Of a stretch of DNA of 64,000 nucleotides, positions 1 through 64,000 are shown one piece after another. The DNA is taken from contig NZ_SNWM01000001.1 of NCBI RefSeq assembly GCF_004362245.1, positions 1 to 64,000 of the forward strand, given 5' to 3'. Within the stretch, counting starts at the first letter, position 1; each line of letters begins with the position of its first letter. A model generated the notes under the pieces. That model saw only the letters and a list, made by a program, of their open reading frames with translations. It was not told the origin of the DNA and did no database searches. Made by a program: the position numbers and the translations under genes. This DNA is from Pedobacter duraquae. Lineage in GTDB: Bacteria > Bacteroidota > Bacteroidia > Sphingobacteriales > Sphingobacteriaceae.

Positions 1-89
1 AGATTATTTTTTCAAACATAAAATAAAAGATAATACGTAGCGAAATGGCCAATGTGATTTACAATTGGCAATAAATTAAATAAGACGTA

Positions 90-404
90 TTAACCTAACT
101 GTGGGGGTTGCCAAACCGAAATGGCTTTTGACATAGTTCCTGGAGTAATTAGCCCTGGATAGGTAGAACCAATAGCTTTTGTAAAAACGGTTAAAACCGC
201 CTTGGAAGAGACCTGCCTAGCACTAGAGCAGCAGCTGCAGTTACAAAATGGCGGACAAGATTCCTGGTTGCACCGCTCACTTGAAGCATGGCTTTTTTGG
301 ATGATGACATGGGTTACTTTGGCAGCAACGTCCTCCCTGTCCTGACAAGGCAGGATAGTAAGAAGGGCACAGTATATGCTAAAGAGTAAAGCAAAGTATT
401 TCAT
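90..404 (-). CDS. DUF6660 family small Cys-rich exported protein
   Basis: A 104-aa protein from the internal ATG at 404; the frame stays open 10 codons upstream, but starting at MKYFALLFS puts a hydrophobic signal-like segment at residues 1-20. The middle carries a Cys cluster (CPPFCNCSCC, about residues 50-59) and the C-terminus ends in WQPPQLG. I recognise this layout as DUF6660. In Bacteroidota such proteins usually precede CusC/CzcA-type heavy-metal efflux genes, so the rest of that operon would lie left of this window. Metal binding by the Cys cluster is inference. It lies outside the mobilization module that begins at 569. Confidence 0.6.
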   Translation of the reverse strand: MKYFALLFSIYCALLTILPCQDREDVAAKVTHVIIQKSHASSERCNQESCPPFCNCSCCSSARQVSSKAVLTVFTKAIGSTYPGLITPGTMSKAISVWQPPQLG

Positions 405-568
405 CCGGTGCAAAGGTAGTAAAACAAAGGCCAATGCTTAAATCTAATTTATATAAGGTATTATAAACAAAAATGCTAATCAAATACTCATCTCATTTTC
501 TATCAAAAAAGGGTGGAATAGTGAGAATGATTATTGTTAAAATAACAATTTTTACTGTTTTGCCGAAC

Positions 569-1546
569 CTACCTAATACGTCCCTGTGACTGCTGCAACT
601 TTTTACGTCTCCGTTTCTCAGATTCCTCGGCAGAATCTGTCTGTGGAGATTCATAGGTAGGTTCCATCAAGATTTCCAATACCCCAATGCCAGCATCTTT
701 TACAGTAGTTATCAAATCGGTAACATTGGCAAAAACTCCATCTGAAATTCCTTTCGTCAAACTATCTATACTGATATCTCTTGAAATGTCAATCGAGAGT
801 TCGGAGATCATCTGCATCTGGGTTTTCTGTTCAGGAGTTCCGTTCTCCATAACATTTGCATAAATAAACTTATCCTTGAGCCCTCTTTCGAATTTGAATA
901 AATTATCAAATACCTCCTCACCAGATTGTTTAAATGCACTACGGTTAAATTGCCCTAGTTTTGCAGAATGTTTTTCATTCTTCCCTTTTGAGGTATTTTG
1001 AGGACTAAGCTTAACTTTATTACTTAAATCTTTTCGACTCACAATCACTTGGACGTGCATTTGTCGTCCTTCTTTTCGATCACCCTTTTGCTTTGTTCCA
1101 TTTTTTACTTCTTTATCTGTGTGCTTGTAGTAACGGTAGTTTTCAACCTTGCCAAACCATAAAAGATCGTTGTTGGTAATAATACCTGGCCTTTTGAAAT
1201 TCTTAGCATACTCATCCATAACTTTTGCAGCAAATTCTTTGAGTTTTTCCTTTGCCCCATTATCCCCATATCGATTAAAAAGATGTTCCAGCTCCTTTTG
1301 GCTCGGACTGATATTAATCAGAAAAAACTTACTGTCGTCACGGCTAAGCTTAGCAATGTTATTATCGACCTTGACCCGAACCTCCTGTCTTCTGATATCG
1401 TTTCTTAAACCATTGAACCAGTTTTCGTAATCCGGTACTGAATTTTTCCCATTTTTCAGCTCATTCTCCTTTTCCAGGTAGTTGACCAAAGCTCCGCTGC
1501 TGCCTTTGTTATTTCCTGTTTCGGATGCTGTGATGTTGATATACAT
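569..1546 (-). CDS. DUF5712 family relaxase-like mobilization protein (MobB-like)
   Basis: A 325-aa protein that should nick and relax DNA at the transfer origin of a mobilizable element. The N-terminus MYINITASETGNNKGSSGALVNYLEKE and the central HVQVIVSRKD (about residues 171-180), with a His-x-Gln-x core flanked by hydrophobic residues, match the DUF5712 mobilization family of Bacteroidota. The C-terminus is basic (ESEKRRRKK). It starts 3 bp after the stop of the BfmA-like gene, which implies co-translation. Family assignment is from recognition; nicking activity is inferred from family context. Confidence 0.75.
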   Translation of the reverse strand: MYINITASETGNNKGSSGALVNYLEKENELKNGKNSVPDYENWFNGLRNDIRRQEVRVKVDNNIAKLSRDDSKFFLINISPSQKELEHLFNRYGDNGAKEKLKEFAAKVMDEYAKNFKRPGIITNNDLLWFGKVENYRYYKHTDKEVKNGTKQKGDRKEGRQMHVQVIVSRKDLSNKVKLSPQNTSKGKNEKHSAKLGQFNRSAFKQSGEEVFDNLFKFERGLKDKFIYANVMENGTPEQKTQMQMISELSIDISRDISIDSLTKGISDGVFANVTDLITTVKDAGIGVLEILMEPTYESPQTDSAEESEKRRRKKLQQSQGRIR

Positions 1547-1549
1547 AGA

Positions 1550-2098
1550 CTAAATATTTTCGAGGGATTTTCTAACATGGCTCTGCAGTTCCTCCTTTTT
1601 GGCAGCTGATACCGGCCATCCCAAAGATTCTCTCTGATTAATATAATAATTAAGTATCTCTCTAAAACTGGACTTCAGTTTGCTTTTTTCATTGTAGTAT
1701 TGTTGAGTTCTAGCAATTTCTTTTTCCAGTTGCCCCATACGGTTAGAAAGTCGGTCACTTTTCTTTTCCTCTTTCTGTAGATGCTGCCAGATTATTTTGA
1801 AATATTCTGTATGCTCTTTAGCTATGATAGTAAGTCCGTTACTATCGGTAAACATAGGTAACAGAAAATCCTTTTCCTGCTTTTTGAAAAATGATATTAT
1901 CCTGTTCACTCCGTTAACCAGCTCTTTCTTAAGTAGCTCGTCGTTGAAATCGATCGGGTCTTTTTTTGTACCATAAAAATAATTAACCATCTGTATAACC
2001 ACCAGTTTTTTCGGTCTCCCCAGTTTCAACGAGATTTTTTCTAGTTTTTCATCAGTTGCTTTTGGATATCGCACAGACTTAACATTGATATCTTCCAT
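1550..2098 (-). CDS. BfmA/BtgA family mobilization accessory protein
   Basis: A 182-aa protein. The first 45 residues resemble a short ribbon-helix-helix-type DNA-binding region (NVKSVRYPKATDEKLEKISLKLGRPKKLVV), followed by a long charged helical region (residues 60-150, rich in K/E, with a predicted coiled coil near LSNRMGQLEKEIARTQQYYNEK). This is the architecture of BfmA/BtgA proteins, which work with the relaxase at the transfer origin. It lies between the relaxase (3 bp gap) and the winged-helix-like gene (11 bp gap), so all three are probably one transcript. Confidence 0.75.
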   Translation of the reverse strand: MEDINVKSVRYPKATDEKLEKISLKLGRPKKLVVIQMVNYFYGTKKDPIDFNDELLKKELVNGVNRIISFFKKQEKDFLLPMFTDSNGLTIIAKEHTEYFKIIWQHLQKEEKKSDRLSNRMGQLEKEIARTQQYYNEKSKLKSSFREILNYYINQRESLGWPVSAAKKEELQSHVRKSLENI

Positions 2099-2109
2099 TA
2101 CCTATCTCC

Positions 2110-2427
2110 TTAAAAGTTCTTCTCCAATTCTATGTTAAGCATAACTTCACTTCCCAGCTTTGGATGCCATGAGGGCTTATATTTAATAAAGCCACTTTCT
2201 TTCAGCTCCTTGATATTTTTGTGGTATGTAGAAACAGACTTTATCCTTGAAAATCGCATAAGCGTTTTTCTACTTACATTAAATGGAAGTGTTACATCCT
2301 GATAATTACAACATTGAACCAATGCAATTAATATGCTTAAATGCGTTGGAAAAAAATGTGGCTGTTGTGATGCATGCGCAAAGTATCGACGCAATCCTTT
2401 GTGGTACAAGTTTTCATTTTTCGTCAT
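2110..2427 (-). CDS. Small winged-helix-like protein of the mobilization module
   Basis: A 105-aa protein. The pattern of helices ending in SRKTLMRFSRIKSVSTYHKNIKELKESGFIKY resembles a replication-initiator or MarR-type winged helix, where the last helix reads DNA and the GFIKY stretch forms the wing. A GGAGGGG run lies just upstream of its ATG and overlaps the end of the preceding HTH gene. Proteins of this size often sit between the HTH and BfmA genes of Bacteroidota mobilizable islands. Its precise role (copy control or transfer regulation) is unknown. Confidence 0.6.
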   Translation of the reverse strand: MTKNENLYHKGLRRYFAHASQQPHFFPTHLSILIALVQCCNYQDVTLPFNVSRKTLMRFSRIKSVSTYHKNIKELKESGFIKYKPSWHPKLGSEVMLNIELEKNF

Positions 2428-2428
2428 T

Positions 2429-2689
2429 TCATTTCCCCTCCATCATCTTTTCAATTTTTTCCCTACTGTAAAACATAGTTCCCCCGACCTTGCGAAATGG
2501 CAAATTGCCATTGATGCGCAGGTTTTGTAATGTTCCAGGCGAAATATTTAGCATTTTCCTCACCTCAGCACTCCTCAGCCATGATTTATTTGAAGCACCA
2601 CTATTAGTTTCTAAAATATTTTTCATTTCATTCAGCATTTCCGTCTTGAACTGCTGCAGATCATCCATTGTAATGATGTCCATCTTCAT
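2429..2689 (-). CDS. Excisionase-type helix-turn-helix protein
   Basis: An 86-aa protein. Residues 37-84 form a MerR-like/HTH_17 fold: WLRSAEVRKMLNISPGTLQNLRINGNLPFRKVGGTMFYSREKIEKMM. This is the standard excisionase/regulator domain in which the second helix contacts DNA and the KVGGTMFY strand pair forms the wing. An amphipathic N-terminal helix (residues 7-28) may mediate dimerisation. It ends 1 bp before the winged-helix gene starts. It likely regulates excision or mobilization of the element. Paralogous to the HTH gene at 3063-3419. Confidence 0.75.
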   Translation of the reverse strand: MKMDIITMDDLQQFKTEMLNEMKNILETNSGASNKSWLRSAEVRKMLNISPGTLQNLRINGNLPFRKVGGTMFYSREKIEKMMEGK

Positions 2690-2758
2690 AATTAGCTCCT
2701 TTCCTTTTTGATATATGCACTAATGCACATATACATATATTTTTACATTTAAATATTC

Positions 2759-2912
2759 GGTATACCTCAAAGTATACCAATTACTGTTTTAATCGGCTTG
2801 AAAAGCCGACAAGTATCCCCGGAGGATACTTGAAGTCCCTGTAGCGATAGCTCAGGGCAAGCAAGTAGGGCCACTGCCCAACTTCCGCTTGCTCAGCCCC
2901 TGAAAAGGGGAC
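2759..2912. other. Hairpin-rich intergenic region, candidate oriT
   Basis: The 373-bp gap between the two HTH genes carries successive perfect inverted repeats: GGTATAC/GTATACC (2759-2765 and 2772-2778), TCGGCTT/AAGCCGA (2793-2799 and 2803-2809), CAAGTATCC/GGATACTTG (2810-2818 and 2824-2832), and CCCCT/AGGGG near 2898-2910. This density next to a relaxase/BfmA module fits a transfer origin or a multi-operator control region. No nick site can be assigned from sequence alone. Confidence 0.35.
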
Positions 2913-3062
2913 TGACTTGCCTGAACCAGCTTTCTACCGCTAATAGCTGCTTCCCACAAAACCCTACAAGCTTTCCAACTGCCCCGTATTACGTGCTATG
3001 TCAGTAGTTTTTGCTATACATAAACCGTTGTTATGTGGATATATATCTATAGAGATATATAG

Positions 3063-3419
3063 CTATGTTGGTGGTATGATACCGTTCGTTGGGGAATTGA
3101 TTTCTTCCGCGGTTTTCTTCCTTCCTGATCTTACCCATTCTAACAGTTCTACCATGGAGAAATAAAGTCTTTTGCCCCGCTTGTTCACAGGGATTTCCTT
3201 CCGGCTCACTTTGGTGTATAGCGTTGGTATGGACAGGCTGAGAAATTCGGCAGCTTGTCTGATGGTCAATAAATCGTCTCGGGGACGTTGGGGATTTTGC
3301 GACCTGTTTTCCAGCAACAGGTCTTTAATACAATCTACCTTTTCGTGCAGTGTACTAATGGCCTGCGGTAGTTCTTCAAATGTGTACTTCATAAGCGGTA
3401 TCTTTTGTTTTGATACCAC
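3063..3419 (-). CDS. Excisionase-type helix-turn-helix protein
   Basis: A 118-aa protein. Residues 50-95 carry an HTH_17 domain (LLTIRQAAEFLSLSIPTLYTKVSRKEIPVNKRGKRLYFSMVELLEWV), typical of the regulators next to Bacteroidota integrases. The N-terminal 45 residues are helical (FEELPQAISTLHEKVDCIKDLLLE) and probably form a dimerising coil. It lies upstream of the hairpin-rich gap and downstream of the unknown 336-aa gene, all on the same strand. The role in excision control is inferred. Confidence 0.75.
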   Translation of the reverse strand: MVSKQKIPLMKYTFEELPQAISTLHEKVDCIKDLLLENRSQNPQRPRDDLLTIRQAAEFLSLSIPTLYTKVSRKEIPVNKRGKRLYFSMVELLEWVRSGRKKTAEEINSPTNGIIPPT

Positions 3420-3481
3420 AATGTTAGCAGCTTGTTTTGTAGGGTTACAACACGTTAAACCGTATCCTTACCATTTCCCTA

Positions 3482-4492
3482 CTAATATTTACTGTTTTTT
3501 TTGTTTCGGACCGTCGGAACCAGAAAAGGAACTTTGTCTTTCATCCTCACCTCTAAAATTGGTGATTTGCAGACCTTGGTATCGGAAGATATAATCGCAC
3601 TGAGCCAGCCTTCCGAGTATTCGTTTACTTTATCTCCATTGCTATATAAGAAGTGTTTTAGGATCCATTTTTCAAGTTCCACTTTATTGCATCCAACAAT
3701 CAGGTTTGCTTCATAAAGCTGCTTAAAAGCATCAGCAAGTTTATTACTGTTTCCGTTGAAGATCAACTGGCTTGCAGGTTGTTCGCCCGATTTTATCAGG
3801 GCAGCAAGTTTGTTAAAATGTTCCTCTGAAAAATAAGTCTTTATGAGTTGCAAAAAGTCATCTATATACTGATGATTGAATTTTGGCCGACCCGCATCGG
3901 GATTATATGGGATTTTTTGGGATAGCTCTGCCGTAGCATCTTCAACTTGTTCTGGGCTTTTCTGTTTGGCCATCCATTCCTCGAACGTTTCACGGGGATG
4001 CAGGATTTCATCAATTTCGCTGACCAGCTCACTTAGGAACTTATCCCTGATCTTTAAAGTATCGTGCAGACTTTCCACAAACTCATCACCTATATAAATA
4101 TCCTTGTGGTCTGATTGCAGGTTGTTAACGATAAACAAATAATCGAGCTGGATCGAAAATATGAAGTTTCGGGGATATTCATCTCTAAACTCATTATAGT
4201 GCTCATGGAAATTTGTCCATATAAGTTTAAACCTTTCCTTTAATTTTTTGAGCTGTTCAAATTCTCTTTTTAAACTGGTGTCATTAAGGGACAGCAGATC
4301 AATTAACGCCATATCTTTTAATACCCTGATTTCACTTTTATAGGTAAAAGAATCATAATAATGGGTTTCGTGGGCGAGGCTATAGGCTTGCTTATTCTCA
4401 TCTTCTTTTATGGGGCTCTTTAACTCGCTTTTTTTAACGATGAGTAGGTTGAAAGTTTGAATTTTAGATAAAAATTGAATTAAGCCAGTCAT
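3482..4492 (-). CDS. Uncharacterised 336-aa protein of the mobilizable element
   Basis: I do not recognise a named family. The protein is soluble and largely helical, with a highly charged first half and no signal peptide. The C-terminal third (about residues 220-300, KLADAFKQLYEANLIVGCNKVELEKWILKHFLY) resembles the end of RteC-like regulators and other integrase-linked Bacteroidota proteins, in which a helical region predicts whether a child segment is needed; that comparison is weak. Its position at the head of the HTH/mobilization genes suggests regulation of the element. Function is unassigned. Confidence 0.6.
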   Translation of the reverse strand: MTGLIQFLSKIQTFNLLIVKKSELKSPIKEDENKQAYSLAHETHYYDSFTYKSEIRVLKDMALIDLLSLNDTSLKREFEQLKKLKERFKLIWTNFHEHYNEFRDEYPRNFIFSIQLDYLFIVNNLQSDHKDIYIGDEFVESLHDTLKIRDKFLSELVSEIDEILHPRETFEEWMAKQKSPEQVEDATAELSQKIPYNPDAGRPKFNHQYIDDFLQLIKTYFSEEHFNKLAALIKSGEQPASQLIFNGNSNKLADAFKQLYEANLIVGCNKVELEKWILKHFLYSNGDKVNEYSEGWLSAIISSDTKVCKSPILEVRMKDKVPFLVPTVRNKKNSKY

Positions 4493-5104
4493 ATTTAAGG
4501 GTTAGTATTTAAATACCAAAATATAGAAATTTATTTTAGGACTTTCTAATAGTCGGCTAGATGTTTAATATAAAAAATAAGCAGAATTAACGGATGAGGT
4601 TATTAAAATAAACGAAATAGCCTACCAGTGATTTGGCTATTTTATCCCCGAAGGGGCACCTTTTTGGGCGAAGTGGGAAAGCTGTTGTATGGGGCCAAAG
4701 TAAGTAATACGCTGACCTGTAATTACTGGTGCTGTCTAAATGTCTTATCAGGGTTTGTGGGTAACCTTAGCTTCGATTTCATCGAGGAAATTGAATTTGT
4801 CCCACTTGGTAAACCAATATTTTCCCCTCTTTTTTACAATTGATTAGATGATCTTGCTATATCCTTGCTGTTATCCCAAAAGCAACCAGTGCCTTTCTCT
4901 TAAATTTCGCATCAAGGAGTGGACATAACTAAACATCACATAAAGTAATCTGGCTTATGTATCCATAGGCAACTTTTTTTAGTGACGATTTCAAACCATA
5001 CATCGATAATGTTGAATAGTGGAAAAATATTCGTAGCATATTGGCTGTTAAATACTATATTACGTACTTTCGTCAAAATTTAATGCTTTAAAGCGGCCGA
5101 CACC
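4493..5104. other. 612-bp region with no recognised gene
   Basis: This is where an integrase would be expected in a Bacteroidota mobilizable island, but no integrase motif is readable in any frame. A 71-codon plus-strand frame (4628-4843) has no recognisable domain and is probably a remnant or chance frame. The right end presumably holds the promoter of the IetAS pair. Confidence 0.4.
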
Positions 5105-6100
5105 ATGAATCAGGAATTAATACTACGTTTATTTAAGACTATTGAGGGAGAACCTCAGGATGACATTGTCAAAGTAGCAGGTGTTATTATAGAATCCGAA
5201 CGTCAAAAAGGACACCATAAATTGGCAGATCGTTTAAATTCTATTCTTAAAAGAAATGTACAATCGTCACAATCCCTGAAAGGTGAGTTGAAAACTATTT
5301 TTGGGGGAAGTGTAAGTATTCCGGTTGATAAACGCAAAAATGTACCATTGGCAACAGAGGTTTATCGTGATGACCTTCGGCATGAAATGATCCTTTCCAA
5401 AGAGATTGAAGCAAAAATTTCTCGCATAGAAAAAGAGTTCGTAGCCAGAGAACGTTTGGCAAATTTTGGATTGCAGCCCAGGAAGCGTATTCTTTTATAC
5501 GGTAGCCCGGGATGTGGGAAAAGTATGGCAGCCGAACGTATTGCTTGGAATATCGGCCTTCCTTTTTTAAAAGTAAGGTTTGAGGCTATAGTTTCTTCTT
5601 ACCTGGGGGAATCAGCTACAAATCTTACCAATATTTTTGCTGCCGTCGAACATTTTCCTTGCGTATTATTATTGGATGAATTTGATTTTATAGCCAAATC
5701 CAGAGACGGCAAACAAGATGTTGGAGAAATGCACCGGGTTGTAAATATCCTCTTGAATGTACTTGAAGACTATAAGGGTGAAGGAATTATCATAGCAACT
5801 ACGAATTTACAGGGTATGTTGGACAAAGCGCTTTTTAGGAGGTTTGACGATATTATCGAAATGCCCAAACCAGGTCATCAGGAAATCGCCATGATACTGA
5901 AGGCAACTCTGGCAACAATAAAAATTTCAAGGCAGGTTAAGTTTGCGGAAATAGCCAAACAAATGGACAAGTTTTCTAGCGCGCTAATTGTTAAAATAGC
6001 AAATGATGCAGCAAAACTTGCAGTGATTGAAGGTAGAAATGAAGTAGAAGAGGCTGATTTCATGAACTCTTTAAAAGAAAACGAAAATTATCATCAATAA
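5105..6100 (+). CDS. ietA: AAA+ ATPase, IetA-type component of IetAS
   Basis: A 331-aa AAA+ ATPase. Walker A is GSPGCGKS at residues 133-140, Walker B LLLDEFD at 188-194, sensor-1 TTN at 232-234 and an arginine-finger-like RRFD at 245-248. The first 100 residues form a helical N-terminal region typical of IetA-type proteins. The gene is followed 17 bp later by a subtilisin-like protease on the same strand. An AAA ATPase plus S8 protease is the IetAS pair, described as a stability/toxin-antitoxin locus of the Agrobacterium Ti plasmid and later as an anti-phage system. In that pair the ATPase restrains or gates the protease. The symbol is by gene pairing and domain content, not by alignment. 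Confidence 0.8.
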   Translation: MNQELILRLFKTIEGEPQDDIVKVAGVIIESERQKGHHKLADRLNSILKRNVQSSQSLKGELKTIFGGSVSIPVDKRKNVPLATEVYRDDLRHEMILSKEIEAKISRIEKEFVARERLANFGLQPRKRILLYGSPGCGKSMAAERIAWNIGLPFLKVRFEAIVSSYLGESATNLTNIFAAVEHFPCVLLLDEFDFIAKSRDGKQDVGEMHRVVNILLNVLEDYKGEGIIIATTNLQGMLDKALFRRFDDIIEMPKPGHQEIAMILKATLATIKISRQVKFAEIAKQMDKFSSALIVKIANDAAKLAVIEGRNEVEEADFMNSLKENENYHQ

Positions 6101-6117
6101 AACCAAATGCTCTCAAA

Positions 6118-8628
6118 ATGGCGAAATTCCCACATTTGCCGCTCAAAACTATTTTAGACGGAAATTATAAATTTAAAGGCTTTCCTGGTAGTGGAAAAGC
6201 ACCGCGGTCCTTACAGAATCTGGAAAACAGAAAGGCTCATGGTGACTCCTTGTCAAAAATGATTGAGGGTGTCGAACTGTTCAATAAAGATATTTTGCAA
6301 TGGCGAGCGGAACAAGGCTTACCTGAGCTTCCAGACAGCGGAGTTATACCCGTGCTTTTGCAGGTAGACCCCAATGTTTTTGACATCGAAACGCTCAAAG
6401 GCTTCGGAATGGAAATTCTTGCCGAAGAAGAAAGAGGTTTTGTTTTAGGGGCAAGCGTAGATCAGTTCAAATCGTTCAAATCAAAAATAGAAGATTTTGA
6501 AAAGAATGAAAATAAAGGAACTGCGTTACTTTGGGAAATTGAACAAGGCAACCAATGGAGGCCCCAGTATATTCTCAGCGAAGAACTGTATTGGAAATGG
6601 CTTGATGGAGTTGAGGAAGAAGAGGAATTTGTAGTGGATATTTCAATTGCCTGTTATATCAAGAAAACAGAACAACCGACCCGCTCTGACCGAACTAACG
6701 AGAAGTCTTTCAAAAAGAGTTTATCCGCTTGGTATGAAAGGGCCTTCCTTGTGGACATTGCACATGATGAATTGGTGATGGAACGTCAAAGCCAGGTTCA
6801 GACCTTTATTGAGTTAGGTGGGGGTAATATAGTAGGTGAGTTTGTCGAATATCAGGACAGTTTTGGTTTTAGAGCTGAAATTTCCGGCCGGGCACTGAAA
6901 GATATTGTATTGAACTATCCTTATGTTTTTGAGATAGCTGAACATTGCGAAATGGACAGCCATACACTAACCCATGAAGATTTTGGCGAGGTAAACTGTA
7001 CCATCCATACCCCTAGCAATGATTCGCCTAAGATATGTATTATAGATAGTGGCATTCAGCAAAACCACTTATTGTTAGCGCCTGCTATGCTTCCGGAAAG
7101 GTCGATAAATTTTGTTCCAAATGAAACCACCTTCGCAGATCAGGTTTCTAATGGTGGCCATGGAACTAAGGTAGCTGGTGCGATTTTATATGGTGCGGCT
7201 ATACCTCGTGAAGGAGAGCTTCAGGCGCCGTTTTATCTTACCAACATGCGGGTTTTAGATGCGAATAAGGCAATGTCGAGTTTGCTATTTGAACCTGCGC
7301 TGATGCATACAATTGTAGATCAAAACACTGACACTACCCTTTTTAATCTTTCAATTAATGCGAGAATACCTTGTAGGACCAGACACATGTCCCAATGGGC
7401 ATCGGCCATTGATATGATTTGCCATGAGGGAGAAAAAGTTTTCGTAGTATCTGCTGGCAATATCAATGACAGTAATCATTTGGCCAATAGGCCTGGTATC
7501 AAAGAACATTTGGCTGCCAATCGACATTACCCGAGCTATTTGCTTGAACCTTCATCAAGAATTGCAGACCCGGCCCAGAGTATATTTTCCATCACAGTGG
7601 GTTCTGTTTGTATTGATGGGTTTGATGATCCAGATCGAATGTCATTTGGTAAAAAGGACTTCCCTTCTTCTTTCTCCAGATCTGGATTGGGCATGTGGGG
7701 AGCAATTAAACCAGAGGTGGTCGAATATGGAGGAGACTGGATAAGAGAGAAAGCAGGCAGTAATCTTACTATAATTCCCGAAACCTCACCTGAACTTGTA
7801 AAAACTGGTCTGCACGGAGTAGGCCGCGTTGATATCGGAACTTCCTTCAGTGCGCCGAAAGTGACGCATATTTTAGGGCATCTTCAAAAGCTCTTCCCTA
7901 AAGAAAATGCGCTTTTCTATAAGGCTTTATTAATCCAATCCGCGCGTTTGCCCGAAGCGATCTTTCAAAATCCTCAATCAAGGCATTTGAGATACATGGG
8001 TTATGGCATTCCAAATTTAGATCGGGCTATCGACAATACCCCTTTTCGAATCACTTTTACCGAGAGTGGCAAAATAGCTGCAAAAAAAGCGAAAATTTTT
8101 TCTGTAAAAATTCCGCCGGAGTTGCGTAAGCAGGGTGAGGCTTATGATATTTTAATTGAGGTTTCGCTATGCTATTCTGCTGAACCTAGGAGAACAAGGA
8201 AAAACATCCGATCTTATTTATCTACCTGGCTGACATGGGACTCCAGTAAATTGGGACAAAGTGTACAGTCATTTCAGTCGGATGTGCTGAAAGATATGGT
8301 AGATAGTAGTTTGGATCAGGACGATCAAGAACCTGAGGACCCACACTCTATAAAATGGTGTATCTGGAGCCATAGTAATTGGGGGAAAATCAAGGACCTC
8401 AGGCGCCAGGCCAGTGCTAATCAAAAAGACTGGACTGTTTTGAAATCATTTGACTTGCCCAGCGAGCTTTCGTTTGCAGTCATTGGACGCAAAGGTTGGG
8501 AAAATGACCTGCATAAAGAGATTCCATATTCTTTTGTAGTAAGTTTTGAAATACTAAACGCAGAAATTGAAATATATGAAATTATGCAAAAGGTTAATAT
8601 AGAAGTTCCCGTTAGGGCAACAACATAA
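6118..8628 (+). CDS. ietS: S8 subtilisin-like serine protease, IetS-type component
   Basis: An 836-aa protein with a complete S8 catalytic triad: Asp310 in ICIIDSG, His348 in GGHGT and Ser576 in GTSFSAP, plus oxyanion-hole Asn448 in SAGN. No signal peptide is visible, so it should act in the cytoplasm, unlike degradative subtilisins. The first 300 residues are unlike a classical propeptide and may sense the trigger or bind the ATPase. The last 200 residues, after the protease domain, are beta-rich. The 17-bp gap to the ATPase gene indicates an operon. Substrate is unknown; in this family the protease is the toxic effector. Confidence 0.8.
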   Translation: MAKFPHLPLKTILDGNYKFKGFPGSGKAPRSLQNLENRKAHGDSLSKMIEGVELFNKDILQWRAEQGLPELPDSGVIPVLLQVDPNVFDIETLKGFGMEILAEEERGFVLGASVDQFKSFKSKIEDFEKNENKGTALLWEIEQGNQWRPQYILSEELYWKWLDGVEEEEEFVVDISIACYIKKTEQPTRSDRTNEKSFKKSLSAWYERAFLVDIAHDELVMERQSQVQTFIELGGGNIVGEFVEYQDSFGFRAEISGRALKDIVLNYPYVFEIAEHCEMDSHTLTHEDFGEVNCTIHTPSNDSPKICIIDSGIQQNHLLLAPAMLPERSINFVPNETTFADQVSNGGHGTKVAGAILYGAAIPREGELQAPFYLTNMRVLDANKAMSSLLFEPALMHTIVDQNTDTTLFNLSINARIPCRTRHMSQWASAIDMICHEGEKVFVVSAGNINDSNHLANRPGIKEHLAANRHYPSYLLEPSSRIADPAQSIFSITVGSVCIDGFDDPDRMSFGKKDFPSSFSRSGLGMWGAIKPEVVEYGGDWIREKAGSNLTIIPETSPELVKTGLHGVGRVDIGTSFSAPKVTHILGHLQKLFPKENALFYKALLIQSARLPEAIFQNPQSRHLRYMGYGIPNLDRAIDNTPFRITFTESGKIAAKKAKIFSVKIPPELRKQGEAYDILIEVSLCYSAEPRRTRKNIRSYLSTWLTWDSSKLGQSVQSFQSDVLKDMVDSSLDQDDQEPEDPHSIKWCIWSHSNWGKIKDLRRQASANQKDWTVLKSFDLPSELSFAVIGRKGWENDLHKEIPYSFVVSFEILNAEIEIYEIMQKVNIEVPVRATT

Positions 8629-8942
8629 AACACTGATTTATAAGCGTTTTGCATTTGATTTCAATAGGTAATGACCAACTGTTGCTGCGCCTGTATCATG
8701 TCTGCCTTGAAATTTCTTTTGGCTTTAGCGAATATCAAAATGGGACTTGTTCCCTGGAAATGAAACCAGCCTTTTGGCTGAATATTGCAGCAAGCCTTTT
8801 TTTGCCTCGTCATTGTGCTCCGAAAGTTCGATCGATCTGTGGAAGGTCGTCGAATGCCATAACGTTAATTTTTTATGGTCACAAGATAGCTAAACCCCGC
8901 AAATCTACAAGTCCAAAAGCAGATCCAGCAATGGCCTGTAGG
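8629..8942. other. Convergent intergenic region, possible gene remnant
   Basis: This 314-bp stretch lies between the ends of ietS and the converging 373-aa gene. Short minus-strand frames look protein-like but are broken by stops, so a decayed gene is possible. I see no clear terminator or RNA. Confidence 0.25.
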
Positions 8943-10064
8943 TTAAAAGTTATCCTGCGGATGAAACTGCATGAGCTTTCCGTCAGGATTAATCCTCAAG
9001 GAATAATAGTTTCCGTTGTAGTAATGCCCCTTGTCGTTTTGAATATGAAAACCCTTGCCTTGATCCAGACGCTCTTCAATAGCCTGGTGGTTCTGCTCCA
9101 AAACAATATTGATGATGCGCCGGATGTCTTTGAGGGTATACTGGAAGCCTGTTCCCTGTCCCTTGGACGATCCGTTGATCAAAAAATCCTTATAATGTCT
9201 GAGATAGATATGGATAAAGCGTTCAAAGTCCCAATAGATCTGGTGCCTCCATCCCCATAGCGTCAGCACCTCGGATTCAAATCCGTAAATCAGTTTCATA
9301 AGTTCTCTCCATGCAGGTTCATTATAAACCTTAAGTTTATCGATATGCTTTTCCGCTATACCGAGATGACGGCATATAAATTTCGTTCGCTCCCTTCGCC
9401 TGTTTCCAAGAGCCCTATTGACCAGCTTGCGGGAAGTGCTGCCCTTTTCATCAACACTAGCATAGGTTTTGAACAAAGTGAGCACTACATCATCAAAAAA
9501 ATATCCGGTATCGGGGTCGATCAAATATTGCTGCTTATCTCCTTCGGTTATGCGCTGGCGATCCAACAATAACATCAGGGCATAATATTGCCTTTTCTCT
9601 CCGGCAATCAATGGGATGCCTTCTTTGATCCGGTTATTGAAATTCATGTACTGCATGCGCTCACCGTCAAGTAGACTGGGACTAAAATCAAGGGTAATCG
9701 TATTAGGAATATCCTTGGTCTGAGTATTATCATACTGATTGGCAATCGGACCAAGGTCCATGGTACTTAAGCTCCTGATATCGTGCACGTAAAAACCATC
9801 CGACTTTAATAGTTTATTGGTTTCCGGATCTTGCAGCGCGCCGTCCAAAATGATCAGGCCATCCTCGTATGGAATTTCCCCGGAATTGGTCTGCGCCTTC
9901 AGTGCAGCACGTTGGGAAGGCGTATATATAATATAGCCATATACGGTGGATCCGTACTTATTGAATGCTTCTGATCCGAACTTGAAATCAAAAATAGCAT
10001 ACCGGTCGTATTGGCCGATCTGCATGAATATCGTTTGTAGCGAATACTTAAGTTCTTCTTTCAT
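8943..10064 (-). CDS. Uncharacterised 373-aa protein in a defence neighbourhood
   Basis: I do not recognise the family. The protein is cytosolic (no signal or membrane segments) and rich in aromatic residues. The N-terminal half is beta-rich (YDRYAIFDFKFGSEAF, VYGYIIYTPSQ, GLIILDG). Residues 275-290 read FERFIHIYLRHYKDF, and the C-terminus contains several His/Tyr-rich strands (GFHIQNDKGHYYNGNYYS). It lies between IetAS and the DUF6119/helicase pair but is transcribed against IetAS. A nuclease or sensor role is only a guess; no catalytic motif is clear. Confidence 0.6.
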   Translation of the reverse strand: MKEELKYSLQTIFMQIGQYDRYAIFDFKFGSEAFNKYGSTVYGYIIYTPSQRAALKAQTNSGEIPYEDGLIILDGALQDPETNKLLKSDGFYVHDIRSLSTMDLGPIANQYDNTQTKDIPNTITLDFSPSLLDGERMQYMNFNNRIKEGIPLIAGEKRQYYALMLLLDRQRITEGDKQQYLIDPDTGYFFDDVVLTLFKTYASVDEKGSTSRKLVNRALGNRRRERTKFICRHLGIAEKHIDKLKVYNEPAWRELMKLIYGFESEVLTLWGWRHQIYWDFERFIHIYLRHYKDFLINGSSKGQGTGFQYTLKDIRRIINIVLEQNHQAIEERLDQGKGFHIQNDKGHYYNGNYYSLRINPDGKLMQFHPQDNF

Positions 10065-10271
10065 GGATGACTGAGCGGGCTATAGAAGTTAATGCTTAGG
10101 CTCTAAGGTAAGAATTTGAGTATAGAATTTAGCGACATAAGGATGCTAATCTTCCTATCAGTCACTATGATCCGAGATTTTCTTCAAGATGAATAATATA
10201 CGGCTAAAACATTAATCCATTTTATTTAAGTTGGTGTAAATCCAGAATAAAAATTTGTGGGTATCGTATTC

Positions 10272-10500
10272 CTACACTAAGTCCTTCGTAAAGTATTGCC
10301 TCGACTCTACATCTCCTTGTCTTTCGTAAAACCGATGGGCCTCATTTCTTCTGATGATGTAATGAACCTGTACCCGTTAGCAGCAACGTCTCTTTGATTG
10401 TTCTACGCAATATTTCTCCAGCTATTTTCCAACTCCCATACTTCGATACTTTTCGTCCACAGAGAAGTAACTGATGATGGCAAAATCACCTTCATTGCTT
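10272..10500 (-). pseudogene. Decayed GNAT acetyltransferase
   Basis: Reading the minus strand, AIISYFSVDEKYRSMGVGK is the beta-4/acetyl-CoA loop of a GNAT protein and NEAHRFYERQG followed by SRQYFTKDL is its C-terminus. They lie in different frames, separated by an in-frame stop directly after VGK and at least one frameshift. The gene is a broken remnant. It sits downstream of the DUF6119-like gene on the same strand. Confidence 0.6.
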
Positions 10501-10665
10501 TTAAGCTTCCAATTCTTTCTTTTTGTCCCGCTTGGTTTCTTTAACGAAGCCCCAGTAGACCATGTAAGCTGCAAGACCTGCTATTATAATTGGTAGTAGA
10601 AAGTCTTTCCAGGCATCGTATGATGGAACTATATCAGAAAGTATGCAAGTTAGAATTGCATTCAA
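10501..10665 (-). CDS. Possible 54-aa small membrane protein or remnant
   Basis: From a TTG at 10665 the frame reads through a hydrophobic segment (FLLPIIIAGLAAYMVYWGF) and a basic tail (KETKRDKKKELEA) to a stop at 10501. The pattern is that of a single-pass membrane protein. There is no ATG in frame, so it may be the tail of a lost gene. It lies between the decayed GNAT and the DUF6119-like gene. Confidence 0.3.
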   Translation of the reverse strand: MNAILTCILSDIVPSYDAWKDFLLPIIIAGLAAYMVYWGFVKETKRDKKKELEA

Positions 10666-10715
10666 AACAGTATATGAAATTATAAACTTAAGAGATTATT
10701 TTATGTTATGTGTAA

Positions 10716-12503
10716 TTATGCCCGAGTAATTTGGAATGTTTTTAGTTCATAGAAACTGGTTTGCATTTCTGCAGAGCAGGTAACGAGTGAAAAACGGGCA
10801 ATATTTGAATCATATAGCGCAACATTATCCTGTATCGCCAAATCTACCGCTAATTGCGAAGCTGTAGCAAAAACATAGATAGGTTTCTTCGCTAAAAATA
10901 AGTTATAAAATTCCTCACTTGTCAAATTATCCACGGATCTTCCTTTAGTGACCAGCGCATCGTAAATACCGTTAAAAAAAGTACGCTGCTTAGCGGAAAT
11001 TGCCTGGCTGAGTCTGCGGGCGCTAATCAAGATTTGATTGGTAAGTTCTCTCACTCTTGAAGTAAAACTGTGCTTAACATGGATCAGATATACTTCATTA
11101 GCGGTTATATGCAAGATATCACAAAGTTCAACTCCATCGATAATAACAGTGTCGCATACTATGTAACCGGGCATATTGTCATAGAGCATATTGTAGGATC
11201 CTTCTTTGCTAAATTTCATTTTGACGGTATCAAAAGTCCAGCTTTCGCTCAAAATACCGGATGTCAGACGTGAACTTTTCATTATTCTTTCTGTCTGAGC
11301 CATCAAACTTTCTACAAAAGTATCTTTTAGAAGGTACCATTTACCATCTACCAAAAAAACAGCGTCACCACGCCATGAAAACTCGGCGTTGAAATGGAAC
11401 ATAAACCCTGAGCTTGCCGTCTGCTTGTTCCCAACATAACATTGGATATTGACGCCATATAAATACGCAATAATTTTACCCTCATTATTTCCATTCAACT
11501 CATAAGCCCGCTCAATTACTTTCCTGTAAAGTTCAGCTTTGTCATATACCGTTGCGAAATGCCCATCCTTTTTCTTGCCTGTTTCAGTTTTTTCGACAAG
11601 ATCATAATGATCGGCTTCATAGAAGGCTTCAATTTTATTTGGATTGCAGAAGTCAAACTCAAATATATCACGTGGATCGATGCTTGTACGCAGTAGATAT
11701 GGTATATTGTTATAAATTTTTTCCCTCAATAATCCATTAAGTTCTTCCAGTACTAACCTATCGCGGATGTGAATATAGGAACTTAAATAATCTTTTGGAG
11801 CCAGCGTCATTATGGTGCTGAGCTCACCGACAATTTGATGCAATTTTTCAAAATCTACCTCCTTATTGATTTTAAATCCAGCACCCGCCACAATCTGCAA
11901 CTTTTCAGCTGTCTTAGCTAATAAAAACGAAAAATATTCGTCACTTGTGGTACTGGAGAGGCGGATATGAAGTTCCTTTGGGATTTTGCCAAATTGCAAA
12001 TAATTTATCATTCTGTAATTGTCCCTATATTGTTCGCTTAAGCCTGCTCGCTGCCCTGTCATCCCCCTGGATTTAGTTGATGTAGCCTCATCCTCTTCCA
12101 GAGAGATAATTTTGTCGTAGGTCAAAAGTCCGTAAAGGTGGTCGATAAAATTTGCAATCAACCAATATGCCGAGCCTCCAACTATTGCAAATAACTCATG
12201 CTCCGTTTCCATAAACAATACCAGATTCACTTTGGTCTGCTGAAATTCTGCACCTTCCTTTAATTCATTAGGAAGAAAAGTCGACCAGTCCGAATCTTTG
12301 TCGGCAACACGATATTGATAAAGGTAGTAGGTAAATTCATTTTTCTGAACGCTGGGAATTCTGAGTTGAGACTGATCCAACGGACGGTTCCGTTTCTGAT
12401 ATGATCTCAAAATTATGTGCCTAATAATTGTCATGGTATCGGGCAGGCCCCGCAATGATCCATGAGTTTTATCGATTTTAAATATGTTGGGTACTATTGT
12501 CAT
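10716..12503 (-). CDS. DUF6119 / TIGR04141-like protein
   Basis: A 595-aa cytosolic protein. The second half carries the signature I associate with DUF6119/TIGR04141: EGSYNMLYDNMPGYIVCD (about 434-451), ELCDIL (459-464) and LIHVKHSF (473-480), followed by a helical stretch (RVRELTNQILISARRL). Asp462 and Lys477 are spaced like the acid and Lys of a PD-(D/E)xK-type nuclease fold, with His475 where Glu is usual. The family is sporadic and concentrated in defence islands. It lies 163 bp downstream of the helicase on the same strand and probably works with it. Function is inferred, not shown. Confidence 0.65.
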   Translation of the reverse strand: MTIVPNIFKIDKTHGSLRGLPDTMTIIRHIILRSYQKRNRPLDQSQLRIPSVQKNEFTYYLYQYRVADKDSDWSTFLPNELKEGAEFQQTKVNLVLFMETEHELFAIVGGSAYWLIANFIDHLYGLLTYDKIISLEEDEATSTKSRGMTGQRAGLSEQYRDNYRMINYLQFGKIPKELHIRLSSTTSDEYFSFLLAKTAEKLQIVAGAGFKINKEVDFEKLHQIVGELSTIMTLAPKDYLSSYIHIRDRLVLEELNGLLREKIYNNIPYLLRTSIDPRDIFEFDFCNPNKIEAFYEADHYDLVEKTETGKKKDGHFATVYDKAELYRKVIERAYELNGNNEGKIIAYLYGVNIQCYVGNKQTASSGFMFHFNAEFSWRGDAVFLVDGKWYLLKDTFVESLMAQTERIMKSSRLTSGILSESWTFDTVKMKFSKEGSYNMLYDNMPGYIVCDTVIIDGVELCDILHITANEVYLIHVKHSFTSRVRELTNQILISARRLSQAISAKQRTFFNGIYDALVTKGRSVDNLTSEEFYNLFLAKKPIYVFATASQLAVDLAIQDNVALYDSNIARFSLVTCSAEMQTSFYELKTFQITRA

Positions 12504-12666
12504 TGAGCGTATTATTTTGAGGGGTTAAATCTGATTTTTACATCATAAGGTCTTTAGTGTATTCGTCAATCAATTGACCGACAATCTCCATTTACAGTTG
12601 TCTTTCATCAATGGCTTTCCTTGATGAATGTTTTGCATTGTGTGGAGTTGAATTTGTCTATAAATT

Positions 12667-15600
12667 TTAACAGAAAATCTTAAGCTGTGCACCCACAGAG
12701 GATACACTGTTCCAGGTTGAGCGTAGCAGGTAAACTAATTGAATAATCTCGGGTTTGACATCCGTAATATCGGATTTATTGATTTCTTTTTTGAAGGCAT
12801 TGTAATCAAACATATCTCCAACAACAAGCCAAACCTCCCGGGATGTACTTGGATTTGATATCATTTCCTTATACTTAGCGTAAAATGCATTCGCAGTAAT
12901 ATTTTTTGTGATAATGCGACTATTGACCGTGCCAATCGGTGCGAACGTCCAGGGTTTGCCCCATTTGGTTATATTCGCCTGAGGTCGCTTATCAAAGTAT
13001 GGCGTGAGGTAATCCAGGTTCTTGGTGGCCTGCCCGCAAACCTCCTGAAATACGGTAGCGGATAATGTCGCCGTAGATGCCTTAGCGTGGATGAATACCA
13101 ATCGCTTTCCGTCGGGATCTAGCGCAATAAAGTCTCCAATTTCACTGTTCAAATCATCACATACCAAATATTTGAAACCAAAAAGGTTTTCCAGAACGGC
13201 ATCTCCATACCCTGCCGCCTGTCTGCCAATCAAGCCAAAAAGAGTATCCTTATGCCAAAGATCCCCCGAAATTGGGAGGGTTGCTGAGTTACCTTTTTCA
13301 CTGGTAATTTTTGAAATACAAGCATGTGGATTGAATATTTGTTTAATATCCAGATCTCGTTTTTTACTTATCAGATTTGCTCCAGGCCTGAAAAAAAACT
13401 TATTGGCATAAATATATTCATTCCCTTTGATCACTACCCGGAAAGACTGATTTGTATTCAGATAAGCGAGCATACCGTCTTCATCTGCGAAACGGCTATT
13501 AAGCATTTCATCGAGCTCGCCACAGAGAAGTTGAAACCGCTTCTTGTCGGCAAGATAGTTCAGTTGAAAAACGAAATCCATACCATTGATTCTGAGCCTG
13601 AATTCATCATTTTCCACCAGAGCGCAAAGATCATCAAAAACAACGGCTTGGTTATCAGGGCCAAAGCTAAAGCTTTCCAGAAGCTCATCTTCTACATCCA
13701 ATAAGATAGCCGCTCCCCTAACACTATCCGGAGGATCAACCCTGCTAGCAAATCTCGCCATAAAATTATCGATAGCTGCAGTATTCACATTTGCACTCAA
13801 CTGTCCATCGATCTTATCGATCCAGGCATTCATATCCTCAAAAGAAATCCTTTTTCCGGTTGCATCAGTAATGCGGCCATTTTGAAAACCGATATATCGC
13901 CGCTTGGTTTCATTCCCATCCCGCACCTTCCCCTCAAGCCTGGCAGCAAAAAAGGAATGGTCCGCAAGTCCGGGTGCGGTATATTCAATGGCTCCAGCCT
14001 GAAGTTCTTTACTCCGCACATTCCTACCCCCGATATCAGTATTCATTAGGAAAATCTTATTGACATTTCTCTTATCCTTAAAAAGCTTCACCAATGTCTC
14101 TCGGGTCACTGGAAGAAGTTCTTCAATCTGGCGCATGGGATTGTTCTGCATACTATCGTAATAAAATACCCGCTTTTCATCTACCCTTAGCATGGTAATA
14201 CCCAGGGTCTGCTCAATAAAAATTCCATCCCTCACCAAAGGCGAGTTTTCGTATTTGATATAGAGGATAAGTAGGCAGTTGTTCCCTACCACATCATGTT
14301 TGAGAATTGAATAATCCCTTTTGCTCCACTCTTCAAGAAGCGCCGCGGCAAGATCCTGAAAACCAAGTGTTCCATCTTGAAAATAGGCATTTAGCTTTTT
14401 CTGAAAGAAAATACTCTCACATAGTGAAATCGCACTCACATCTACCAAATCCCGAAAAGCACCGTCAAAATAAAGCGTAGAGGCCTCCTTGTTTACCCGG
14501 AGTACATCGGTTATATCAAAAAGTTTCTTGCGGCTATCCACCATCTTATCATACTCCAGATAACTTCTCCATTCGTTTTTGAGTTTCACTTCATCCGTGC
14601 AGAACAGATAGGCTTTTTGATCTGGTTTTAGGCTCGGATTTCGCAGCACGCGCCCCACCTGCTGTACCAGTAGCCTTGAACTTTTAAAAGGTGCATAAAT
14701 TGCCACAATGCAAAAGTCCGGATTATCTATTCCCTCAATCAGCTTGAACTGATGAATGAAAAAATCATAATTCTGCTGAAGAGAATTATCCGGAACCTGC
14801 GAGAGCAGATCGTCTTTATCCTTAAAGTTTTGATGAATACCAGCAACCCTTTTTTTGAGTTTTTTGAGTGATGCGACCATTTTTTCTATTTCCGACTGGC
14901 TCTCACAGCGGATGATCACCTTTGGATTTTCAATTCCCTGGGCAATCAAATCTCCACTAACTTTATTGATGGCAGAAAGTAAGCCATTAACAAAAGTAAC
15001 CGGATTGAGTACTGCGGTCTCTACTTTTTGTATTTCGATCCTGCGCAGGATATTCAGCTGCTCACAGTAACTATGCTCAAGTGAAAAGAATCTAGTTTTA
15101 TCAATATTGAATACTTTATAATCATTTCGATAAGGAGTGGCTGAAAAAAGAACTGTCGGCTTTTTGAAACTTCTCACCGTTTCTCCCCAAGTATAGGCCG
15201 GTTCTTTGTGGCCTTCATCGAAAATAATGCAGTCGGTATTATTCCTCAGGTAATCAAAATTTACAGGTGAATTCACCGAAACCGTTTGCAGCGCCTGTAT
15301 GGTAGTTACGACAATAAAGGAATTATCTGTTATCGCCTGGATAACGCTATCGGCATCTGTTGGCAAAAGCGCCTCGATAACTTTTTGAGCTAGGCTGTTA
15401 CTATCCACGCCGATCTTAGTCCAAAACCGCTCTTTGATTTCGGCTAAGATTTGGAACTTAAGCGCCGTGCTTGGCGTGATGATAATGAAATTCTTATCCG
15501 GAGCTGCTACGCGGCAAAGTGCGGAAAAGACCCCTGTCTTGCCTGTTCCGGTAGGCATTTTTACCAGGAACGCCTTTGACTCAAATCCTTCGATATAATC

Positions 15601-15681
15601 TATAATGTCTTTTAGCGCATCTTTTTGATGTTGCCATAGTTGGAGGCTGTTAACAGCAAGTATTCTATTTTCTTTTTTCAT
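12667..15681 (-). CDS. SF2 DEAD/DEAH helicase with C-terminal nuclease-like domain
   Basis: A 1004-aa protein. Motif I is MPTGTGKTG (42-50), motif II DEGH (155-158), motif III SATPYR (180-185) and motif VI QVGRVLR (341-347), so the helicase core fills residues 1-400 and resembles the type III restriction/UvrB group. The remaining 600 residues have no clear helicase signature. Near the end, EIGDFIALD (847-855) followed by LVFIHAKA (861-868) gives an Asp-x14-His-Ala-Lys arrangement very like the DUF6119 partner downstream. The pair is likely a DNA-targeting defence system; the exact system name is not assigned. Confidence 0.8.
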   Translation of the reverse strand: MKKENRILAVNSLQLWQHQKDALKDIIDYIEGFESKAFLVKMPTGTGKTGVFSALCRVAAPDKNFIIITPSTALKFQILAEIKERFWTKIGVDSNSLAQKVIEALLPTDADSVIQAITDNSFIVVTTIQALQTVSVNSPVNFDYLRNNTDCIIFDEGHKEPAYTWGETVRSFKKPTVLFSATPYRNDYKVFNIDKTRFFSLEHSYCEQLNILRRIEIQKVETAVLNPVTFVNGLLSAINKVSGDLIAQGIENPKVIIRCESQSEIEKMVASLKKLKKRVAGIHQNFKDKDDLLSQVPDNSLQQNYDFFIHQFKLIEGIDNPDFCIVAIYAPFKSSRLLVQQVGRVLRNPSLKPDQKAYLFCTDEVKLKNEWRSYLEYDKMVDSRKKLFDITDVLRVNKEASTLYFDGAFRDLVDVSAISLCESIFFQKKLNAYFQDGTLGFQDLAAALLEEWSKRDYSILKHDVVGNNCLLILYIKYENSPLVRDGIFIEQTLGITMLRVDEKRVFYYDSMQNNPMRQIEELLPVTRETLVKLFKDKRNVNKIFLMNTDIGGRNVRSKELQAGAIEYTAPGLADHSFFAARLEGKVRDGNETKRRYIGFQNGRITDATGKRISFEDMNAWIDKIDGQLSANVNTAAIDNFMARFASRVDPPDSVRGAAILLDVEDELLESFSFGPDNQAVVFDDLCALVENDEFRLRINGMDFVFQLNYLADKKRFQLLCGELDEMLNSRFADEDGMLAYLNTNQSFRVVIKGNEYIYANKFFFRPGANLISKKRDLDIKQIFNPHACISKITSEKGNSATLPISGDLWHKDTLFGLIGRQAAGYGDAVLENLFGFKYLVCDDLNSEIGDFIALDPDGKRLVFIHAKASTATLSATVFQEVCGQATKNLDYLTPYFDKRPQANITKWGKPWTFAPIGTVNSRIITKNITANAFYAKYKEMISNPSTSREVWLVVGDMFDYNAFKKEINKSDITDVKPEIIQLVYLLRSTWNSVSSVGAQLKIFC

Positions 15682-16388
15682 GAGCGTTATTCTAATCTTT
15701 CTGTCGTTAGCAGAAGGATTAAAGATAAAAAATGATAAGCGTTTTTCAATTTATTCATAGGACTCAACGCGGTTGAACTTAAAAAATGATGATGACAATA
15801 ATTTTTACCTCCTACACTTCATCAAGGAGCACTATCATTTGAGCTAAAATAATAATCAGCACCCTGTATATATTTTGCGAGCAGAAAGTTTCTTCAAACA
15901 GCCACTAATCCCATTGAGGTAAGTAACAACTAGATTATTCTTTAATCCAGCCTTTTCACACAACAATATACAGTTCAGCGCAAAGTTAACAAAGTATCCT
16001 TCAACTGGATTACGGTTTTCCCTAATCCTTTCATTAACCACTAGGCAAGACTTTCCTCTAAAATAAAATAAAAAAATCCTATAATAATGGCTGTTGAATT
16101 TTAAGCATATAAATTACTTATTTTTAAGTATGAAAAAGCTTTTAATCCGTGACAAAAAAGGTATATCAAAAATTCAGCTTTTCTCTGAAAAATTCAGTGG
16201 TTCCTGAGTCGACACAATAAATATAACAGCCTTAAATGCACAGCGAAACTGTGAGGTGAGTTCCAATTCCGATGACATCATTGGTTCGATCTTTCCGGAA
16301 AAATGGAGAATTTTAGATTTTGAAGGTCGAACCTCAATTACAAGTCCGGCAGCACGCCTAAAATAACTGTTAACAAGGATTTAGAGCA
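15682..16388. other. Non-coding region with T-arm-like fragment, weak 61-codon frame
   Basis: About 700 bp upstream of the helicase gene. A 61-codon minus-strand frame (15856-16041) has protein-like composition but no family I know and may be a remnant. At 16272-16288 the plus strand reads GGTTCGATCTTTCCGG, similar to a tRNA T-arm, and GGTCGAACC follows about 35 bp later in the opposite sense. Similar pieces recur at 24.9-25.1 kb. Presumably the helicase promoter lies at the left end. Confidence 0.35.
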
Positions 16389-16430
16389 TAAAAAAACCGG
16401 AAAGAATGTTTCGAAAAACTATCTTTCCGG
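16389..16430 (-). terminator. Rho-independent terminator
   Basis: Minus-strand stem CCGGAAAGA/TCTTTCCGG with a 16-nt loop, followed by seven T residues. It is immediately preceded on the same strand by a tRNA-3'-end-like sequence (GGTTCGATTTCAGT at about 16450-16465), which suggests it once terminated a tRNA transcript. Confidence 0.7.
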
Positions 16431-16606
16431 CTCGGTACCCCCGGACGTACTGAAATCGAACCAGTTTATGGAAGAATTGGGTGTAATAGCTTCATTACCA
16501 ATGTGATAAATATGTGTGTATATTTTTGCATGCAGAATTCATTTTTCGCCTAATCAACTAAAATCTTGATCCGCGGCCGTCTGCAGGGTTACGATTGTTA
16601 TTAAAG

Positions 16607-17095
16607 TTATTTCACGCTTTTATACACTTCATCTGTCACCGCTTCATCCCAATTCACAATTCCTTTTTCTGTATTGGGAACGATGTACAATTGCTGTAAA
16701 CCTACATCGGCACTTGCTCCGTGCCAGTGGCGAACGTTTGGTGGACATTTTACTACACTTCCCTTTTTAATAATTTCGACAGGCTGACCTTCAATTTGAT
16801 GATAACCTACTCCATCGGTAATGATTAAGATTTGGCCGGCAGGATGACTGTGCCAATTGCTTCTTGCACCGGGTTCGAAATATACATTTCCAACAGCAGT
16901 GGTAAAAGTGCTGTCTGCGTCTACTAAGCCAATATTATAAGCATTTCCAGTAAACGTTTTGCTTGGCCCTTTTTCTCCCTTTGGGAAAATTTCTGTTAGC
17001 TCGATTTTATCCGATTTCATATCTTTTTTGTTTTGATTGCAGGCCATCAATATCAATGATGTAAAAATCGCCAGCATGGTGTGTTTGATATTCAT
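16607..17095 (-). CDS. Cupin-domain lipoprotein
   Basis: A 162-aa protein with a lipoprotein signal (MLAIFTSLILMAC, lipid-modified Cys19). The cupin barrel covers about residues 60-145 and shows the metal-binding motif 1 RSNWHSHPAGQ and motif 2 PPNVRHWHGA, with His residues suited to Mn/Fe/Zn. It resembles the carboxymuconolactone-decarboxylase-linked cupins and mandelonitrile-lyase-like cupins often found beside aldo/keto reductases. It is the last gene of a five-gene operon, 4 bp after the aldo/keto reductase. The lipoprotein signal puts it outside the cytoplasm. Substrate is unknown. Confidence 0.8.
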   Translation of the reverse strand: MNIKHTMLAIFTSLILMACNQNKKDMKSDKIELTEIFPKGEKGPSKTFTGNAYNIGLVDADSTFTTAVGNVYFEPGARSNWHSHPAGQILIITDGVGYHQIEGQPVEIIKKGSVVKCPPNVRHWHGASADVGLQQLYIVPNTEKGIVNWDEAVTDEVYKSVK

Positions 17096-17099
17096 TAGT

Positions 17100-17942
17100 T
17101 TAAATTTTATAATTCAAAAGCATTTCTACCAACGCCGGGTCAGTGTGCGAAAAGAATAGACTAGTTGCCGTATCCAATCTGTAGATACTATTCATATCTT
17201 CTTGGGAGAGTTCAAAATCAAATACATCGATGTTTTGTACCATTCTTTCTTTGGTTACCGTTTTCGGAATAACAATGACATCTCGCTGAATAAGAAAGCG
17301 CAGGGCTACCTGGGCGACGTTTTTATCATATTTCTGCCCGATGCCCTGTAAAATCTTGTTGCTGAAGAAATCATTCTTTCCTTCTGCAAAAGGTCCCCAC
17401 GACATTACTTTGGTACCATATTTGGCCATAAATTCCTGTGGCTTAATCTGCTGATTGAACACGTGGGTTTCTACCTGGTTTACGGCAGGTTTTATAGCTA
17501 CATGCGCTGCCAGATCCATAAATCGGTCTGGGTAAAAATTACTAACTCCGATCGCTTTTGCTTTACCTATTTCGTAGGCTTCTTCCATCGCCCTGTATGT
17601 GCCATAATAATCACCAAAAGGCTGGTGAATGAGCAGTAGATCGATATAGTCAGTCTTTAGTTTTTGCAGTGATTGTTCAATGGACTGTTTGGCTTTTTCG
17701 TAACCTGCATTGCTGATCCAGATTTTTGTAGTGATAAAAAATTCACTGCGTGGAACTCCACTTTTTTCCATGGCGCTGCCAACACCCTCTTCATTACCAT
17801 AAGCCTGTGCAGTATCGATCGAACGATAACCAACACTGATGGCCTGCGAAACATTTTTTTCACATTCTTCCGGTGTAATCTGATAGACACCATATCCCAG
17901 AATGGGCATTTCCAAACCGTTATTTAATGTTATATTTTTCAT
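17100..17942 (-). CDS. Aldo/keto reductase (2,5-diketo-D-gluconate reductase group)
   Basis: A 280-aa NADPH-dependent carbonyl reductase of full family length. The catalytic tetrad is Asp43 and Tyr48 (SIDTAQAYGNE), Lys73 (TTKIWIS) and His106 (LIHQPFG). The C-terminal IPKTVTKERMVQNIDVFDFELSQED is the usual cofactor-binding segment. No signal peptide, so it is cytosolic, unlike its exported neighbours. It starts 12 bp after the cyclophilin-like gene. Likely role: reduction of a reactive aldehyde or ketone. Specific substrate cannot be read from sequence. Confidence 0.9.
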   Translation of the reverse strand: MKNITLNNGLEMPILGYGVYQITPEECEKNVSQAISVGYRSIDTAQAYGNEEGVGSAMEKSGVPRSEFFITTKIWISNAGYEKAKQSIEQSLQKLKTDYIDLLLIHQPFGDYYGTYRAMEEAYEIGKAKAIGVSNFYPDRFMDLAAHVAIKPAVNQVETHVFNQQIKPQEFMAKYGTKVMSWGPFAEGKNDFFSNKILQGIGQKYDKNVAQVALRFLIQRDVIVIPKTVTKERMVQNIDVFDFELSQEDMNSIYRLDTATSLFFSHTDPALVEMLLNYKI

Positions 17943-17954
17943 AATGACCTGATT

Positions 17955-18428
17955 TTAATTGTTCTCAAATTTCACTAACGCATTACCGTTGCCCAATGCA
18001 GTTGCAAGTCCGATTGGGTTGTCAACATATCCGAGTTTTGTATAGCTGTAAGAGGTACTAAAATTTTTATAAAAGAGAACCAGCGTGTTGTTTCCATAAA
18101 GCGTTAAGTCGCCCACTTTGATATTTCCCCCTACCGATGAATTAGTCGGCAAACTGTTGGGGAGATCGTAATATTTCTCATTGCCATTCAGCTCTGTCAT
18201 ATTGATGCTGAGGGGCAACTTTGCCTTGAATGCATTCGCACTCGCGTTGTCGTACAATGTTGCCGTAAATACAGCAGTACCGATCGTAATTTTCATTTTG
18301 CTAGTTAATGGATTGGTATTTCCCACGTCGTTGTTTTGAGCGGCTATAGTTTTTTCATCTTTACCACAGCTTGCGGTGCAGCAAGAAAACGTCAAAAGAA
18401 TTGCGATTAATGTGATCAAAGATTTCAT
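17955..18428 (-). CDS. Cyclophilin-like fold lipoprotein
   Basis: A 157-aa protein with a lipoprotein-type leader (LIAILLTFSCCTASC). From residue 46 it reads KITIGTAVFTATLYDNASANAFKAKLPLSINMTELNGNEKYYDL, which matches the cyclophilin_like2 family (a compact beta-barrel seen in many Bacteroidota and proteobacterial operons with flavodoxins, alcohol dehydrogenases and AKRs). Prolyl-isomerase activity is not expected in this family. It lies 11 bp after the dehydrogenase gene, inside the AraC-linked operon. Confidence 0.8.
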   Translation of the reverse strand: MKSLITLIAILLTFSCCTASCGKDEKTIAAQNNDVGNTNPLTSKMKITIGTAVFTATLYDNASANAFKAKLPLSINMTELNGNEKYYDLPNSLPTNSSVGGNIKVGDLTLYGNNTLVLFYKNFSTSYSYTKLGYVDNPIGLATALGNGNALVKFENN

Positions 18429-18439
18429 ACCATTCAGTC

Positions 18440-19621
18440 TTAAAATGTCGATGCATCAATTACATACCTGTATCTCGCTTCTTTATTGACCACTTTGTCC
18501 CACGCATCATTTATTTCCGAAGCTTTAATTACCTGTATTTGCGGATAAATTTTGTTATTGGCACAATAGTCCATTACCTCTTGGGTTTCCGGAATACCAC
18601 CGATCAGCGAACCGTTGAAATTTACCCGATTGAAGATCATGTTGAAGTTGTTGATGGCCAATTCACCATTGATAGGTTGCCCGACCTGGGTAAAGTATCC
18701 ATATTTTTTCACGCAATCGATGTAAGGAGACATTTCGTAAGCATAGGGAACGGTAGAAATCATAAAGTCGAGTTTGCCTTTGTAGGGCTTTAGATCTTCA
18801 GCCGATTTTACCACGATCACCTCTTTTGCACCGAAGCTTTTAATGTCGTTTATTTTTGTAGGCGAAGTGGTAAATGCATACACTTCCGCACCTTTTGAAA
18901 CTGCCAGTTTCACTGCGATATGTCCCAACCCTCCGATGCCGATCACACCAATCTTATCACCTTTCCTGAATTTAACTTTCATCATTGGCGAATAGGTTGT
19001 AATGCCGGCACAGAGCAGAGGCGCTGCATATTTCAGTTCTATATTTTTTGGAATTTTAATGGCGAAATGTTCTGTTACCACGATGTTATTGGCATAACCA
19101 CCTTGTGTAATGCCCGTTGGAGATGATGCTTCCGGGGTACCATAGGTGCCTACCATACCGGTAGTTTCACAGTGGTTTTCCTCGCCGCTTTTACAACTGT
19201 CGCACTGCATACAGCTATTCACCATACAACCAACACCAGCATGGTCGCCCACTTTAAATTTGGTGACATTTTTACCCACTGCAGTTACAATACCTGCAAT
19301 TTCGTGGCCCGGAACCTGCGGGTATTTCTGCGGTCCCCAATGTCCTTTTATGGTATGGATATCAGAATGGCAAATGCCTGAATATTTTATATCGATCAGA
19401 ACATCGTTATCGCCCACTGCTCTTCTCTCAAAATTCCAGGGAACCATTTTTCCCGCGACATCTTTTCCGGCATATCCTCTGGACTTTATATTGGTTTTCA
19501 TCATTGTTTCATTATTTGTTTGCGCGAAAACTTGCAACGGTCCGGCAAGTGCCAGACCCGCGCCTGCAATCGCTGTTTGTTGAATGAATTTTCTTCTGGA
19601 TCTATTATTAATGTTTGACAT
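18440..19621 (-). CDS. Tat-targeted zinc-dependent alcohol dehydrogenase (YahK/CAD type)
   Basis: A 393-aa medium-chain dehydrogenase. A twin-arginine signal (SRRKFIQ at 8-14 followed by a hydrophobic run to FAQT at about 35) is fused to the enzyme, which is unusual because these NADP enzymes are normally cytosolic. Catalytic zinc ligands are Cys84 (GICHSD), His106 and Glu107 (PGHE); structural zinc Cys residues are 137, 140, 143 and 151. The Rossmann motif is GIGGLG (228-233). It is 11 bp downstream of the acetyltransferase in the same operon. Export in folded form with cofactor is the likely reason for Tat. Confidence 0.9.
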   Translation of the reverse strand: MSNINNRSRRKFIQQTAIAGAGLALAGPLQVFAQTNNETMMKTNIKSRGYAGKDVAGKMVPWNFERRAVGDNDVLIDIKYSGICHSDIHTIKGHWGPQKYPQVPGHEIAGIVTAVGKNVTKFKVGDHAGVGCMVNSCMQCDSCKSGEENHCETTGMVGTYGTPEASSPTGITQGGYANNIVVTEHFAIKIPKNIELKYAAPLLCAGITTYSPMMKVKFRKGDKIGVIGIGGLGHIAVKLAVSKGAEVYAFTTSPTKINDIKSFGAKEVIVVKSAEDLKPYKGKLDFMISTVPYAYEMSPYIDCVKKYGYFTQVGQPINGELAINNFNMIFNRVNFNGSLIGGIPETQEVMDYCANNKIYPQIQVIKASEINDAWDKVVNKEARYRYVIDASTF

Positions 19622-19632
19622 GTTATTAAAAT

Positions 19633-20205
19633 TTAGGAGTTAATATCTTTAATGAGTTTTGCAGGAATTCCACCTACGATTGTATTGTCGGCAACATCTT
19701 TGGAAACGACTGCTCCTGCTGCTACGACTGCATTCTCGCCTACAGTTACGCCCGGAAGAATTGTGGCGCCAGCACCAATCCATGCATTTTTTTTGATGTG
19801 GATAGCTTTTGGGATCAGTGAATGACGGTCTTCGATAGACGTTGGATGTCCTTCGGATAGTAGACTTACTTTGGGAGCGATAAATACATTGTCCTCGATG
19901 GTAATTCCGCCCAGATCCAGAAACACACAATCGAAATTGATGAATACATTTTTACCGATCCTGGTATGTTTTCCGTAATTGATGTGCAAGGGCGTAAAAA
20001 CCACTACGCTTTGATCAATTTCCGAACCTGTAACTTCGCTTAATAAATTCCTTATTTCATCAGGATCCGGTGTGTTGTTCATTTGAACCAAGAGCTTCTT
20101 GGTGACAAACGATTCTTCGCGCATTCTGTATGCTTCAGGGTCGTTTGCTAAAATGATTTCCCCGTTGCGTAACCTTTCGAAAATATCTACTGTGTTCATT
20201 GCCAT
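19633..20205 (-). CDS. Sugar O-acetyltransferase (maltose/galactoside acetyltransferase type)
   Basis: About 190 aa. I chose the ATG at 20205; a TTG at 20220 extends it by five residues. The C-terminal two-thirds is a left-handed beta-helix with hexapeptide repeats (IGKNVFINFDCVFLDLGGITIEDNVFIAPKVSLLSEGH and later WIGAGATILPGVTVGENAVVAAGAVVSKD). The catalytic His lies in the SEGHP segment. This is the NodL/LacA/Maa group, which uses acetyl-CoA. It is the first gene of the operon and faces the AraC regulator, with a shared 110-bp promoter region. Confidence 0.88.
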   Translation of the reverse strand: MAMNTVDIFERLRNGEIILANDPEAYRMREESFVTKKLLVQMNNTPDPDEIRNLLSEVTGSEIDQSVVVFTPLHINYGKHTRIGKNVFINFDCVFLDLGGITIEDNVFIAPKVSLLSEGHPTSIEDRHSLIPKAIHIKKNAWIGAGATILPGVTVGENAVVAAGAVVSKDVADNTIVGGIPAKLIKDINS

Positions 20206-20315
20206 AATTTTATAAGACAAAGATAAAAGGATTTGAAAGGTGTTCTGTTACATTTATTTCGCAAGTAATGTCAAATATTACCCATTACTAATTAATTGTT
20301 CTATTTTTACGTAAT

Positions 20316-21131
20316 ATGGCAGCAAATGAAAAAGTTATGCTCTACAAAGCGGTATCGGGAAGTGAATTTCCAAAGGATTTTAATATCCGTTTTCATACAC
20401 ACATGTATTGTCAAAGTGGGAGCGTGAAATTTGTCTTTAACGGCCGGCAGTATCAAAGTAAAAAGGGCGAGTTTATCTTTTGGTTGGCAGGTATTAATGT
20501 TTCGGACTTGTCTTTCTCAAAAAGTTTTAAGGCCACGATTTTGTTTGTCGACAGCGATCTGCTAACCGCAAGTCTGCCGAGTGCCACAGCGAGTATAGAC
20601 AGTATTATACATTCCAAGGAATATCCTATTTTGCATCCGGACCAAAAAGACAAAGAGAAGATCCTGAAAAATTTTCAGTTGCTGTACGATATGTCACAGG
20701 AAACAAACCATCGGTTTTATGAAGAAGCACTTAAACTCCAGATGCAAATTTTCTTATTGGAAATGTGGCACATTTTTGAAGACGAGCTCGATAGAAGAAA
20801 ACGAAGTTTGCAAAGCGGAACCTTGTACGAGCGGTTTATACAGCTAGTACAGGAACACTGCATGACACAGCGTGAAGTGCGGTTTTACAGTGACAAGCTG
20901 AACATTACACCAAAGTACCTTAATTACATTTGCAAGGTCAATACGGGAATAACCGCCTCTGAATGGATACAGCGCAACGCGAAAGAGCGGATCATTATCC
21001 TATTGAAAAATAAGGATCTTAATATTTCCGAAATAGCTGATGAAATGGATTTTTCCAGCCGTTCATTCTTTACCCGTTACGTGAAAAAATTGCTTGGCGT
21101 AACGCCGAAGGAATATCGGGAGAGGATTTGA
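20316..21131 (+). CDS. AraC-family transcriptional regulator
   Basis: A 271-aa protein. The N-terminal half is a cupin-like sensor domain (FNIRFHTHMYCQSGSVKFVFNGRQY). The C-terminal 100 residues hold two helix-turn-helix motifs: LNITPKYLNYICKVNTGITASEWIQRNAKERIIILLK and ISEIADEMDFSSRSFFTRYVKKLLGVTPKEYRER. It is transcribed divergently from the five-gene oxidoreductase operon, which is the usual arrangement for AraC activators of AKR/ADH clusters, so it likely controls that operon. Confidence 0.92.
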   Translation: MAANEKVMLYKAVSGSEFPKDFNIRFHTHMYCQSGSVKFVFNGRQYQSKKGEFIFWLAGINVSDLSFSKSFKATILFVDSDLLTASLPSATASIDSIIHSKEYPILHPDQKDKEKILKNFQLLYDMSQETNHRFYEEALKLQMQIFLLEMWHIFEDELDRRKRSLQSGTLYERFIQLVQEHCMTQREVRFYSDKLNITPKYLNYICKVNTGITASEWIQRNAKERIIILLKNKDLNISEIADEMDFSSRSFFTRYVKKLLGVTPKEYRERI

Positions 21132-21596
21132 TAGATTAAAGACTAATTTATTAGTGCTTGGTCTAGTATCAATTAAAAAGTCTTATGGTTCGATAGTGGA
21201 CTTTTGTCAGGCGAATTCAGTACTAAAATTAAATTATAGAAAAGCCGTTTAAAGGTTTCTATAGCAATATTTTAAACAAAAAAAAAAGGTGTACGTACCT
21301 CACGTGTTTTTGTACTCGCCAAAGGACTGAACTCGCACCAATTTCTTAAGGATATGGCTGAGATTGCAAACCTGGATAAGGTGCTTTCAGAAGAACCCCT
21401 TAGTAGAGATTTTCGAACAAAATACCAGAGAAAGTTTACTGTTAAAGAGAGCAATAAACATCCTCTATCGACGGTATACGAAAAATGGGTGTTGGATATT
21501 ACAATAAGAAAAAAAAGTAATTTTATTTCCCTAGTAGGTATCTGATGTATACAAAATTGTAAAAATATATCTACTAGGGATTATTCCTTTACTACA
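21132..21596. other. 465-bp region with a possible gene remnant
   Basis: A plus-strand frame from about 21278 to 21545 reads KGVRTSRVFVLAKGLNSHQF and on to a stop, with good amino-acid composition but no start codon at its head and no family I can name. It may be the 3' end of a gene truncated when the neighbouring operons were inserted. The SIR2 gene converges on it. Confidence 0.3.
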
Positions 21597-22604
21597 TTAT
21601 TTGTTTTTAGGATTTTGCAAGTCCCTATTTAATTGACTAATAAATTCACCTAAATAAGAATGATCCGGAGTGTATGGATATTTAATCACTCTAACATTTA
21701 AACGTAACAGTTCATTTTTTAATAATAAAAATTTCCTCTTTCCGTATTCCGAATCATTGTGCGTCAAGAAGGCATAATGATAATGTTTATTATTGAGGCG
21801 GTGGATGGCAAGCTTTCTTTTTACGCTGGGATCATTAAATGATAATCCAATAAACACACAAGTGTTGCTAGTAAGCTTGGTGCTATGCAATTGGTTGTAC
21901 CAAGAATTAGGCTCAACAATGTCCGTCAGATAGTCCTCCTCACTTAAATAAATTTTACTGGCAATCCCGCCTTCAAGTGGAAGAATTCCATGAACATGAT
22001 AAATCGGAAAACCAGATTTTTTTTTCAAATGATTTTCACTGACAACACTGCAAGTCTTTAATTTCTTTTTATTAAACACCATTTCAATTAAATCATCGTA
22101 GTTGTATGTCATTAAACTATCAAAGATTTCATTGTTATTTAATACTAAGTCACATAATTTATTCATTAGATGAGAACTAAAATCTATATGAGTGCGATCA
22201 TTATATAGCGCTTTTCTTAGCAACCATATCCAGTTTTTGGCTTCTATGCAATTTTTAATTAGTTGAGCTAAGATTAATGGATCTTCTTTTAAAAAATCTT
22301 CTATTTTTTCTTGCTTCAAATCTTCAAGAAAAAAGTCTTCAACCATTGCAATTGACATTTTTTTAGGTACCCTTTGCTTGAATCTAGGGTTCTGCATTTC
22401 CTTAAATTCCCAGTGTAAAATAAAAACCTTAACAATTTTTTCTAAAAAATTCTGCCATGATGGAAGCTTTGCCGAGACAGAAACACCTGCACCACATAAG
22501 ATAGTCGCTTTATTTTGGGTAAGTGATTTAAGCAGATTAAGATAACTCTTGTATGAATCAGAGTCTAACTCTTGTTTTAATCTACCAATAATTTCATTTT
22601 GCAT
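21597..22604 (-). CDS. SIR2-like NADase-type defence protein
   Basis: A 335-aa protein of the SIR2-like group (PF13289 type). The NAD-binding motif is GAGVS (38-42), the central motif MTYNYDDLIE (165-174), the catalytic-type His lies in IYHVHG (201-206) and GLSFNDP (253-259) completes the Rossmann-like core. There is no zinc ribbon as in deacetylase sirtuins. Such proteins usually act as NAD-depleting effectors in Thoeris, DSR and prokaryotic Argonaute systems. It is the last gene of a four-gene operon, 30 bp after a small protein. It lacks the GNxxINTG motif of the upstream three genes. Confidence 0.85.
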   Translation of the reverse strand: MQNEIIGRLKQELDSDSYKSYLNLLKSLTQNKATILCGAGVSVSAKLPSWQNFLEKIVKVFILHWEFKEMQNPRFKQRVPKKMSIAMVEDFFLEDLKQEKIEDFLKEDPLILAQLIKNCIEAKNWIWLLRKALYNDRTHIDFSSHLMNKLCDLVLNNNEIFDSLMTYNYDDLIEMVFNKKKLKTCSVVSENHLKKKSGFPIYHVHGILPLEGGIASKIYLSEEDYLTDIVEPNSWYNQLHSTKLTSNTCVFIGLSFNDPSVKRKLAIHRLNNKHYHYAFLTHNDSEYGKRKFLLLKNELLRLNVRVIKYPYTPDHSYLGEFISQLNRDLQNPKNK

Positions 22605-22634
22605 TTTAAATTATTAAGCGGAAGATTTCTCAAT

Positions 22635-22994
22635 TTAGGAATGAGTGTTATTAATTTCGTTATTATCACCTGTATTTATTATGTTCCCGTTGCCAGTGGA
22701 ATTAATTGTAATATGATTTGTTGTAGAGGTTCTCCGGAACTCAGCCGTAAATCCGCCATTATCCATAAATACATCGGCCACGGGATTTAGAAGTAAAATC
22801 ATGGGTAATACATTTTCTTCTGAATCTCCAATTCTGGTAATTAACCCTCTGCCATTTAAAATCTCTATGAGACCATTCGCCTTTCTTTCAATGGGTTCAA
22901 TAGCGGTAACCAAATTAATATCAAGATATTCACCATCCCCAAATGCACTTAATATCTTGTCAAGTTTTTGACATTGAATTTCACTTATATACAT
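22635..22994 (-). CDS. Small helical protein with C-terminal GNGNIINTG motif
   Basis: A 119-aa protein with no named family. Residues 1-60 are helical with a winged-helix-like ending (IEPIERKANGLIEILNGRGLITRIG), then a hydrophobic stretch MILLLNPVADVF. The C-terminus (95-114) is NHITINSTGNGNIINTGDNN, the same Gly/Asn motif found in both AbiTii proteins upstream. Placing the motif at the extreme end of a small protein resembles adaptor or sensor partners in amyloid-signalling pairs. It starts 62 bp after AbiTii-2 and ends 30 bp before the SIR2 gene. Confidence 0.65.
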   Translation of the reverse strand: MYISEIQCQKLDKILSAFGDGEYLDINLVTAIEPIERKANGLIEILNGRGLITRIGDSEENVLPMILLLNPVADVFMDNGGFTAEFRRTSTTNHITINSTGNGNIINTGDNNEINNTHS

Positions 22995-23056
22995 TACTTG
23001 TTACTTAATTGTAGAGTTAAAATTTTTAAAGATAAGACTACATCCAAGATGATAGG

Positions 23057-23836
23057 CTAGATTTTTTTATTTATAAATTTGATAATTTCTTCGGTATCTA
23101 ACTGACTTATCCCTTTGTGCAATAAGAAGGCTTCTAAGCCTTTAAAGTCGTTTACTGGGTTATTAGTTAACTTAGCTATTTTGTTATTGTTACCTGTATT
23201 GATGATATTATCATTTCCATCGTTTTTGATATTATATATTTCATTCATGAAATAATTGATGGTGGTATTTATTTCAGATTTTAGCTTGTTATTCGTACTC
23301 AAACTCTGTGGATCAATTGTCTCCTTCTCCAGTTTTAATAATAAATCTAATAATTTGGTTCTGACTGAAATTAAGATGCTTCTTAATTCGATAATTGATA
23401 CAGTTTGCTGACAACTTACAACTGTGAAGTTATGTCCATTTTTCTTAGCTTCGTTAGAAAGCGATTGGAGCATGTCTGCGGCAAAATTTTTCCCTATGTA
23501 CTGATTATTCTTATTTGATAAGACTGCTTCAAGTGCAGATACACTTTCTCCAAATGGCTTTTTCATAAGCACATCTCTGGTATCTTGATTAAAGCAGCTT
23601 AAAGGTAGAGCAACTGATTTAGTATTTTGACCATTTTGTTTAAGAACACATTGGAGGGTTGTTCTTGCGAACCTGTAGTCCGGTAAGGTATCATCATTTC
23701 CATATCCGTTAAGTTCTTTCATGAGCCAATCCGATAATTCCTCATTTTCAATTCGTTTGGAGAAAACCAATGTTTTTAACAGTGGTTTCGTCAGCTCATC
23801 CTCTGATGATAATAATTCAATAATATCTGATACCAT
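23057..23836 (-). CDS. AbiTii-domain protein 2 with GNDNIINTG motif
   Basis: A 259-aa protein. The N-terminal 160 residues match the AbiTii domain: TKPLLKTLVFSKRIENEELSDWLMKELNGY (about 16-45) and LPDYRFARTTL, then a helical region ending in LISVRTKLLDLLLKLEKE. Residues 202-220 carry NIKNDGNDNIINTGNNNKI. The last 30 residues form a small helical tail. AbiTii is a defence/abortive-infection domain of unknown biochemistry. The gene starts 11 bp after AbiTii-1, to which it is clearly paralogous. Confidence 0.8.
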   Translation of the reverse strand: MVSDIIELLSSEDELTKPLLKTLVFSKRIENEELSDWLMKELNGYGNDDTLPDYRFARTTLQCVLKQNGQNTKSVALPLSCFNQDTRDVLMKKPFGESVSALEAVLSNKNNQYIGKNFAADMLQSLSNEAKKNGHNFTVVSCQQTVSIIELRSILISVRTKLLDLLLKLEKETIDPQSLSTNNKLKSEINTTINYFMNEIYNIKNDGNDNIINTGNNNKIAKLTNNPVNDFKGLEAFLLHKGISQLDTEEIIKFINKKI

Positions 23837-23847
23837 ATACTACTGCT

Positions 23848-24774
23848 TTAAGAACCTATCCCATAATAGTTGGCAATTGCTTTTGCTAACACTCCCCCTG
23901 CTGCGCCAATTCCAATTTTCCAAGACCCATCCATTGCTTTGCCTACCATTGAGTAAACCCATTTATTCACCTTATCTCCGAAGTTGTCGTTAGATATTGG
24001 TTGCTCGGTATCAATAATTGTCAATAAGTGATTGACATCTTCAACAGCAACGTTATGAGATTCGAGTTCCTTTTTTAGAACCTCTTGATTGCCTTTATTT
24101 ACTGTAAATGTTCCAGTGATATTCGCATTGGCACCCGTGTTTATTAAATTCCCATCCCCATTATTGTTAATCGTTGTATTCATGATCGTCGTTATTTTTT
24201 TGTGGTTAGATTGCAAGGTTTCAATGTTAGCTTGTATGCCGAATTCGCTCTCAAGTTCAATCATAAAGTCTAGGAGTTTATTACGGATGGAATTTAAAAC
24301 CGACTGTAAAAACGTGCCATGAACTGAAACCCCTGTTCTTAATAATGTGAAGTGGCCACTATGATTTGAATGGTCTGATAAAACGTCTTGAATAACCTTT
24401 GTTACAGGTTGTGAGAATTCCTTAACCAGAGTTGCTGAAGCATTTGAGTTCAATTGTTCAAGAGATTCAACTCCGTCATAAACGTCAAATCTCCTGATCT
24501 TTTGATCAAAAGCTTCGTCCGATCGAGGTATTGGCAAGGTATGATTTGAAACCTTAACGTTTCCGTTAATATAATCACCCACAATTTCACCATGGGTTAT
24601 GCGATATTCAGGCAGCTCTTCCTGCGTTTTATATCCAGATAGCTCCTTGTTAACCCAATTAAGTAACGTGCTGTTGTTTATTCGATTAGCTAAGAGCTTG
24701 GTCTTTAACAATGGAGAAGTCAGGGATAAGCTATTGTCGGTAAGTTCATTAAGAATGGTATCAATTAATTGCAT
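23848..24774 (-). CDS. AbiTii-domain protein 1 with GDGNLINTG motif and Gly-rich C-terminus
   Basis: A 308-aa protein. AbiTii domain in the first 170 residues (TSPLLKTKLLANRINNSTLLNWVNKELSGY and LPEYRITHGE). Motif TINNNGDGNLINTGANANI lies at 201-219, after the domain. The C-terminus (285-308, WKIGIGAAGGVLAKAIANYYGIGS) is a glycine-zipper-like hydrophobic helix that could insert in or lie on a membrane. It is the first gene of the AbiTii-AbiTii-small-SIR2 operon. The membrane idea is inference; the AbiTii assignment rests on the N-terminal pattern. Confidence 0.8.
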   Translation of the reverse strand: MQLIDTILNELTDNSLSLTSPLLKTKLLANRINNSTLLNWVNKELSGYKTQEELPEYRITHGEIVGDYINGNVKVSNHTLPIPRSDEAFDQKIRRFDVYDGVESLEQLNSNASATLVKEFSQPVTKVIQDVLSDHSNHSGHFTLLRTGVSVHGTFLQSVLNSIRNKLLDFMIELESEFGIQANIETLQSNHKKITTIMNTTINNNGDGNLINTGANANITGTFTVNKGNQEVLKKELESHNVAVEDVNHLLTIIDTEQPISNDNFGDKVNKWVYSMVGKAMDGSWKIGIGAAGGVLAKAIANYYGIGS

Positions 24775-24783
24775 TATCTTTAT

Positions 24784-24915
24784 TTAAAAGTTAAAGCTAA
24801 CCATTCTCAAATTGTTATCCAATCCCCAGGCCTGCATCATATAGTATTTGTGTTCTATGGCTTGCAAGGAGTATTGAAAACAGTCTCCTACCAGATGATT
24901 TAGCTCAGAATCTCA
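24784..24915 (-). pseudogene. Possible C-terminal fragment of a lost gene
   Basis: The minus strand reads DSELNHLVGDCFQYSLQAIE and on through YYMMQAWGLDNNLRMVSF to a stop, with an upstream stop and no start. It has coding-like composition but no family I can name. It lies directly upstream of the AbiTii operon. Confidence 0.3.
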
Positions 24916-24943
24916 GAGATGCAAAATAATAAATTAGGATAAT

Positions 24944-25110
24944 GGTTCGACCTAAATCCGGCTGGGGTGATTCGCTTACCCTAACCGGAGATCGAACCAC
25001 CAAAAATCTTCGTTTGTGGCGAATAGAGCTGGTTTTTTAAACGAAAAACCCCTCTTTACTTGCGTAAAAAGGGGTTGTACTCAGTGCCGGAGTCGAACCG
25101 CGCAGTGATT
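24944..25110. repeat. tRNA T-arm-like fragments
   Basis: Three short pieces resemble the T-arm of tRNA genes: GGTTCGACC on plus near 24948, GGTGGTTCGATCTCCGG on minus near 24993-25009, and GCGGTTCGACTCCGGCAC on minus near 25085-25102. The last is followed on its strand by a terminator hairpin. No complete cloverleaf is present. They look like attachment-site debris left by integrative elements that target tRNA 3' ends. Confidence 0.4.
25044..25076 (-). terminator. Rho-independent terminator
   Basis: Minus-strand stem AACCCCTTTTTAC/GTAAAGAGGGGTT with a TGCG-type loop and one internal mismatch, followed by T residues. It directly follows a tRNA-3'-end-like sequence on the same strand. Confidence 0.7.
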
Positions 25111-26029
25111 AGTAACTTAAATTCCTTTTACTTTTAAAGGAGAATGATTATATTTAAACTATAGCAATTGCAGCTGGAACGTATCGAAAAAATTGGTGAG
25201 CGATTAGGTGAGTCAAAATCAAAAACCGCAATTATACTATTTAAACGCTGATTTTAGCACTAGGTGCAAATACCAGCGGGATCACAAGAAACAATATCAA
25301 AGAGAAATAAAACCCTGCAATCCAATGATTGCAGGGTTTTTTCTTTTACGGGTTATGCCAAAATATGCACGAAATCGCATATAAAATGTGCGTCATTCGG
25401 AGCGTCTTTCTTTATCATAGCAAACTCCCCTAATTCGTATTAATGTATTGATATTCGGCTGGTTTAATAGATTAATACCTGTATGAACGAAACTGCAAAG
25501 TTATTTTCGTTGGTGTAAAAAGTCAAACTTGGCGGCGTAATGGTCAATATTTTATTATAAAAATAATTGCATTTAAATGCAATTATTTGAGCGATTTGCA
25601 CTTGTCTTGCGCTGTGGTATTTAAGTACATTTGAATCGTAGCACACATTAAAATTGACTGTGCACTAATATATTAACTAGTGAGTCTCGCTTGCCAAAAT
25701 TCGACAAGTTGCAATTGAAACGAGACGATAGATTAATGCATGTAGTAAATTATTGCGTATTTCAAATACGTACTATACGCTATTGACTCTATCGAAAATC
25801 CGTTTTTAATAATTCGTCGAATAACCTGGCATGATGTTATTTTGAACCCAATATAGTGTTCCGGATAGTTGAGACTCGTTTAACCATACGAGCAAATGAA
25901 ATTTAAATCCACGCTTTCTTATAAATACCTCATTACTAGGGTAATCTGCGCCCCAGAATAAACCCTCTCCTACCACATATATTGGCGCGCCTCTAACCTC
26001 AATACCAACTAACCTACTCAACCAAACTC
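25111..26029. other. Long intergenic region without a gene
   Basis: About 920 bp between the AbiTii side and the TlpA/SusCD operon. Apart from the terminator at 25311-25345, I see no supported gene; 60- and 71-codon minus-strand frames have no recognisable features. The promoter of the TlpA/SusCD operon must lie in the last 200 bp. Confidence 0.4.
25311..25345 (+). terminator. Strong Rho-independent terminator
   Basis: Perfect 12-bp stem AACCCTGCAATC/GATTGCAGGGTT with loop CAAT, followed by a T-rich run (TTTTCTTTT). No gene on the plus strand ends just before it, so it may have belonged to a tRNA or a lost gene. Confidence 0.8.
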
Positions 26030-26608
26030 ATGAAAAAAACAACGAAAAACATCGTAATGGCATTGCTATGCCCATTCGTGATGCTACTTGCCATGCCGGC
26101 CAGTGCACAGGAACAATCTACCGCTCCACCCCCATTATTAATTGGCGAACAACTCAAAGAGACTTTCTGGTCATTTAAACACAATGTTTTATTAGATGGA
26201 AACATCGTTAAGATGGATCTTAAAAGAGCAAAAGGTAAACTTATCATTCTCGATTTTTGGGCAAGCTGGTGTGGCATGTGCATCACACACATGCCAGAGC
26301 TTATCGCACTTCAGAAAAAATACACCAAAGATCTGCAGGTCGTACTTGTTAATTGCACAAACACAAGAGACACAGACGATAAAATAAAAGCATTCTTCGC
26401 CACTCGTCCAGAACTACTCAGAGATGCGGATGTCATAACTATAACAGGTGATACCCTATTAAATACACTTCTACCCCACCGCTTTCTACCTCACTATGTT
26501 TGGATCAATGAAAAAGGAAAGATTGCAGCTTTTACTGATGCGGATTATATTTCAGATGCACAGATTGAATTGCTCCTTAAAGCCAATGAAGGGACGGTGC
26601 AGCCATGA
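26030..26608 (+). CDS. Exported TlpA-like thioredoxin-fold protein
   Basis: A 192-aa protein with a signal peptide (residues 1-26, ending ASAQ). The thioredoxin-type active site is FWASWCGMC with Cys81 and Cys84, followed by a typical TlpA/ResA helix (THMPELIALQKKY). It should reduce or exchange disulfides in the periplasm. Its stop overlaps the start of the SusC gene (ATGA), so they are co-translated; TlpA-SusC-SusD operons recur in Sphingobacteriaceae. Confidence 0.88.
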   Translation: MKKTTKNIVMALLCPFVMLLAMPASAQEQSTAPPPLLIGEQLKETFWSFKHNVLLDGNIVKMDLKRAKGKLIILDFWASWCGMCITHMPELIALQKKYTKDLQVVLVNCTNTRDTDDKIKAFFATRPELLRDADVITITGDTLLNTLLPHRFLPHYVWINEKGKIAAFTDADYISDAQIELLLKANEGTVQP

Positions 26609-29600
26609 GGAAACTAATCTTTTTCATAGTATTGCTAATTTCACAATCAGCATACAGCCAATATATCATCAAAGGGAAGGTTTTGTCTGCAAAAACCAAT
26701 CAACCAATTCCAGGAGCAAACCTAATTGTAAAGGAAGGAAGTATGACAATGCAAAGCGGAAGCTCTGGAGAATTTGCGCTAAACCTACCAATAGGAAAAT
26801 ACACGCTTACGGTCAAACATATTGGTTATACTGAAAAAGTAATCAGCTTTTCAGCTCCTTACAATGGAGAGCTAGTGATACTGCTGCCCGAGGGTATTAA
26901 CGAACTCAATGAAGTTAATATCCGAACTGGCTATCAGGAAATCCCTAAAGACCGTGCAACAGGTGCATTTACGGTTGTCGATAACAAGACTTTAAATGAA
27001 CAATCAGGAACAAATATTCTTGCACGGCTGGATGGTGTTACTTCAGGATTAGCGTTTGATACCAAAGCTGGCACTGCACAGCGGAAATTGAACTTCAATG
27101 TCAGGGTTTTGAGCAGCATTAATGGCCCAATGGACCCGTTGATCGTGTTAGATAATTTTCCCTACGATGGCAACATTGAGAACATTAACCCTAATGATGT
27201 GGAGTCAGTCACCATACTAAAAGATGCAGCAGCAGCATCTATTTGGGGAGCCAGAGCGGGAAATGGTGTTGTGGTTATCACAACTAAGAAAGGGAGGCTC
27301 AATCAAAAGATGAGTATCGAAGGAGGTTCCACTTTGATTATATCAGATAAACCTGATTATTTTAAACTGCCGGAGATTAGTTCCCAAGATTATATCGACG
27401 TTGAACAGCTTTTATTTTCGAAAGGATTATACAATTCCACGATAACAAACCAGCCATATGCCGCTTTAACGCCAGCTGTAGAAGTTTTTTTGGCACGCAG
27501 AAACCGTACAATTACTCCTTCAGATTCAGCTCGAAGAATAGATGCGCTGAAGCGGATAGATACAAGGCAAGATTACGCAGACTACTTTCTTAAACGCCCA
27601 ATTGTCCAGCAATACTTCTTGAATATTGCAGGAGGAACCGAAAAGACTGCCTACACATTTTCTGGGGCTTACGACAAAAGTCAAAACGAAACGGGTGATC
27701 CTCAAAATAAACTTAACTTGCGTGTAGGCAACACTTATAAACTTAGCAATAATCTAACCTTAGATTTCGGGCTGTATTATACCTATAGGAAAAGTTCGTT
27801 AGGGGCAACACCATTAAATTCTATAAAAGTAAACTCCAGAAAGGTCCCATATTTGGATTTGGTAGATGAAAACGGCAAAGGTTTACCTGTCGCAATTGCT
27901 TATAATCAGCGATATACTGCTACAGCTGGAAGTGGGAAGTTGATGAACTGGGATTACATTCCATTTGAGGATAACCAGTATATAAATTATAATGCCACCA
28001 CAAATGATCTTATATCAAACTTCGCTGCACTTTACAGGGTAACAGATTGGCTTAGCATTAACGCTACCTACCAGTATGAAAAACAGGAACTCTCTACCGA
28101 GAACCTGAGGGGCGTCGATTCTTATTCAGCCCGAAACATGATCAACAGCTTCACACAAATTAATCCATCGACTGGACTGGTCACTTATATTGTTCCAAAA
28201 GGAGGAATACTGAATGGTAGTTCCGATGACCTAGTTTCTAATAAAATTAGAGGTCAACTGAACATTAATAAACGCTGGAGAAAGGGACAGTTGTCCGGAA
28301 TTATTGGTGCTGAAATTAACGCTGCCGACATTAATACTAGTCAAGAGACGAAATACGGCTATCAAGAAAATCCAATCAGCTTTTCAGTAGTCGATTTAGT
28401 AAATAGCTATCCAAGCTTTATAACCGGAGGAAATCAAAAGATTGAAGGAGGTTTACCTATCGGGCACAGGGCTAACAGATATGTATCGACCTATACAAAC
28501 TTTGCATATACTTATGACGGAAAATATACGCTTTCGGCAAGTGCACGAAGAGATGCATCAAATGTATTTGGTTTGAAAACTAATGATAAATGGAATCCAT
28601 TATGGTCTGCTGGCGCGAGCTGGAAAGTTTCGGAGGAAAAATTCTATCAGCAAGGATGGTTGCCATCTTTAACCTTTCGCGTTTCTTACGGCTATCAGGG
28701 GAATGTTGATTTAAGTAAGACTGGACTAACTATTTTACAATATGGAACGAATAGGGAATCCGGCTTTCAAAGTGCGTCTGTTGGTCAACTAGGAAATCCT
28801 GAATTGAGATGGGAAAAGACTGGCCAACTAAATTTTGGACTCGATTTTAGCTCTGCGGGAAATCGCTTGTCTGGAAGTATAGACTACTATCGAAAACACG
28901 GTACTGATTTGTATGGACCGGTGGCCTATGATTATACTGCTTGGGGTCTCAACAATACGATTACCAGAAACGTGGCAGACATGATCGGGGATGGTATTGA
29001 TGTAAATCTTCAGACGAGAAATTTCACAGGAGTTCTGGCATGGACGAGCAGACTGCTTTTTAATTATAATTCCAGTAAGGTTTCCAAATACTTTCAACCT
29101 GTGGAGTATAACGGAGCTCTTGTTAGTGATGGTAAATCATTAACACCTGCTGTAGGTTATCCGCTCTATGCGATTGCTAGTTACAGATGGGCTGGCCTTG
29201 ACAATGCCGGTAATCCTCAAGGTTTCCTAAACGGTGTAAAAAGCATCAATTACGCGGCAATTATGCAGGACGGGGCAACGAAAGGCCTAAATAGCGAAAG
29301 CATCATCTACCATGGTAGAAGCTTGCCTAATATAACTGGCTCATTAATAAATGATTTTGAAGCCTTTGGTTTCAGGCTCTCTTTCAACATTGCCTATAAG
29401 TTTGGCTATTATTTCCGGAGACCTTCTCTTTCATATAATCAACTGTTTTCTGTTGGCGTTGGACATTCAGAATTTGCAGAACGGTGGCAAAGCCCGGGCG
29501 ATGAACTACACACTGATGTCCCTTCGCTTGTTTATCCCGCCAACGTCAATCGTGATACGTTCTATGCCAGGTCTGAAGCTACAATTGAAAAAGGGGATCA

Positions 29601-29805
29601 CATAAGACTCAAATACATCAACCTGTCTCATAATTTCTCAAACAAAGTTTTAAAGGTCATTGGTTTCAAGGATGTAAAACTATTCGGTAATGTTAACAAC
29701 CTGGGTATACTATGGCGTGCAAACAAAAAAGGACTGGATCCTGATTATGCAGGAATCCTTTCTCCTTTAAAAACCTACACTGCTGGCTTATCAGCAAGAC
29801 TGTAA
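26605..29805 (+). CDS. SusC/RagA family TonB-linked outer-membrane transporter
   Basis: A 1066-aa protein. Signal peptide 1-18; carboxypeptidase-regulatory-like domain about 20-100 (IIKGKVLSAKTNQPIPGANL); then the plug domain with the SusC signature DPLIVLDNFPYDGNIENINPNDVESVTILKDAAAASIWGARAGNGVVVITTKKG (around residues 175-230). The remainder is a 22-strand-type barrel. It imports a nutrient across the outer membrane together with the SusD partner 11 bp downstream. Substrate is not readable; no glycoside hydrolases are nearby, and the TlpA/DUF6520 context differs from polysaccharide loci. Confidence 0.95.
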   Translation: MRKLIFFIVLLISQSAYSQYIIKGKVLSAKTNQPIPGANLIVKEGSMTMQSGSSGEFALNLPIGKYTLTVKHIGYTEKVISFSAPYNGELVILLPEGINELNEVNIRTGYQEIPKDRATGAFTVVDNKTLNEQSGTNILARLDGVTSGLAFDTKAGTAQRKLNFNVRVLSSINGPMDPLIVLDNFPYDGNIENINPNDVESVTILKDAAAASIWGARAGNGVVVITTKKGRLNQKMSIEGGSTLIISDKPDYFKLPEISSQDYIDVEQLLFSKGLYNSTITNQPYAALTPAVEVFLARRNRTITPSDSARRIDALKRIDTRQDYADYFLKRPIVQQYFLNIAGGTEKTAYTFSGAYDKSQNETGDPQNKLNLRVGNTYKLSNNLTLDFGLYYTYRKSSLGATPLNSIKVNSRKVPYLDLVDENGKGLPVAIAYNQRYTATAGSGKLMNWDYIPFEDNQYINYNATTNDLISNFAALYRVTDWLSINATYQYEKQELSTENLRGVDSYSARNMINSFTQINPSTGLVTYIVPKGGILNGSSDDLVSNKIRGQLNINKRWRKGQLSGIIGAEINAADINTSQETKYGYQENPISFSVVDLVNSYPSFITGGNQKIEGGLPIGHRANRYVSTYTNFAYTYDGKYTLSASARRDASNVFGLKTNDKWNPLWSAGASWKVSEEKFYQQGWLPSLTFRVSYGYQGNVDLSKTGLTILQYGTNRESGFQSASVGQLGNPELRWEKTGQLNFGLDFSSAGNRLSGSIDYYRKHGTDLYGPVAYDYTAWGLNNTITRNVADMIGDGIDVNLQTRNFTGVLAWTSRLLFNYNSSKVSKYFQPVEYNGALVSDGKSLTPAVGYPLYAIASYRWAGLDNAGNPQGFLNGVKSINYAAIMQDGATKGLNSESIIYHGRSLPNITGSLINDFEAFGFRLSFNIAYKFGYYFRRPSLSYNQLFSVGVGHSEFAERWQSPGDELHTDVPSLVYPANVNRDTFYARSEATIEKGDHIRLKYINLSHNFSNKVLKVIGFKDVKLFGNVNNLGILWRANKKGLDPDYAGILSPLKTYTAGLSARL

Positions 29806-29816
29806 TTTAAATTATT

Positions 29817-31223
29817 ATGAAAAACTATAAACCTAATTCTATGCGATCTCTAAGATTTAAACATATGATCATACCGATAGCGTTGATTATTATATCATGC
29901 TGTTCCGCCTGTGAAAAATACCTTGATGTAAAGCCCGATGATAAGATCACAACACCAGCAACTGTTAAAGATCTCCAGGCCATGCTTGACAATTCCGACA
30001 AGATGAATATCAAAAGTCTTTGCTATGACGAGGCATCAGCAGACGATTATTTTATGACTCCGGAAAATTACGCACGCGTGGGGCTCCGTGGACAAGCTGC
30101 CTACTTATGGGAACCATGGCCAAATGAATATACAAACGAATGGGCAAAGGCATCAGAGGAAGTTTATGTTAGCAATGTCTGTTTGGAAACAACAGAAAAA
30201 TTGTTAAAAACGGGAACGTCAGAAGAGGAATTGAAAAATGTGAAAGGATCGGCATTGTTTTATCGGGCGTTTACTTGGCTCAAGTTATTATGGATTCACA
30301 GCAAAGCCTATGATGAAACTTCCGCAAAAACTGATCTTGGCATTGTACTAAGGGAAACGGCAGATTTCAATGTGCCGTCGATCCGTTCGAGTACTGAAGA
30401 GGGTTATAACCGTGTTATTAAAGATTTAGAACAGGCTATCGATCTGTTCCCAAATGCGCAGCCCCATGCGTTCAGACCCTCGAAGGCAGCAGCGCATGCG
30501 CTGCTTGCCAGAACATATTTGTCAATGCGAAAATATGACCTTGCTTTAGAGCATGCTGAAAAATGTCTCAACATCAAAAGTGACCTTATTGATTACAATA
30601 CAATCAATGCGACTGTATATTCACCCTTCCAGAGTTATAATCCTGAAGTGCTTTTTCATGCAGAGATCAGTGCATTCTCTTATTTCAACGTACAGCCGGC
30701 GTATGCTATGGTTGATACAACTTTATACCAGTCCTACAACCAGAACGATTTAAGAAAAGGGGTTTTCTTTCTGAGCAATGGAAAGTATTTTTCTTTCAAG
30801 GGCACGTATCTCAGTCGGGCTACGGGCAGCAACAATCTTTTTACAGGGATTGCAACGGATGAAGTTTATCTGATCAAAGCCGAATGCTTAACTAGAATTG
30901 GCAAAACAAATGAAGCTATGGCGACACTAAATACACTTATGAAGAAAAGATGGAGAAGTAGCGTCAGCTTTCCAGCTTTTACAGCTGTGAATAATAGCGA
31001 TGCGTTAACTGTTATTTTAAATGAGCGAAGAAAGGAGCTTGTTTTTAGAGGTTTGCGCTGGATAGATATCAAAAGGTTAAATAAGGAGGGTAATCAAATT
31101 ACGTTAAGCAGAAACCTTTCCGGCAAAGTCACAAGTCTGCAGCCCAATTCTGAACGTTTTGCATTACCAATCCCTGCAGATATTATAACGCTCGCCAGTA
31201 TTCAACAGAATCCAGGATGGTAA
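29817..31223 (+). CDS. RagB/SusD family nutrient-binding lipoprotein
   Basis: A 468-aa protein with a lipoprotein signal (residues 1-32, IALIIISCCSAC) and the SusD start CEKYLDVKPDDKITTP. TPR-like helices follow (KGSALFYRAFTWLKLLWIHSKAY, AAHALLARTYLSMRKYDLALEHAEKCL) and the C-terminus has the family's LNERRKELVFRGLRWIDIKRLNKEG and FALPIPADIITLASIQQNPGW. It is the surface lid that captures substrate for the SusC barrel. A terminator follows at 31228. Confidence 0.95.
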   Translation: MKNYKPNSMRSLRFKHMIIPIALIIISCCSACEKYLDVKPDDKITTPATVKDLQAMLDNSDKMNIKSLCYDEASADDYFMTPENYARVGLRGQAAYLWEPWPNEYTNEWAKASEEVYVSNVCLETTEKLLKTGTSEEELKNVKGSALFYRAFTWLKLLWIHSKAYDETSAKTDLGIVLRETADFNVPSIRSSTEEGYNRVIKDLEQAIDLFPNAQPHAFRPSKAAAHALLARTYLSMRKYDLALEHAEKCLNIKSDLIDYNTINATVYSPFQSYNPEVLFHAEISAFSYFNVQPAYAMVDTTLYQSYNQNDLRKGVFFLSNGKYFSFKGTYLSRATGSNNLFTGIATDEVYLIKAECLTRIGKTNEAMATLNTLMKKRWRSSVSFPAFTAVNNSDALTVILNERRKELVFRGLRWIDIKRLNKEGNQITLSRNLSGKVTSLQPNSERFALPIPADIITLASIQQNPGW

Positions 31224-31227
31224 TAAC

Positions 31228-31261
31228 AAAGGCAGATAACGTGCACACGCTATCTGCCTTT
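31228..31261 (+). terminator. Terminator of the TlpA-SusC-SusD operon
   Basis: Inverted repeat AAAGGCAGATA/TATCTGCCTTT with a 12-nt loop, starting 5 bp after the SusD stop. It lies between convergent genes and probably serves both strands. Confidence 0.7.
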
Positions 31262-31266
31262 CAGCA

Positions 31267-31647
31267 TTATGGGTTTTTGTTATACGCATTCACAATCATA
31301 CCAGTTCCTGTTTGTGGATTTTTGTGAGTTAATCCTACGGTTGTAACCGGAACAGGTGTATTCAGGATCCTCGGGTTAGATCCGATTTGAGAAGTATAAT
31401 CTTCATTTACTTCAATAAGACAGCCGTCATTGTCTCCGCTACAGCTTGGCTCGGTTGGCGAGACACTTGTCCATAAACTTTCATTAGCTTCACTGCCAAG
31501 TGGGCCATCGTATCTGAAGAAATATGTGGCCTTTTTGGATTCAACATGATTAGAAGCTTTAAAAGCAAAAGTTAAACCCATAATTGCTACTAGAGCGAAT
31601 GAAAACATAGCTCCAAGCCATGTTTTTTTATTTGATTTGATATTCAT
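31267..31647 (-). CDS. DUF6520 family exported protein
   Basis: A 126-aa protein. Basic N-terminus and one hydrophobic segment (WLGAMFSFALVAIMGLTFAF, about 10-29) act as signal or anchor. The exported part contains FFRYDGPLGS and a Cys pair (PSCSGDNDGC), as in DUF6520. These small proteins are common next to SusCD/TlpA and MauE-type genes in Sphingobacteria and can be processed to peptides. It converges on the SusD gene. Function unknown. Confidence 0.7.
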   Translation of the reverse strand: MNIKSNKKTWLGAMFSFALVAIMGLTFAFKASNHVESKKATYFFRYDGPLGSEANESLWTSVSPTEPSCSGDNDGCLIEVNEDYTSQIGSNPRILNTPVPVTTVGLTHKNPQTGTGMIVNAYNKNP

Positions 31648-32354
31648 AATGGTAATTTTTATATTTAAAATAAGTGATTAATTGAGTCTGCCCTTCTGGT
31701 GGGCTTCCCGGAAAAGACCTGTTCACTATGAATAGGTTTTTCCTTTTTATGGCCTCACGGCTAAACCGCGAATACTGCAAATTTTCGCTGATGTACTTTT
31801 AGACTCGCTCTCTTTTGGGCACGGTATACAGTAAGGCTTGAAATATAGAAAGTATTATTTTCCTTCGCTGCTTCCAAACAAGTATTAATGATCCTGATGA
31901 ACAGCATCGCCAAAACGGCAGGGCTGATTTGTAGCAATCTTGCCGTAATCAGTTCAATCCAAATAGCTGTACTTAAAGTTTTCATTTTCCTTGTCTTTGC
32001 TTTTACTAATACTTCTTGCAACAACCTGGCTGCTGCAATCCCACTCATTGTAACCTGCACCTATCGCTGTGCCTGCGGCCTTTGTAGCAATTACGGTTTC
32101 TTGTTTACTAATACCTGCCGTTTTACGCAACCGATAACCTTTGTGCTTGGGCTGGTTATCTTAGCGATTTCTACTTGCCGCCCGGGCAGGGCGATCATGA
32201 CCAGGTACCACCTCTTTACTGCACCGAATATTTTAGATTTACCCTTGGGTAAATGTCTGATACCAAGTTAAAAACACAGCATGCGTATTCCTAAAAATCT
32301 TAGTTCAGAAATTTTGAGGGATTGTTCAGAAGATCAAAGTAAATGTTCAGGAAG
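31648..32354. other. 707-bp region without a supported gene
   Basis: Two overlapping frames, one on each strand (31761-32060 minus, 31888-32271 plus), compete and neither shows a domain. A hairpin with flanking A/T runs at 31714-31740 (ACCTGTTCA/TGAATAGGT) may terminate transcription from the right. The region could hold a decayed gene of the DUF6520 locus. Confidence 0.35.
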
Positions 32355-32975
32355 TTAGCGCTGACGTTCAGAATCTTGCTCTTCCCTAAGTAATCGACAA
32401 TAATGTTGCGAAGTGATATGAAGTAAATCTGCAATAAATGACCTTGGCGCAACTAGCTCTATACCCGGCCATCGATCTCGCATTCTTCCAAGCTTTTGAT
32501 GGCCATTATAGCCCATTAATATTGTTCTGTTGGAATTTCGATCGTTATCCTCTATTATGTTTTCAATAAATATCCTGGTGTACGGAAAAATTGAAAACAT
32601 TTGTTCAATATAAATACGGCTGAGGCCCATCAGGACTGTATTACTTTTAATGACTCGAATTGATAGCATAGATGGTTTGGAGGCAATGAACTGCCACCCG
32701 TCTGTAACGATAGACTTATTGATCCATCCATGTGCCAGCTTTAAGGCCCCATCTTCAGAAGATTTGTAACCTCCAACAACTCCATCGATAAGAAAATAGA
32801 TGACATCCGGCACCTCTCCCAGTTCGAGCAGAAGCTCACCCTTTCGGTACTTCCTGGCAGATATCCGTTCTAAAATAAATTCTTCCAGACGTAATCTTTT
32901 CTTTTCATCATTGATCAATTCATCTGGAAGTTGTTTCCCTGAAAAAATAAAATTGCTAATCAAATTGGTATTCAT
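32355..32975 (-). CDS. Crp/Fnr-family transcriptional regulator
   Basis: A 206-aa protein. The cyclic-nucleotide-binding barrel fills about residues 30-130 (FILERISARKYRKGELLLELGEVPDVIYFLIDGVVGGY). The C-terminal part (APRSFIADLLHITSQHYCRLLREE) is the compact helix-turn-helix seen in Bacteroidota members that read IASYLGIT-like helices. The usual cAMP-binding residues are not conserved, so the ligand is unknown. Together with the LytTR regulator 200 bp away, it may control the SusCD operon. Confidence 0.8.
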   Translation of the reverse strand: MNTNLISNFIFSGKQLPDELINDEKKRLRLEEFILERISARKYRKGELLLELGEVPDVIYFLIDGVVGGYKSSEDGALKLAHGWINKSIVTDGWQFIASKPSMLSIRVIKSNTVLMGLSRIYIEQMFSIFPYTRIFIENIIEDNDRNSNRTILMGYNGHQKLGRMRDRWPGIELVAPRSFIADLLHITSQHYCRLLREEQDSERQR

Positions 32976-33173
32976 GTTGAGAGGAGAGCATCTTTAAGTA
33001 GTTAACGTCACAGCAAATTATTGGCAAATCTTACAATATATTGTGCTCACTTGTATCTTTTTTATATAGAACCCTGAATAATTTATACGGAATTTGATAA
33101 AAACTTTTTTCTCGTATAATTAAATTATTTATTCGTAAATTGTTGTTAATTAGATACATCACAGATTTAGAAA

Positions 33174-33881
33174 TTGAATAATTATTCATGCATCATTATT
33201 GATGACGATCCATCCGCCATCGAGCTACTCGAAGATTACATCGGGCAAATGGAAAACTTATATACTTTGGCGTCGTATACCGACCCCCTATTAGCGATGG
33301 CGGAATTTGCAGCCATGCAGAAACCTGTAGATTTCCTTTTTCTAGATATGCAGATGCCTAAAATGAATGGAGATGTGCTTTATGCGGCAATCCGCAACAA
33401 GGTTGACCATTTGTTTGTAATTACAGCTTATGGTGATTCAGCCATGGCTGCTTTTGACGATATTGCAGTAGCCTTCTTACACAAACCCATCAGGCAGGCT
33501 AAATTTATAAATGTTGTGACTAGGTTACTAAGCCCAAGACTAGTAGAAATTGATTCTATTATGTTGCCTGTAACACCAAAAGGGGAATTGATAACTATAA
33601 ATCTAGCTAACGTGATTGCTGTGAAAAGTGAAGCTAATTACATTCGCATTTTCACAGCAAAAGATAGTTTACAATATTATTATTCAATAACTTCTATTGA
33701 GCGGGATTTTTCCCCATACGCTTATTTTTTGCGGATAAACAGGTCGTTCATTATTTCAACTAAGCACATTCGATCAATGAATCCCAATTTCGTGAGGCTA
33801 AGTAATGGAATGAAGATAGCTGTTACCAAAACGTATTACGAGCGATTCATAAGTTTTTCGGATAAATTCAGGAAGGATTAG
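33174..33881 (+). CDS. LytTR-family response regulator
   Basis: A 235-aa protein starting at TTG (33174); no in-frame ATG lies before the first acidic residues of the receiver domain, so the TTG is needed. Receiver domain 1-120 with acidic pocket D10-D12 and phospho-acceptor Asp58 (FLFLDMQMPKMNG). LytTR DNA-binding domain about 140-232 (ANVIAVKSEANYIRIFTAKDSLQYYYSITSIE and FLRINRSFIISTKHI). The cognate sensor kinase (LytS-type) is not adjacent. Confidence 0.9.
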   Translation: MNNYSCIIIDDDPSAIELLEDYIGQMENLYTLASYTDPLLAMAEFAAMQKPVDFLFLDMQMPKMNGDVLYAAIRNKVDHLFVITAYGDSAMAAFDDIAVAFLHKPIRQAKFINVVTRLLSPRLVEIDSIMLPVTPKGELITINLANVIAVKSEANYIRIFTAKDSLQYYYSITSIERDFSPYAYFLRINRSFIISTKHIRSMNPNFVRLSNGMKIAVTKTYYERFISFSDKFRKD

Positions 33882-34684
33882 TGAGGTCTGTGTTGCTTGA
33901 GATTGCTGGTATATTATCTAATTTGTTATTCTTAACGCGCCTTTAGAGATGGCGTATTAAATAAAATATTAATTAATATTGAAAATCAAACCGTATCAAC
34001 AAAGTTGGTTAGCTTATTAAGTGATCTCTAATTAGAGAAGACCCGACCTAGACTTAGCAACTATTAACTTCTTCTTGTATAGTCGATTCTAATCAACCAT
34101 TGTGTTTAAGTCCAGGCTTTACCAAATGGCATTTCTTACAATAGTTTTAGACAGGTCAGCAGTTTTCTAACCGTCTATTATGCTCAAGATCTTTTCTAAG
34201 TTTTTTAATCTTTTTGAACGATTTATTATTTACTTTCTAAATCCAAATGAATTCGTGTTCAAAAAACATCGTCGATTTACATAATAAAAGTGTACCGTTC
34301 ACCTAGTTTCTGGTCTATTCAAAAGGTCGATCATTCCACTCAACATCTAATTATCAACAGATTACATAATTTTGATTTGTGAACTAAAATATTGTTGTGC
34401 AACCTTTTTGCCATTAAAGCCCTGTAAAATTCAGATAATAAAATATCGTTTACAGAACAGTTAAGGTTGCGTAGGTATTAGGTGGGTAAAGGCTTCGATA
34501 AGAAAGACAGGCAACTAGGGAACAAGTAGCCACCAAGTAGCCACCAAGTAGCCACCACATAGCGGAATTTAGGCTATGCAACAGCTATAAATAGCCTATT
34601 CAAAAGCAAGGCAATTAAAATGCTTTATAAACACATTAGTAAACCAGTAACAAACAAGCATCAATAAATCTAAATCAAACCCTT
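33882..34684. other. 803-bp AT-rich region, three 11-bp tandem units
   Basis: No open frame of useful length. Near 34523-34555 the unit CAAGTAGCCAC repeats three times in tandem. The last 60 bp precede the truncated DUF6266 frame and may retain its promoter. Confidence 0.4.
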
Positions 34685-34858
34685 ATGGCAAAATTGACAC
34701 GCGGCATTCTTGGCCCACTAACAGGAAAATTAGGAAACCTGGTCGGTCAAAGTTGGAAAAAAATTCATTATGTAAAGCCGGCACCAAAAAAAAGCACGAA
34801 ACCTAAGACAGCTGGCAGGCTCAATAATGAAGCTAAATTCAGCTTCTTTAGTAATTGA
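34685..34858 (+). pseudogene. Truncated DUF6266 gene (first 57 codons)
   Basis: The frame reads MAKLTRGILGPLTGKLGNLV and on to AGRLNNEAKFSFFSN, then stop. This is the conserved N-terminus of DUF6266 (about 200 aa), so only a quarter remains. Immediately downstream on the opposite strand lies a fragment of another gene, so the break looks like a recombination junction near 34850. DUF6266 proteins occur at polymorphic-toxin and phage-related loci. Confidence 0.7.
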
Positions 34859-34983
34859 TTTATTTTTTTATCCCGATATTTTTCTACGTATCCCCTCGCT
34901 TCAATCATTTCCTCTGGGTAGTCAGCATGCACAATCTGGTGCCCTATTTTATTTTCTAAATTTGGGGGGCAACACGAGACCAA
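34850..34983 (-). pseudogene. Fragment of a short gene, repeated near 46.2 kb
   Basis: The minus strand reads NLENKIGHQIVHADYPEEM and on to ARGYVEKYRDKKINQLLKKLN before running antisense into the DUF6266 remnant. The NLENKIGHQIVHA part recurs, diverged, as NLKNKIGHHIVHAN at 46154-46200. Gene family unknown; both copies are incomplete. Confidence 0.4.
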
Positions 34984-35049
34984 AAGACATTGCTACTTGA
35001 AAACAATTATTAAAAATAAAAGAGTTGTAAATAGACCGAAAAATCAAAA

Positions 35050-35757
35050 TTAATACTCACTAAACTTTGCTTCTTTATGTAGTGCTGAGGGAGACAAATA
35101 GAATAACTTAATAAAAATACTTCTAGTTACATCATCTAACTCTCTTTTATTCACGGTGTTTGGATCACGTCGTGATTTAATGTAATTATTGGATACCATA
35201 TTATCAGTTAATTCTCCCACAGTTTTAATAGCAATCTCCTTCCCCATCCTATCCGCGATTCTGAATCCGAGAAGTGAAAAAGCAATTCCTGATATAGCAA
35301 TTTTCCAACCAATAAAGAAAGCCAATAAAGACAAAAGGAATATAACTATTAGCATACAAGTCAACCAGAAAGGTGGAGATAATAGAAATAGCCTCATGTC
35401 AAGTATATCTTCTAACATTTTTACTTTCTCAATTCTATTTTTACGTGGTATGATGTCCTCAATAAGAGTTTCTGGACTTAAATGTAATTTGCTTAGATTA
35501 AAAACATCAGATAATGCTCGATTAAGTTTGTAGTAAGCTTGTTGGCTCGTGCAGTCATCATTGTGTTCGAGATTGATTTTTCCGTGGATAAGGTTACACA
35601 AATCTTCAAATATTTTGACATCTGCAAGTTCGTTTTCATGAAACGAAATCTGAAATGATTGTTGAATCATCACTATAGCATCAGAAATATCTTGTAATTC
35701 CACGTGCTCAAGCAAATATTCCGATGAAATAATTGTTTCTAACAGGTTCCTTTCCAT
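35050..35757 (-). CDS. Uncharacterised membrane protein with two central TM helices
   Basis: A 235-aa protein. Residues 1-120 are a charged helical domain, then two transmembrane helices (about 130-175, LLSPPFWLTCMLIVIFLLSLLAFFIGWKIAISGIAFSLLGF), then a basic helical tail. I know no family. It lies at one end of the row of short genes at 35-36.9 kb and may be an immunity-type or toxin-sensing membrane protein; that is context only. Confidence 0.6.
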   Translation of the reverse strand: MERNLLETIISSEYLLEHVELQDISDAIVMIQQSFQISFHENELADVKIFEDLCNLIHGKINLEHNDDCTSQQAYYKLNRALSDVFNLSKLHLSPETLIEDIIPRKNRIEKVKMLEDILDMRLFLLSPPFWLTCMLIVIFLLSLLAFFIGWKIAISGIAFSLLGFRIADRMGKEIAIKTVGELTDNMVSNNYIKSRRDPNTVNKRELDDVTRSIFIKLFYLSPSALHKEAKFSEY

Positions 35758-35809
35758 TAATATTTTTGTTAACCAACTGCCCTAAAGCCCCGAATAGCAT
35801 TGATTTCCA

Positions 35810-36133
35810 TTAGTTATTTTTATGGAGTAAAGAGCAAAAACCTTCTTCGTCAATATCTTGCTTTAATTCCTTGGGAATGTTTGTCCATATAGTTTCATCG
35901 CTCAATACGAGTTTATATCCGCACTCACTACTCACTACTTCAATTATGTGTATGTACCAATCAAGATAAGTCCATTCTCTCGGCTTCGGTGAAAAAAGGA
36001 AAAGTCCGTTTGCATCCCAATGTACTTCTCTAGCTGTTCTATAAATGAGATCAAAACGGGCTGTTGAGGGCTTTATGTAGAGCCTTTCCTGCGCATCTAT
36101 CCCAATCTCTGATATTTGATCCATTTTCATCAC
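35810..36133 (-). CDS. Uncharacterised 107-aa protein, immunity-like context
   Basis: Soluble alpha/beta protein; notable segment EVHWDANGLFLFSPKPREWTYLDWYIHIIEVVSSECGYKL. Small, Trp-rich, acidic-leaning proteins like this are typical of immunity arrays of polymorphic toxin systems in Bacteroidota. It starts 17 bp after the stop of the 104-aa gene. No family name recognised. Confidence 0.6.
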   Translation of the reverse strand: MMKMDQISEIGIDAQERLYIKPSTARFDLIYRTAREVHWDANGLFLFSPKPREWTYLDWYIHIIEVVSSECGYKLVLSDETIWTNIPKELKQDIDEEGFCSLLHKNN

Positions 36134-36150
36134 CGATAAAATTACACTTA

Positions 36151-36465
36151 TTATTTATTACTTCTAAATATCGATAAATCCAGTCCAGCCGCTTCAACTT
36201 TTAACTCATTGAATTCTGCGGAATCAATAACGCCTATGCCACCTGCTGGATTTAGTTCTGTTCCATTTTCTAGCGTAATTCTAAAGTTAAAATCTTCAAC
36301 ATTTGAAATGCCTTTTAACTGAAAATGTTGTTGAACGGCTGGTTTGTATTTTAAGTAATTTTCGTTGGCAATCAGGTCGCCCGATATCCCGCCCATACTT
36401 TCATCGATTACTTCGAATTCAACTTTACCAATCTTATCATTGTCTATGTGTAGATAACATTTCAT
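36151..36465 (-). CDS. Uncharacterised 104-aa protein
   Basis: A beta-rich soluble protein (MKCYLHIDNDKIGKVEFEVIDESMGG; FRITLENGTELNPAGGIGVIDS). A diverged fragment of its middle (TELNPGGGIGII) occurs on the minus strand at about 46205-46265, so this gene family once had a second copy here. It starts 10 bp after the lipoprotein gene. Probably an accessory or immunity protein; function unknown. Confidence 0.65.
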   Translation of the reverse strand: MKCYLHIDNDKIGKVEFEVIDESMGGISGDLIANENYLKYKPAVQQHFQLKGISNVEDFNFRITLENGTELNPAGGIGVIDSAEFNELKVEAAGLDLSIFRSNK

Positions 36466-36475
36466 AAGGTTATTT

Positions 36476-36892
36476 TCATAGTTCCTTATATATAATTTTC
36501 ACTCCATATATTTCATTAGCTTTTTTAAATGTCCTCAATTTTGAATCGAATGAGATTTCCAAAGTCTTTTCACTTAACCAAGTTAAGTTTATCGCATTTG
36601 AATCCAGTGTTGCAGAGTTATGATCAGAGTTTACGATAAAAACATTTCCTAACTCCGCATCGGTTAATTCGAAATCTGCATTTTCCAGAATTACATGCAA
36701 AGAATTATCGGTAGTTGCATTGCCATCCTTGATAAACACCATAGCTTTTTTTGTCTTCTTTTGATTATAAGCTTGTTTCAAGAGCGTAGGAGGAATGTCC
36801 CCGAAAATCTGATCACATGAAATAAAACATAATGTAAAAAGTAGAAATATGAGAAATATTATTGATTTACAGCCAAATAACATATAATTCAT
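36476..36892 (-). CDS. Uncharacterised lipoprotein
   Basis: A 138-aa protein with a lipoprotein leader (IIFLIFLLFTLCFISC). The mature part (TKKAMVFIKDGNATTDNSLHVILENADFELTDAELGNVFIVNSDH) is beta-rich. First of a run of four minus-strand genes with gaps of 10, 17 and 52 bp, so probably one operon. No family recognised. Confidence 0.65.
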   Translation of the reverse strand: MNYMLFGCKSIIFLIFLLFTLCFISCDQIFGDIPPTLLKQAYNQKKTKKAMVFIKDGNATTDNSLHVILENADFELTDAELGNVFIVNSDHNSATLDSNAINLTWLSEKTLEISFDSKLRTFKKANEIYGVKIIYKEL

Positions 36893-37093
36893 GTTTATAG
36901 TTGCACTAACAAAGCCCGGTTAAATGGAAACGAATAATGTACCAATGATTTTTCATCATTACTGTCTTAGGAACACGAAACCCCACCATTTGGGTCGAAG
37001 CGTTACCGATTGGCTTTTTCAAGTTTGTCATTTACTATATATTTTAGGCAATGATATATTACTTTACACCGAATTACATTTAAGGTATTTATA

Positions 37094-37118
37094 AACCAGA
37101 GGTTGCCTTCCTCTGGTT
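37094..37118 (-). terminator. Terminator after the 40-aa ORF
   Basis: Stem ACCAGAGG/CCTCTGGT with a TTGCCTT-type loop; T-rich sequence follows on both strands, so it may work in both directions. Confidence 0.55.
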
Positions 37119-37133
37119 GTTTTAACTAAGAGC

Positions 37134-37256
37134 TTACACAACAGGTACCCATATTGGGAACGGGCGGCCTTTTGCGTATATCATAGTTCCGTTAGGTAAC
37201 CTGCGGGAGCGTCTGAATATAAGTTTGTGAAGTCTATTGTCGATAAACTTGAACAT
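37134..37256 (-). CDS. Possible 40-aa basic peptide
   Basis: From the ATG at 37256, preceded by GGAGG with a 10-nt spacer, the frame encodes MFKFIDNRLHKLIFRRSRRL followed by PNGTMIYAKGRPFPIWVPVV. The Shine-Dalgarno-like sequence and clean terminator after the stop support translation. The longer frame to 37376 runs through a terminator hairpin and is unlikely. Function unknown. Confidence 0.45.
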   Translation of the reverse strand: MFKFIDNRLHKLIFRRSRRLPNGTMIYAKGRPFPIWVPVV

Positions 37257-37323
37257 ATCATTTTTACCTCCTTTCTGACAATTTTTTAAAGTCTGCTTGA
37301 CAAAGACTGCGAGAACATGGCAT

Positions 37324-37356
37324 AAAAAAACCCAGAGTGTCTCGCAACGCTCTGGG
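37324..37356 (-). terminator. Rho-independent terminator downstream of the DUF4145 gene
   Basis: Minus-strand stem CCCAGAGCGT/ACACTCTGGG (one G-T pair) with loop TGCGAG and a following run of seven T. It lies between the DUF4145 gene and the 40-aa frame. Confidence 0.75.
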
Positions 37357-37498
37357 ATGTTTTGACTAAAATCCATTCTATAGCAATTATAAGTAATACA
37401 TACTTGATCGCTTTAATTAGCTCTAGTTATGGCGAAGTAAAAATCCATGTAGTTTATCGACAGTACAAATATATTAAAATCTATTAAAATAGTTAAAT

Positions 37499-38170
37499 CT
37501 ATTTCATTGGGGTTTTTCCTGCATCACTTAATTTCTGATTTAATGCATCTCTCTTAGCTTTAATTAAAGCTGGCTGAACAAAATAGAAATCAAATAATGA
37601 TTCTAACACATCTAATAACCATTCAGCCTCACCTGCTTCTACGTCTACAATTTCCCCAGTCGATGTGCTTTTTATTGGATGAGATGCAAAATTTCCTATA
37701 TTCCTGATTGCATCAATACTTTCAGAAAGGTGTGATGGTAGCTTACCACTATCAATTATTTCCTGTATTTCTTTTGCAAGTTCTCCAGGCTTAACTCCTG
37801 CTTTCTCTCTTAACAAGATTTGGAGACAGCGTCTACTTAAAGCAGCACTTGCTTTTGGGCTAAAGTCTAATATGAGGCACGCTTCGTTATAATCTTTAGA
37901 AAATTTAGAATCGACTTCTTGCGATAGAGATGGTCTTGAAGATTTTAATGGATTTACATATATAGAACTAATTTCATCCATTGGACCAATCATGTTACCG
38001 TACGGATCATTTCTAAATCCCGTACTTTTTATAAGAGAAATAATATTTTTCTTGCAGTTTGGATTTGGGCAATTCATTGATTTTGTAAACCAATACCCAT
38101 CAGAATCGTTGCCATAAAAATGAAACTTAAAAGATTCGTTAATGTAGTTTACGCAGTGAGGACATTTCAT
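37499..38170 (-). CDS. DUF4145 domain protein
   Basis: A 223-aa protein. N-terminal zinc ribbon (CPHC at 3-6 and CPNPNC at 34-39), then the DUF4145 helical domain (about 85-190: EACLILDFSPKASAALSRRCLQILLREKAG and IDAIRNIGNFASHP). DUF4145 proteins are common in defence islands and are often fused to restriction-type nucleases; stand-alone copies like this have no assigned function. The gene is followed by a strong terminator. Confidence 0.85.
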   Translation of the reverse strand: MKCPHCVNYINESFKFHFYGNDSDGYWFTKSMNCPNPNCKKNIISLIKSTGFRNDPYGNMIGPMDEISSIYVNPLKSSRPSLSQEVDSKFSKDYNEACLILDFSPKASAALSRRCLQILLREKAGVKPGELAKEIQEIIDSGKLPSHLSESIDAIRNIGNFASHPIKSTSTGEIVDVEAGEAEWLLDVLESLFDFYFVQPALIKAKRDALNQKLSDAGKTPMK

Positions 38171-38203
38171 TTATTTGATTATTCTTGTTAAGCGTTATAT
38201 AAA

Positions 38204-38231
38204 AAAAGCTCAGCGATTAGACTGAGCTTTT
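38204..38231. terminator. Bidirectional terminator
   Basis: Stem AAGCTCAG/CTGAGCTT with an 8-nt loop, A-run on the left and T-run on the right. It separates the coiled-coil gene from the DUF4145 gene. Confidence 0.7.
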
Positions 38232-38257
38232 CATTATGTTTTAATTAACTTTAATAT

Positions 38258-38575
38258 TTAGTTTAGTGGCTGTTCTCCCGATTTAGCTTCTTCTTTAGCC
38301 AGGTAAGGATAGTCGTTTTCATAACGTGTTACTACAGATATTTTTTGAATTTCTGTTTTAATATCATTAAAGCCAGTTTCGAGTATTTCAATTGTTGACG
38401 AAGAGTTTCCTTGTAAGATGTCTACCTTTTCATTAAGGCTATTCAATTTAGCATTTATAACATCAAATCTTTTATTAAATGACTCGAAATTTTTATCAAT
38501 CTTTTGAAAAGCAGATTGAACAGCATCAATGAACGTATCAAGTTTTTCTTCCAATCTAGTTAATCTCTCTTCCAT
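38258..38575 (-). CDS. Coiled-coil protein (105 aa)
   Basis: Almost the whole protein is heptad-patterned: RLTRLEEKLDTFIDAVQSAF, FESFNKRFDVINAKLNSLNEKVDILQG and ILETGFNDIKTEIQKIS. No enzymatic motif. Such proteins act as oligomerisation partners. It has its own terminator and is not tightly linked to the next gene upstream. Confidence 0.65.
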   Translation of the reverse strand: MEERLTRLEEKLDTFIDAVQSAFQKIDKNFESFNKRFDVINAKLNSLNEKVDILQGNSSSTIEILETGFNDIKTEIQKISVVTRYENDYPYLAKEEAKSGEQPLN

Positions 38576-38654
38576 TTTTATTTAGTTATAAATTGATACA
38601 AATATAATCATTATTACTATAAATATCTGCATCATCAAAATAATCAATACTATC

Positions 38655-39092
38655 TCATCCTTTTTTAGGTGGTGGAACTTTCATTAGTGCTCCTAACAAT
38701 TGATTAAACGTAGGTTCTTGCTTTGGTTCTTCATCTACAATAATATCTTCTTCACCAGTAAATGACTTTAAAGCATTCAAAGATAGATCAGTCAATAAAT
38801 CCTTAGCACTCTTAATAAGATCTTCACTTTCATTACCACTAATAATTGAAATAAGAATCTCTATAACCTCATCTAGATAAAGACCATTATTCCATTTATT
38901 TTGAGATTTAAATCTTCTAAAAGAAGGGAAATCATTGAAATCTTTTTCTTTAGCTCGTAAGAGCATTAATAAACTGGTTACTGCTATAATTGCATATCCA
39001 TTCTCTAATAATGCATATTTGATCTTCTTACCTCTGAAAACAAAAGTGCCTTCACTTTTAACTATTAAATCCTTATCTTCTTTACTTTTCAT
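38655..39092 (-). CDS. Uncharacterised 145-aa protein
   Basis: Contains a hydrophobic segment (ENGYAIIAVTSLLMLLRAKEKDF) that is probably buried rather than membrane-spanning, and a helical acidic C-terminus ending PPPKKG. No family recognised. It sits beside the IS1595-type transposase and may be an uncharacterised passenger of the same insertion. Confidence 0.55.
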   Translation of the reverse strand: MKSKEDKDLIVKSEGTFVFRGKKIKYALLENGYAIIAVTSLLMLLRAKEKDFNDFPSFRRFKSQNKWNNGLYLDEVIEILISIISGNESEDLIKSAKDLLTDLSLNALKSFTGEEDIIVDEEPKQEPTFNQLLGALMKVPPPKKG

Positions 39093-39214
39093 TCAGGTAA
39101 TTATTATAAATTGAAATAAATGATTACATCATTGTTTAAATACTATTAACCTAATTTATATATTAAATATCGGTTCGAAACTGAAAAAATCAAGTGGCTG
39201 ATTAAAATATTATC

Positions 39215-40144
39215 CTAATTTTTATCTCCTACTTCAATTAGTTCAGAGTATTTTAAACGTCCACCAATATTACCTAAAACATAATTAAATCTCTGTGATG
39301 CTGAATTATGTCTTGTATTAAATCTGAGCATCTCTTCATTAACATAGCTCTGTAAATGATACTTACTGACCCAATGGTAGTTGGAATCAATCATTCTTTT
39401 TAAATGAGACCAAAAATTCTCTATGCCATTTGTAGATGCCATTTGGTTAACAAACTCCTTAGCTCCATGATTAACTCGATGGTGCAGATATTTTTCACTA
39501 AGTCTATTATAAGCTAACCATTCATCTGTATAGACTGTAGCACCATGAGGAACCATACTTTCGATCATAGGCTGTATTGTGCTCATAGATACATTATCTA
39601 CAACTTTAGCATACACATTCCCATTACGCTCCCTCATTCCAACTACAGGCTTCTTTGAAGTGGTATTTCTTCCTTGGGTTTTACCTGTCTTTTTGTGCTT
39701 ATGTTTATTTGGTTCCTTACCACCTACATAGGTTTCATCAACTTCAACATGATCAGTAAACTCAGCTTGGAAATCTGGATGTTCAAAAGCGTAACGTAAT
39801 CTATGTAAAATGAACCATGCAGTTTTTTGAGTAACATCAATATCTTTTGCTAACTGATGTGATGAAATACCTTTTTTATGAGACGAAAACACATATAACG
39901 CTAAGAACCATTTTACCAGAGGAATTTTTGTGTTATCAAAAATGGTTTGTGTTTTTACATTAAAGTATTTGCCAGAGTTTTTGCATTTGTATTTATTTCC
40001 TGCACAGCTATAAACTTTAGATTCTGGATCAAATGGGGAAACAACATTTCCATCCCATCTTATTTTTTCAAGATGATTAATACAGTCCTGTTCTGTGGGG
40101 AATTTTTGCAGTAGATCTATAATACTTTTAAACTCTGGAAGCAT
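39215..40144 (-). CDS. IS1595-family (ISXO2-like) transposase
   Basis: A 309-aa DDE transposase of complete length. Catalytic residues: Asp136 (HVEVDETYVGG), Asp207 (VYTDEWLAY) and Glu242 (NGIENFWSHLKR). The N-terminal domain has a partial zinc-ribbon-like region with Cys47 and Cys54. I could not define clear terminal inverted repeats or a target duplication, so the element ends are unresolved and it may be a gene without intact ends. Confidence 0.9.
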   Translation of the reverse strand: MLPEFKSIIDLLQKFPTEQDCINHLEKIRWDGNVVSPFDPESKVYSCAGNKYKCKNSGKYFNVKTQTIFDNTKIPLVKWFLALYVFSSHKKGISSHQLAKDIDVTQKTAWFILHRLRYAFEHPDFQAEFTDHVEVDETYVGGKEPNKHKHKKTGKTQGRNTTSKKPVVGMRERNGNVYAKVVDNVSMSTIQPMIESMVPHGATVYTDEWLAYNRLSEKYLHHRVNHGAKEFVNQMASTNGIENFWSHLKRMIDSNYHWVSKYHLQSYVNEEMLRFNTRHNSASQRFNYVLGNIGGRLKYSELIEVGDKN

Positions 40145-40208
40145 GGTGTAAATATAGTATTAAAATTTGAAATAAACAAATTTGAGTATTTAATTACACT
40201 TATTGCTG

Positions 40209-41039
40209 TTAACTTAAAAATCGCTTTATCCAAATTATTGATCGATAGATTGCCATGCTCAGATAGTATGATGTGAACAAATTTATAATCATCAGCCAAA
40301 CTGTAAATTTCACAGTAGGACTGTATGTTGCAATCAAAATAGCAAATGAGATCAATGACAAACAAGTCATTATTTCGACCCATTTTGTTTGTATGGTTTT
40401 CCTTTCCTCTTCCTCTTGATATGGAGCGAGTCTAACGTCTTTTTTTACGATGCTCACCATTAAAATTGGTTCCATATTAGTTGTATTATCTATTAGAAAG
40501 CTGAATATCCCGATTCCATTTTTATTAAAAACCGGTATGTGAAATTTTTTTTCTCTTGTAACATGATCGATCTCACCTCGTAATCGGATCTGTGCCCCTT
40601 CATCTAGCGATTCTATTGTCCTGTTTCTTTCAGAAACATCCATGAAGTACCTATAATACCCATCTGATAACAATAATGGTGTAAAAACCTCGTCCTGTTT
40701 GTATTGTCCAGAATTGGCGTAAAATGTATTAAATTCAGGAACGGTAAACACGACCTCTACATCATCTATGTTTTTATTACTGTCATTACGTATCTCGACA
40801 GTAATCAAGTGTAAATTATTGCAAGGTGCCCCATTATAGAGCACATCAATTTTACCCCATGTTGCAGAGTTGCTGGAGTATGCCACCCTTTGGATGAAGA
40901 TTCTTTTAGTAAGTAAGACTTCCCGATTCAGTAATCTTGTTGTTATGATTGTTCCTAAAATACCTGTGCCGAATACACCAATATAACTTACTAAGTCTGT
41001 TAATATTTTTTTTGGCTCTTCCATAGCTACCAATGACAT
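40209..41039 (-). CDS. Uncharacterised membrane protein (276 aa)
   Basis: One N-terminal transmembrane helix (YIGVFGTGILGTIITTRLL), a beta-rich domain of about 170 residues (residues 45-210, with DSNKNIDDVEVVFTVPEF) and two C-terminal helices (WVEIMTCLSLISFAILIATY and VWLMIINLFTSYYLSMAIY). The Met6 start (41024) is equally possible. No family recognised. The domain between helices could be a sensor or a partner-binding module. Confidence 0.6.
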   Translation of the reverse strand: MSLVAMEEPKKILTDLVSYIGVFGTGILGTIITTRLLNREVLLTKRIFIQRVAYSSNSATWGKIDVLYNGAPCNNLHLITVEIRNDSNKNIDDVEVVFTVPEFNTFYANSGQYKQDEVFTPLLLSDGYYRYFMDVSERNRTIESLDEGAQIRLRGEIDHVTREKKFHIPVFNKNGIGIFSFLIDNTTNMEPILMVSIVKKDVRLAPYQEEEERKTIQTKWVEIMTCLSLISFAILIATYSPTVKFTVWLMIINLFTSYYLSMAIYRSIIWIKRFLS

Positions 41040-41074
41040 TTATAAATGTAAATGTCTGATTTATATTTGTAAAC

Positions 41075-41302
41075 ATGGGAAAAATTAAAAAATCTAAAAG
41101 ATGGGAGTTAATATATCTGTTGATGGATCAACAGGCATGTGATGTCATTCAAGAACTATATCACATTAATTTCAATATAAGTGATGATCGAAGAAAACAA
41201 AAGATTGCAAGCAAAATTGAAAACTTTTTTATAGAAAGAACTAAATTATTTGAGGAACTTCAGAAACAGGGTACTTTAAAATTAAATAACCTGATAAATT
41301 AG
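41075..41302 (+). CDS. Small helical protein (75 aa)
   Basis: Charged helical protein (MGKIKKSKRWELIYLLMDQQACDVIQELYHIN) divergent from the membrane protein gene. Its 3' end overlaps the converging 105-aa gene by 62 bp. No family recognised, but composition is coding-like. Confidence 0.5.
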   Translation: MGKIKKSKRWELIYLLMDQQACDVIQELYHINFNISDDRRKQKIASKIENFFIERTKLFEELQKQGTLKLNNLIN

Positions 41303-41558
41303 ACTCGATTTCAAGATCCTTTTCACTTATCAAGTTATAATGCATTAATAGGTTTCGAAGAACATAGTGATCCAAACTAACATTAAAGACATATACTCTT
41401 GAGTAGTCGGCATACTGAACCGTACGTGGGTACTCATTGTATGAGATTATCCACTTATCAAAACCGTAGGTCAAGGACTTATATTCAGTCAATTTGATAT
41501 TATTGATGACATTAATAATAGCTATTATTTTTATTTGTGATTTTTCCAAACTTCCCAT
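41241..41558 (-). CDS. Uncharacterised 105-aa protein
   Basis: Alpha/beta composition (IIAIINVINNIKLTEYKSLTYGFDKWII). It starts 6 bp after the stop of the XRE regulator, so the two are likely co-transcribed, like a regulator with its partner. No family recognised. Confidence 0.55.
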   Translation of the reverse strand: MGSLEKSQIKIIAIINVINNIKLTEYKSLTYGFDKWIISYNEYPRTVQYADYSRVYVFNVSLDHYVLRNLLMHYNLISEKDLEIESNLSGYLILKYPVSEVPQII

Positions 41559-41564
41559 TAATAT

Positions 41565-41807
41565 TTATCGTTCTAATAATTGACTGGCTTTGACTTCTAA
41601 CACATTTGCAATATCGAAAACAATGGAAATGTTTGCATTCACTATGCCTCTTTCCATCCTGCTGATCTGGGAATAATCTACATCTAACCTGTTTGCTAAT
41701 TCCTGCATAGTCATATTGCGCTCCTTCCTGTATCGCTTAATATTGTTAGCTAAGGTGGATATCCCTTCCTCATTTCTCCTATGTTTTCCGTCCTTAACCA
41801 TCATCAC
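41565..41807 (-). CDS. XRE-family transcriptional regulator
   Basis: An 80-aa protein, nearly all of it an HTH_3 domain (LANNIKRYRKERNMTMQELANRLDVDYSQISRMERGIVNANISIVFDIANVLEV). It probably represses its own two-gene operon and may affect the divergent lipoprotein gene 77 bp away. Confidence 0.88.
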   Translation of the reverse strand: MMMVKDGKHRRNEEGISTLANNIKRYRKERNMTMQELANRLDVDYSQISRMERGIVNANISIVFDIANVLEVKASQLLER

Positions 41808-41883
41808 AAGAAAAGGAATAATTACATTTTGATATAGGGATTTTAATCCCTGTTATTGTTCGGATAATTTAACGCTTTAACAA

Positions 41884-42186
41884 ATGAAGAGACTATTAAT
41901 ATCGATTTTAAGTATCGCTATTACAATGCTTTACTCATGTACTCCAAAAACACCAGAGAAATTAGCCCAGACATCATGTGATTGTTATAAAGAAGCTAGA
42001 TCAATGCATAACACAACAAAACAGCTCAGAAAGATGGATGAATGTTTTAGTATAGTTCAGGCCAACTTGGAACGACTACAACAATTAGGTATTGATAATG
42101 ATTGGACACCTGAACAAGTTCAAAATGCCAGATTAAAATTTGATAAAATATATAACAATTGCAATGGAAACACTAACAGCAAATGA
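41884..42186 (+). CDS. Small lipoprotein (100 aa)
   Basis: Lipoprotein signal LLISILSIAITMLYSC, then a Cys-containing helical domain (CDCYKEARSMHNTTKQLRKMDECFS). First of three overlapping plus-strand genes (41.9-42.9 kb). Function unknown. Confidence 0.65.
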   Translation: MKRLLISILSIAITMLYSCTPKTPEKLAQTSCDCYKEARSMHNTTKQLRKMDECFSIVQANLERLQQLGIDNDWTPEQVQNARLKFDKIYNNCNGNTNSK

Positions 42187-42667
42187 GCACAAAGTATCTG
42201 AAATAATTATCGGATCAGAGAAGTTTACAGTAACGGATAAAAGGGTGATCTTCAATCATCCAAATAACAACGCATTTATTGGGATTAATGAGCTAAGAGG
42301 TGCGGAAATGAAGGAAATGGATGTTAAGTATCACAGATTTAAACCAAATTATCAAGCGTTGTCACCTTTGGTGGGTTTGTTTTGGGTAGCTGTAATGTAT
42401 GTTTATATATGTACGACAGAACCACAATTTGGATTTGGTGATTTAACGCCTTTGTTTTTAGCTTTCTTTTGGTGCATAGGGCTATTGCCAGCTACGTTGA
42501 TTGTATTTTACATTATTCAATCCATGACAAGTTATAATAAAAGGCAGATATTGGTAAATATCATCAAAACGGATAATAGTTTTTGGCTTAATCAGTATTA
42601 TGATTTAACTTGTGTAGATCAATTAAGAGAATTAACAGCCACTATCAACAACGCAATCTATGAATAA
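42164..42667 (+). CDS. Uncharacterised membrane protein, PH-like N-terminus
   Basis: About 167 aa. I chose the ATG at 42164 over an upstream TTG at 42140. It overlaps the lipoprotein gene by 23 bp. Residues 1-60 look like a small PH-type domain (IIIGSEKFTVTDKRVIFNH), followed by two transmembrane helices (LSPLVGLFWVAVMYVYICT and LFLAFFWCIGLLPATLIVFYII). No family recognised. Confidence 0.6.
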   Translation: METLTANEHKVSEIIIGSEKFTVTDKRVIFNHPNNNAFIGINELRGAEMKEMDVKYHRFKPNYQALSPLVGLFWVAVMYVYICTTEPQFGFGDLTPLFLAFFWCIGLLPATLIVFYIIQSMTSYNKRQILVNIIKTDNSFWLNQYYDLTCVDQLRELTATINNAIYE

Positions 42668-42884
42668 TATGGAAATACAAAAATTTGAAGACCTTTCATA
42701 CGTACAGCATAAGTACTTCAATGTTGGAAAAATGTTATTAGTTAAGAAACTACCAAACGGTGCATGGTATGGTGTACGTTATCTTGCAGATAATAAAGTT
42801 CTTGTTTACTCAGAATACCATGAAAATGAGCTAGAACCATATCAAGAACCTAGGATTGAAGCCATTGATATTGTCATGATTTAA
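42660..42884 (+). CDS. Small soluble protein (74 aa)
   Basis: Overlaps the preceding gene by 8 bp, so translation is probably coupled. Beta-rich (YFNVGKMLLVKKLPNGAWYGVRYLADNKVLVYSEYH). It converges with the 70-aa gene with an 11-bp overlap. No family recognised. Confidence 0.55.
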   Translation: MNNMEIQKFEDLSYVQHKYFNVGKMLLVKKLPNGAWYGVRYLADNKVLVYSEYHENELEPYQEPRIEAIDIVMI

Positions 42885-43086
42885 CCTCTTGGAATTTCTT
42901 CTCAATATCTAAGATTATTTTCTCTGTAAATTCAACGATATCCTCTCTTCTATTTTCTCTCGTATATAATCTGAGGAATTTGACAGCATCTTCATAATTA
43001 CTTGAATTTAATTCTCTTATCAATTTAGCCAATTCGAGAGCTTCAATTGAAGCCCTGATACATTCGTCTACATAAACACTTTTCAT
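42874..43086 (-). CDS. Small helical protein (70 aa)
   Basis: Helical throughout (DECIRASIEALELAKLIRELNSSNYEDAVKFLRLYTRENRRED). No family recognised. Confidence 0.5.
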   Translation of the reverse strand: MKSVYVDECIRASIEALELAKLIRELNSSNYEDAVKFLRLYTRENRREDIVEFTEKIILDIEKKFQEVKS

Positions 43087-43149
43087 AAATAGTTCTTTTC
43101 AATTAAAATAAATTAGAACCATTCATATCTAAATACTATAAATAATAAA

Positions 43150-43169
43150 GCCCCTCGTTTCCAAGGGGC
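43150..43169 (-). terminator. Terminator of the 91-aa gene
   Basis: Stem GCCCCT/AGGGGC with an 8-nt loop followed on the minus strand by TTTATTATTT. Confidence 0.65.
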
Positions 43170-43195
43170 AGTCATAACTTTCTCATAAAAATTTT

Positions 43196-43471
43196 CTACT
43201 TCTTTTCGTCTAATTTCGCCATCTCCGCTCCGAGATCAAAATAATTTGTTTTACCTATGCCTTCTACACTTCGAAGATATTTTGATTGGTTAAGATAGTT
43301 TTTGACTAACGGAAATGACTTTGGTTTATCTGCTGTCTGAGTCAATGCAGATGCTGCTATGGTTTTGATATCTTCCCATAACTCATTTGTCATGATTGTT
43401 GGTTTACTCATTTTCAAAATCCTAGAAGCAATCGTTGCAACCTGTTCAGATGTTTTTTCATTATCTGCCAT
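43196..43471 (-). CDS. Small uncharacterised protein (91 aa)
   Basis: Helical and Lys/Ser-rich (TSEQVATIASRILKMSKPTIMTNELWEDIKTIAASALTQ). Followed by a clear terminator. No family recognised; the composition resembles short accessory proteins seen with XRE-linked clusters. Confidence 0.55.
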   Translation of the reverse strand: MADNEKTSEQVATIASRILKMSKPTIMTNELWEDIKTIAASALTQTADKPKSFPLVKNYLNQSKYLRSVEGIGKTNYFDLGAEMAKLDEKK

Positions 43472-43638
43472 AATTTCTATGTAGTTGATTTATACTACAT
43501 AACAAATTTACCGAACTAACCCGATTTAGTAAAGTATTGTGGAAAACTAAAAATATTAGATCTATTACGGTTAACCGTAATAACGAAAAAGTGTATAGTG
43601 CTAAATTTATATACAGTATCTAATTACTGTATATAATT

Positions 43639-43776
43639 ATGGCGAAAACAAACACAAAACAAACGTCACCAAAAGTGGCAACAGATGCTTCTAAAATTTT
43701 AAGAGACCCAAAATCTACTCCTGCTGAAAAAAGAGTTGCAGGGTCAGATTTGTCGCAAACTCGCAAAAAGAAGTAG
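43639..43776 (+). CDS. 45-aa basic peptide
   Basis: MAKTNTKQTSPKVATDASKI and LRDPKSTPAEKRVAGSDLSQ, ending TRKKK. This short Lys/Ser/Thr-rich protein with KILRDPKST and AGSDLSQ segments recurs in Bacteroidota and some phage and plasmid genomes. Role unknown. ATG at 43639, stop at 43774-43776. Confidence 0.6.
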   Translation: MAKTNTKQTSPKVATDASKILRDPKSTPAEKRVAGSDLSQTRKKK

Positions 43777-43866
43777 TTTAATTGTATTTAAGGTTCGGAC
43801 TGCCCTTGATGATGAATCAGGGGCTTTACTATTTATAGCATTGAGTTTTGAATATTCTGAGCTATA

Positions 43867-44541
43867 TTAGTTTTTACAAATGGTGTAAAGTAATATATCA
43901 TTGCCATATTTTATTTCTCCTGTCACAATAACTGTCGTACCTTCTCTAAATTCAAATTCCATTCCTTCTGTCAGACAACCCGAAAAATAGTCTGGTGATA
44001 ATATTTTAATTTTTGCGTTAACTGTTTCACCAGGAAAAACAGTTTCCTTGTCAATAAAAGTTTGTTGTCCTGATGTCTGCATTTCTATGAAGTCGAACTT
44101 TATTTGTGGTCTGTAACCGCTTTTAGCCGGAGTCTGTCTACCACCTTGTTCTGTTGTCCTATATTTCAGTTGTGCAATAAAGTCAGTCTTCTTAAATTCC
44201 TGTTCATAGAAATCAAGAATATTTTTTAATATATTATCGAAATTACTTTCATTGCAAAATCTTGCTGAAGTGTCAATGACTTCAACTATGGAACTGTCAG
44301 CTTCAACCTGCCAAGCATTTTTTCCGTTAAACTTCTTTGCGTGTATTCTCTCAATTGTTAATGGTGAGCCGAAATATTCTTTAAGTTCTTTGTCAAAGTC
44401 TGCAATTCTATGCTGGTCTTGTATCGGCCAGTCTTTCATTGCATTTAAGAAAAAAAACGCGATTTCTTTCAGTTTGTGTTCTGTCTGGTCGAGTTCAACC
44501 AAACTCCAAAGTGTCGAATATGTTTCAATTTTGTTGTCCAC
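43867..44541 (-). CDS. Uncharacterised protein with EF-Tu domain-III signature
   Basis: A 224-aa protein. From about residue 133 it reads GGRQTPAKSGYRPQIKF, which matches the start of EF-Tu domain III (GGRHTPFFSGYRPQFY), followed by a beta-barrel-like stretch (PGETVNAKIKILSPDYFSG and FREGTTVIVTGEI). The N-terminal 110 residues are helical and unrelated to the GTPase domain; no P-loop is present. It cannot act as a translation factor. In an immunity-gene neighbourhood it could be a decoy or partner of EF-Tu-dependent toxins, but that is inference. Confidence 0.6.
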   Translation of the reverse strand: MDNKIETYSTLWSLVELDQTEHKLKEIAFFFLNAMKDWPIQDQHRIADFDKELKEYFGSPLTIERIHAKKFNGKNAWQVEADSSIVEVIDTSARFCNESNFDNILKNILDFYEQEFKKTDFIAQLKYRTTEQGGRQTPAKSGYRPQIKFDFIEMQTSGQQTFIDKETVFPGETVNAKIKILSPDYFSGCLTEGMEFEFREGTTVIVTGEIKYGNDILLYTICKN

Positions 44542-44675
44542 TATATCATCCTTTTGAACTTCCCGGTAGCGTTTGGCGGCTTGGCGAATGGTGAAAGTTT
44601 AGATAAAATTACTAAAAGATTGGAAAGGTTGTAGAAGAATTTTCCGCTCCACCAGAGCGTACCAATTTAAAAATA

Positions 44676-44883
44676 TCAGCCGCTTTGAGACTCAAGTTTT
44701 ATTGCTTCTTCATCAATGCGAAAATAGAATTCAAGATAAGCTTTATAGATATCCCGATATTTGTCAAATATTCCTTCCGCGGAAGTTTTTCGGTTACAAA
44801 GTGCATCGTTCCATTTTTGAGACTCGGCATAAGCCCAAATTTCTACTTCTCTATCAGATAAAAATATCGATTTCGGTTTTCAT
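44676..44883 (-). pseudogene. Frameshifted small gene (69 codons)
   Basis: From the ATG at 44883 the frame encodes MKTEIDI and hits a stop; removing one T from the TTTTT run near 44863 restores LSDREVEIWAYAESQKWNDA and on to a stop at 44676. Either a real one-base frameshift or a homopolymer error. The next upstream gene, on the same strand, ends 3 bp before the ATG. No family recognised. Confidence 0.5.
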
Positions 44884-44886
44884 AAT

Positions 44887-45351
44887 TTACTCCAGCCCGT
44901 GCTTTTTAGATAAACAGGGCTCTGCATAATCTAGAATCCCAGCATTTTGCAGCTCCGTTAGCTTATCCTGTACAACTGCATAGTTCAAACTACCAGGGAC
45001 ATCAATTACAAAATATCTTTCACTATACTTTTCGCTAGAGCAGCCAAGCAAGTCAAACACTTCTCTAATTTCATTTGTATCATTGCCAGATTCCAATATT
45101 ACAACCTGAACAGTAGAATTACCAGACGCTTCTACCGTGTGCCTGTAGGTTAGCCGTTCTTGATATTCATCAAATTCAGCATAGATAATATCATTAGCCG
45201 CGACGTCGGGAGCATAAAAGGGAATACTGTCTAATTTGTATAGACCCTTTTCCTTATCAACTATTACAGCCCACATTGTCTCGATCGTCTCTTCATCAAG
45301 GACGTTGCTGTAAAATTTGAAAAGTATTTTTTCGTATTCTTCTTCTGCCAT
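44887..45351 (-). CDS. DUF4265 domain protein, immunity-like
   Basis: About 154 aa from the ATG at 45351. It shows the DUF4265 pattern: ETMWAVIVDKEKGLYKLDSIPFYAPDVAANDIIYAEFDE, then RHTVEASGNSTVQVVIL. DUF4265 proteins are frequent in immunity gene arrays. Together with neighbours this suggests a bank of orphan immunity genes. It is followed at 3 bp by the frameshifted small gene. Confidence 0.8.
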   Translation of the reverse strand: MAEEEYEKILFKFYSNVLDEETIETMWAVIVDKEKGLYKLDSIPFYAPDVAANDIIYAEFDEYQERLTYRHTVEASGNSTVQVVILESGNDTNEIREVFDLLGCSSEKYSERYFVIDVPGSLNYAVVQDKLTELQNAGILDYAEPCLSKKHGLE

Positions 45352-45411
45352 TTTAAAAGAGATCAAATTGTTTATTACTCAATTTAGGATTCAGCAAGTT
45401 TGGTTAAACCT

Positions 45412-45515
45412 ATCTACTGTTCTGCAGCCCACCAATTGCTTTTTTAGTAACAAGTCCTTCTACATCATCATTAGTAGGCTCTGGTACATAGTGTAGAGGC
45501 TTCCCCAGTCTAAAT
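45412..45515 (-). pseudogene. Possible gene remnant
   Basis: The minus strand reads GKPLHYVPEPTNDDVEGLVT and KKAIGGLQNS before a stop, without a start; the codon pattern looks genuine. It may be the C-terminus of a truncated immunity-type gene. Confidence 0.3.
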
Positions 45516-45575
45516 CGCCTCATGATATGCAAGCATTTTACTTGTCAAGCCAGTTGTGCTCATCGGTAGTTGCCA

Positions 45576-45905
45576 TTATAGTTGAGCATTCCGTTTTAAT
45601 GAATTGTAAAGTCGTTCTACGATCCAATCAAGTTCGGCTTGTTCAGATGCATATTCGCTAATCTGTCCGTAAGCTGTATATGGTGAAGTATTAAACCCAT
45701 CTTCGATATCATTATAAAAAACTACTGTATTTCCGAAAACAGCAACAACCCAAAATCCTCCGCCCTCGTCTCCATATTCTTTTTCTTTCCATTTCTGCGG
45801 CGCAATTTTAATCAGGTTCCAAAAGTTCAATGGCTCATCATCGAGTTTTGATTCTCCCCTTGAGATCCATTCTTTTAATTCGGTTAATGAAATCGGTGTC
45901 CACAT
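45576..45905 (-). CDS. Uncharacterised 109-aa protein, immunity-like
   Basis: Trp- and Gly-rich protein: PLNFWNLIKIAPQKWKEKEYGDEGGGFWVVAVFGNTVVFYNDIEDGFNTSPYTAYGQI. I have seen this YGDEGGGFWVVA-YNDIEDGFN pattern in small immunity-context proteins of Bacteroidota but cannot name the family. No signal or membrane segment. Confidence 0.6.
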   Translation of the reverse strand: MWTPISLTELKEWISRGESKLDDEPLNFWNLIKIAPQKWKEKEYGDEGGGFWVVAVFGNTVVFYNDIEDGFNTSPYTAYGQISEYASEQAELDWIVERLYNSLKRNAQL

Positions 45906-45937
45906 GCTAAAAGTCGTTACTAGTCATCACTTATTAT

Positions 45938-46129
45938 CTAGAATTGGATGAGATGTTGAATATAATTGTGCCTTCCATAAAAATCGACCTGTGTAAAATA
46001 CGGAAATTCCCAACTTCCTTCAGTCTTTGTATGTTGCAAAAATGCTTTGAATTTACTTATTTGATCATTTTTCAATTTAATAAAATAGATTTTCAATTTG
46101 CAATATAAACAGGTATAGAACAATACCAA
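45938..46129 (-). CDS. Doubtful 63-codon frame, possibly a C-terminal fragment
   Basis: The last 45 codons (LKNDQISKFKAFLQHTKTEGSWEFPYFTQVDFYGRHNYIQHLIQF) look coding, the first part does not. Probably the end of a truncated small gene. Confidence 0.3.
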   Translation of the reverse strand: MVLFYTCLYCKLKIYFIKLKNDQISKFKAFLQHTKTEGSWEFPYFTQVDFYGRHNYIQHLIQF

Positions 46130-46153
46130 CCATTATCGTAAGCAAATACTAGT

Positions 46154-46270
46154 TAGCATGCACAATATGGTGCCCTATTTTATTTTTTAAATTTAGGAGC
46201 ACAATAATCCCGATACCACCTCCGGGATTTAGTTCTGTTGCCTTTTCCAGCGCAGTGCTAAATCGGGGAA
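46154..46270 (-). pseudogene. Composite of two gene fragments
   Basis: The minus strand holds TELNPGGGIGII, related to the 104-aa gene at 36151-36465, directly followed by NLKNKIGHHIVHAN, related to the fragment at 34.95 kb. Both matches are visible at DNA level (for example GGATTTAGTTCTGTT, shared with 36242-36256). The pieces mark duplicated and decayed immunity-type genes. Confidence 0.5.
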
Positions 46271-46289
46271 AAGAGGTCAATAAAAAAAT

Positions 46290-46321
46290 GTTCCCTTTTT
46301 GGGAACAAATCAGTATATTTG
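46290..46321 (+). promoter_or_regulatory. HigBA promoter and palindromic operator
   Basis: Perfect hairpin GTTCCC/GGGAAC with a TTTTT loop at 46290-46306, then TATATTTG at 46314-46321, which fits the Bacteroidota -7 box TANNTTTG. The higB ATG is only 7 bp after the box, so the mRNA would be leaderless or nearly so. The palindrome is a likely binding site for the antitoxin. Confidence 0.5.
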
Positions 46322-46327
46322 TTAAAT

Positions 46328-46639
46328 ATGCGAGTGATAGCAGTAAAGACGCTAAAGGATTATATTGGTGAATTCCATCAGGCAGAACAGGCGTTATTGA
46401 GCTGGTATGAAGAGGCCGTTACTGCACTATGGAATAATCCAAATGAATTAAAAGCACAATATAAAAATGCTTCCGTTCTCAATGAAAAAAGAGTTGTATA
46501 TAATATCCACGGCAATAGTTATCGCCTAATAGTTGATATAGAGTATAGATTGAAAATTGTGTTTGTTGTCTGGTTTGGTTCGCATAAACAGTATGATAAA
46601 ATAAATGCTAAAACAATTAGTTATGTTAAAACCAATTAA
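46328..46639 (+). CDS. higB: HigB-type mRNA-interferase toxin
   Basis: About 103 aa from the ATG at 46328; an upstream TTG lies inside the promoter box and is rejected. It matches the RelE-superfamily HigB pattern: VIAVKTLKDYIGEFHQAEQALLSWYEEAV, then NEKRVVYNIHGNSYRLIVDIEYRLKIVFVVWFGSHKQYDKI. Such toxins cut mRNA on the ribosome. Its 3' end overlaps the antitoxin by 17 bp. The toxin-first order is typical of HigBA. Confidence 0.88.
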   Translation: MRVIAVKTLKDYIGEFHQAEQALLSWYEEAVTALWNNPNELKAQYKNASVLNEKRVVYNIHGNSYRLIVDIEYRLKIVFVVWFGSHKQYDKINAKTISYVKTN

Positions 46640-46982
46640 AAGTGAGAAAGAATATGATAATGCGCTAGCTCATGTGTATGAGTTGATGCAAACTGATATC
46701 GTAGAAGGTTCTGCAATTTCCGATGAATTGGAAATTTTGAGTCTATTAATTAAGGAATATGAATTAGTGCATTATCCTGTTTCTTATCCTAATCCAATAG
46801 AAGCTATAAAGTTTCGAATGGAACAAATGAATTTGTCTGAAAACGAACTTAGCAACTTATTAGGTACTCGTTCAAGGAAATCAGAGGTTCTATCGGGAAA
46901 AAGAAAATTAAGCCTTTCTATGATCCGGAAATTAACTGATGTACTTCACATTCCAGCTAATGTTCTAATTCAGGCTTACTAA
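46623..46982 (+). CDS. higA: HigA-type antitoxin
   Basis: About 119 aa from the ATG at 46623. N-terminal dimerisation part (KSEKEYDNALAHVYELMQ) followed by an XRE-type HTH (IEAIKFRMEQMNLSENELSNLLGTRSRKSEVLSGKRKLSLSMIRKLTDVLHIPANVLI). It should neutralise HigB and repress the operon through the upstream palindrome. Confidence 0.88.
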   Translation: MLKPIKSEKEYDNALAHVYELMQTDIVEGSAISDELEILSLLIKEYELVHYPVSYPNPIEAIKFRMEQMNLSENELSNLLGTRSRKSEVLSGKRKLSLSMIRKLTDVLHIPANVLIQAY

Positions 46983-47038
46983 CTGCAAAATTTAAGGTGC
47001 GTTATTCGGTTCGTAGTTCTTTATATAGTCAAACTCAC

Positions 47039-48394
47039 CTAGTTATTTTTTGAAATAATATTGACCACCCAATTTAAGCAGTCTATTGGTTCAATGATAG
47101 ACCATGAATGCGGGTGCCTTGTCCCATCTAATCTATATCCTTTACCAAGGGCAGGAATAAACTCTGCTTCTTTATTTCCATTAAGGTTTAAAAAATTAAT
47201 CATTCCAGATAGATTAGCCGCATTCATATCATAATAATCCCGGGTCCTTTCTTTAAGTGCCCATGATATATCTGGATCGCAATACATCCTTACGGGTATA
47301 TCTTTTAAATACTTTGCATTGCCGCCATCCTTTTGCGATCTGGAATACATTGAACGCTGAATATATCTTTCAGGATGTTGATCGGGTGAACCTCCATAAA
47401 TCTGATCATACTCATCAACAATCATTTTTGCTTCCCTTAATCCATTCATTTTACCCGGGCTTAGACCAACTCTATCAGCATTTAGCATAAGATCCCTTTT
47501 CGCTGTATTATACAGTCCAGCCAAATCAACTGGCGGATCGGCGCCAAAAACTGCTGCTGGAATTATTGTTGTTTTATGACTATTATCTCTTGACATTTCA
47601 GTATACCTTAACGCCAGCATTCCACCACCGGAGAACCCACCAATAACAAATTTTTTCTTCGGAACGCGATATTGCTCAGCAACCTGATTAAAAGTGGCAT
47701 TGAGAAAATCCAGAGCCAGTTGATCGTCATCTAATCCCCTGTCATTATTAATCGACAATACGATCGTCAAAATATGATGTGCCGTGGCAGCTTGTATTAA
47801 TTTTTTATTACAGCTAATTACACTTTCGACATTTTCGCCAGAAGACGGAAGCAACACCAATGCTCCTTTTACATCAGCTTTGGGTTCAATGGTATAATAA
47901 AAAAGTGACTTGGATTCTCCGTCGTTTACATAGATATCTGTACTGTCTAAGAATGTAGTAGGATGCTTTTTAAGTAACTTAAAAATGGGCTCATCCAGAC
48001 TCAAAAATTCGTCATCAATATAACGTCCTTCTAATTTAAGCCCCGTTGCAAAAGTTCTTGATCCTGTACCCTGTAATACGCCATCAATATAATTGCCCTC
48101 CACTTCACCGTTTCCTAAATAAATATATTTGCCTCTGCCATTTGGTTTTCCTTTGTGCATCAGGCCTATATAACGTGCAGTTTCTTTACCATTTTCATGC
48201 CAGATTAGAATTCCTGAACCCTCTGCAAAGTTATCTTTGCACTTGCCTTTCCAACTGATACTGTCTTCTGCAGCATAGTTTTCATCCCACACCTTACATC
48301 CGTTGTTTAAGTCTTTGATATAAGCTCCATTTACTTTTTGTCCGAATGCAATTAAAAAATTCAAGCAGAAGATTAGTGTAACAATGCTTTTCAT
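47039..48394 (-). CDS. Exported MORN-repeat/serine-hydrolase protein, copy 1
   Basis: A 451-aa protein. Signal peptide 1-19 (ending AFGQ). Residues 45-130 are MORN-like repeats (EGSGILIWHENGKETARYIGLMHKGKPNGRGKYIYLGNGEVEGNY). From about 165 an alpha/beta hydrolase begins, with the nucleophile Ser255 in GGFSGGG and a C-terminal His in HPHSW. A second copy at 54449-55801 is almost identical. It is probably periplasmic or surface-located; substrate unknown. Confidence 0.75.
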   Translation of the reverse strand: MKSIVTLIFCLNFLIAFGQKVNGAYIKDLNNGCKVWDENYAAEDSISWKGKCKDNFAEGSGILIWHENGKETARYIGLMHKGKPNGRGKYIYLGNGEVEGNYIDGVLQGTGSRTFATGLKLEGRYIDDEFLSLDEPIFKLLKKHPTTFLDSTDIYVNDGESKSLFYYTIEPKADVKGALVLLPSSGENVESVISCNKKLIQAATAHHILTIVLSINNDRGLDDDQLALDFLNATFNQVAEQYRVPKKKFVIGGFSGGGMLALRYTEMSRDNSHKTTIIPAAVFGADPPVDLAGLYNTAKRDLMLNADRVGLSPGKMNGLREAKMIVDEYDQIYGGSPDQHPERYIQRSMYSRSQKDGGNAKYLKDIPVRMYCDPDISWALKERTRDYYDMNAANLSGMINFLNLNGNKEAEFIPALGKGYRLDGTRHPHSWSIIEPIDCLNWVVNIISKNN

Positions 48395-48497
48395 AAGAGT
48401 TTAAAATGAGCTAGAATAAATATTGACTGCTAAAGTCAATACGAATATAATACTTTTCGGAAATTGTAAACAAATCAGTCGTTTGGCTTCTTTTTGT
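47039..48497. repeat. Direct repeat, copy 1 (hydrolase gene plus upstream region)
   Basis: About 1.46 kb matching 54449-55921 in the same orientation, including the upstream segments AAGAGTTTAAAATGAGCTAG and ATACTTTTCGGAAATTGTAAA. The two copies bracket the receptor, two-component and TacA/TacT genes and could recombine to delete them. Confidence 0.85.
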
Positions 48498-48629
48498 CAC
48501 TTGTGATCATATTGGTAATCTATTGAAAATCATATTTAGCGTTCTATTTCGGTAATTAACAACTCCTTATAATGTTATACTTTGTATAGTGGTTTTGGTT
48601 TAAACACTTTCAATATAAATCGTTAAACT

Positions 48630-50999
48630 TTACAACCTTTTCTGCTCATCGGTCTTTTGTTTTTGTTCTTTCCCTTTCAGGCCCGCATTACCCAAATTAT
48701 ATTTAAAGGAAATCCGGAAATTCTGCGTGTCGCCATAATAGGTAAAGTAGTTGTGCTGATCGGCATAATCAGAGGTAACTTTCATTTTCTGGCCTCTGTA
48801 AATATCATTGACGCTCAGCGATACTTCTCCAAGGTCGCTAAATAATTTCTTTTTTGCGCCGATGTTCAGACTACTCATACCGCTCACGGTTGCGGGGCCT
48901 TGTAAACCAGCCGTATTAAAATTAAAGCTGACATTGGCTGTAAAACCTGCCTTTTTGTTTAGCGTCAGTTGGTTATCTGCCGTACCGTTTATACTGAAAA
49001 CGTTACGCCTGATAAAACCACCCCCACTCAGGGGGAAACTGCTGATGAGAATGGCGGCGCCAGGGTTTATATCCAACGACCACCAGTCTGCTGACTGTAA
49101 GTTTGTGCTCAAATCGATGCCGTAATACCGGGAACCTGGAATATTGGTCACGTTCTGGATCAGCGTATTCGTAGCATTGTCCTGAAAAGGGAGCTGTATG
49201 GTGGGATGCTGCTCATTGATAAAATATAATTCAGCATTGTACCTGCTTTTGTAGGTATACAACAGGCTATACTGATCGGTAAGGGCTGGTTTCAGGTTCG
49301 CGTCGCCCATGAGGTAAGAGTTAGGGCTGAAATAGGAACGGGAAGGGTTTAGGAAGTTATAAGGCGGCCGGGTGATCCGTTTACCGTAAGAAAGGCCCAA
49401 CTGATTATCTGGTGATACCTTATGCTGTAAAAAGACCGTCGGAAAAAGATTGAAGTATCCTTGTCTATTAATTTGCACGGGGCTTATGGAACTGCTGTTG
49501 ATGTCTGTATATTCGCCGCGGAGCCCGGCCTTAAAACTCCAGGTGCCCCAGTCTTTATTCACGCTAATATAACCTGCGGATACACTTTCCCGGTAAAGAA
49601 AGGTATTACTAAGCGCAGGATCGATCACCAGACCGCTGTTGGTATCGCGGCGAAAATCCAGGAAATTATCCGCTTGTACCCTGCTAAACTTTGCGCCCAC
49701 CTGGACACTAATCACCTTGCTATCTTTACTGTAATCTGCCTGTGCCGAAAACAGCCGGATATGCTGGCGGGTATCGGTAACAAAGCGGCTGTTATGCGGA
49801 TCAACAACCTGGTAGCTCGTTCTGACATCCTGACCAATGGTATTCTGGTAATTGGTGTAATCTGCTGCAAGGCTAAGTTTTTCGGTCACTGAAAAACGAT
49901 GGTCATAACCGAGATTGATATTGACGTTGGTATTGGGTGTACGGCGGGTATTTTGCGTATCAAAAGCTGATTGAAATGCGCCTGATTGATAGATGGTTGT
50001 GGGAACACTGTATAACGCGTGATTATTTTTAGCGATATAGCCGTCTGTTCCTGCACTAATGGTATTCAGACTATCGATAGCATAATCAAAATTGAGCCGG
50101 TAAGTGTGTTCGGCATCACGATAGTTTTTACGTCGTAGGATATCCATCCAGGTTTGCTGCTGCCCGGCATAGTTGGTTACCTCTTTTATCTCGTTATAGT
50201 AAATGCCCCTGCCAATGTTGTAGCTACCAAAAATAGCCAGCTTCCCAGTTTTATAATATTGGCTGGTATTCATATTTCCCTTGGCATAAATACCCTGAGT
50301 ATAGCCTGCACCAATTGAGCCTTTGTAACCTGGGGTATGATTGGCTTTCATTTTGATATTGATGACAGCGTTGCCCGAAGCCTCGTAGCTGGCCGGTGGG
50401 TTCGTAATAACCTCCACCGACTTGATATCATTTCCCGCTGTACTTTCCAGAAAAGCTTTTAATTCGTCCCCACTTAAGGTTACTTTTTTATCGTTGATGG
50501 TTACGATGATAGACCGACTGCCACGAACCGCAAGCTGGTCGCCTCCAGACTGGACACCCGGTGCGCGTTTAACAATCTCCCAGGCGCTGCTGCTCGAAAG
50601 TATGGTGTTTTCAACATTGAAATCTATCCGGTCAATCTTGCGGGTAATAGTCGGCCTTTTTGCCATCACCACCACTTCATTTAGTTCGTTAGGATTCTGA
50701 GCCAGGGTGATCTCGGGAAGTTGCAAATCAATATGCAGCTTTATTTGTTGGTTATATATTTTAAATCCAACAATGGTGACCTTCAGGCGATAATCGCCTG
50801 CGGGTAAGTTTTCGAAAATGAAAATACCGTCATTATTGCTGAATGTATTTTGTTTCTTTGAGGTATCAGCTACGTTTTGAACCTGCACTGTGGCGTAGGA
50901 AACAGGCTTTTGATTACCGTTTAAGGAACCGCTGAGTTTGTAATGCTGGGCTAAACCTGTAAAGGGGATGAATACGAATAGGCAAATAAATTTGTACAT
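48630..50999 (-). CDS. TonB-dependent receptor-like outer-membrane barrel (OMP_b-brl_3)
   Basis: A 789-aa protein. Signal peptide 1-17; CarboxypepD_reg-like domain 18-95 (YKLSGSLNGNQKPVSYATVQVQ); plug-like domain about 115-225 with VQSGGDQLAVRGSRSIIVTINDKKVTLSGDELKAFLESTAGNDIKSVEVITNPPASYEASGNAVINI; then a barrel of the OMP_b-brl_3 type. It is divergent from a histidine kinase/response regulator pair that probably senses the envelope state or controls it. Confidence 0.88.
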   Translation of the reverse strand: MYKFICLFVFIPFTGLAQHYKLSGSLNGNQKPVSYATVQVQNVADTSKKQNTFSNNDGIFIFENLPAGDYRLKVTIVGFKIYNQQIKLHIDLQLPEITLAQNPNELNEVVVMAKRPTITRKIDRIDFNVENTILSSSSAWEIVKRAPGVQSGGDQLAVRGSRSIIVTINDKKVTLSGDELKAFLESTAGNDIKSVEVITNPPASYEASGNAVINIKMKANHTPGYKGSIGAGYTQGIYAKGNMNTSQYYKTGKLAIFGSYNIGRGIYYNEIKEVTNYAGQQQTWMDILRRKNYRDAEHTYRLNFDYAIDSLNTISAGTDGYIAKNNHALYSVPTTIYQSGAFQSAFDTQNTRRTPNTNVNINLGYDHRFSVTEKLSLAADYTNYQNTIGQDVRTSYQVVDPHNSRFVTDTRQHIRLFSAQADYSKDSKVISVQVGAKFSRVQADNFLDFRRDTNSGLVIDPALSNTFLYRESVSAGYISVNKDWGTWSFKAGLRGEYTDINSSSISPVQINRQGYFNLFPTVFLQHKVSPDNQLGLSYGKRITRPPYNFLNPSRSYFSPNSYLMGDANLKPALTDQYSLLYTYKSRYNAELYFINEQHPTIQLPFQDNATNTLIQNVTNIPGSRYYGIDLSTNLQSADWWSLDINPGAAILISSFPLSGGGFIRRNVFSINGTADNQLTLNKKAGFTANVSFNFNTAGLQGPATVSGMSSLNIGAKKKLFSDLGEVSLSVNDIYRGQKMKVTSDYADQHNYFTYYGDTQNFRISFKYNLGNAGLKGKEQKQKTDEQKRL

Positions 51000-51122
51000 A
51001 GTCTTTTAATTTGCCACAAACCTGCAGGTTTGAATTACCGCTTTTCGTTACAGCTTTGTTAATGGTTTGTTAACGTCATCGGATTGCTGCCTGTAATTCT
51101 GGTTTACTGGTATATTTGGTTC

Positions 51123-52442
51123 ATGAAACTGAAAATAAAATACCTGATCTGGGGTTGTACGCTGGCCATAATGGCGTTAACAGCCGTTCAAGGGTATTTC
51201 ATCCATAATACGTTTATCCTGAAGCAAAGGGAGGCCGAGACGGCCGTCAGGGCAGAACTGGTCAAGATGGAGGAGCATATGAACATTGTTAAACTGCGCG
51301 ATGCCTGGTTTGAACAAGTAGAAAATAGGATACGGGAAAACCGGCATTCAGAAATTGACGCGCTTACTCGCAATGGTTCAGCGGATATATCCAGGCAGGT
51401 CAGTTACTACATCAGCCACAACCATGTGCTTGATCAATACCATACCGCTTATGAGGTTGTAATCCAAAATGCAGTACTGATCGATAAACATTCCGGCTAC
51501 AAATTGGTTCTGAAAAACAAACGCTGGTTTAACAACGGGAAGCGGCTAAACCAACCGCAAATCATTCATGACATGACGGCAAGCGACGATGCAGCAGCCG
51601 GACCGATGGTGCGTGACTTTAATACCCGCTCCAGTTTTAGCATTAATGACTGGCAACAGAATATATTGGGCCAGATGATCGGCCTCCTTGTTTTTTCTGC
51701 GTTACTGCTGGCTTTTGTTATCTTGCTATTTTATTTTTCTATCCGGGCACTTATTACCCAGAAAAAGATCACGGATATGCAAACCGATTTTATTAATAAT
51801 ATTACCCATGAATTCAATACCCCGCTGGCAACCTTAAGCGTGGCGGTTAGCACGGTTAAAAGCCAGCCGGAACTAAAGACCAACCGTATCATTAGCAATT
51901 CAGTTCAGGTAATTGAGCGTCAGCACATCCGGCTTAAAAAACTGATTGACCAGGTTATGACGCATACTGCCGGGTCAGAACAATTGATATTGAAAAAGGA
52001 AATGGTATCGATGGAGCACTTCCTCGAAAAGATCATTACCGATTTTAAAGCGGCAAATCCGGGAGCGGAACTTATCGAGAGGTTGCAATGCGAACCTGTA
52101 TCCATAGCCATAGACCAGTTTCATTTGACCACCGCAATTGGCAATATGCTCGAAAATGCCGTTAAATACGGGGGGACACAACTGATTATCACTACAACAC
52201 TGGAAGGTGCATTCTATCAAATTGCGATCTCGGATAATGGCATTGGGATGGCTAAGGAAGAACTTGAGCACATTTTCGGGAAATTTTACCGGATAGAAAA
52301 GGGCGACATCCATACCGTTAAAGGCCTTGGCCTTGGCCTGTTTTACAGCCAGCAACTTATTACCGCCCATGGCGGCCGGATCAGTGTACAAAGTGTTTAC
52401 GGTAAAGGAACTACATTTACCATTACATTACCTTTAACATGA
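51123..52442 (+). CDS. Sensor histidine kinase
   Basis: About 439 aa from the ATG at 51123. Two transmembrane helices (about 5-27 and 186-208) flank a periplasmic domain of about 155 residues. HisKA box FINNITHEFNTPLATL with His229; N box NMLENAVKYGG; G1 box DNGIGM; G2 box GLGLGLFYSQQLITAHGG. The stop overlaps the response-regulator start (ATGA). The partner is the OmpR-type regulator; this arrangement resembles RprX/RprY of Bacteroides. Confidence 0.92.
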   Translation: MKLKIKYLIWGCTLAIMALTAVQGYFIHNTFILKQREAETAVRAELVKMEEHMNIVKLRDAWFEQVENRIRENRHSEIDALTRNGSADISRQVSYYISHNHVLDQYHTAYEVVIQNAVLIDKHSGYKLVLKNKRWFNNGKRLNQPQIIHDMTASDDAAAGPMVRDFNTRSSFSINDWQQNILGQMIGLLVFSALLLAFVILLFYFSIRALITQKKITDMQTDFINNITHEFNTPLATLSVAVSTVKSQPELKTNRIISNSVQVIERQHIRLKKLIDQVMTHTAGSEQLILKKEMVSMEHFLEKIITDFKAANPGAELIERLQCEPVSIAIDQFHLTTAIGNMLENAVKYGGTQLIITTTLEGAFYQIAISDNGIGMAKEELEHIFGKFYRIEKGDIHTVKGLGLGLFYSQQLITAHGGRISVQSVYGKGTTFTITLPLT

Positions 52443-53125
52443 AACATATCCTGTTAGCAGAAGATGACCTGGATTTCGCAGGTATCCTGAAACAATACCT
52501 GGAGTTAGCCGGGTTCCAGGTAACGTGGATGAGTAACGGCCTTGAAGCGCTTAAGTTTCTGAATTCAGACCGTGTGGATATCTGTGTGCTTGATGTGATG
52601 ATGCCGGTGATGGATGGTTTCACATTGGCTGCTGAGGTCATCAATATTTTCCCGGATATGCCGTTCGTATTCCTCACTGCCCGGAACCAGAAAGAGGATA
52701 AGCTAAAAGGGCTTAAGCTTGGAGCTGATGATTATGTGGTAAAACCTTTTGAAGCAGATGAATTGGTTTTGCGTATCAGGAACATCCTGAAGCGTACAGA
52801 AACTACTTTTGTGCCAGCGACTGAGGTGATCACGGCCGGTAGTTATACATTGGATCGCAGCCGCTTGTTGTTATTGCACGATTTAGGGAACACGCGCTTA
52901 ACAGAAAAAGAAGCCGAGTTACTGCTTTATTTTTGTAAGCATCAGAACCGCGTGCTCAAGCGCGAGGAACTGCTTTTGCAGATATGGAAAAGCGATGATT
53001 ATTTTTCGGGTAGAAGCCTGGATGTTTTTGTAAGCAAACTGCGTAAATACCTGTCGGCAGAGCCACGGATCAGCATCGAAACGATAAGGGGATCAGGGTT
53101 CGAGTTCAAAACCAGTATTGATTAA
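52439..53125 (+). CDS. OmpR-family response regulator
   Basis: A 228-aa protein. Receiver domain 1-118 with phospho-acceptor Asp52 (CVLDVMMPVMDG) and a Lys in DDYVVKPFE. Winged-helix output domain about 130-228 (LTEKEAELLLYFCKHQNRVLKREELLLQIWKSDDYFSGRSLDVFVSKLRKYL). Translation is coupled to the kinase through a 4-bp overlap. It is likely to control the divergent barrel gene. Confidence 0.93.
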   Translation: MKHILLAEDDLDFAGILKQYLELAGFQVTWMSNGLEALKFLNSDRVDICVLDVMMPVMDGFTLAAEVINIFPDMPFVFLTARNQKEDKLKGLKLGADDYVVKPFEADELVLRIRNILKRTETTFVPATEVITAGSYTLDRSRLLLLHDLGNTRLTEKEAELLLYFCKHQNRVLKREELLLQIWKSDDYFSGRSLDVFVSKLRKYLSAEPRISIETIRGSGFEFKTSID

Positions 53126-53607
53126 TAATAAAAATTCTTGTGCTATACCTCAGTTAAGGCTTATACGTTGCCAGGTTATGGTATGGTCTTTATTTGGTGG
53201 TGAGCAAAAGAAATATAAATTTGTTTTGTACGGAAATGTTACGTACATTTGTTTTACTAATACAACACGGGGTCATCCAGTTTATGACCGCTATCGGCAA
53301 GATAAAAAAACAATATTTCAGAAAAAACAGACAGTACTAAACATTTAAAACCCGGACCTAGAATCATAATTCTAGATGATACTTACGACACCTTAGCATT
53401 AACCTCTCAAGTTCTTATATGGGTGAGCGATTGAACCACATTCATTAATGTAAAGCAGTAGAGATAAATACCATGTTTAACAACAAAATGAAAAACTGAC
53501 AAAAGATAAATAAAATTGGCCGTTCAACAGTAAGATACTGATAGGACAACATAAGACATACATACACATATTACTATTCACACATATTTAATACTATAGA
53601 GAAACAC
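53126..53607. other. 482-bp region without a gene
   Basis: No supported coding frame; a 76-codon frame overlapping the regulator 3' end is not convincing. The last 100 bp are A/T-rich and should contain the promoter of the TacA/TacT pair. Confidence 0.4.
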
Positions 53608-53916
53608 ATGGCAATCACAGTTAACGATAGAATCGATGTTCGTATTAGCAAAGAACAGAAGGAGTTAATTAAGTACGCCTCAGAACTAAGCGGGTTTAAA
53701 AGCCTCTCTGAATTTATTGTTTATCATGTCCAGGCGCAGGCCCAGAAGATCATCAAGGATAGCAATACCATCCTGAGTTCGATGGAGGACAAAAGAATAT
53801 TTTTAGAAGCGATTCTGAACCCTGCGGAGCCAAATGATGCACTTAAGAAAGCTCGATTAAATTACGAAAAATTTAAAGAAGCTAATGAAAGTAGTGCTAT
53901 TGCAAAAACACCATAA
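53608..53916 (+). CDS. TacA-like DUF1778 antitoxin
   Basis: A 102-aa protein. The N-terminal ribbon-helix-helix (NDRIDVRISKEQKELIKYASELSGFKSLSEFIVYHV) and the acidic C-terminal segment (FLEAILNPAEPNDALKKA) fit the DUF1778 antitoxin family. It should bind the acetyltransferase toxin and repress the operon. The toxin gene overlaps its 3' end by 32 bp. Confidence 0.88.
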   Translation: MAITVNDRIDVRISKEQKELIKYASELSGFKSLSEFIVYHVQAQAQKIIKDSNTILSSMEDKRIFLEAILNPAEPNDALKKARLNYEKFKEANESSAIAKTP

Positions 53917-54379
53917 CAGGGAAATTTTTGACAGTGAAACCCCGTTGTTGGATAATTATTTTAAAAAACAAGCCTCACAGGATGTGAGGAAAGACCTTTC
54001 AGCTTGCTACGTGCTTGCTGATGAAAAAGGTGAAGTATTTGGTTATTATACGCTGGCGAGTAACTCGGTTTCGAGAGATGATATGCCGGATGACCTTATA
54101 CGTAAGTTTCCTAACAGCTATAGCGATCTTCCTACCATTCTTTTGGGAAGATTGGCAGTCGATAAAAGGAGTAAAGGAAAAGGTTACGGCTCTCACCTGT
54201 TAATGGATGCGATGGAGCGATGCCTGGCACTCTCCGACCAACTTGGAACCCTGGCTCTGGTGGTTGACCCGATTGATGAAAATGCCGTCAGGTTTTATAA
54301 GCGGTTTGGTTTCATACTGATCCCTGATACTGGCAAGATGTTCATCGCGATGCAGACGATACGAAAGTCTTTTAATTAG
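53885..54379 (+). CDS. TacT-like GNAT toxin (acetylates aminoacyl-tRNA)
   Basis: A 164-aa GNAT protein. The acetyl-CoA loop is LGRLAVDKRSKGKGYGSHLL (about 105-124) with the R-x-x-G-x-G core; C-terminal part VDPIDENAVRFYKRFGFILIPD contains the conserved Tyr of GNAT toxins. Pairing with DUF1778 is diagnostic of TacAT/AtaRT-type modules, whose toxins acetylate charged tRNAs. A perfect terminator follows. Confidence 0.88.
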   Translation: MKVVLLQKHHNREIFDSETPLLDNYFKKQASQDVRKDLSACYVLADEKGEVFGYYTLASNSVSRDDMPDDLIRKFPNSYSDLPTILLGRLAVDKRSKGKGYGSHLLMDAMERCLALSDQLGTLALVVDPIDENAVRFYKRFGFILIPDTGKMFIAMQTIRKSFN

Positions 54380-54386
54380 AAACACG

Positions 54387-54422
54387 AAGTGCCCCGGTAG
54401 CTTTTGCTACCGGGGCACTTTT
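54387..54422 (+). terminator. Strong Rho-independent terminator
   Basis: Perfect 15-bp stem AAGTGCCCCGGTAGC/GCTACCGGGGCACTT with loop TTTT. It serves the TacA/TacT-type pair and separates it from the converging hydrolase gene. Confidence 0.88.
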
Positions 54423-54448
54423 CAGAAATAACCAATAAAACTCCCTGG

Positions 54449-55801
54449 TTATTTATTTGAAATAATATTAACCACCCAATTTAAGCAGTCTACTGAGTCA
54501 ACGATAGACCACGAATGCGGGTGCCTTGTTCCATCTAGTCTATATCCTTTACCAAGTGCAGGTATAAACTCTGCTTCTTTATTTCCATTAAGGTTTAAAA
54601 AATTAATCATTCCAGACAGATTAGCCGCATTCATATCGTAATAATCCCGGTTCCTTTCTTTGAGCGCCCATGATATATCTGGATCGCAATATATCCTAAC
54701 GGGTAAGTTTTTTAAATACTTTGCATTGCCGCCATCTTTTTGCGATCTGGAATACATTGAACACTGAATATACCTTTCAGGATATTGATCAGGTGCACCT
54801 CCGTAAATCTTATTGTATTCTTCAACAATCATTTTTGCTTCCCTTAATCCATTCATTTTACCCGGGCTTAGACCAACTTTATCAGCATTTAGCATAAGAT
54901 CCCTTTTCGCTGTATTATACAGTCCAGCCAAATCAACTGGTGGATCAGCGCCAAAAACTGCTGCTGGAATTATCGTTGTTTTACGACTATCATCTCTTGA
55001 CATTTCAGTATATCTTAACGCCAGCATACCACCACCGGAGAACCCACCAATAACAAATTTGTTCTTCGGAACGTGATATTGCTCAGCAACCTGATTAAAA
55101 GTAGCATTAAGAAAATTAAGAGCCAATTGATCGTCATCTAATCCCCTGTCATTATTAATCGACAACACGATCGTCAAAATATGATGTGCTGTGGCAGATT
55201 GTATTAATTTTTTATTACTGTTAATTACACTTTCGACATTTTCGCCAGAAGACGGAAGCAACACCAACGCTCCTTTTACATCAGCTTTTGGTTCAATGGT
55301 GTAATAAAACAGTGATTTAGAATCCCCGTCGTTTACATAAATATCTGTACTGTCTAAAAATGTAGCAGGATGCTTTTTAAGGAGCTTAAAAATGGGCTCA
55401 TCCAGACTCAAAAATTCGTCATCAATATAACGTCCTTCTAATTTAAGCCCCGTTGCAAAAGTTCTTGATCCTGTACCCTGTAATACGCCATCAATATAAT
55501 TGCCCTCCACTTCGCCGTTTCCTAAATAAATATATTTACCTCTGCCATTTGGTTTTCCTTTGTGCATCAGGCCTATATAACGTGCAGTTTCTTTACCATT
55601 TTCATACCAGATTAGAATTCCTGAACCCTCTGCAAAGTCATCTTTGCACTTGCCTTTCCAACTGATACTGTCTTCTGGTGCATAGTTTTCATCCCACACC
55701 TTACATCCGTTGTTTAAGTCTTTGATATAAGCTCCATTTACTTTTTGTCCGAATGCGATTAAGGAATTCAAGCAGAAGATTAGTGTGATAACGCTTTTCA
55801 T
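54449..55801 (-). CDS. Exported MORN-repeat/serine-hydrolase protein, copy 2
   Basis: A 450-aa protein, nearly identical to copy 1 (47039-48394) with scattered substitutions. Same signal peptide, MORN-like repeats and hydrolase with GGFSGGG nucleophile motif and HPHSW His. The similarity extends about 100 bp into the upstream region, where this copy has 15 extra bases next to a GTCAAT. Recent duplication is the simplest explanation. Confidence 0.75.
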   Translation of the reverse strand: MKSVITLIFCLNSLIAFGQKVNGAYIKDLNNGCKVWDENYAPEDSISWKGKCKDDFAEGSGILIWYENGKETARYIGLMHKGKPNGRGKYIYLGNGEVEGNYIDGVLQGTGSRTFATGLKLEGRYIDDEFLSLDEPIFKLLKKHPATFLDSTDIYVNDGDSKSLFYYTIEPKADVKGALVLLPSSGENVESVINSNKKLIQSATAHHILTIVLSINNDRGLDDDQLALNFLNATFNQVAEQYHVPKNKFVIGGFSGGGMLALRYTEMSRDDSRKTTIIPAAVFGADPPVDLAGLYNTAKRDLMLNADKVGLSPGKMNGLREAKMIVEEYNKIYGGAPDQYPERYIQCSMYSRSQKDGGNAKYLKNLPVRIYCDPDISWALKERNRDYYDMNAANLSGMINFLNLNGNKEAEFIPALGKGYRLDGTRHPHSWSIVDSVDCLNWVVNIISNK

Positions 55802-55921
55802 AAGAGTTTAAAATGAGCTAGATTAAATATTGACTGCTAAAGTCAATAAGACTTAGAACGATACGAATATAATACTTTTCGGAAATTGTAAACATATCAG
55901 TCGTTTGGCTCCTTTTGTCGA
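54449..55921. repeat. Direct repeat, copy 2 (hydrolase gene plus upstream region)
   Basis: Partner of the repeat at 47039-48497. Similarity ends near TCGTTTGGCT at about 55910 and near the stop codon at 54449. Confidence 0.85.
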
Positions 55922-56206
55922 TGACAGATCGGGTACAGCAATCTGGTATTTACCTGGATATTATGTACGACATGAACAACCCACAAATTACCAGTTTGAC
56001 AGAAAGGTTCCTAAAGTTTTATGAAATTACGTTGGGTATTATAGGTGGAAAAGAGGAAAAAAGCATCCGTAATAAAAACCAAATTAGATGGTAAGGATTT
56101 TGTGGTTAAAAGACATGCGCAAAGCAGAGATTGCACTATGCCAGTGATGGATTGAAGAATGCCATTTCACGCCAAAAAATAAAGGAAGCTTTAATAAACT
56201 CCAAAA
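55922..56206. other. Intergenic region with a possible short remnant
   Basis: A 57-codon plus-strand frame from 55921 (MTDRVQQSGIYLDIMYDMNN) ends in IRNKNQIRW; a +1 shift near 56040 opens KKASVIKTKLDGKDFVVKRHAQ. This may be a decayed gene but no family is recognised. Confidence 0.3.
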
Positions 56207-56689
56207 ATGCAAATAAAAAATAGCCTGTTAATTGCCTGCCTCCTATTGATGATTGGGTGCAAGGACAAAAAGTCTCATTTAACTGAAAAAATTGATGGTC
56301 AGGACACGATGAAAGTCCTGAAGAAAGATTCTGCAATTATGTCAATGGCAGACACAACGGAATCCATTGTTATAAGTTGCGGATCTGGCTGCGCTATTAG
56401 CTACTCGCCTAAGGCTATCATCAGACAAAATGAAACTATCAAAGTTGTTTTCAAAGCCAATATGTACGAGGACGAAATTTTGACTGATAACTATGATGAA
56501 ACCTACTTATTTTCCTACACAGGTTCTCAAAAATTAGATAAAGTAATCAAAGAAGGCGAAAATGTTGATTTTCTTCAGACTCAGATGCCTGGAGCTCAAA
56601 GAGCATTTATAGAATTCGGTGAACATTTAGTAAAAAAAAAAGGTGCTACAAATCTTGATATTGGGGAACACACTGGGAACGGGCATTGA
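56207..56689 (+). CDS. Uncharacterised lipoprotein (160 aa)
   Basis: Lipoprotein signal LLIACLLLMIGC (Cys18). Mature part is beta-rich with SCGSGCAISYSPKAIIRQNETIKVVFKANMYEDE; the Cys pair (CGSGC) may form a disulfide. It converges with the four-helix membrane protein gene. No family recognised. Confidence 0.65.
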   Translation: MQIKNSLLIACLLLMIGCKDKKSHLTEKIDGQDTMKVLKKDSAIMSMADTTESIVISCGSGCAISYSPKAIIRQNETIKVVFKANMYEDEILTDNYDETYLFSYTGSQKLDKVIKEGENVDFLQTQMPGAQRAFIEFGEHLVKKKGATNLDIGEHTGNGH

Positions 56690-56699
56690 CAATCTAAAA

Positions 56700-57116
56700 T
56701 TATCTGACTTTTAGAATTTTATAAAAAACAAAAAAAGTAATAGACGCCCCTACCGTCAGGTAAAGGTAAGAATCAAGTAGTACGGCTAACAATTCATCGC
56801 CAGTGCTGTACGAGCTCCAGGAAGACACTCTCTCCTGAAATAAATTTAGCATGTTGAAAAACACAATAGCGACGAAAGCTGCTCCGATGACTATTGACAA
56901 TACTACTTTTCCGAGTTTTGCTCTTTTCTGAATCCATACTATCAAAGGGATCACAAATATGGAAGTGATCGAAAACAACAAAACATCTCTCATGTAGGAG
57001 CAATCCATACAAGATGAGGAGGGCTGCAAAGACAAATATTGCGTTGATAAATAAGTTGTTAAAAACACAAGGACGAAAAATATAACGCTGGCAACCAATG
57101 TTTTTCCGTACTTCAT
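56700..57116 (-). CDS. Small membrane protein with four predicted TM helices
   Basis: About 138 aa from the ATG at 57116. Hydrophobic segments at about 7-27, 43-63, 73-93 and 115-135. The first loop carries CMDC. No family recognised. Confidence 0.6.
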   Translation of the reverse strand: MKYGKTLVASVIFFVLVFLTTYLSTQYLSLQPSSSCMDCSYMRDVLLFSITSIFVIPLIVWIQKRAKLGKVVLSIVIGAAFVAIVFFNMLNLFQERVSSWSSYSTGDELLAVLLDSYLYLTVGASITFFVFYKILKVR

Positions 57117-57146
57117 ATTATTTTTTATTCTTTTGTTTGCTGTCAA

Positions 57147-57481
57147 TAATAACGAAAGCTATACAGATTCAGAAATGAACAAAGCTATATTGTTTCAAGG
57201 AGGCGCGCACTGTTCCCCGACAGAAGATTTTAGACATAACCCATAGTGTCGTTTATTATTTACAAAATTTACATTTTAATTTACAATTCAAATCGTTGGC
57301 CCTTAAGGATATCGAAGTACTTTCGCTGAATAAATTAAAACGGGATAAGCGAGGCACTCTCAATCCAAACACTTTATAATTGGCGAAAAATGCCCATTAT
57401 AAAGTCAAAATATAAAACCAGAAATAATTGTATTCCTGATTTAAAACATTGCCAATCAGCTATTAATAAACACATTTTAAC
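57147..57481. other. Intergenic region with divergent promoters
   Basis: 335 bp between the divergent membrane-protein and YceI genes. No coding frame or strong hairpin. Confidence 0.4.
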
Positions 57482-58138
57482 ATGACGAATCAAAAACTAT
57501 CAATCTGCTCCTTAATTTTATTTATTGCCATTCTGGCATCCAGTTGCCGTGAACCTCAGAAAAAGGAGAATAAAAATGTGGCTCAAGCAAGTACCTTATC
57601 CTTACACACCGGCGATGAGAGATATTTAATGATAGACAGTAAGGAAAGTGTCATCAAATGGAAAGGTTCAAGCTTAAATGGTTTAAACGCTCAAGCAGGA
57701 TATATTTATCTATCAAAAGGAGAATTGAGGATTGAAAACGGTCAGCTCGTGGGTGGTACTGTTGAAGTTGACATGAATACCATTGAAGATAAAAATCATG
57801 GGCGTGATAATAAACTTGTTAACCACTTAAAAGATCCTGATTTTTTTGAAGTTAAGCGATTTCCCTTTTCCACCATTTCTATTACCAGGGTTAATTCAGT
57901 AAATAGTGACCATAAACAGGTTACTGCGAACTTAACTATTAAAGGAATTACTAAGCCTGTAGCTTTTCAAACCAAAACGGAGATTACGGACGAAACTATA
58001 AAAGCGAATGCCAAACTGGTCATTGATCGAACAAAATGGGATGTTCGTTACAAATCAGCAAAATTCTATGCTAATTTAGCCAATCAAACTATGTCAGATT
58101 CTATAGAATTCGATATTCAAATCGTAGCAAAAAAATAG
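57482..58138 (+). CDS. YceI-family lipoprotein
   Basis: A 218-aa protein. Lipoprotein signal (LILFIAILASSC, Cys23) and then a YceI-type lipocalin-like barrel: SKESVIKWKGSSLNG, GELRIENGQLVGGTVEVDMNTIEDKNH and LKDPDFFEVKRFPFSTISITRV, ending in the typical DRTKWDVRY. The YceI barrel binds isoprenoid-type lipids in some members. Followed 82 bp later by an exported methyltransferase. Confidence 0.9.
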   Translation: MTNQKLSICSLILFIAILASSCREPQKKENKNVAQASTLSLHTGDERYLMIDSKESVIKWKGSSLNGLNAQAGYIYLSKGELRIENGQLVGGTVEVDMNTIEDKNHGRDNKLVNHLKDPDFFEVKRFPFSTISITRVNSVNSDHKQVTANLTIKGITKPVAFQTKTEITDETIKANAKLVIDRTKWDVRYKSAKFYANLANQTMSDSIEFDIQIVAKK

Positions 58139-58220
58139 GTTGGTTCATTTTTATTTGCAAAAAAACAACTATCACAAACATTTATCCGTCGATTTCGTTG
58201 CTCCTATAAATCAAATCATT

Positions 58221-58934
58221 ATGAAAGTATCACACCTGATAGTTACCATTTTCTTTTTGATAGGTCTTCAAACGGCCTCTGCCCAAAATCAATCACCCTA
58301 CACTTTCAAAAAGCCATCATCCAATGGTACGGGTAAGCTTTACATGGGCAGGGAGATTGCACAGGTGATGAGTTTTGAAGGCGTTGAATGGCTGGAACGT
58401 AATAACAGAACGCAAGAAGAAAACACCACGCTGGCCTTGGCGTCCCTACCGCTAAAAAGCAATAGTGTAGTAGCAGATATTGGTGCGGGCTCCGGATTTT
58501 ACACTTTTCGGGTTGCACAGCGCATTCCAAAAGGCAAAGTATACGCAGTTGAGATCCAGGACGACGCCATTGCTTACCTGAAGAAAAAGGCACAAGACGA
58601 CCGCCTGATCAATGTGGAAGTCGTTAAGGGAACTGAAAAAGCACCCAATTTACCGGCCAACTCTATCGATCTGGCTTTCATGGTCGACGTATACCACGAA
58701 TTGCAATACCCAGATGCTTATCTGGCGGCGCTTAGAGCGGCACTTAAGCCCGATGGTCAGTTGCTGCTGCTTGAATACAAAGAAGAGGATCCCACGGTAG
58801 CCATCAAACCTGAACATAAGATGAGCGTAAAGCAGGTAAAAAAAGAACTTGCAGCCAATGGCTTTAAGCTGGTCAAAAACGGCACATTTTTACCGCTGCA
58901 ACATTTCCTGCTTTTTCAGAAAACGGGGAATTAA
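58221..58934 (+). CDS. Exported class I SAM-dependent methyltransferase
   Basis: About 237 aa from the ATG at 58221, where a clear signal peptide begins (MKVSHLIVTIFFLIGLQTASAQ); the longer frame from 58140 has no such start. Motif I is VADIGAGSGFYTF (about 84-96); FMVDVYHELQYPD and LKPDGQLLLLEYKEED fit later motifs. A signal peptide on a SAM methyltransferase is odd because SAM is cytosolic; nevertheless, such exported members recur in Bacteroidota. Substrate unknown. Confidence 0.85.
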   Translation: MKVSHLIVTIFFLIGLQTASAQNQSPYTFKKPSSNGTGKLYMGREIAQVMSFEGVEWLERNNRTQEENTTLALASLPLKSNSVVADIGAGSGFYTFRVAQRIPKGKVYAVEIQDDAIAYLKKKAQDDRLINVEVVKGTEKAPNLPANSIDLAFMVDVYHELQYPDAYLAALRAALKPDGQLLLLEYKEEDPTVAIKPEHKMSVKQVKKELAANGFKLVKNGTFLPLQHFLLFQKTGN

Positions 58935-58986
58935 ATATAAAGCTATCAGATTAACACATTACAGAATAGTCGGGTGAAATGGTAGA

Positions 58987-60042
58987 TCATTTTACCTTAA
59001 TCAAAAACAATTCCTTTCCCGCTGGAGCATAAAATGAAAAACCATTTGATGAATGATAAAAGGCAGGATTATAAAGTTCAGTGGAAGAGCCGGGTTCAGT
59101 AACAGTATATAGGCTTGGTTTAAACTCGTTGTGCTTCTCTTTTTCCACTACCAGTTTAGGAACCATAAATTCAAAATTCCTGCCTGCAATACTGGTTTCA
59201 AAAAATCCCTGTCCTCGCCAATTGTAAACACTGAAACCACCAGCTCCACCGCCGATAACGTGATAATATTTAATTTTTTCTTGCGGATGAAAATGCAAGA
59301 GCTTTACATTTTTAGGAATTTCAAAACTTACTTCTCCACTGCGAAAAACAACATTACGGTATCTGCGACCGCTATCCTCGTCGGGCACATCAGTGTAACC
59401 TTTCATTTTTTGCCATAGCAAGTACCATTTTTGATCAGCATAAAAGTAAACTTGTCTGTACCAAACATCATCATTTAGTACTGCGGTGATAAAATAATAT
59501 TTCGCAGTTGCCTTTATTGCTTTAAGCTTGGCTTCCAGCCTTTCATCCTCCCAGCTGAAATCACCATTCAGCTCAGCTAGCTGACGCCTGGTGGTGTCAC
59601 CGTTAAGGGGCCAGGTGGTGTAGTACGCATCCTTGGCACTTGTGTAAACCATAAAGTCGTCAATAAACTGTTCCGAATAACCATGGTAAGCAACATAAAG
59701 GGAGTCAGTAACTGTACCTATTTTATCTATCTTGTAATAACGGGTATCAAATTTTGTTTCTTCATTAACGTTTGCATCGCAGTCTAAAATCAGTTGGTTG
59801 TTAACTGAGGAAAAAATACGAATAGGATTTGGAGATGCAGCGCTTGAAACCACTACCCGCGCAACCAAACTTACTTCGAAAACATCCGATTTGTAATCCG
59901 CATTGATTTCTTGAAAGCCAGAATAAATGGCAGCCAAAGGTTCCTTATTCCTTTCTACAACAAGTTTTTCGGCTGGAAAAAAAACATATATTAAAACGGC
60001 ATTTAGTAACACTATACAAATCCATATCCACATTTTTTTCAT
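58987..60042 (-). CDS. Uncharacterised membrane-anchored protein (351 aa)
   Basis: One N-terminal hydrophobic helix (MWIWICIVLLNAVLIYVFF) anchors a large beta-rich domain with aromatic residues (YFYADQKWYLLWQKMKGYTDVP, FHPQEKIKYYHVIGGGAGGFSVYNWRG). No family recognised. Probably periplasmic. Confidence 0.65.
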   Translation of the reverse strand: MKKMWIWICIVLLNAVLIYVFFPAEKLVVERNKEPLAAIYSGFQEINADYKSDVFEVSLVARVVVSSAASPNPIRIFSSVNNQLILDCDANVNEETKFDTRYYKIDKIGTVTDSLYVAYHGYSEQFIDDFMVYTSAKDAYYTTWPLNGDTTRRQLAELNGDFSWEDERLEAKLKAIKATAKYYFITAVLNDDVWYRQVYFYADQKWYLLWQKMKGYTDVPDEDSGRRYRNVVFRSGEVSFEIPKNVKLLHFHPQEKIKYYHVIGGGAGGFSVYNWRGQGFFETSIAGRNFEFMVPKLVVEKEKHNEFKPSLYTVTEPGSSTELYNPAFYHSSNGFSFYAPAGKELFLIKVK

Positions 60043-60427
60043 TTTCTATTTCCTCAAAATTTGAGCAGCACCATGACCATCATCGCTCATTCACAAATTC
60101 GCAATGAATTAGTATAAGTTCGGTCTGGAAATACCCATACCCTGATAGCGAACTTTGTTCATCTCATAATGCATTGTAGTCATTATATTCAGATATTCTT
60201 TAAGTGAGTTTAGATCATAAGCTTTGCTAAGACTGTCAACGTTGTTGCATTAAAGTATTGCATCTGCATAAAATCTCCCTTTCCTTAAAAAGAATTCAAA
60301 TCTATAAACAATAAATCACAATTACGTGATAAAATCATATTTGAATTGGGTGAACAAGATTGTAAGCCAACTACGGTACTTCAAGATTAGTGCTGCGATT
60401 TCAAATTGAGTGTAATTGGATCAGCGA
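60043..60427. other. Intergenic region without a gene
   Basis: 385 A/T-rich bp between the anchored protein gene and the TetR gene, both on the minus strand. I see no coding frame or strong hairpin. Confidence 0.4.
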
Positions 60428-61060
60428 TTAAGCGTAGGCAAGGTCAATAAGCTGCTTGAGCGCTTTTTTGATCTCTTCCTGACCGGAAGGCTGTTGCAGG
60501 TCCACTCCGCAAAAAGGATTCTCCTGCATCTTGGCATGGAGGGTAAGATAATAGACCCCTCCCATCAACAACGCATACATCGCCCTGAAGTTTTTATCAC
60601 TACCTTCAAAGTGTTTGTCGAAGACCGCACTCAAAACCTGATTACCTATGTTTTCACGTTTCAAATCGAGCTCCTTTAAAATCGGCAATTTCTCGCTAAG
60701 ACCCCAGGTAATGATCCGGCGCATTTCCTCATTCTTAATCAGACTGTCAAACTGGTTCTCCAGTACATTGTATGCAAGTGTCTTTCCAGCATCCCCCTCG
60801 CTAGACAGTACAATATCACCGATTTCCTCTGGACTGATCTTCCAATAGTCATTTGTATTGAGATATTCCTTAACTAAACCTTCAAGGCTACCGAAATAGT
60901 CATAAATCAGCCTCCTGTCTACCTTGGCCACATCAGCAACCCTACTGATACTGAGTCCGGAAAAACCATCTTTTTTCAGGATTTCCCCCAAAGAGGTTAT
61001 CAGGTTCGACTTAGTACGTTCCTTGTTTCTAACCGGACCATCTGTAACTTTCCTTGCCAT
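60428..61060 (-). CDS. TetR-family transcriptional regulator
   Basis: About 210 aa from the ATG at 61060. The HTH lies at the N-terminus (TKSNLITSLGEILKKDGFSGLSISRVADVAKVDRRLIYDYFGSLEGLVKEYL); the remainder is a helical ligand-binding domain. It is divergent from a small membrane protein gene, with a perfect palindrome overlapping that gene's promoter, so it probably represses it and itself. Confidence 0.9.
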   Translation of the reverse strand: MARKVTDGPVRNKERTKSNLITSLGEILKKDGFSGLSISRVADVAKVDRRLIYDYFGSLEGLVKEYLNTNDYWKISPEEIGDIVLSSEGDAGKTLAYNVLENQFDSLIKNEEMRRIITWGLSEKLPILKELDLKRENIGNQVLSAVFDKHFEGSDKNFRAMYALLMGGVYYLTLHAKMQENPFCGVDLQQPSGQEEIKKALKQLIDLAYA

Positions 61061-61176
61061 TTGAATCAACTTTGGTGCAATTTGCATTTTTTTATGTCAC
61101 CGTCAAAGATTCGCTGAGCAGTCAGACAGCTTTCCTATTTGAAACAAATCAGCCCATTGCTAACTAAAAACATTTT

Positions 61177-61224
61177 ATTAGTTATATCACATATTTGTGA
61201 TATAACTAATATTTGTTAGTTTTG
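61177..61224 (+). promoter_or_regulatory. Palindromic operator overlapping a Bacteroidota promoter
   Basis: A perfect 15-bp inverted repeat ATTAGTTATATCACA/TGTGATATAACTAAT (61177-61191 and 61196-61210, spacer TATT). A TTTG at 61194-61197 is 19 nt before TAGTTTTG (61217-61224), the -33/-7 pattern of Bacteroidota. The palindrome covers the -33 box, so bound TetR would block transcription of the downstream gene. Confidence 0.7.
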
Positions 61225-61293
61225 CCCTTGCCCAGCAATGGGACAGCGTTGCTATCCGCTATTGATATCCAAACATAAACAGCAAAAAACAAT

Positions 61294-61545
61294 ATGGTAA
61301 CAAAAACCCCATCCCCACAGCAAGATCTCAAAACACTAATCAGACAAAGAGATTTTTTTAAAGGCATCCTCATTGGTGTCTGTATCCTTTGGCCATTTAT
61401 ATTCGCTGCCGCCATTTATTTTTATTACAAAAAAGGTAACATTGCGTTGTTTATTCCCTCGATTACTATTTTGATAAGTTTTCTCCCAATCTACCTACGA
61501 TTGAAAGCTTTGAGCTCCGACATAAAAGCAAAAGAACCCAGCTAA
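61294..61545 (+). CDS. Small membrane protein (83 aa), TetR-linked
   Basis: Two transmembrane helices (GILIGVCILWPFIFAAAIYFYY and NIALFIPSITILISFLPIYLRL) and charged ends. Divergent from and probably repressed by the TetR regulator. Function unknown. Confidence 0.7.
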   Translation: MVTKTPSPQQDLKTLIRQRDFFKGILIGVCILWPFIFAAAIYFYYKKGNIALFIPSITILISFLPIYLRLKALSSDIKAKEPS

Positions 61546-61731
61546 CCCGGGATCAGAAAAAATTTATGGAATGATGAAAACGACACATGTATGGGCCTGA
61601 CAAAGGGCGAAATATGATCATGAACCACCTACGGGAAACGAATCTGAAGATATTGAACCATCACCAGATTTAAGATGCCAATTCTGCAAGGAAGCATGTA
61701 TAGATGTCTACGATGAGGATTCTTCTTCTGC

Positions 61732-64000
61732 TCAATTGCTCCGCCTGCGCTCTTCTTCATTTCCGCCCTTGCGATCCTGAGCCTTAATCTGTTGGTTTCC
61801 AAAATTGTACCTCACATTTAATCTGATCTGTCGACTATCGTTATAATTATAGTAGCGCTGTAAAATCTCATTGATTACAACCTCTCTTTTTTCTGCTCTT
61901 GTCTTAAGAACGTCTGAAGCCAATAACGCAACCTGAATTTTTTTATCCGCTAAAAAAGTTCTCACACCGAGATCAATTCCACCCCTGCCCTTTGTTCTAC
62001 CGAGCACATTGCTGGTTGGAGAATAATAGTCCAGGCTCAGGTCGGCAAGCCATGTTTTTTTTGCCGTTAAGGTAAGTTGGTTCGAACTGGACAGGTAGGC
62101 GCCTGAGCCGCTTCTATCTGCGACCTGTTGCAAAGACGAGGTTGAGCGGTTGTAAAAAACATCAACCTGATTGATCGATTCTAACCAGGATACTGGTTTT
62201 AAGGTTATACTGTTGGAGATCAGATATAGCTTTCTTCCGATAAAATTCATGGGCCTGATCACTTGTAGTATTGAGCCCTCCTGCGTGAAATTAACGTCAC
62301 CATATGCATCATCAGATGAGCTGAGTGAAAGACCTACGTTCCATAAACCTTTGTAGTTATGGGAAAATTCCAGATTGTTGGTGTAAAAGGGCGATAGAAA
62401 AGTGTTTCCCTCTGTAAAGCTAAATTGATTGGTGTACCACCTAAAGGGATTGAGTTTTCTGTAAGGAGGGCGTTCTATTCTTCTGCCGTAGGAAAAAGTT
62501 ATTTTACTGTCTGTCCAGGTTGGCCTGTTGAGATACAGGGTAGGAAAAAACTGAATGTAATCCGTTTTAGTGATATTGCCTGCCGAAATGCCTTCGTTAG
62601 CCGTATACTCTGCCCGCAGTCCCATCTGTAGATCCCAATCCCCTACACTGGCAGTAGCGCTGGCATAAACTGCGCTGGTGTTTTCCTTGTAGGAGAAAGT
62701 ATTAAACTGATCTGGTTCAGGACTGAAAGTGCCCTTCAACAGCGTAAGGAATGACATGCTACTGTTATTTCTAATCAAACTAAGCTTCCCTCCATAGGAA
62801 AGTCGAACAAGTGGAAGCGCCTGTTCTACATCTGCCCTTAACGTATAAAGATCAATCTGCTGCCCACTACCCGAAAGAAAGTTCGCATAATCCAGCGGCA
62901 CTGAACCATTAACTGGATCAAATGTAGTGTTGTCAAAATTTCGCTTTTTATCGTCGTTAAAGCTGAAATAATCGGCGTTAAAGCCGATTTGATTTCCTTT
63001 TGTTTTAAACCTGTGCTTAAAAAAAAGACCCGCCGCGTAGTAGCTGGAATTCATTTTTGCTTGGGCATCTGAATTGATCAGTTGATCTATCACGCCTGAT
63101 GTTAACGTTGAGCGGGAACGAATTACTTCGGTAGAATGAAAATCTGTACTACCCCTGCCCAGGGATGCTCCGATATCTGTTGATCCGGATACACTATAAG
63201 CTAAATCTACCAGTCCGGAAGGCACCGTTCTGTAATTCCTATCCCGATCGATTGTATTCCAACTCGAACTTTTATAAAACACTGTGGACTCTGATACCGG
63301 AACTAGTGAGCCTTTTCTAAAATTCACACTGGCGTTTATGCTCATTTTACCCTTTTTGTAATTCAGGTTGCCACCCAGGGCTAAGGTTGTAAATGTGGCT
63401 TTTGAAAAAGTGCTGTTAACAGAACTTTTAAGGCCTTCATCTGATTTTTTCGTTAAAATGATATTAACCAGCCCTGAACTTCCCTGAGCATCAAAACCGG
63501 CTGGAGGGTTTGAGATCATTTCTACTTTTGCAATCGCTGAGGCCGACAAGCTTCGTAGATATTCAGCCAGATCATCTCCGGTAAGCGAGATCTGTCTTCC
63601 ATCCACCAGGATGCCCGCTGCGCCTCTGCCCAATAGGGAAACAACGCCGTTTTTAACCTGGATGCCAGGGATTTTTGCCAGCAGCTCCAGCAAATCTGTG
63701 CCAATGGCAGCTGCACTGCCCTCGGCATTGAAAACCCTGCGATCGGTAAGGGTTTCAATGAGCGCTCTTTTGAACTGCACGTCTACGCTCTCAAGCTGAT
63801 TTGTTTGGTATTGCATCTGGATGACCACGCTGGTGTCCCTTTCCAGCCTGAGTTCGATCTGTTTCGGTACAAATCCCATTTCAGAGATCTTAAGCAGATA
63901 GCTCCCTTTATGCAGTCCGGCAAAATAGAAGATTCCCTCGGCGTTGGGCCTGGTAGAAAGTGCTAAGCTTGCTCCCGCAGCAATCGAAATTGAGGCGCCA
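61732..64000 (-). CDS. Partial TonB-dependent receptor-like barrel (5' end outside the window)
   Basis: At least 755 residues; the frame stays open to the right edge. The visible N-terminal part is the CarboxypepD_reg-like domain (SIAAGASLALSTRPNAEGIFYFAGLHKGSYLLKISEMGF), followed by a plug-like region (IPGIQVKNGVVSLLGRGAAGILVDGRQISLTGDDLAEYLRSLSASAIAKVEMISNPPAGFDAQGSSGLVNIIL) and an OMP_b-brl_3-type barrel. Related to the receptor at 48.6-51.0 kb but clearly divergent from it. No linked regulator is visible in the window. Confidence 0.88.
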   Translation of the reverse strand, partial: GASISIAAGASLALSTRPNAEGIFYFAGLHKGSYLLKISEMGFVPKQIELRLERDTSVVIQMQYQTNQLESVDVQFKRALIETLTDRRVFNAEGSAAAIGTDLLELLAKIPGIQVKNGVVSLLGRGAAGILVDGRQISLTGDDLAEYLRSLSASAIAKVEMISNPPAGFDAQGSSGLVNIILTKKSDEGLKSSVNSTFSKATFTTLALGGNLNYKKGKMSINASVNFRKGSLVPVSESTVFYKSSSWNTIDRDRNYRTVPSGLVDLAYSVSGSTDIGASLGRGSTDFHSTEVIRSRSTLTSGVIDQLINSDAQAKMNSSYYAAGLFFKHRFKTKGNQIGFNADYFSFNDDKKRNFDNTTFDPVNGSVPLDYANFLSGSGQQIDLYTLRADVEQALPLVRLSYGGKLSLIRNNSSMSFLTLLKGTFSPEPDQFNTFSYKENTSAVYASATASVGDWDLQMGLRAEYTANEGISAGNITKTDYIQFFPTLYLNRPTWTDSKITFSYGRRIERPPYRKLNPFRWYTNQFSFTEGNTFLSPFYTNNLEFSHNYKGLWNVGLSLSSSDDAYGDVNFTQEGSILQVIRPMNFIGRKLYLISNSITLKPVSWLESINQVDVFYNRSTSSLQQVADRSGSGAYLSSSNQLTLTAKKTWLADLSLDYYSPTSNVLGRTKGRGGIDLGVRTFLADKKIQVALLASDVLKTRAEKREVVINEILQRYYNYNDSRQIRLNVRYNFGNQQIKAQDRKGGNEEERRRSN

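Follow-up and report, generated by a model that had tools for sequence, protein, structure and literature searches.

The C-terminal domain (about 200 residues) of an SF2 helicase is distantly homologous to the C-terminal part of the DUF6119 protein encoded beside it in Pedobacter duraquae, and both are of PD-(D/E)xK-like type. That the two proteins contain related domains had been proposed in a preliminary description of this DNA, and it is borne out here by residue conservation, by a profile match in which the conserved positions fall in one register, and by a common order of strands and helices; the homology is concluded from these together. The common signature, as read from the aligned sequences, is D...ExxD at strand 2, (H)xK where strand 3 ends, and Q in the helix that follows. 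The best explanation of these data, which we regard as probable, is that the locus encodes a helicase-nuclease and a separate DUF6119 nuclease, carrying homologous PD-(D/E)xK-like domains and residing together in a defence island. To judge from sequences and models, nuclease activity is the most likely role of both domains, which could instead be non-catalytic DNA binders.

Organization of the locus

The window, that is, the whole stretch of 64,000 nucleotides that was analysed, carries both genes on its minus strand. The helicase gene (12667..15681, an ORF of 1004 aa) is followed, after a gap of 163 nt, by the downstream DUF6119 gene (10716..12503, an ORF of 595 aa). The helicase motor occupies residues 13-350 (14632..15645), with Pfam matches to ResIII (13-185) and Helicase_C (249-348), and its motifs TGxGK, DEGH and QxxGRxxR are invariant in nine aligned helicase sequences. 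It is followed by a middle region (about residues 425-631; 13789..14409), for which structure comparison weakly suggests an RdgC-like fold, and by the C-terminal restriction-endonuclease-like domain (residues 800-1004; 12670..13284), recognized from conservation, profile comparison and AlphaFold modelling. The motif block of this domain, D843-E847-D850-H865-K867-Q884, lies at 13030..13155. No Pfam family was matched by the C-terminal half of the window helicase, and each of the families matched by the C-terminal halves of its 54 relatives at E <= 0.1 was found in at most two of them.

The downstream protein belongs to the DUF6119/TIGR04141 family, scoring 72.3 bits against Pfam PF19614 (cut-off 27) and 60.2 bits against TIGR04141 (curated cut-off 35). 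Its C-terminal part as modelled with AlphaFold and compared with VIA-align (residues 352-595; 10719..11450) consists of a GxWY hairpin and then a restriction-endonuclease-like domain, with the motif block D451-E459-D462-H475-K477-Q490 at 11034..11153. Both families are annotated as being of unknown function, with the label 'sporadically distributed', and the open-licence PMC literature yielded nothing on TIGR04141, PDC-S71 or 'sporadically distributed protein', and DUF6119 only in an unrelated context. Pfam matches of the C-terminal part to Tox-MPTase5 (E 0.11) and DUF6974 (E 0.15) were sub-threshold and were discarded. Homology of the helicase middle region to the N-terminal portion of the DUF6119 protein was rejected as well (hhalign E 0.12), as was that of a 373-aa neighbour in the window (8943-10064) to the protein encoded next to the DUF6119 gene in locus L180 (E 0.17).

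Conservation of the motif

The residues named in the preliminary description, Asp850, His865 and Lys867 in the helicase and Asp462, His475 and Lys477 in the DUF6119 protein, are placed exactly; the invariant upstream Asp, the Glu three residues before the named Asp and the Gln of the next helix had been missed. The observation of a common motif also holds, on the strength of conservation and of profile comparison with controls rather than of the bare motif. The latter, D-x(8-18)-[ILVFYM]-H-x-K, was found in 704 of 5000 residue shuffles of the helicase and 681 of 5000 of the DUF6119 protein (about 14% each), as well as in 7 of the 41 window ORFs with both proteins counted (5 of the 39 others), and was rejected as evidence because it is too common. 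The fuller pattern ExxD...HxK...Q occurred in 9 of 5000 and 14 of 5000 shuffles, respectively, and in three of the 41 window ORFs: the helicase, the DUF6119 protein and the ORF at 35053-35757.

Among 66 aligned helicase rows, D843, E847, D850, F851, K867 and Q884 are unchanged throughout, and H865 is His in 58 rows, Ala in four and Val in four; likewise, D451, E459, D462, H475, K477 and Q490 are unchanged in all 19 DUF6119 rows, the rows of both sets being partly near-identical and therefore not independent cases. Excluded from the helicase alignment were ORFs with E >= 1e-100, those ending by profile position 940, those of <=550 aa and the repeat loci of the window; the DUF6119 alignment likewise excludes the repeat loci of the window, along with the fragment L037. 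The conserved rows come, according to their record titles, from bacteria of several phyla, and three DUF6119 sequences from outside the 19 rows (L186, L187 and L190) keep the same six residues.

Both domains resemble the PD-(D/E)xK superfamily in the order of the core strands and helices, in the motif II Asp at strand 2 (D850 and D462, invariant in both alignments), in the motif III Lys on strand 3 (likewise invariant) and in the motif IV Gln of the second core helix (Q884 and Q490, in all rows); passages of PMC1913061 describe this core order and a Gln at motif IV for the superfamily. They differ from it in the missing motif III acid, the position of which is taken by His, or by Ala or Val in eight helicases, and in the invariant D and ExxD upstream. 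The domains are therefore termed PD-(D/E)xK-like and are not assigned to the canonical superfamily. The earlier proposal that the usual Glu is replaced by His stands insofar as HxK is present at motif III, whereas a strict replacement is contradicted by the Ala and Val variants and by the invariant acids upstream.

The missing acid, together with the loss of the His in 8 of 66 helicases, would also be compatible with homologous restriction-endonuclease-like domains that are catalytically dead and bind DNA or a partner, and there are PD-(D/E)xK families that have lost catalytic residues. Yet we consider this unlikely, since both sets of rows, from several phyla, show no change at D, ExxD, K or Q, as expected of an active site that has been kept. 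The cases of altered motif III described in passages of PMC1913061 retain the acid, and it is the Lys that is shifted or lost, which is the reverse of the present case. If the domains are active nucleases, as we prefer, their metal site probably uses the acids of D...ExxD, because motif III has no acid and the His is dispensable in the helicases.

Profile comparison of the two domains

In a two-sequence BLASTP comparison the helicase and the DUF6119 protein did not match significantly (E 1.0), the best segment spanning the motif. When profiles of the two domains were compared with hhalign, they aligned with Prob 89.7, an E-value of 1.8e-6 and a score of 44.1, the E, D, HxK and Q of one domain each facing their counterparts in the other; all hhalign E-values given here are single-comparison values. 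The hhalign filter took 17 of the 19 DUF6119 rows, and rows with >60% gaps were also excluded. The whole DUF6119 protein aligned with the C-terminal half of the helicase at E 4.7e-5 (Prob 68), and smaller profiles of 9 and 12 sequences gave the same register at E 9e-4 (Prob 23). None of the column-shuffled controls reached the observed score: the maximum was 26.1 among 60 shuffles and 20.7 among 400. Other controls scored 16.1 (reversed profile), 20.2 (DUF6119 against the helicase motor) and 18.3 (DUF6119 against the middle region).

Single DUF6119 domains behaved similarly: all seven that were compared matched the helicase domain across the motif block, with scores of 19.8-40.8. Ten other proteins, made up of one annotated as TnsA-like, three nucleases judged by eye and six proteins from the window, scored 10.5-19.7, so that the weakest single DUF6119 domain (L186, 19.8) was no better than the best control protein. 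The profile alignment is limited to about 57 core columns; the GxWY hairpin upstream aligns weakly between the two proteins (E 0.0027), and the last 100 or so residues of the two domains gave no alignment (E 0.18). Further helicases of defence type, forming a second tier (L163, L168, L169, L171, the viral L076, and L198), contain the same domain; theirs aligns with the helicase domain at Prob 98.3 and E 1.9e-14, and with DUF6119 at only Prob 8.3 and E 0.004.

Predicted structures

From 54 sequences, AlphaFold gave a confident model of helicase residues 371-1004 (pLDDT 88, pTM 0.79), and the ten-residue pLDDT means over residues 801-1004 range from 84 to 96; one of the helicase alignments consisted of 53 relatives and the window sequence. 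The C-terminal domain is modelled as helix-strand-strand-strand-helix-...-strand-helix-helix-strand, as in restriction-endonuclease-like nucleases: initial helices are followed by strands 838-841, 851-855 and 860-867, helix 875-887, more helices, strand 947-954, helices and strand 998-1003. D850 directly precedes strand 2 in this model, K867 is the last residue of strand 3 and Q884 lies in the helix after it. The model of DUF6119 residues 352-595, obtained with five sequences, is poor (mean pLDDT 59.8, pTM 0.57) and has the same order of strands and helices as the helicase domain. The comparison of AlphaFold models that had been suggested thus agrees in the order of elements, with a DUF6119 model of low confidence.

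The first eight VIA-align matches of the DUF6119 model (Z 5.6-6.3) are two CdiA-CT/CdiI complexes, SfsA, AF1548, the fdxN element excision factor (presumably XisH), EcoT38I, the small subunit of BspD6I, and Upx. Going by the entry titles, EcoT38I and BspD6I are restriction endonucleases, and the other six we take to be of PD-(D/E)xK type. Lower matches include Hachiman (Z 4.6), McrBC, Avs4, EndoMS and LmuA, and also CD38 (Z 4.4) and a Rag GTPase (Z 4.8). All of these neighbours score less than Z 8, the value under which the tool cautions that a match may reflect nothing more than a widespread arrangement, and they support the restriction-endonuclease-like fold without proving it. The PD-(D/E)xK-like fold proposed earlier for both proteins is supported by the order of elements and by remote structural neighbours (Z at most 6.3 for the DUF6119 model). 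The VIA-align matches of the helicase model were filled by its middle region, which resembles domains of RdgC, Iml3 and RnlA (best match RdgC 2owy, Z 7.1 and so likewise under Z 8, rmsd 5.0, 190 residues aligned), so that the C-terminal domain was barely probed by them. Foldseek found nothing at E <= 0.001 for either model in the PDB, nor at that threshold in BFVD; profile searches of the PDB gave no match, and sequence searches of the PDB matched the helicase motor only.

A convergent or chance likeness of a short motif in unrelated folds, with which the frequency of the bare motif in shuffles, the insignificant BLAST comparison and the shortness of the profile match would all agree, is highly improbable in view of a profile score far above those of 460 shuffled controls and the ten other proteins, the same strand and helix order in both domains, and six conserved positions in one register.

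Genomic context of the two genes

The PADLOC profile PDC-S71 matches residues 524-1004 of the helicase at E 8.8e-45 (profile positions 116-587 of 589), which makes the helicase a candidate single-gene defence system, and it also matches the helicase relatives L106 and L113. The family is rare: of the 296 genomes sampled from the phylum, two match the profile, one of them being the genome that contains the window, and in the class sample 27 of 395 genomes match the helicase, mostly over the motor alone. In Pedobacter agri (L106, 68%) the helicase adjoins DISARM DrmA/DrmB, and in Chryseobacterium (L105, 57%) it adjoins a DRT UG10 reverse transcriptase and Ptu-like genes. Ten of the 24 matching plasmid records were examined; annotated defence genes (AbiV, a SIR2 family protein, Avs4 and retron Ec78 PtuAB) stand beside four of the ten helicase copies, and no annotated defence neighbour was seen at the other six.

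The preliminary description had placed the two genes in one putative operon, with their products perhaps processing opposite strands in one complex, and had proposed gene co-occurrence across genomes as a check. A DUF6119 partner was found in one of 59 helicase loci on genome contigs (relatives at E < 1e-50, truncated or split genes included), in none of the 45 that have 4 kb or more on each side, in none of the ten plasmid loci and in none of three further genomes (G287, G186 and G110). Conversely, such a helicase stands beside one of 21 other DUF6119 loci, for which 5.9 to 19 kb were covered per locus, and this is the same locus again, L113 on a contig from Phycisphaerae. There, a DUF6119 gene of another subgroup lies upstream of the helicase with three ORFs between them; both genes belong to a series of five ORFs on the same strand, in which no gap exceeds 154 nt, and 2.8 kb downstream were covered. 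The nearest DUF6119 relatives, G280 (64%) and G004 (44%), have no such helicase within the 19 kb examined, and the whole genome of G280 contains no helicase match. No DUF6119 gene lies within 6 kb of the helicase in L105, its nearest fully flanked relative; the contig of L106 extends <400 nt downstream of the helicase and thus covers almost none of that side.

The two genes therefore lack the conserved co-occurrence of a two-gene system of helicase and DUF6119 protein, and the idea of one operon or complex was abandoned on these counts. In its favour are the homology of the domains, the position of the genes on the same strand 163 nt apart and the arrangement in L113; apart from the counts and the genome of G280, the promoter-like site inside the 163-nt gap speaks against it, in a region where the number of such sites is not above that in shuffles, and we regard a two-nuclease complex from one operon as very improbable. 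With the window counted, nearby pairs occur in two of 60 loci, which is probably above random placement; this frequency is what defence islands produce and is far below that of obligate partners. The adjacency seen here is more likely to reflect co-residence of two separate defence genes in a defence island than one machine, because the two genes hardly ever co-occur in other genomes.

DUF6119 genes occur either on their own or as members of type I restriction operons. Ten of 22 matching plasmid records were examined, the one from Caballeronia being without annotation, and in four of the nine annotated loci (L177, L178, L179 and L182) the DUF6119 gene sits between hsdS and hsdR; the window gene belongs to the same family and lies elsewhere. 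DUF6119 genes were also found in three viral contigs (L186, L187 and L190); a search of a phage collection gave no useful result, and some scans of viral sequences for DUF6119 were unproductive.

Discussion

Under the explanation favoured here, of two homologous nuclease domains in separate defence proteins, the invariant acids and the Lys would bind metal and cut DNA phosphodiesters, with the His in an accessory role. The SF2 motor of the helicase would load on foreign or damaged DNA and translocate, the middle region would hold the DNA, and the protein's own C-terminal domain would cut it, making the helicase a self-contained helicase-nuclease. The DUF6119 protein would be a separate nuclease, the N-terminal 350 or so residues of which may serve recognition or control, and which appears to have been recruited into type I restriction operons in some bacteria. 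It is conceivable, and we put it forward tentatively, that DUF6119/TIGR04141 and the C-terminal domain of these defence-type helicases, a widespread family, form an unrecognised nuclease clan in which the motif III acid has moved upstream (D...ExxD...HxK...Q). The module would then be used in three settings: as part of a helicase, as a protein of its own, and within type I restriction operons.

The 595-aa protein exceeds the curated cut-offs of two families annotated as unknown, and the nuclease-like domain proposed here gives this 'sporadically distributed' family a testable nuclease assignment with named residues to mutate. A nuclease role, if true, would explain the presence of DUF6119 genes in type I restriction operons and in viral contigs. 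Similarly, the single-gene helicases, so far defence candidates at the profile level only, are marked as probable helicase-nucleases; PDC-S71 itself is a candidate in a profile library, without a description of the C-terminal domain.

Hachiman HamAB, in which a DUF1837 nuclease is combined with an SF2 helicase, is alike in outline, being an SF2 helicase with a PD-(D/E)xK-type nuclease. According to passages of PMC12278908, the helicase controls the nuclease in Hachiman, and mutation of HamA E138 and K140 ablates defence. Hachiman may thus be taken as a working analogy for the helicase, without membership: DUF1837 had no Pfam match at E <= 1 in the DUF6119 protein or the 373-aa neighbour and none in the helicase, and membership was rejected because there is no full-length HamB match and no DUF1837 HamA alongside. 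The HamB profile matches the helicase motor only (residues 31-159), and, unlike in Hachiman, the nuclease-like domain of the window protein is fused to the helicase and carries HxK instead of ExK.

A second tier of helicases with the same C-terminal domain

A second tier of helicases, about 900–1000 residues long and encoded at six loci (L163, L168, L169, L171, L076 and L198, the L076 sequence coming from a viral contig), carries the E-x-A-D...HxK...GQ domain that is found in the window helicase; most of the middle region of these proteins is not matched by the helicase profile. The fuller motif pattern, ExxD...HxK...Q, is also matched by a 234-residue ORF of the window (35053–35757, minus strand), for which a Pfam search returned no match and in which the motif probably arose by chance. 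In the Phycisphaerae contig L113, one of the ORFs that separate the helicase gene from the DUF6119 gene (3419–3865, plus strand) encodes a 148-residue protein with an EIKHS stretch of PD-(D/E)xK-like appearance, as judged by eye.

Gene neighbourhood

The next gene downstream of the window DUF6119 gene encodes a 373-residue protein (8943–10064, minus strand), for which searches of Pfam, PADLOC and NCBIfam gave no family at E ≤ 1. Nearby lies an IetA/IetS-like pair, an AAA ATPase and an S8 peptidase (5105–8628, plus strand), recognized by PADLOC (IetA, E = 3.4e-80; IetS, E = 2.8e-53), with scores far below the NCBIfam equivalog cut-offs. The Paracoccus plasmid pAMI8 (L180, 1–6518) resembles the window in that IetAS-like genes again lie near a DUF6119 gene: a single same-strand run there comprises an ATP-binding protein, an S8 peptidase, a 446-residue protein and the DUF6119 gene.

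Further along the window, a SIR2-like protein (Pfam SIR2_2, E = 1.1e-17; PADLOC ThsA models also match) is encoded together with two upstream same-strand proteins (21597–24774, minus strand), which on visual inspection resemble AbiTii; at another locus, L030, a protein similar in appearance to the 308-residue one of the two is encoded beside the DUF6119 gene.
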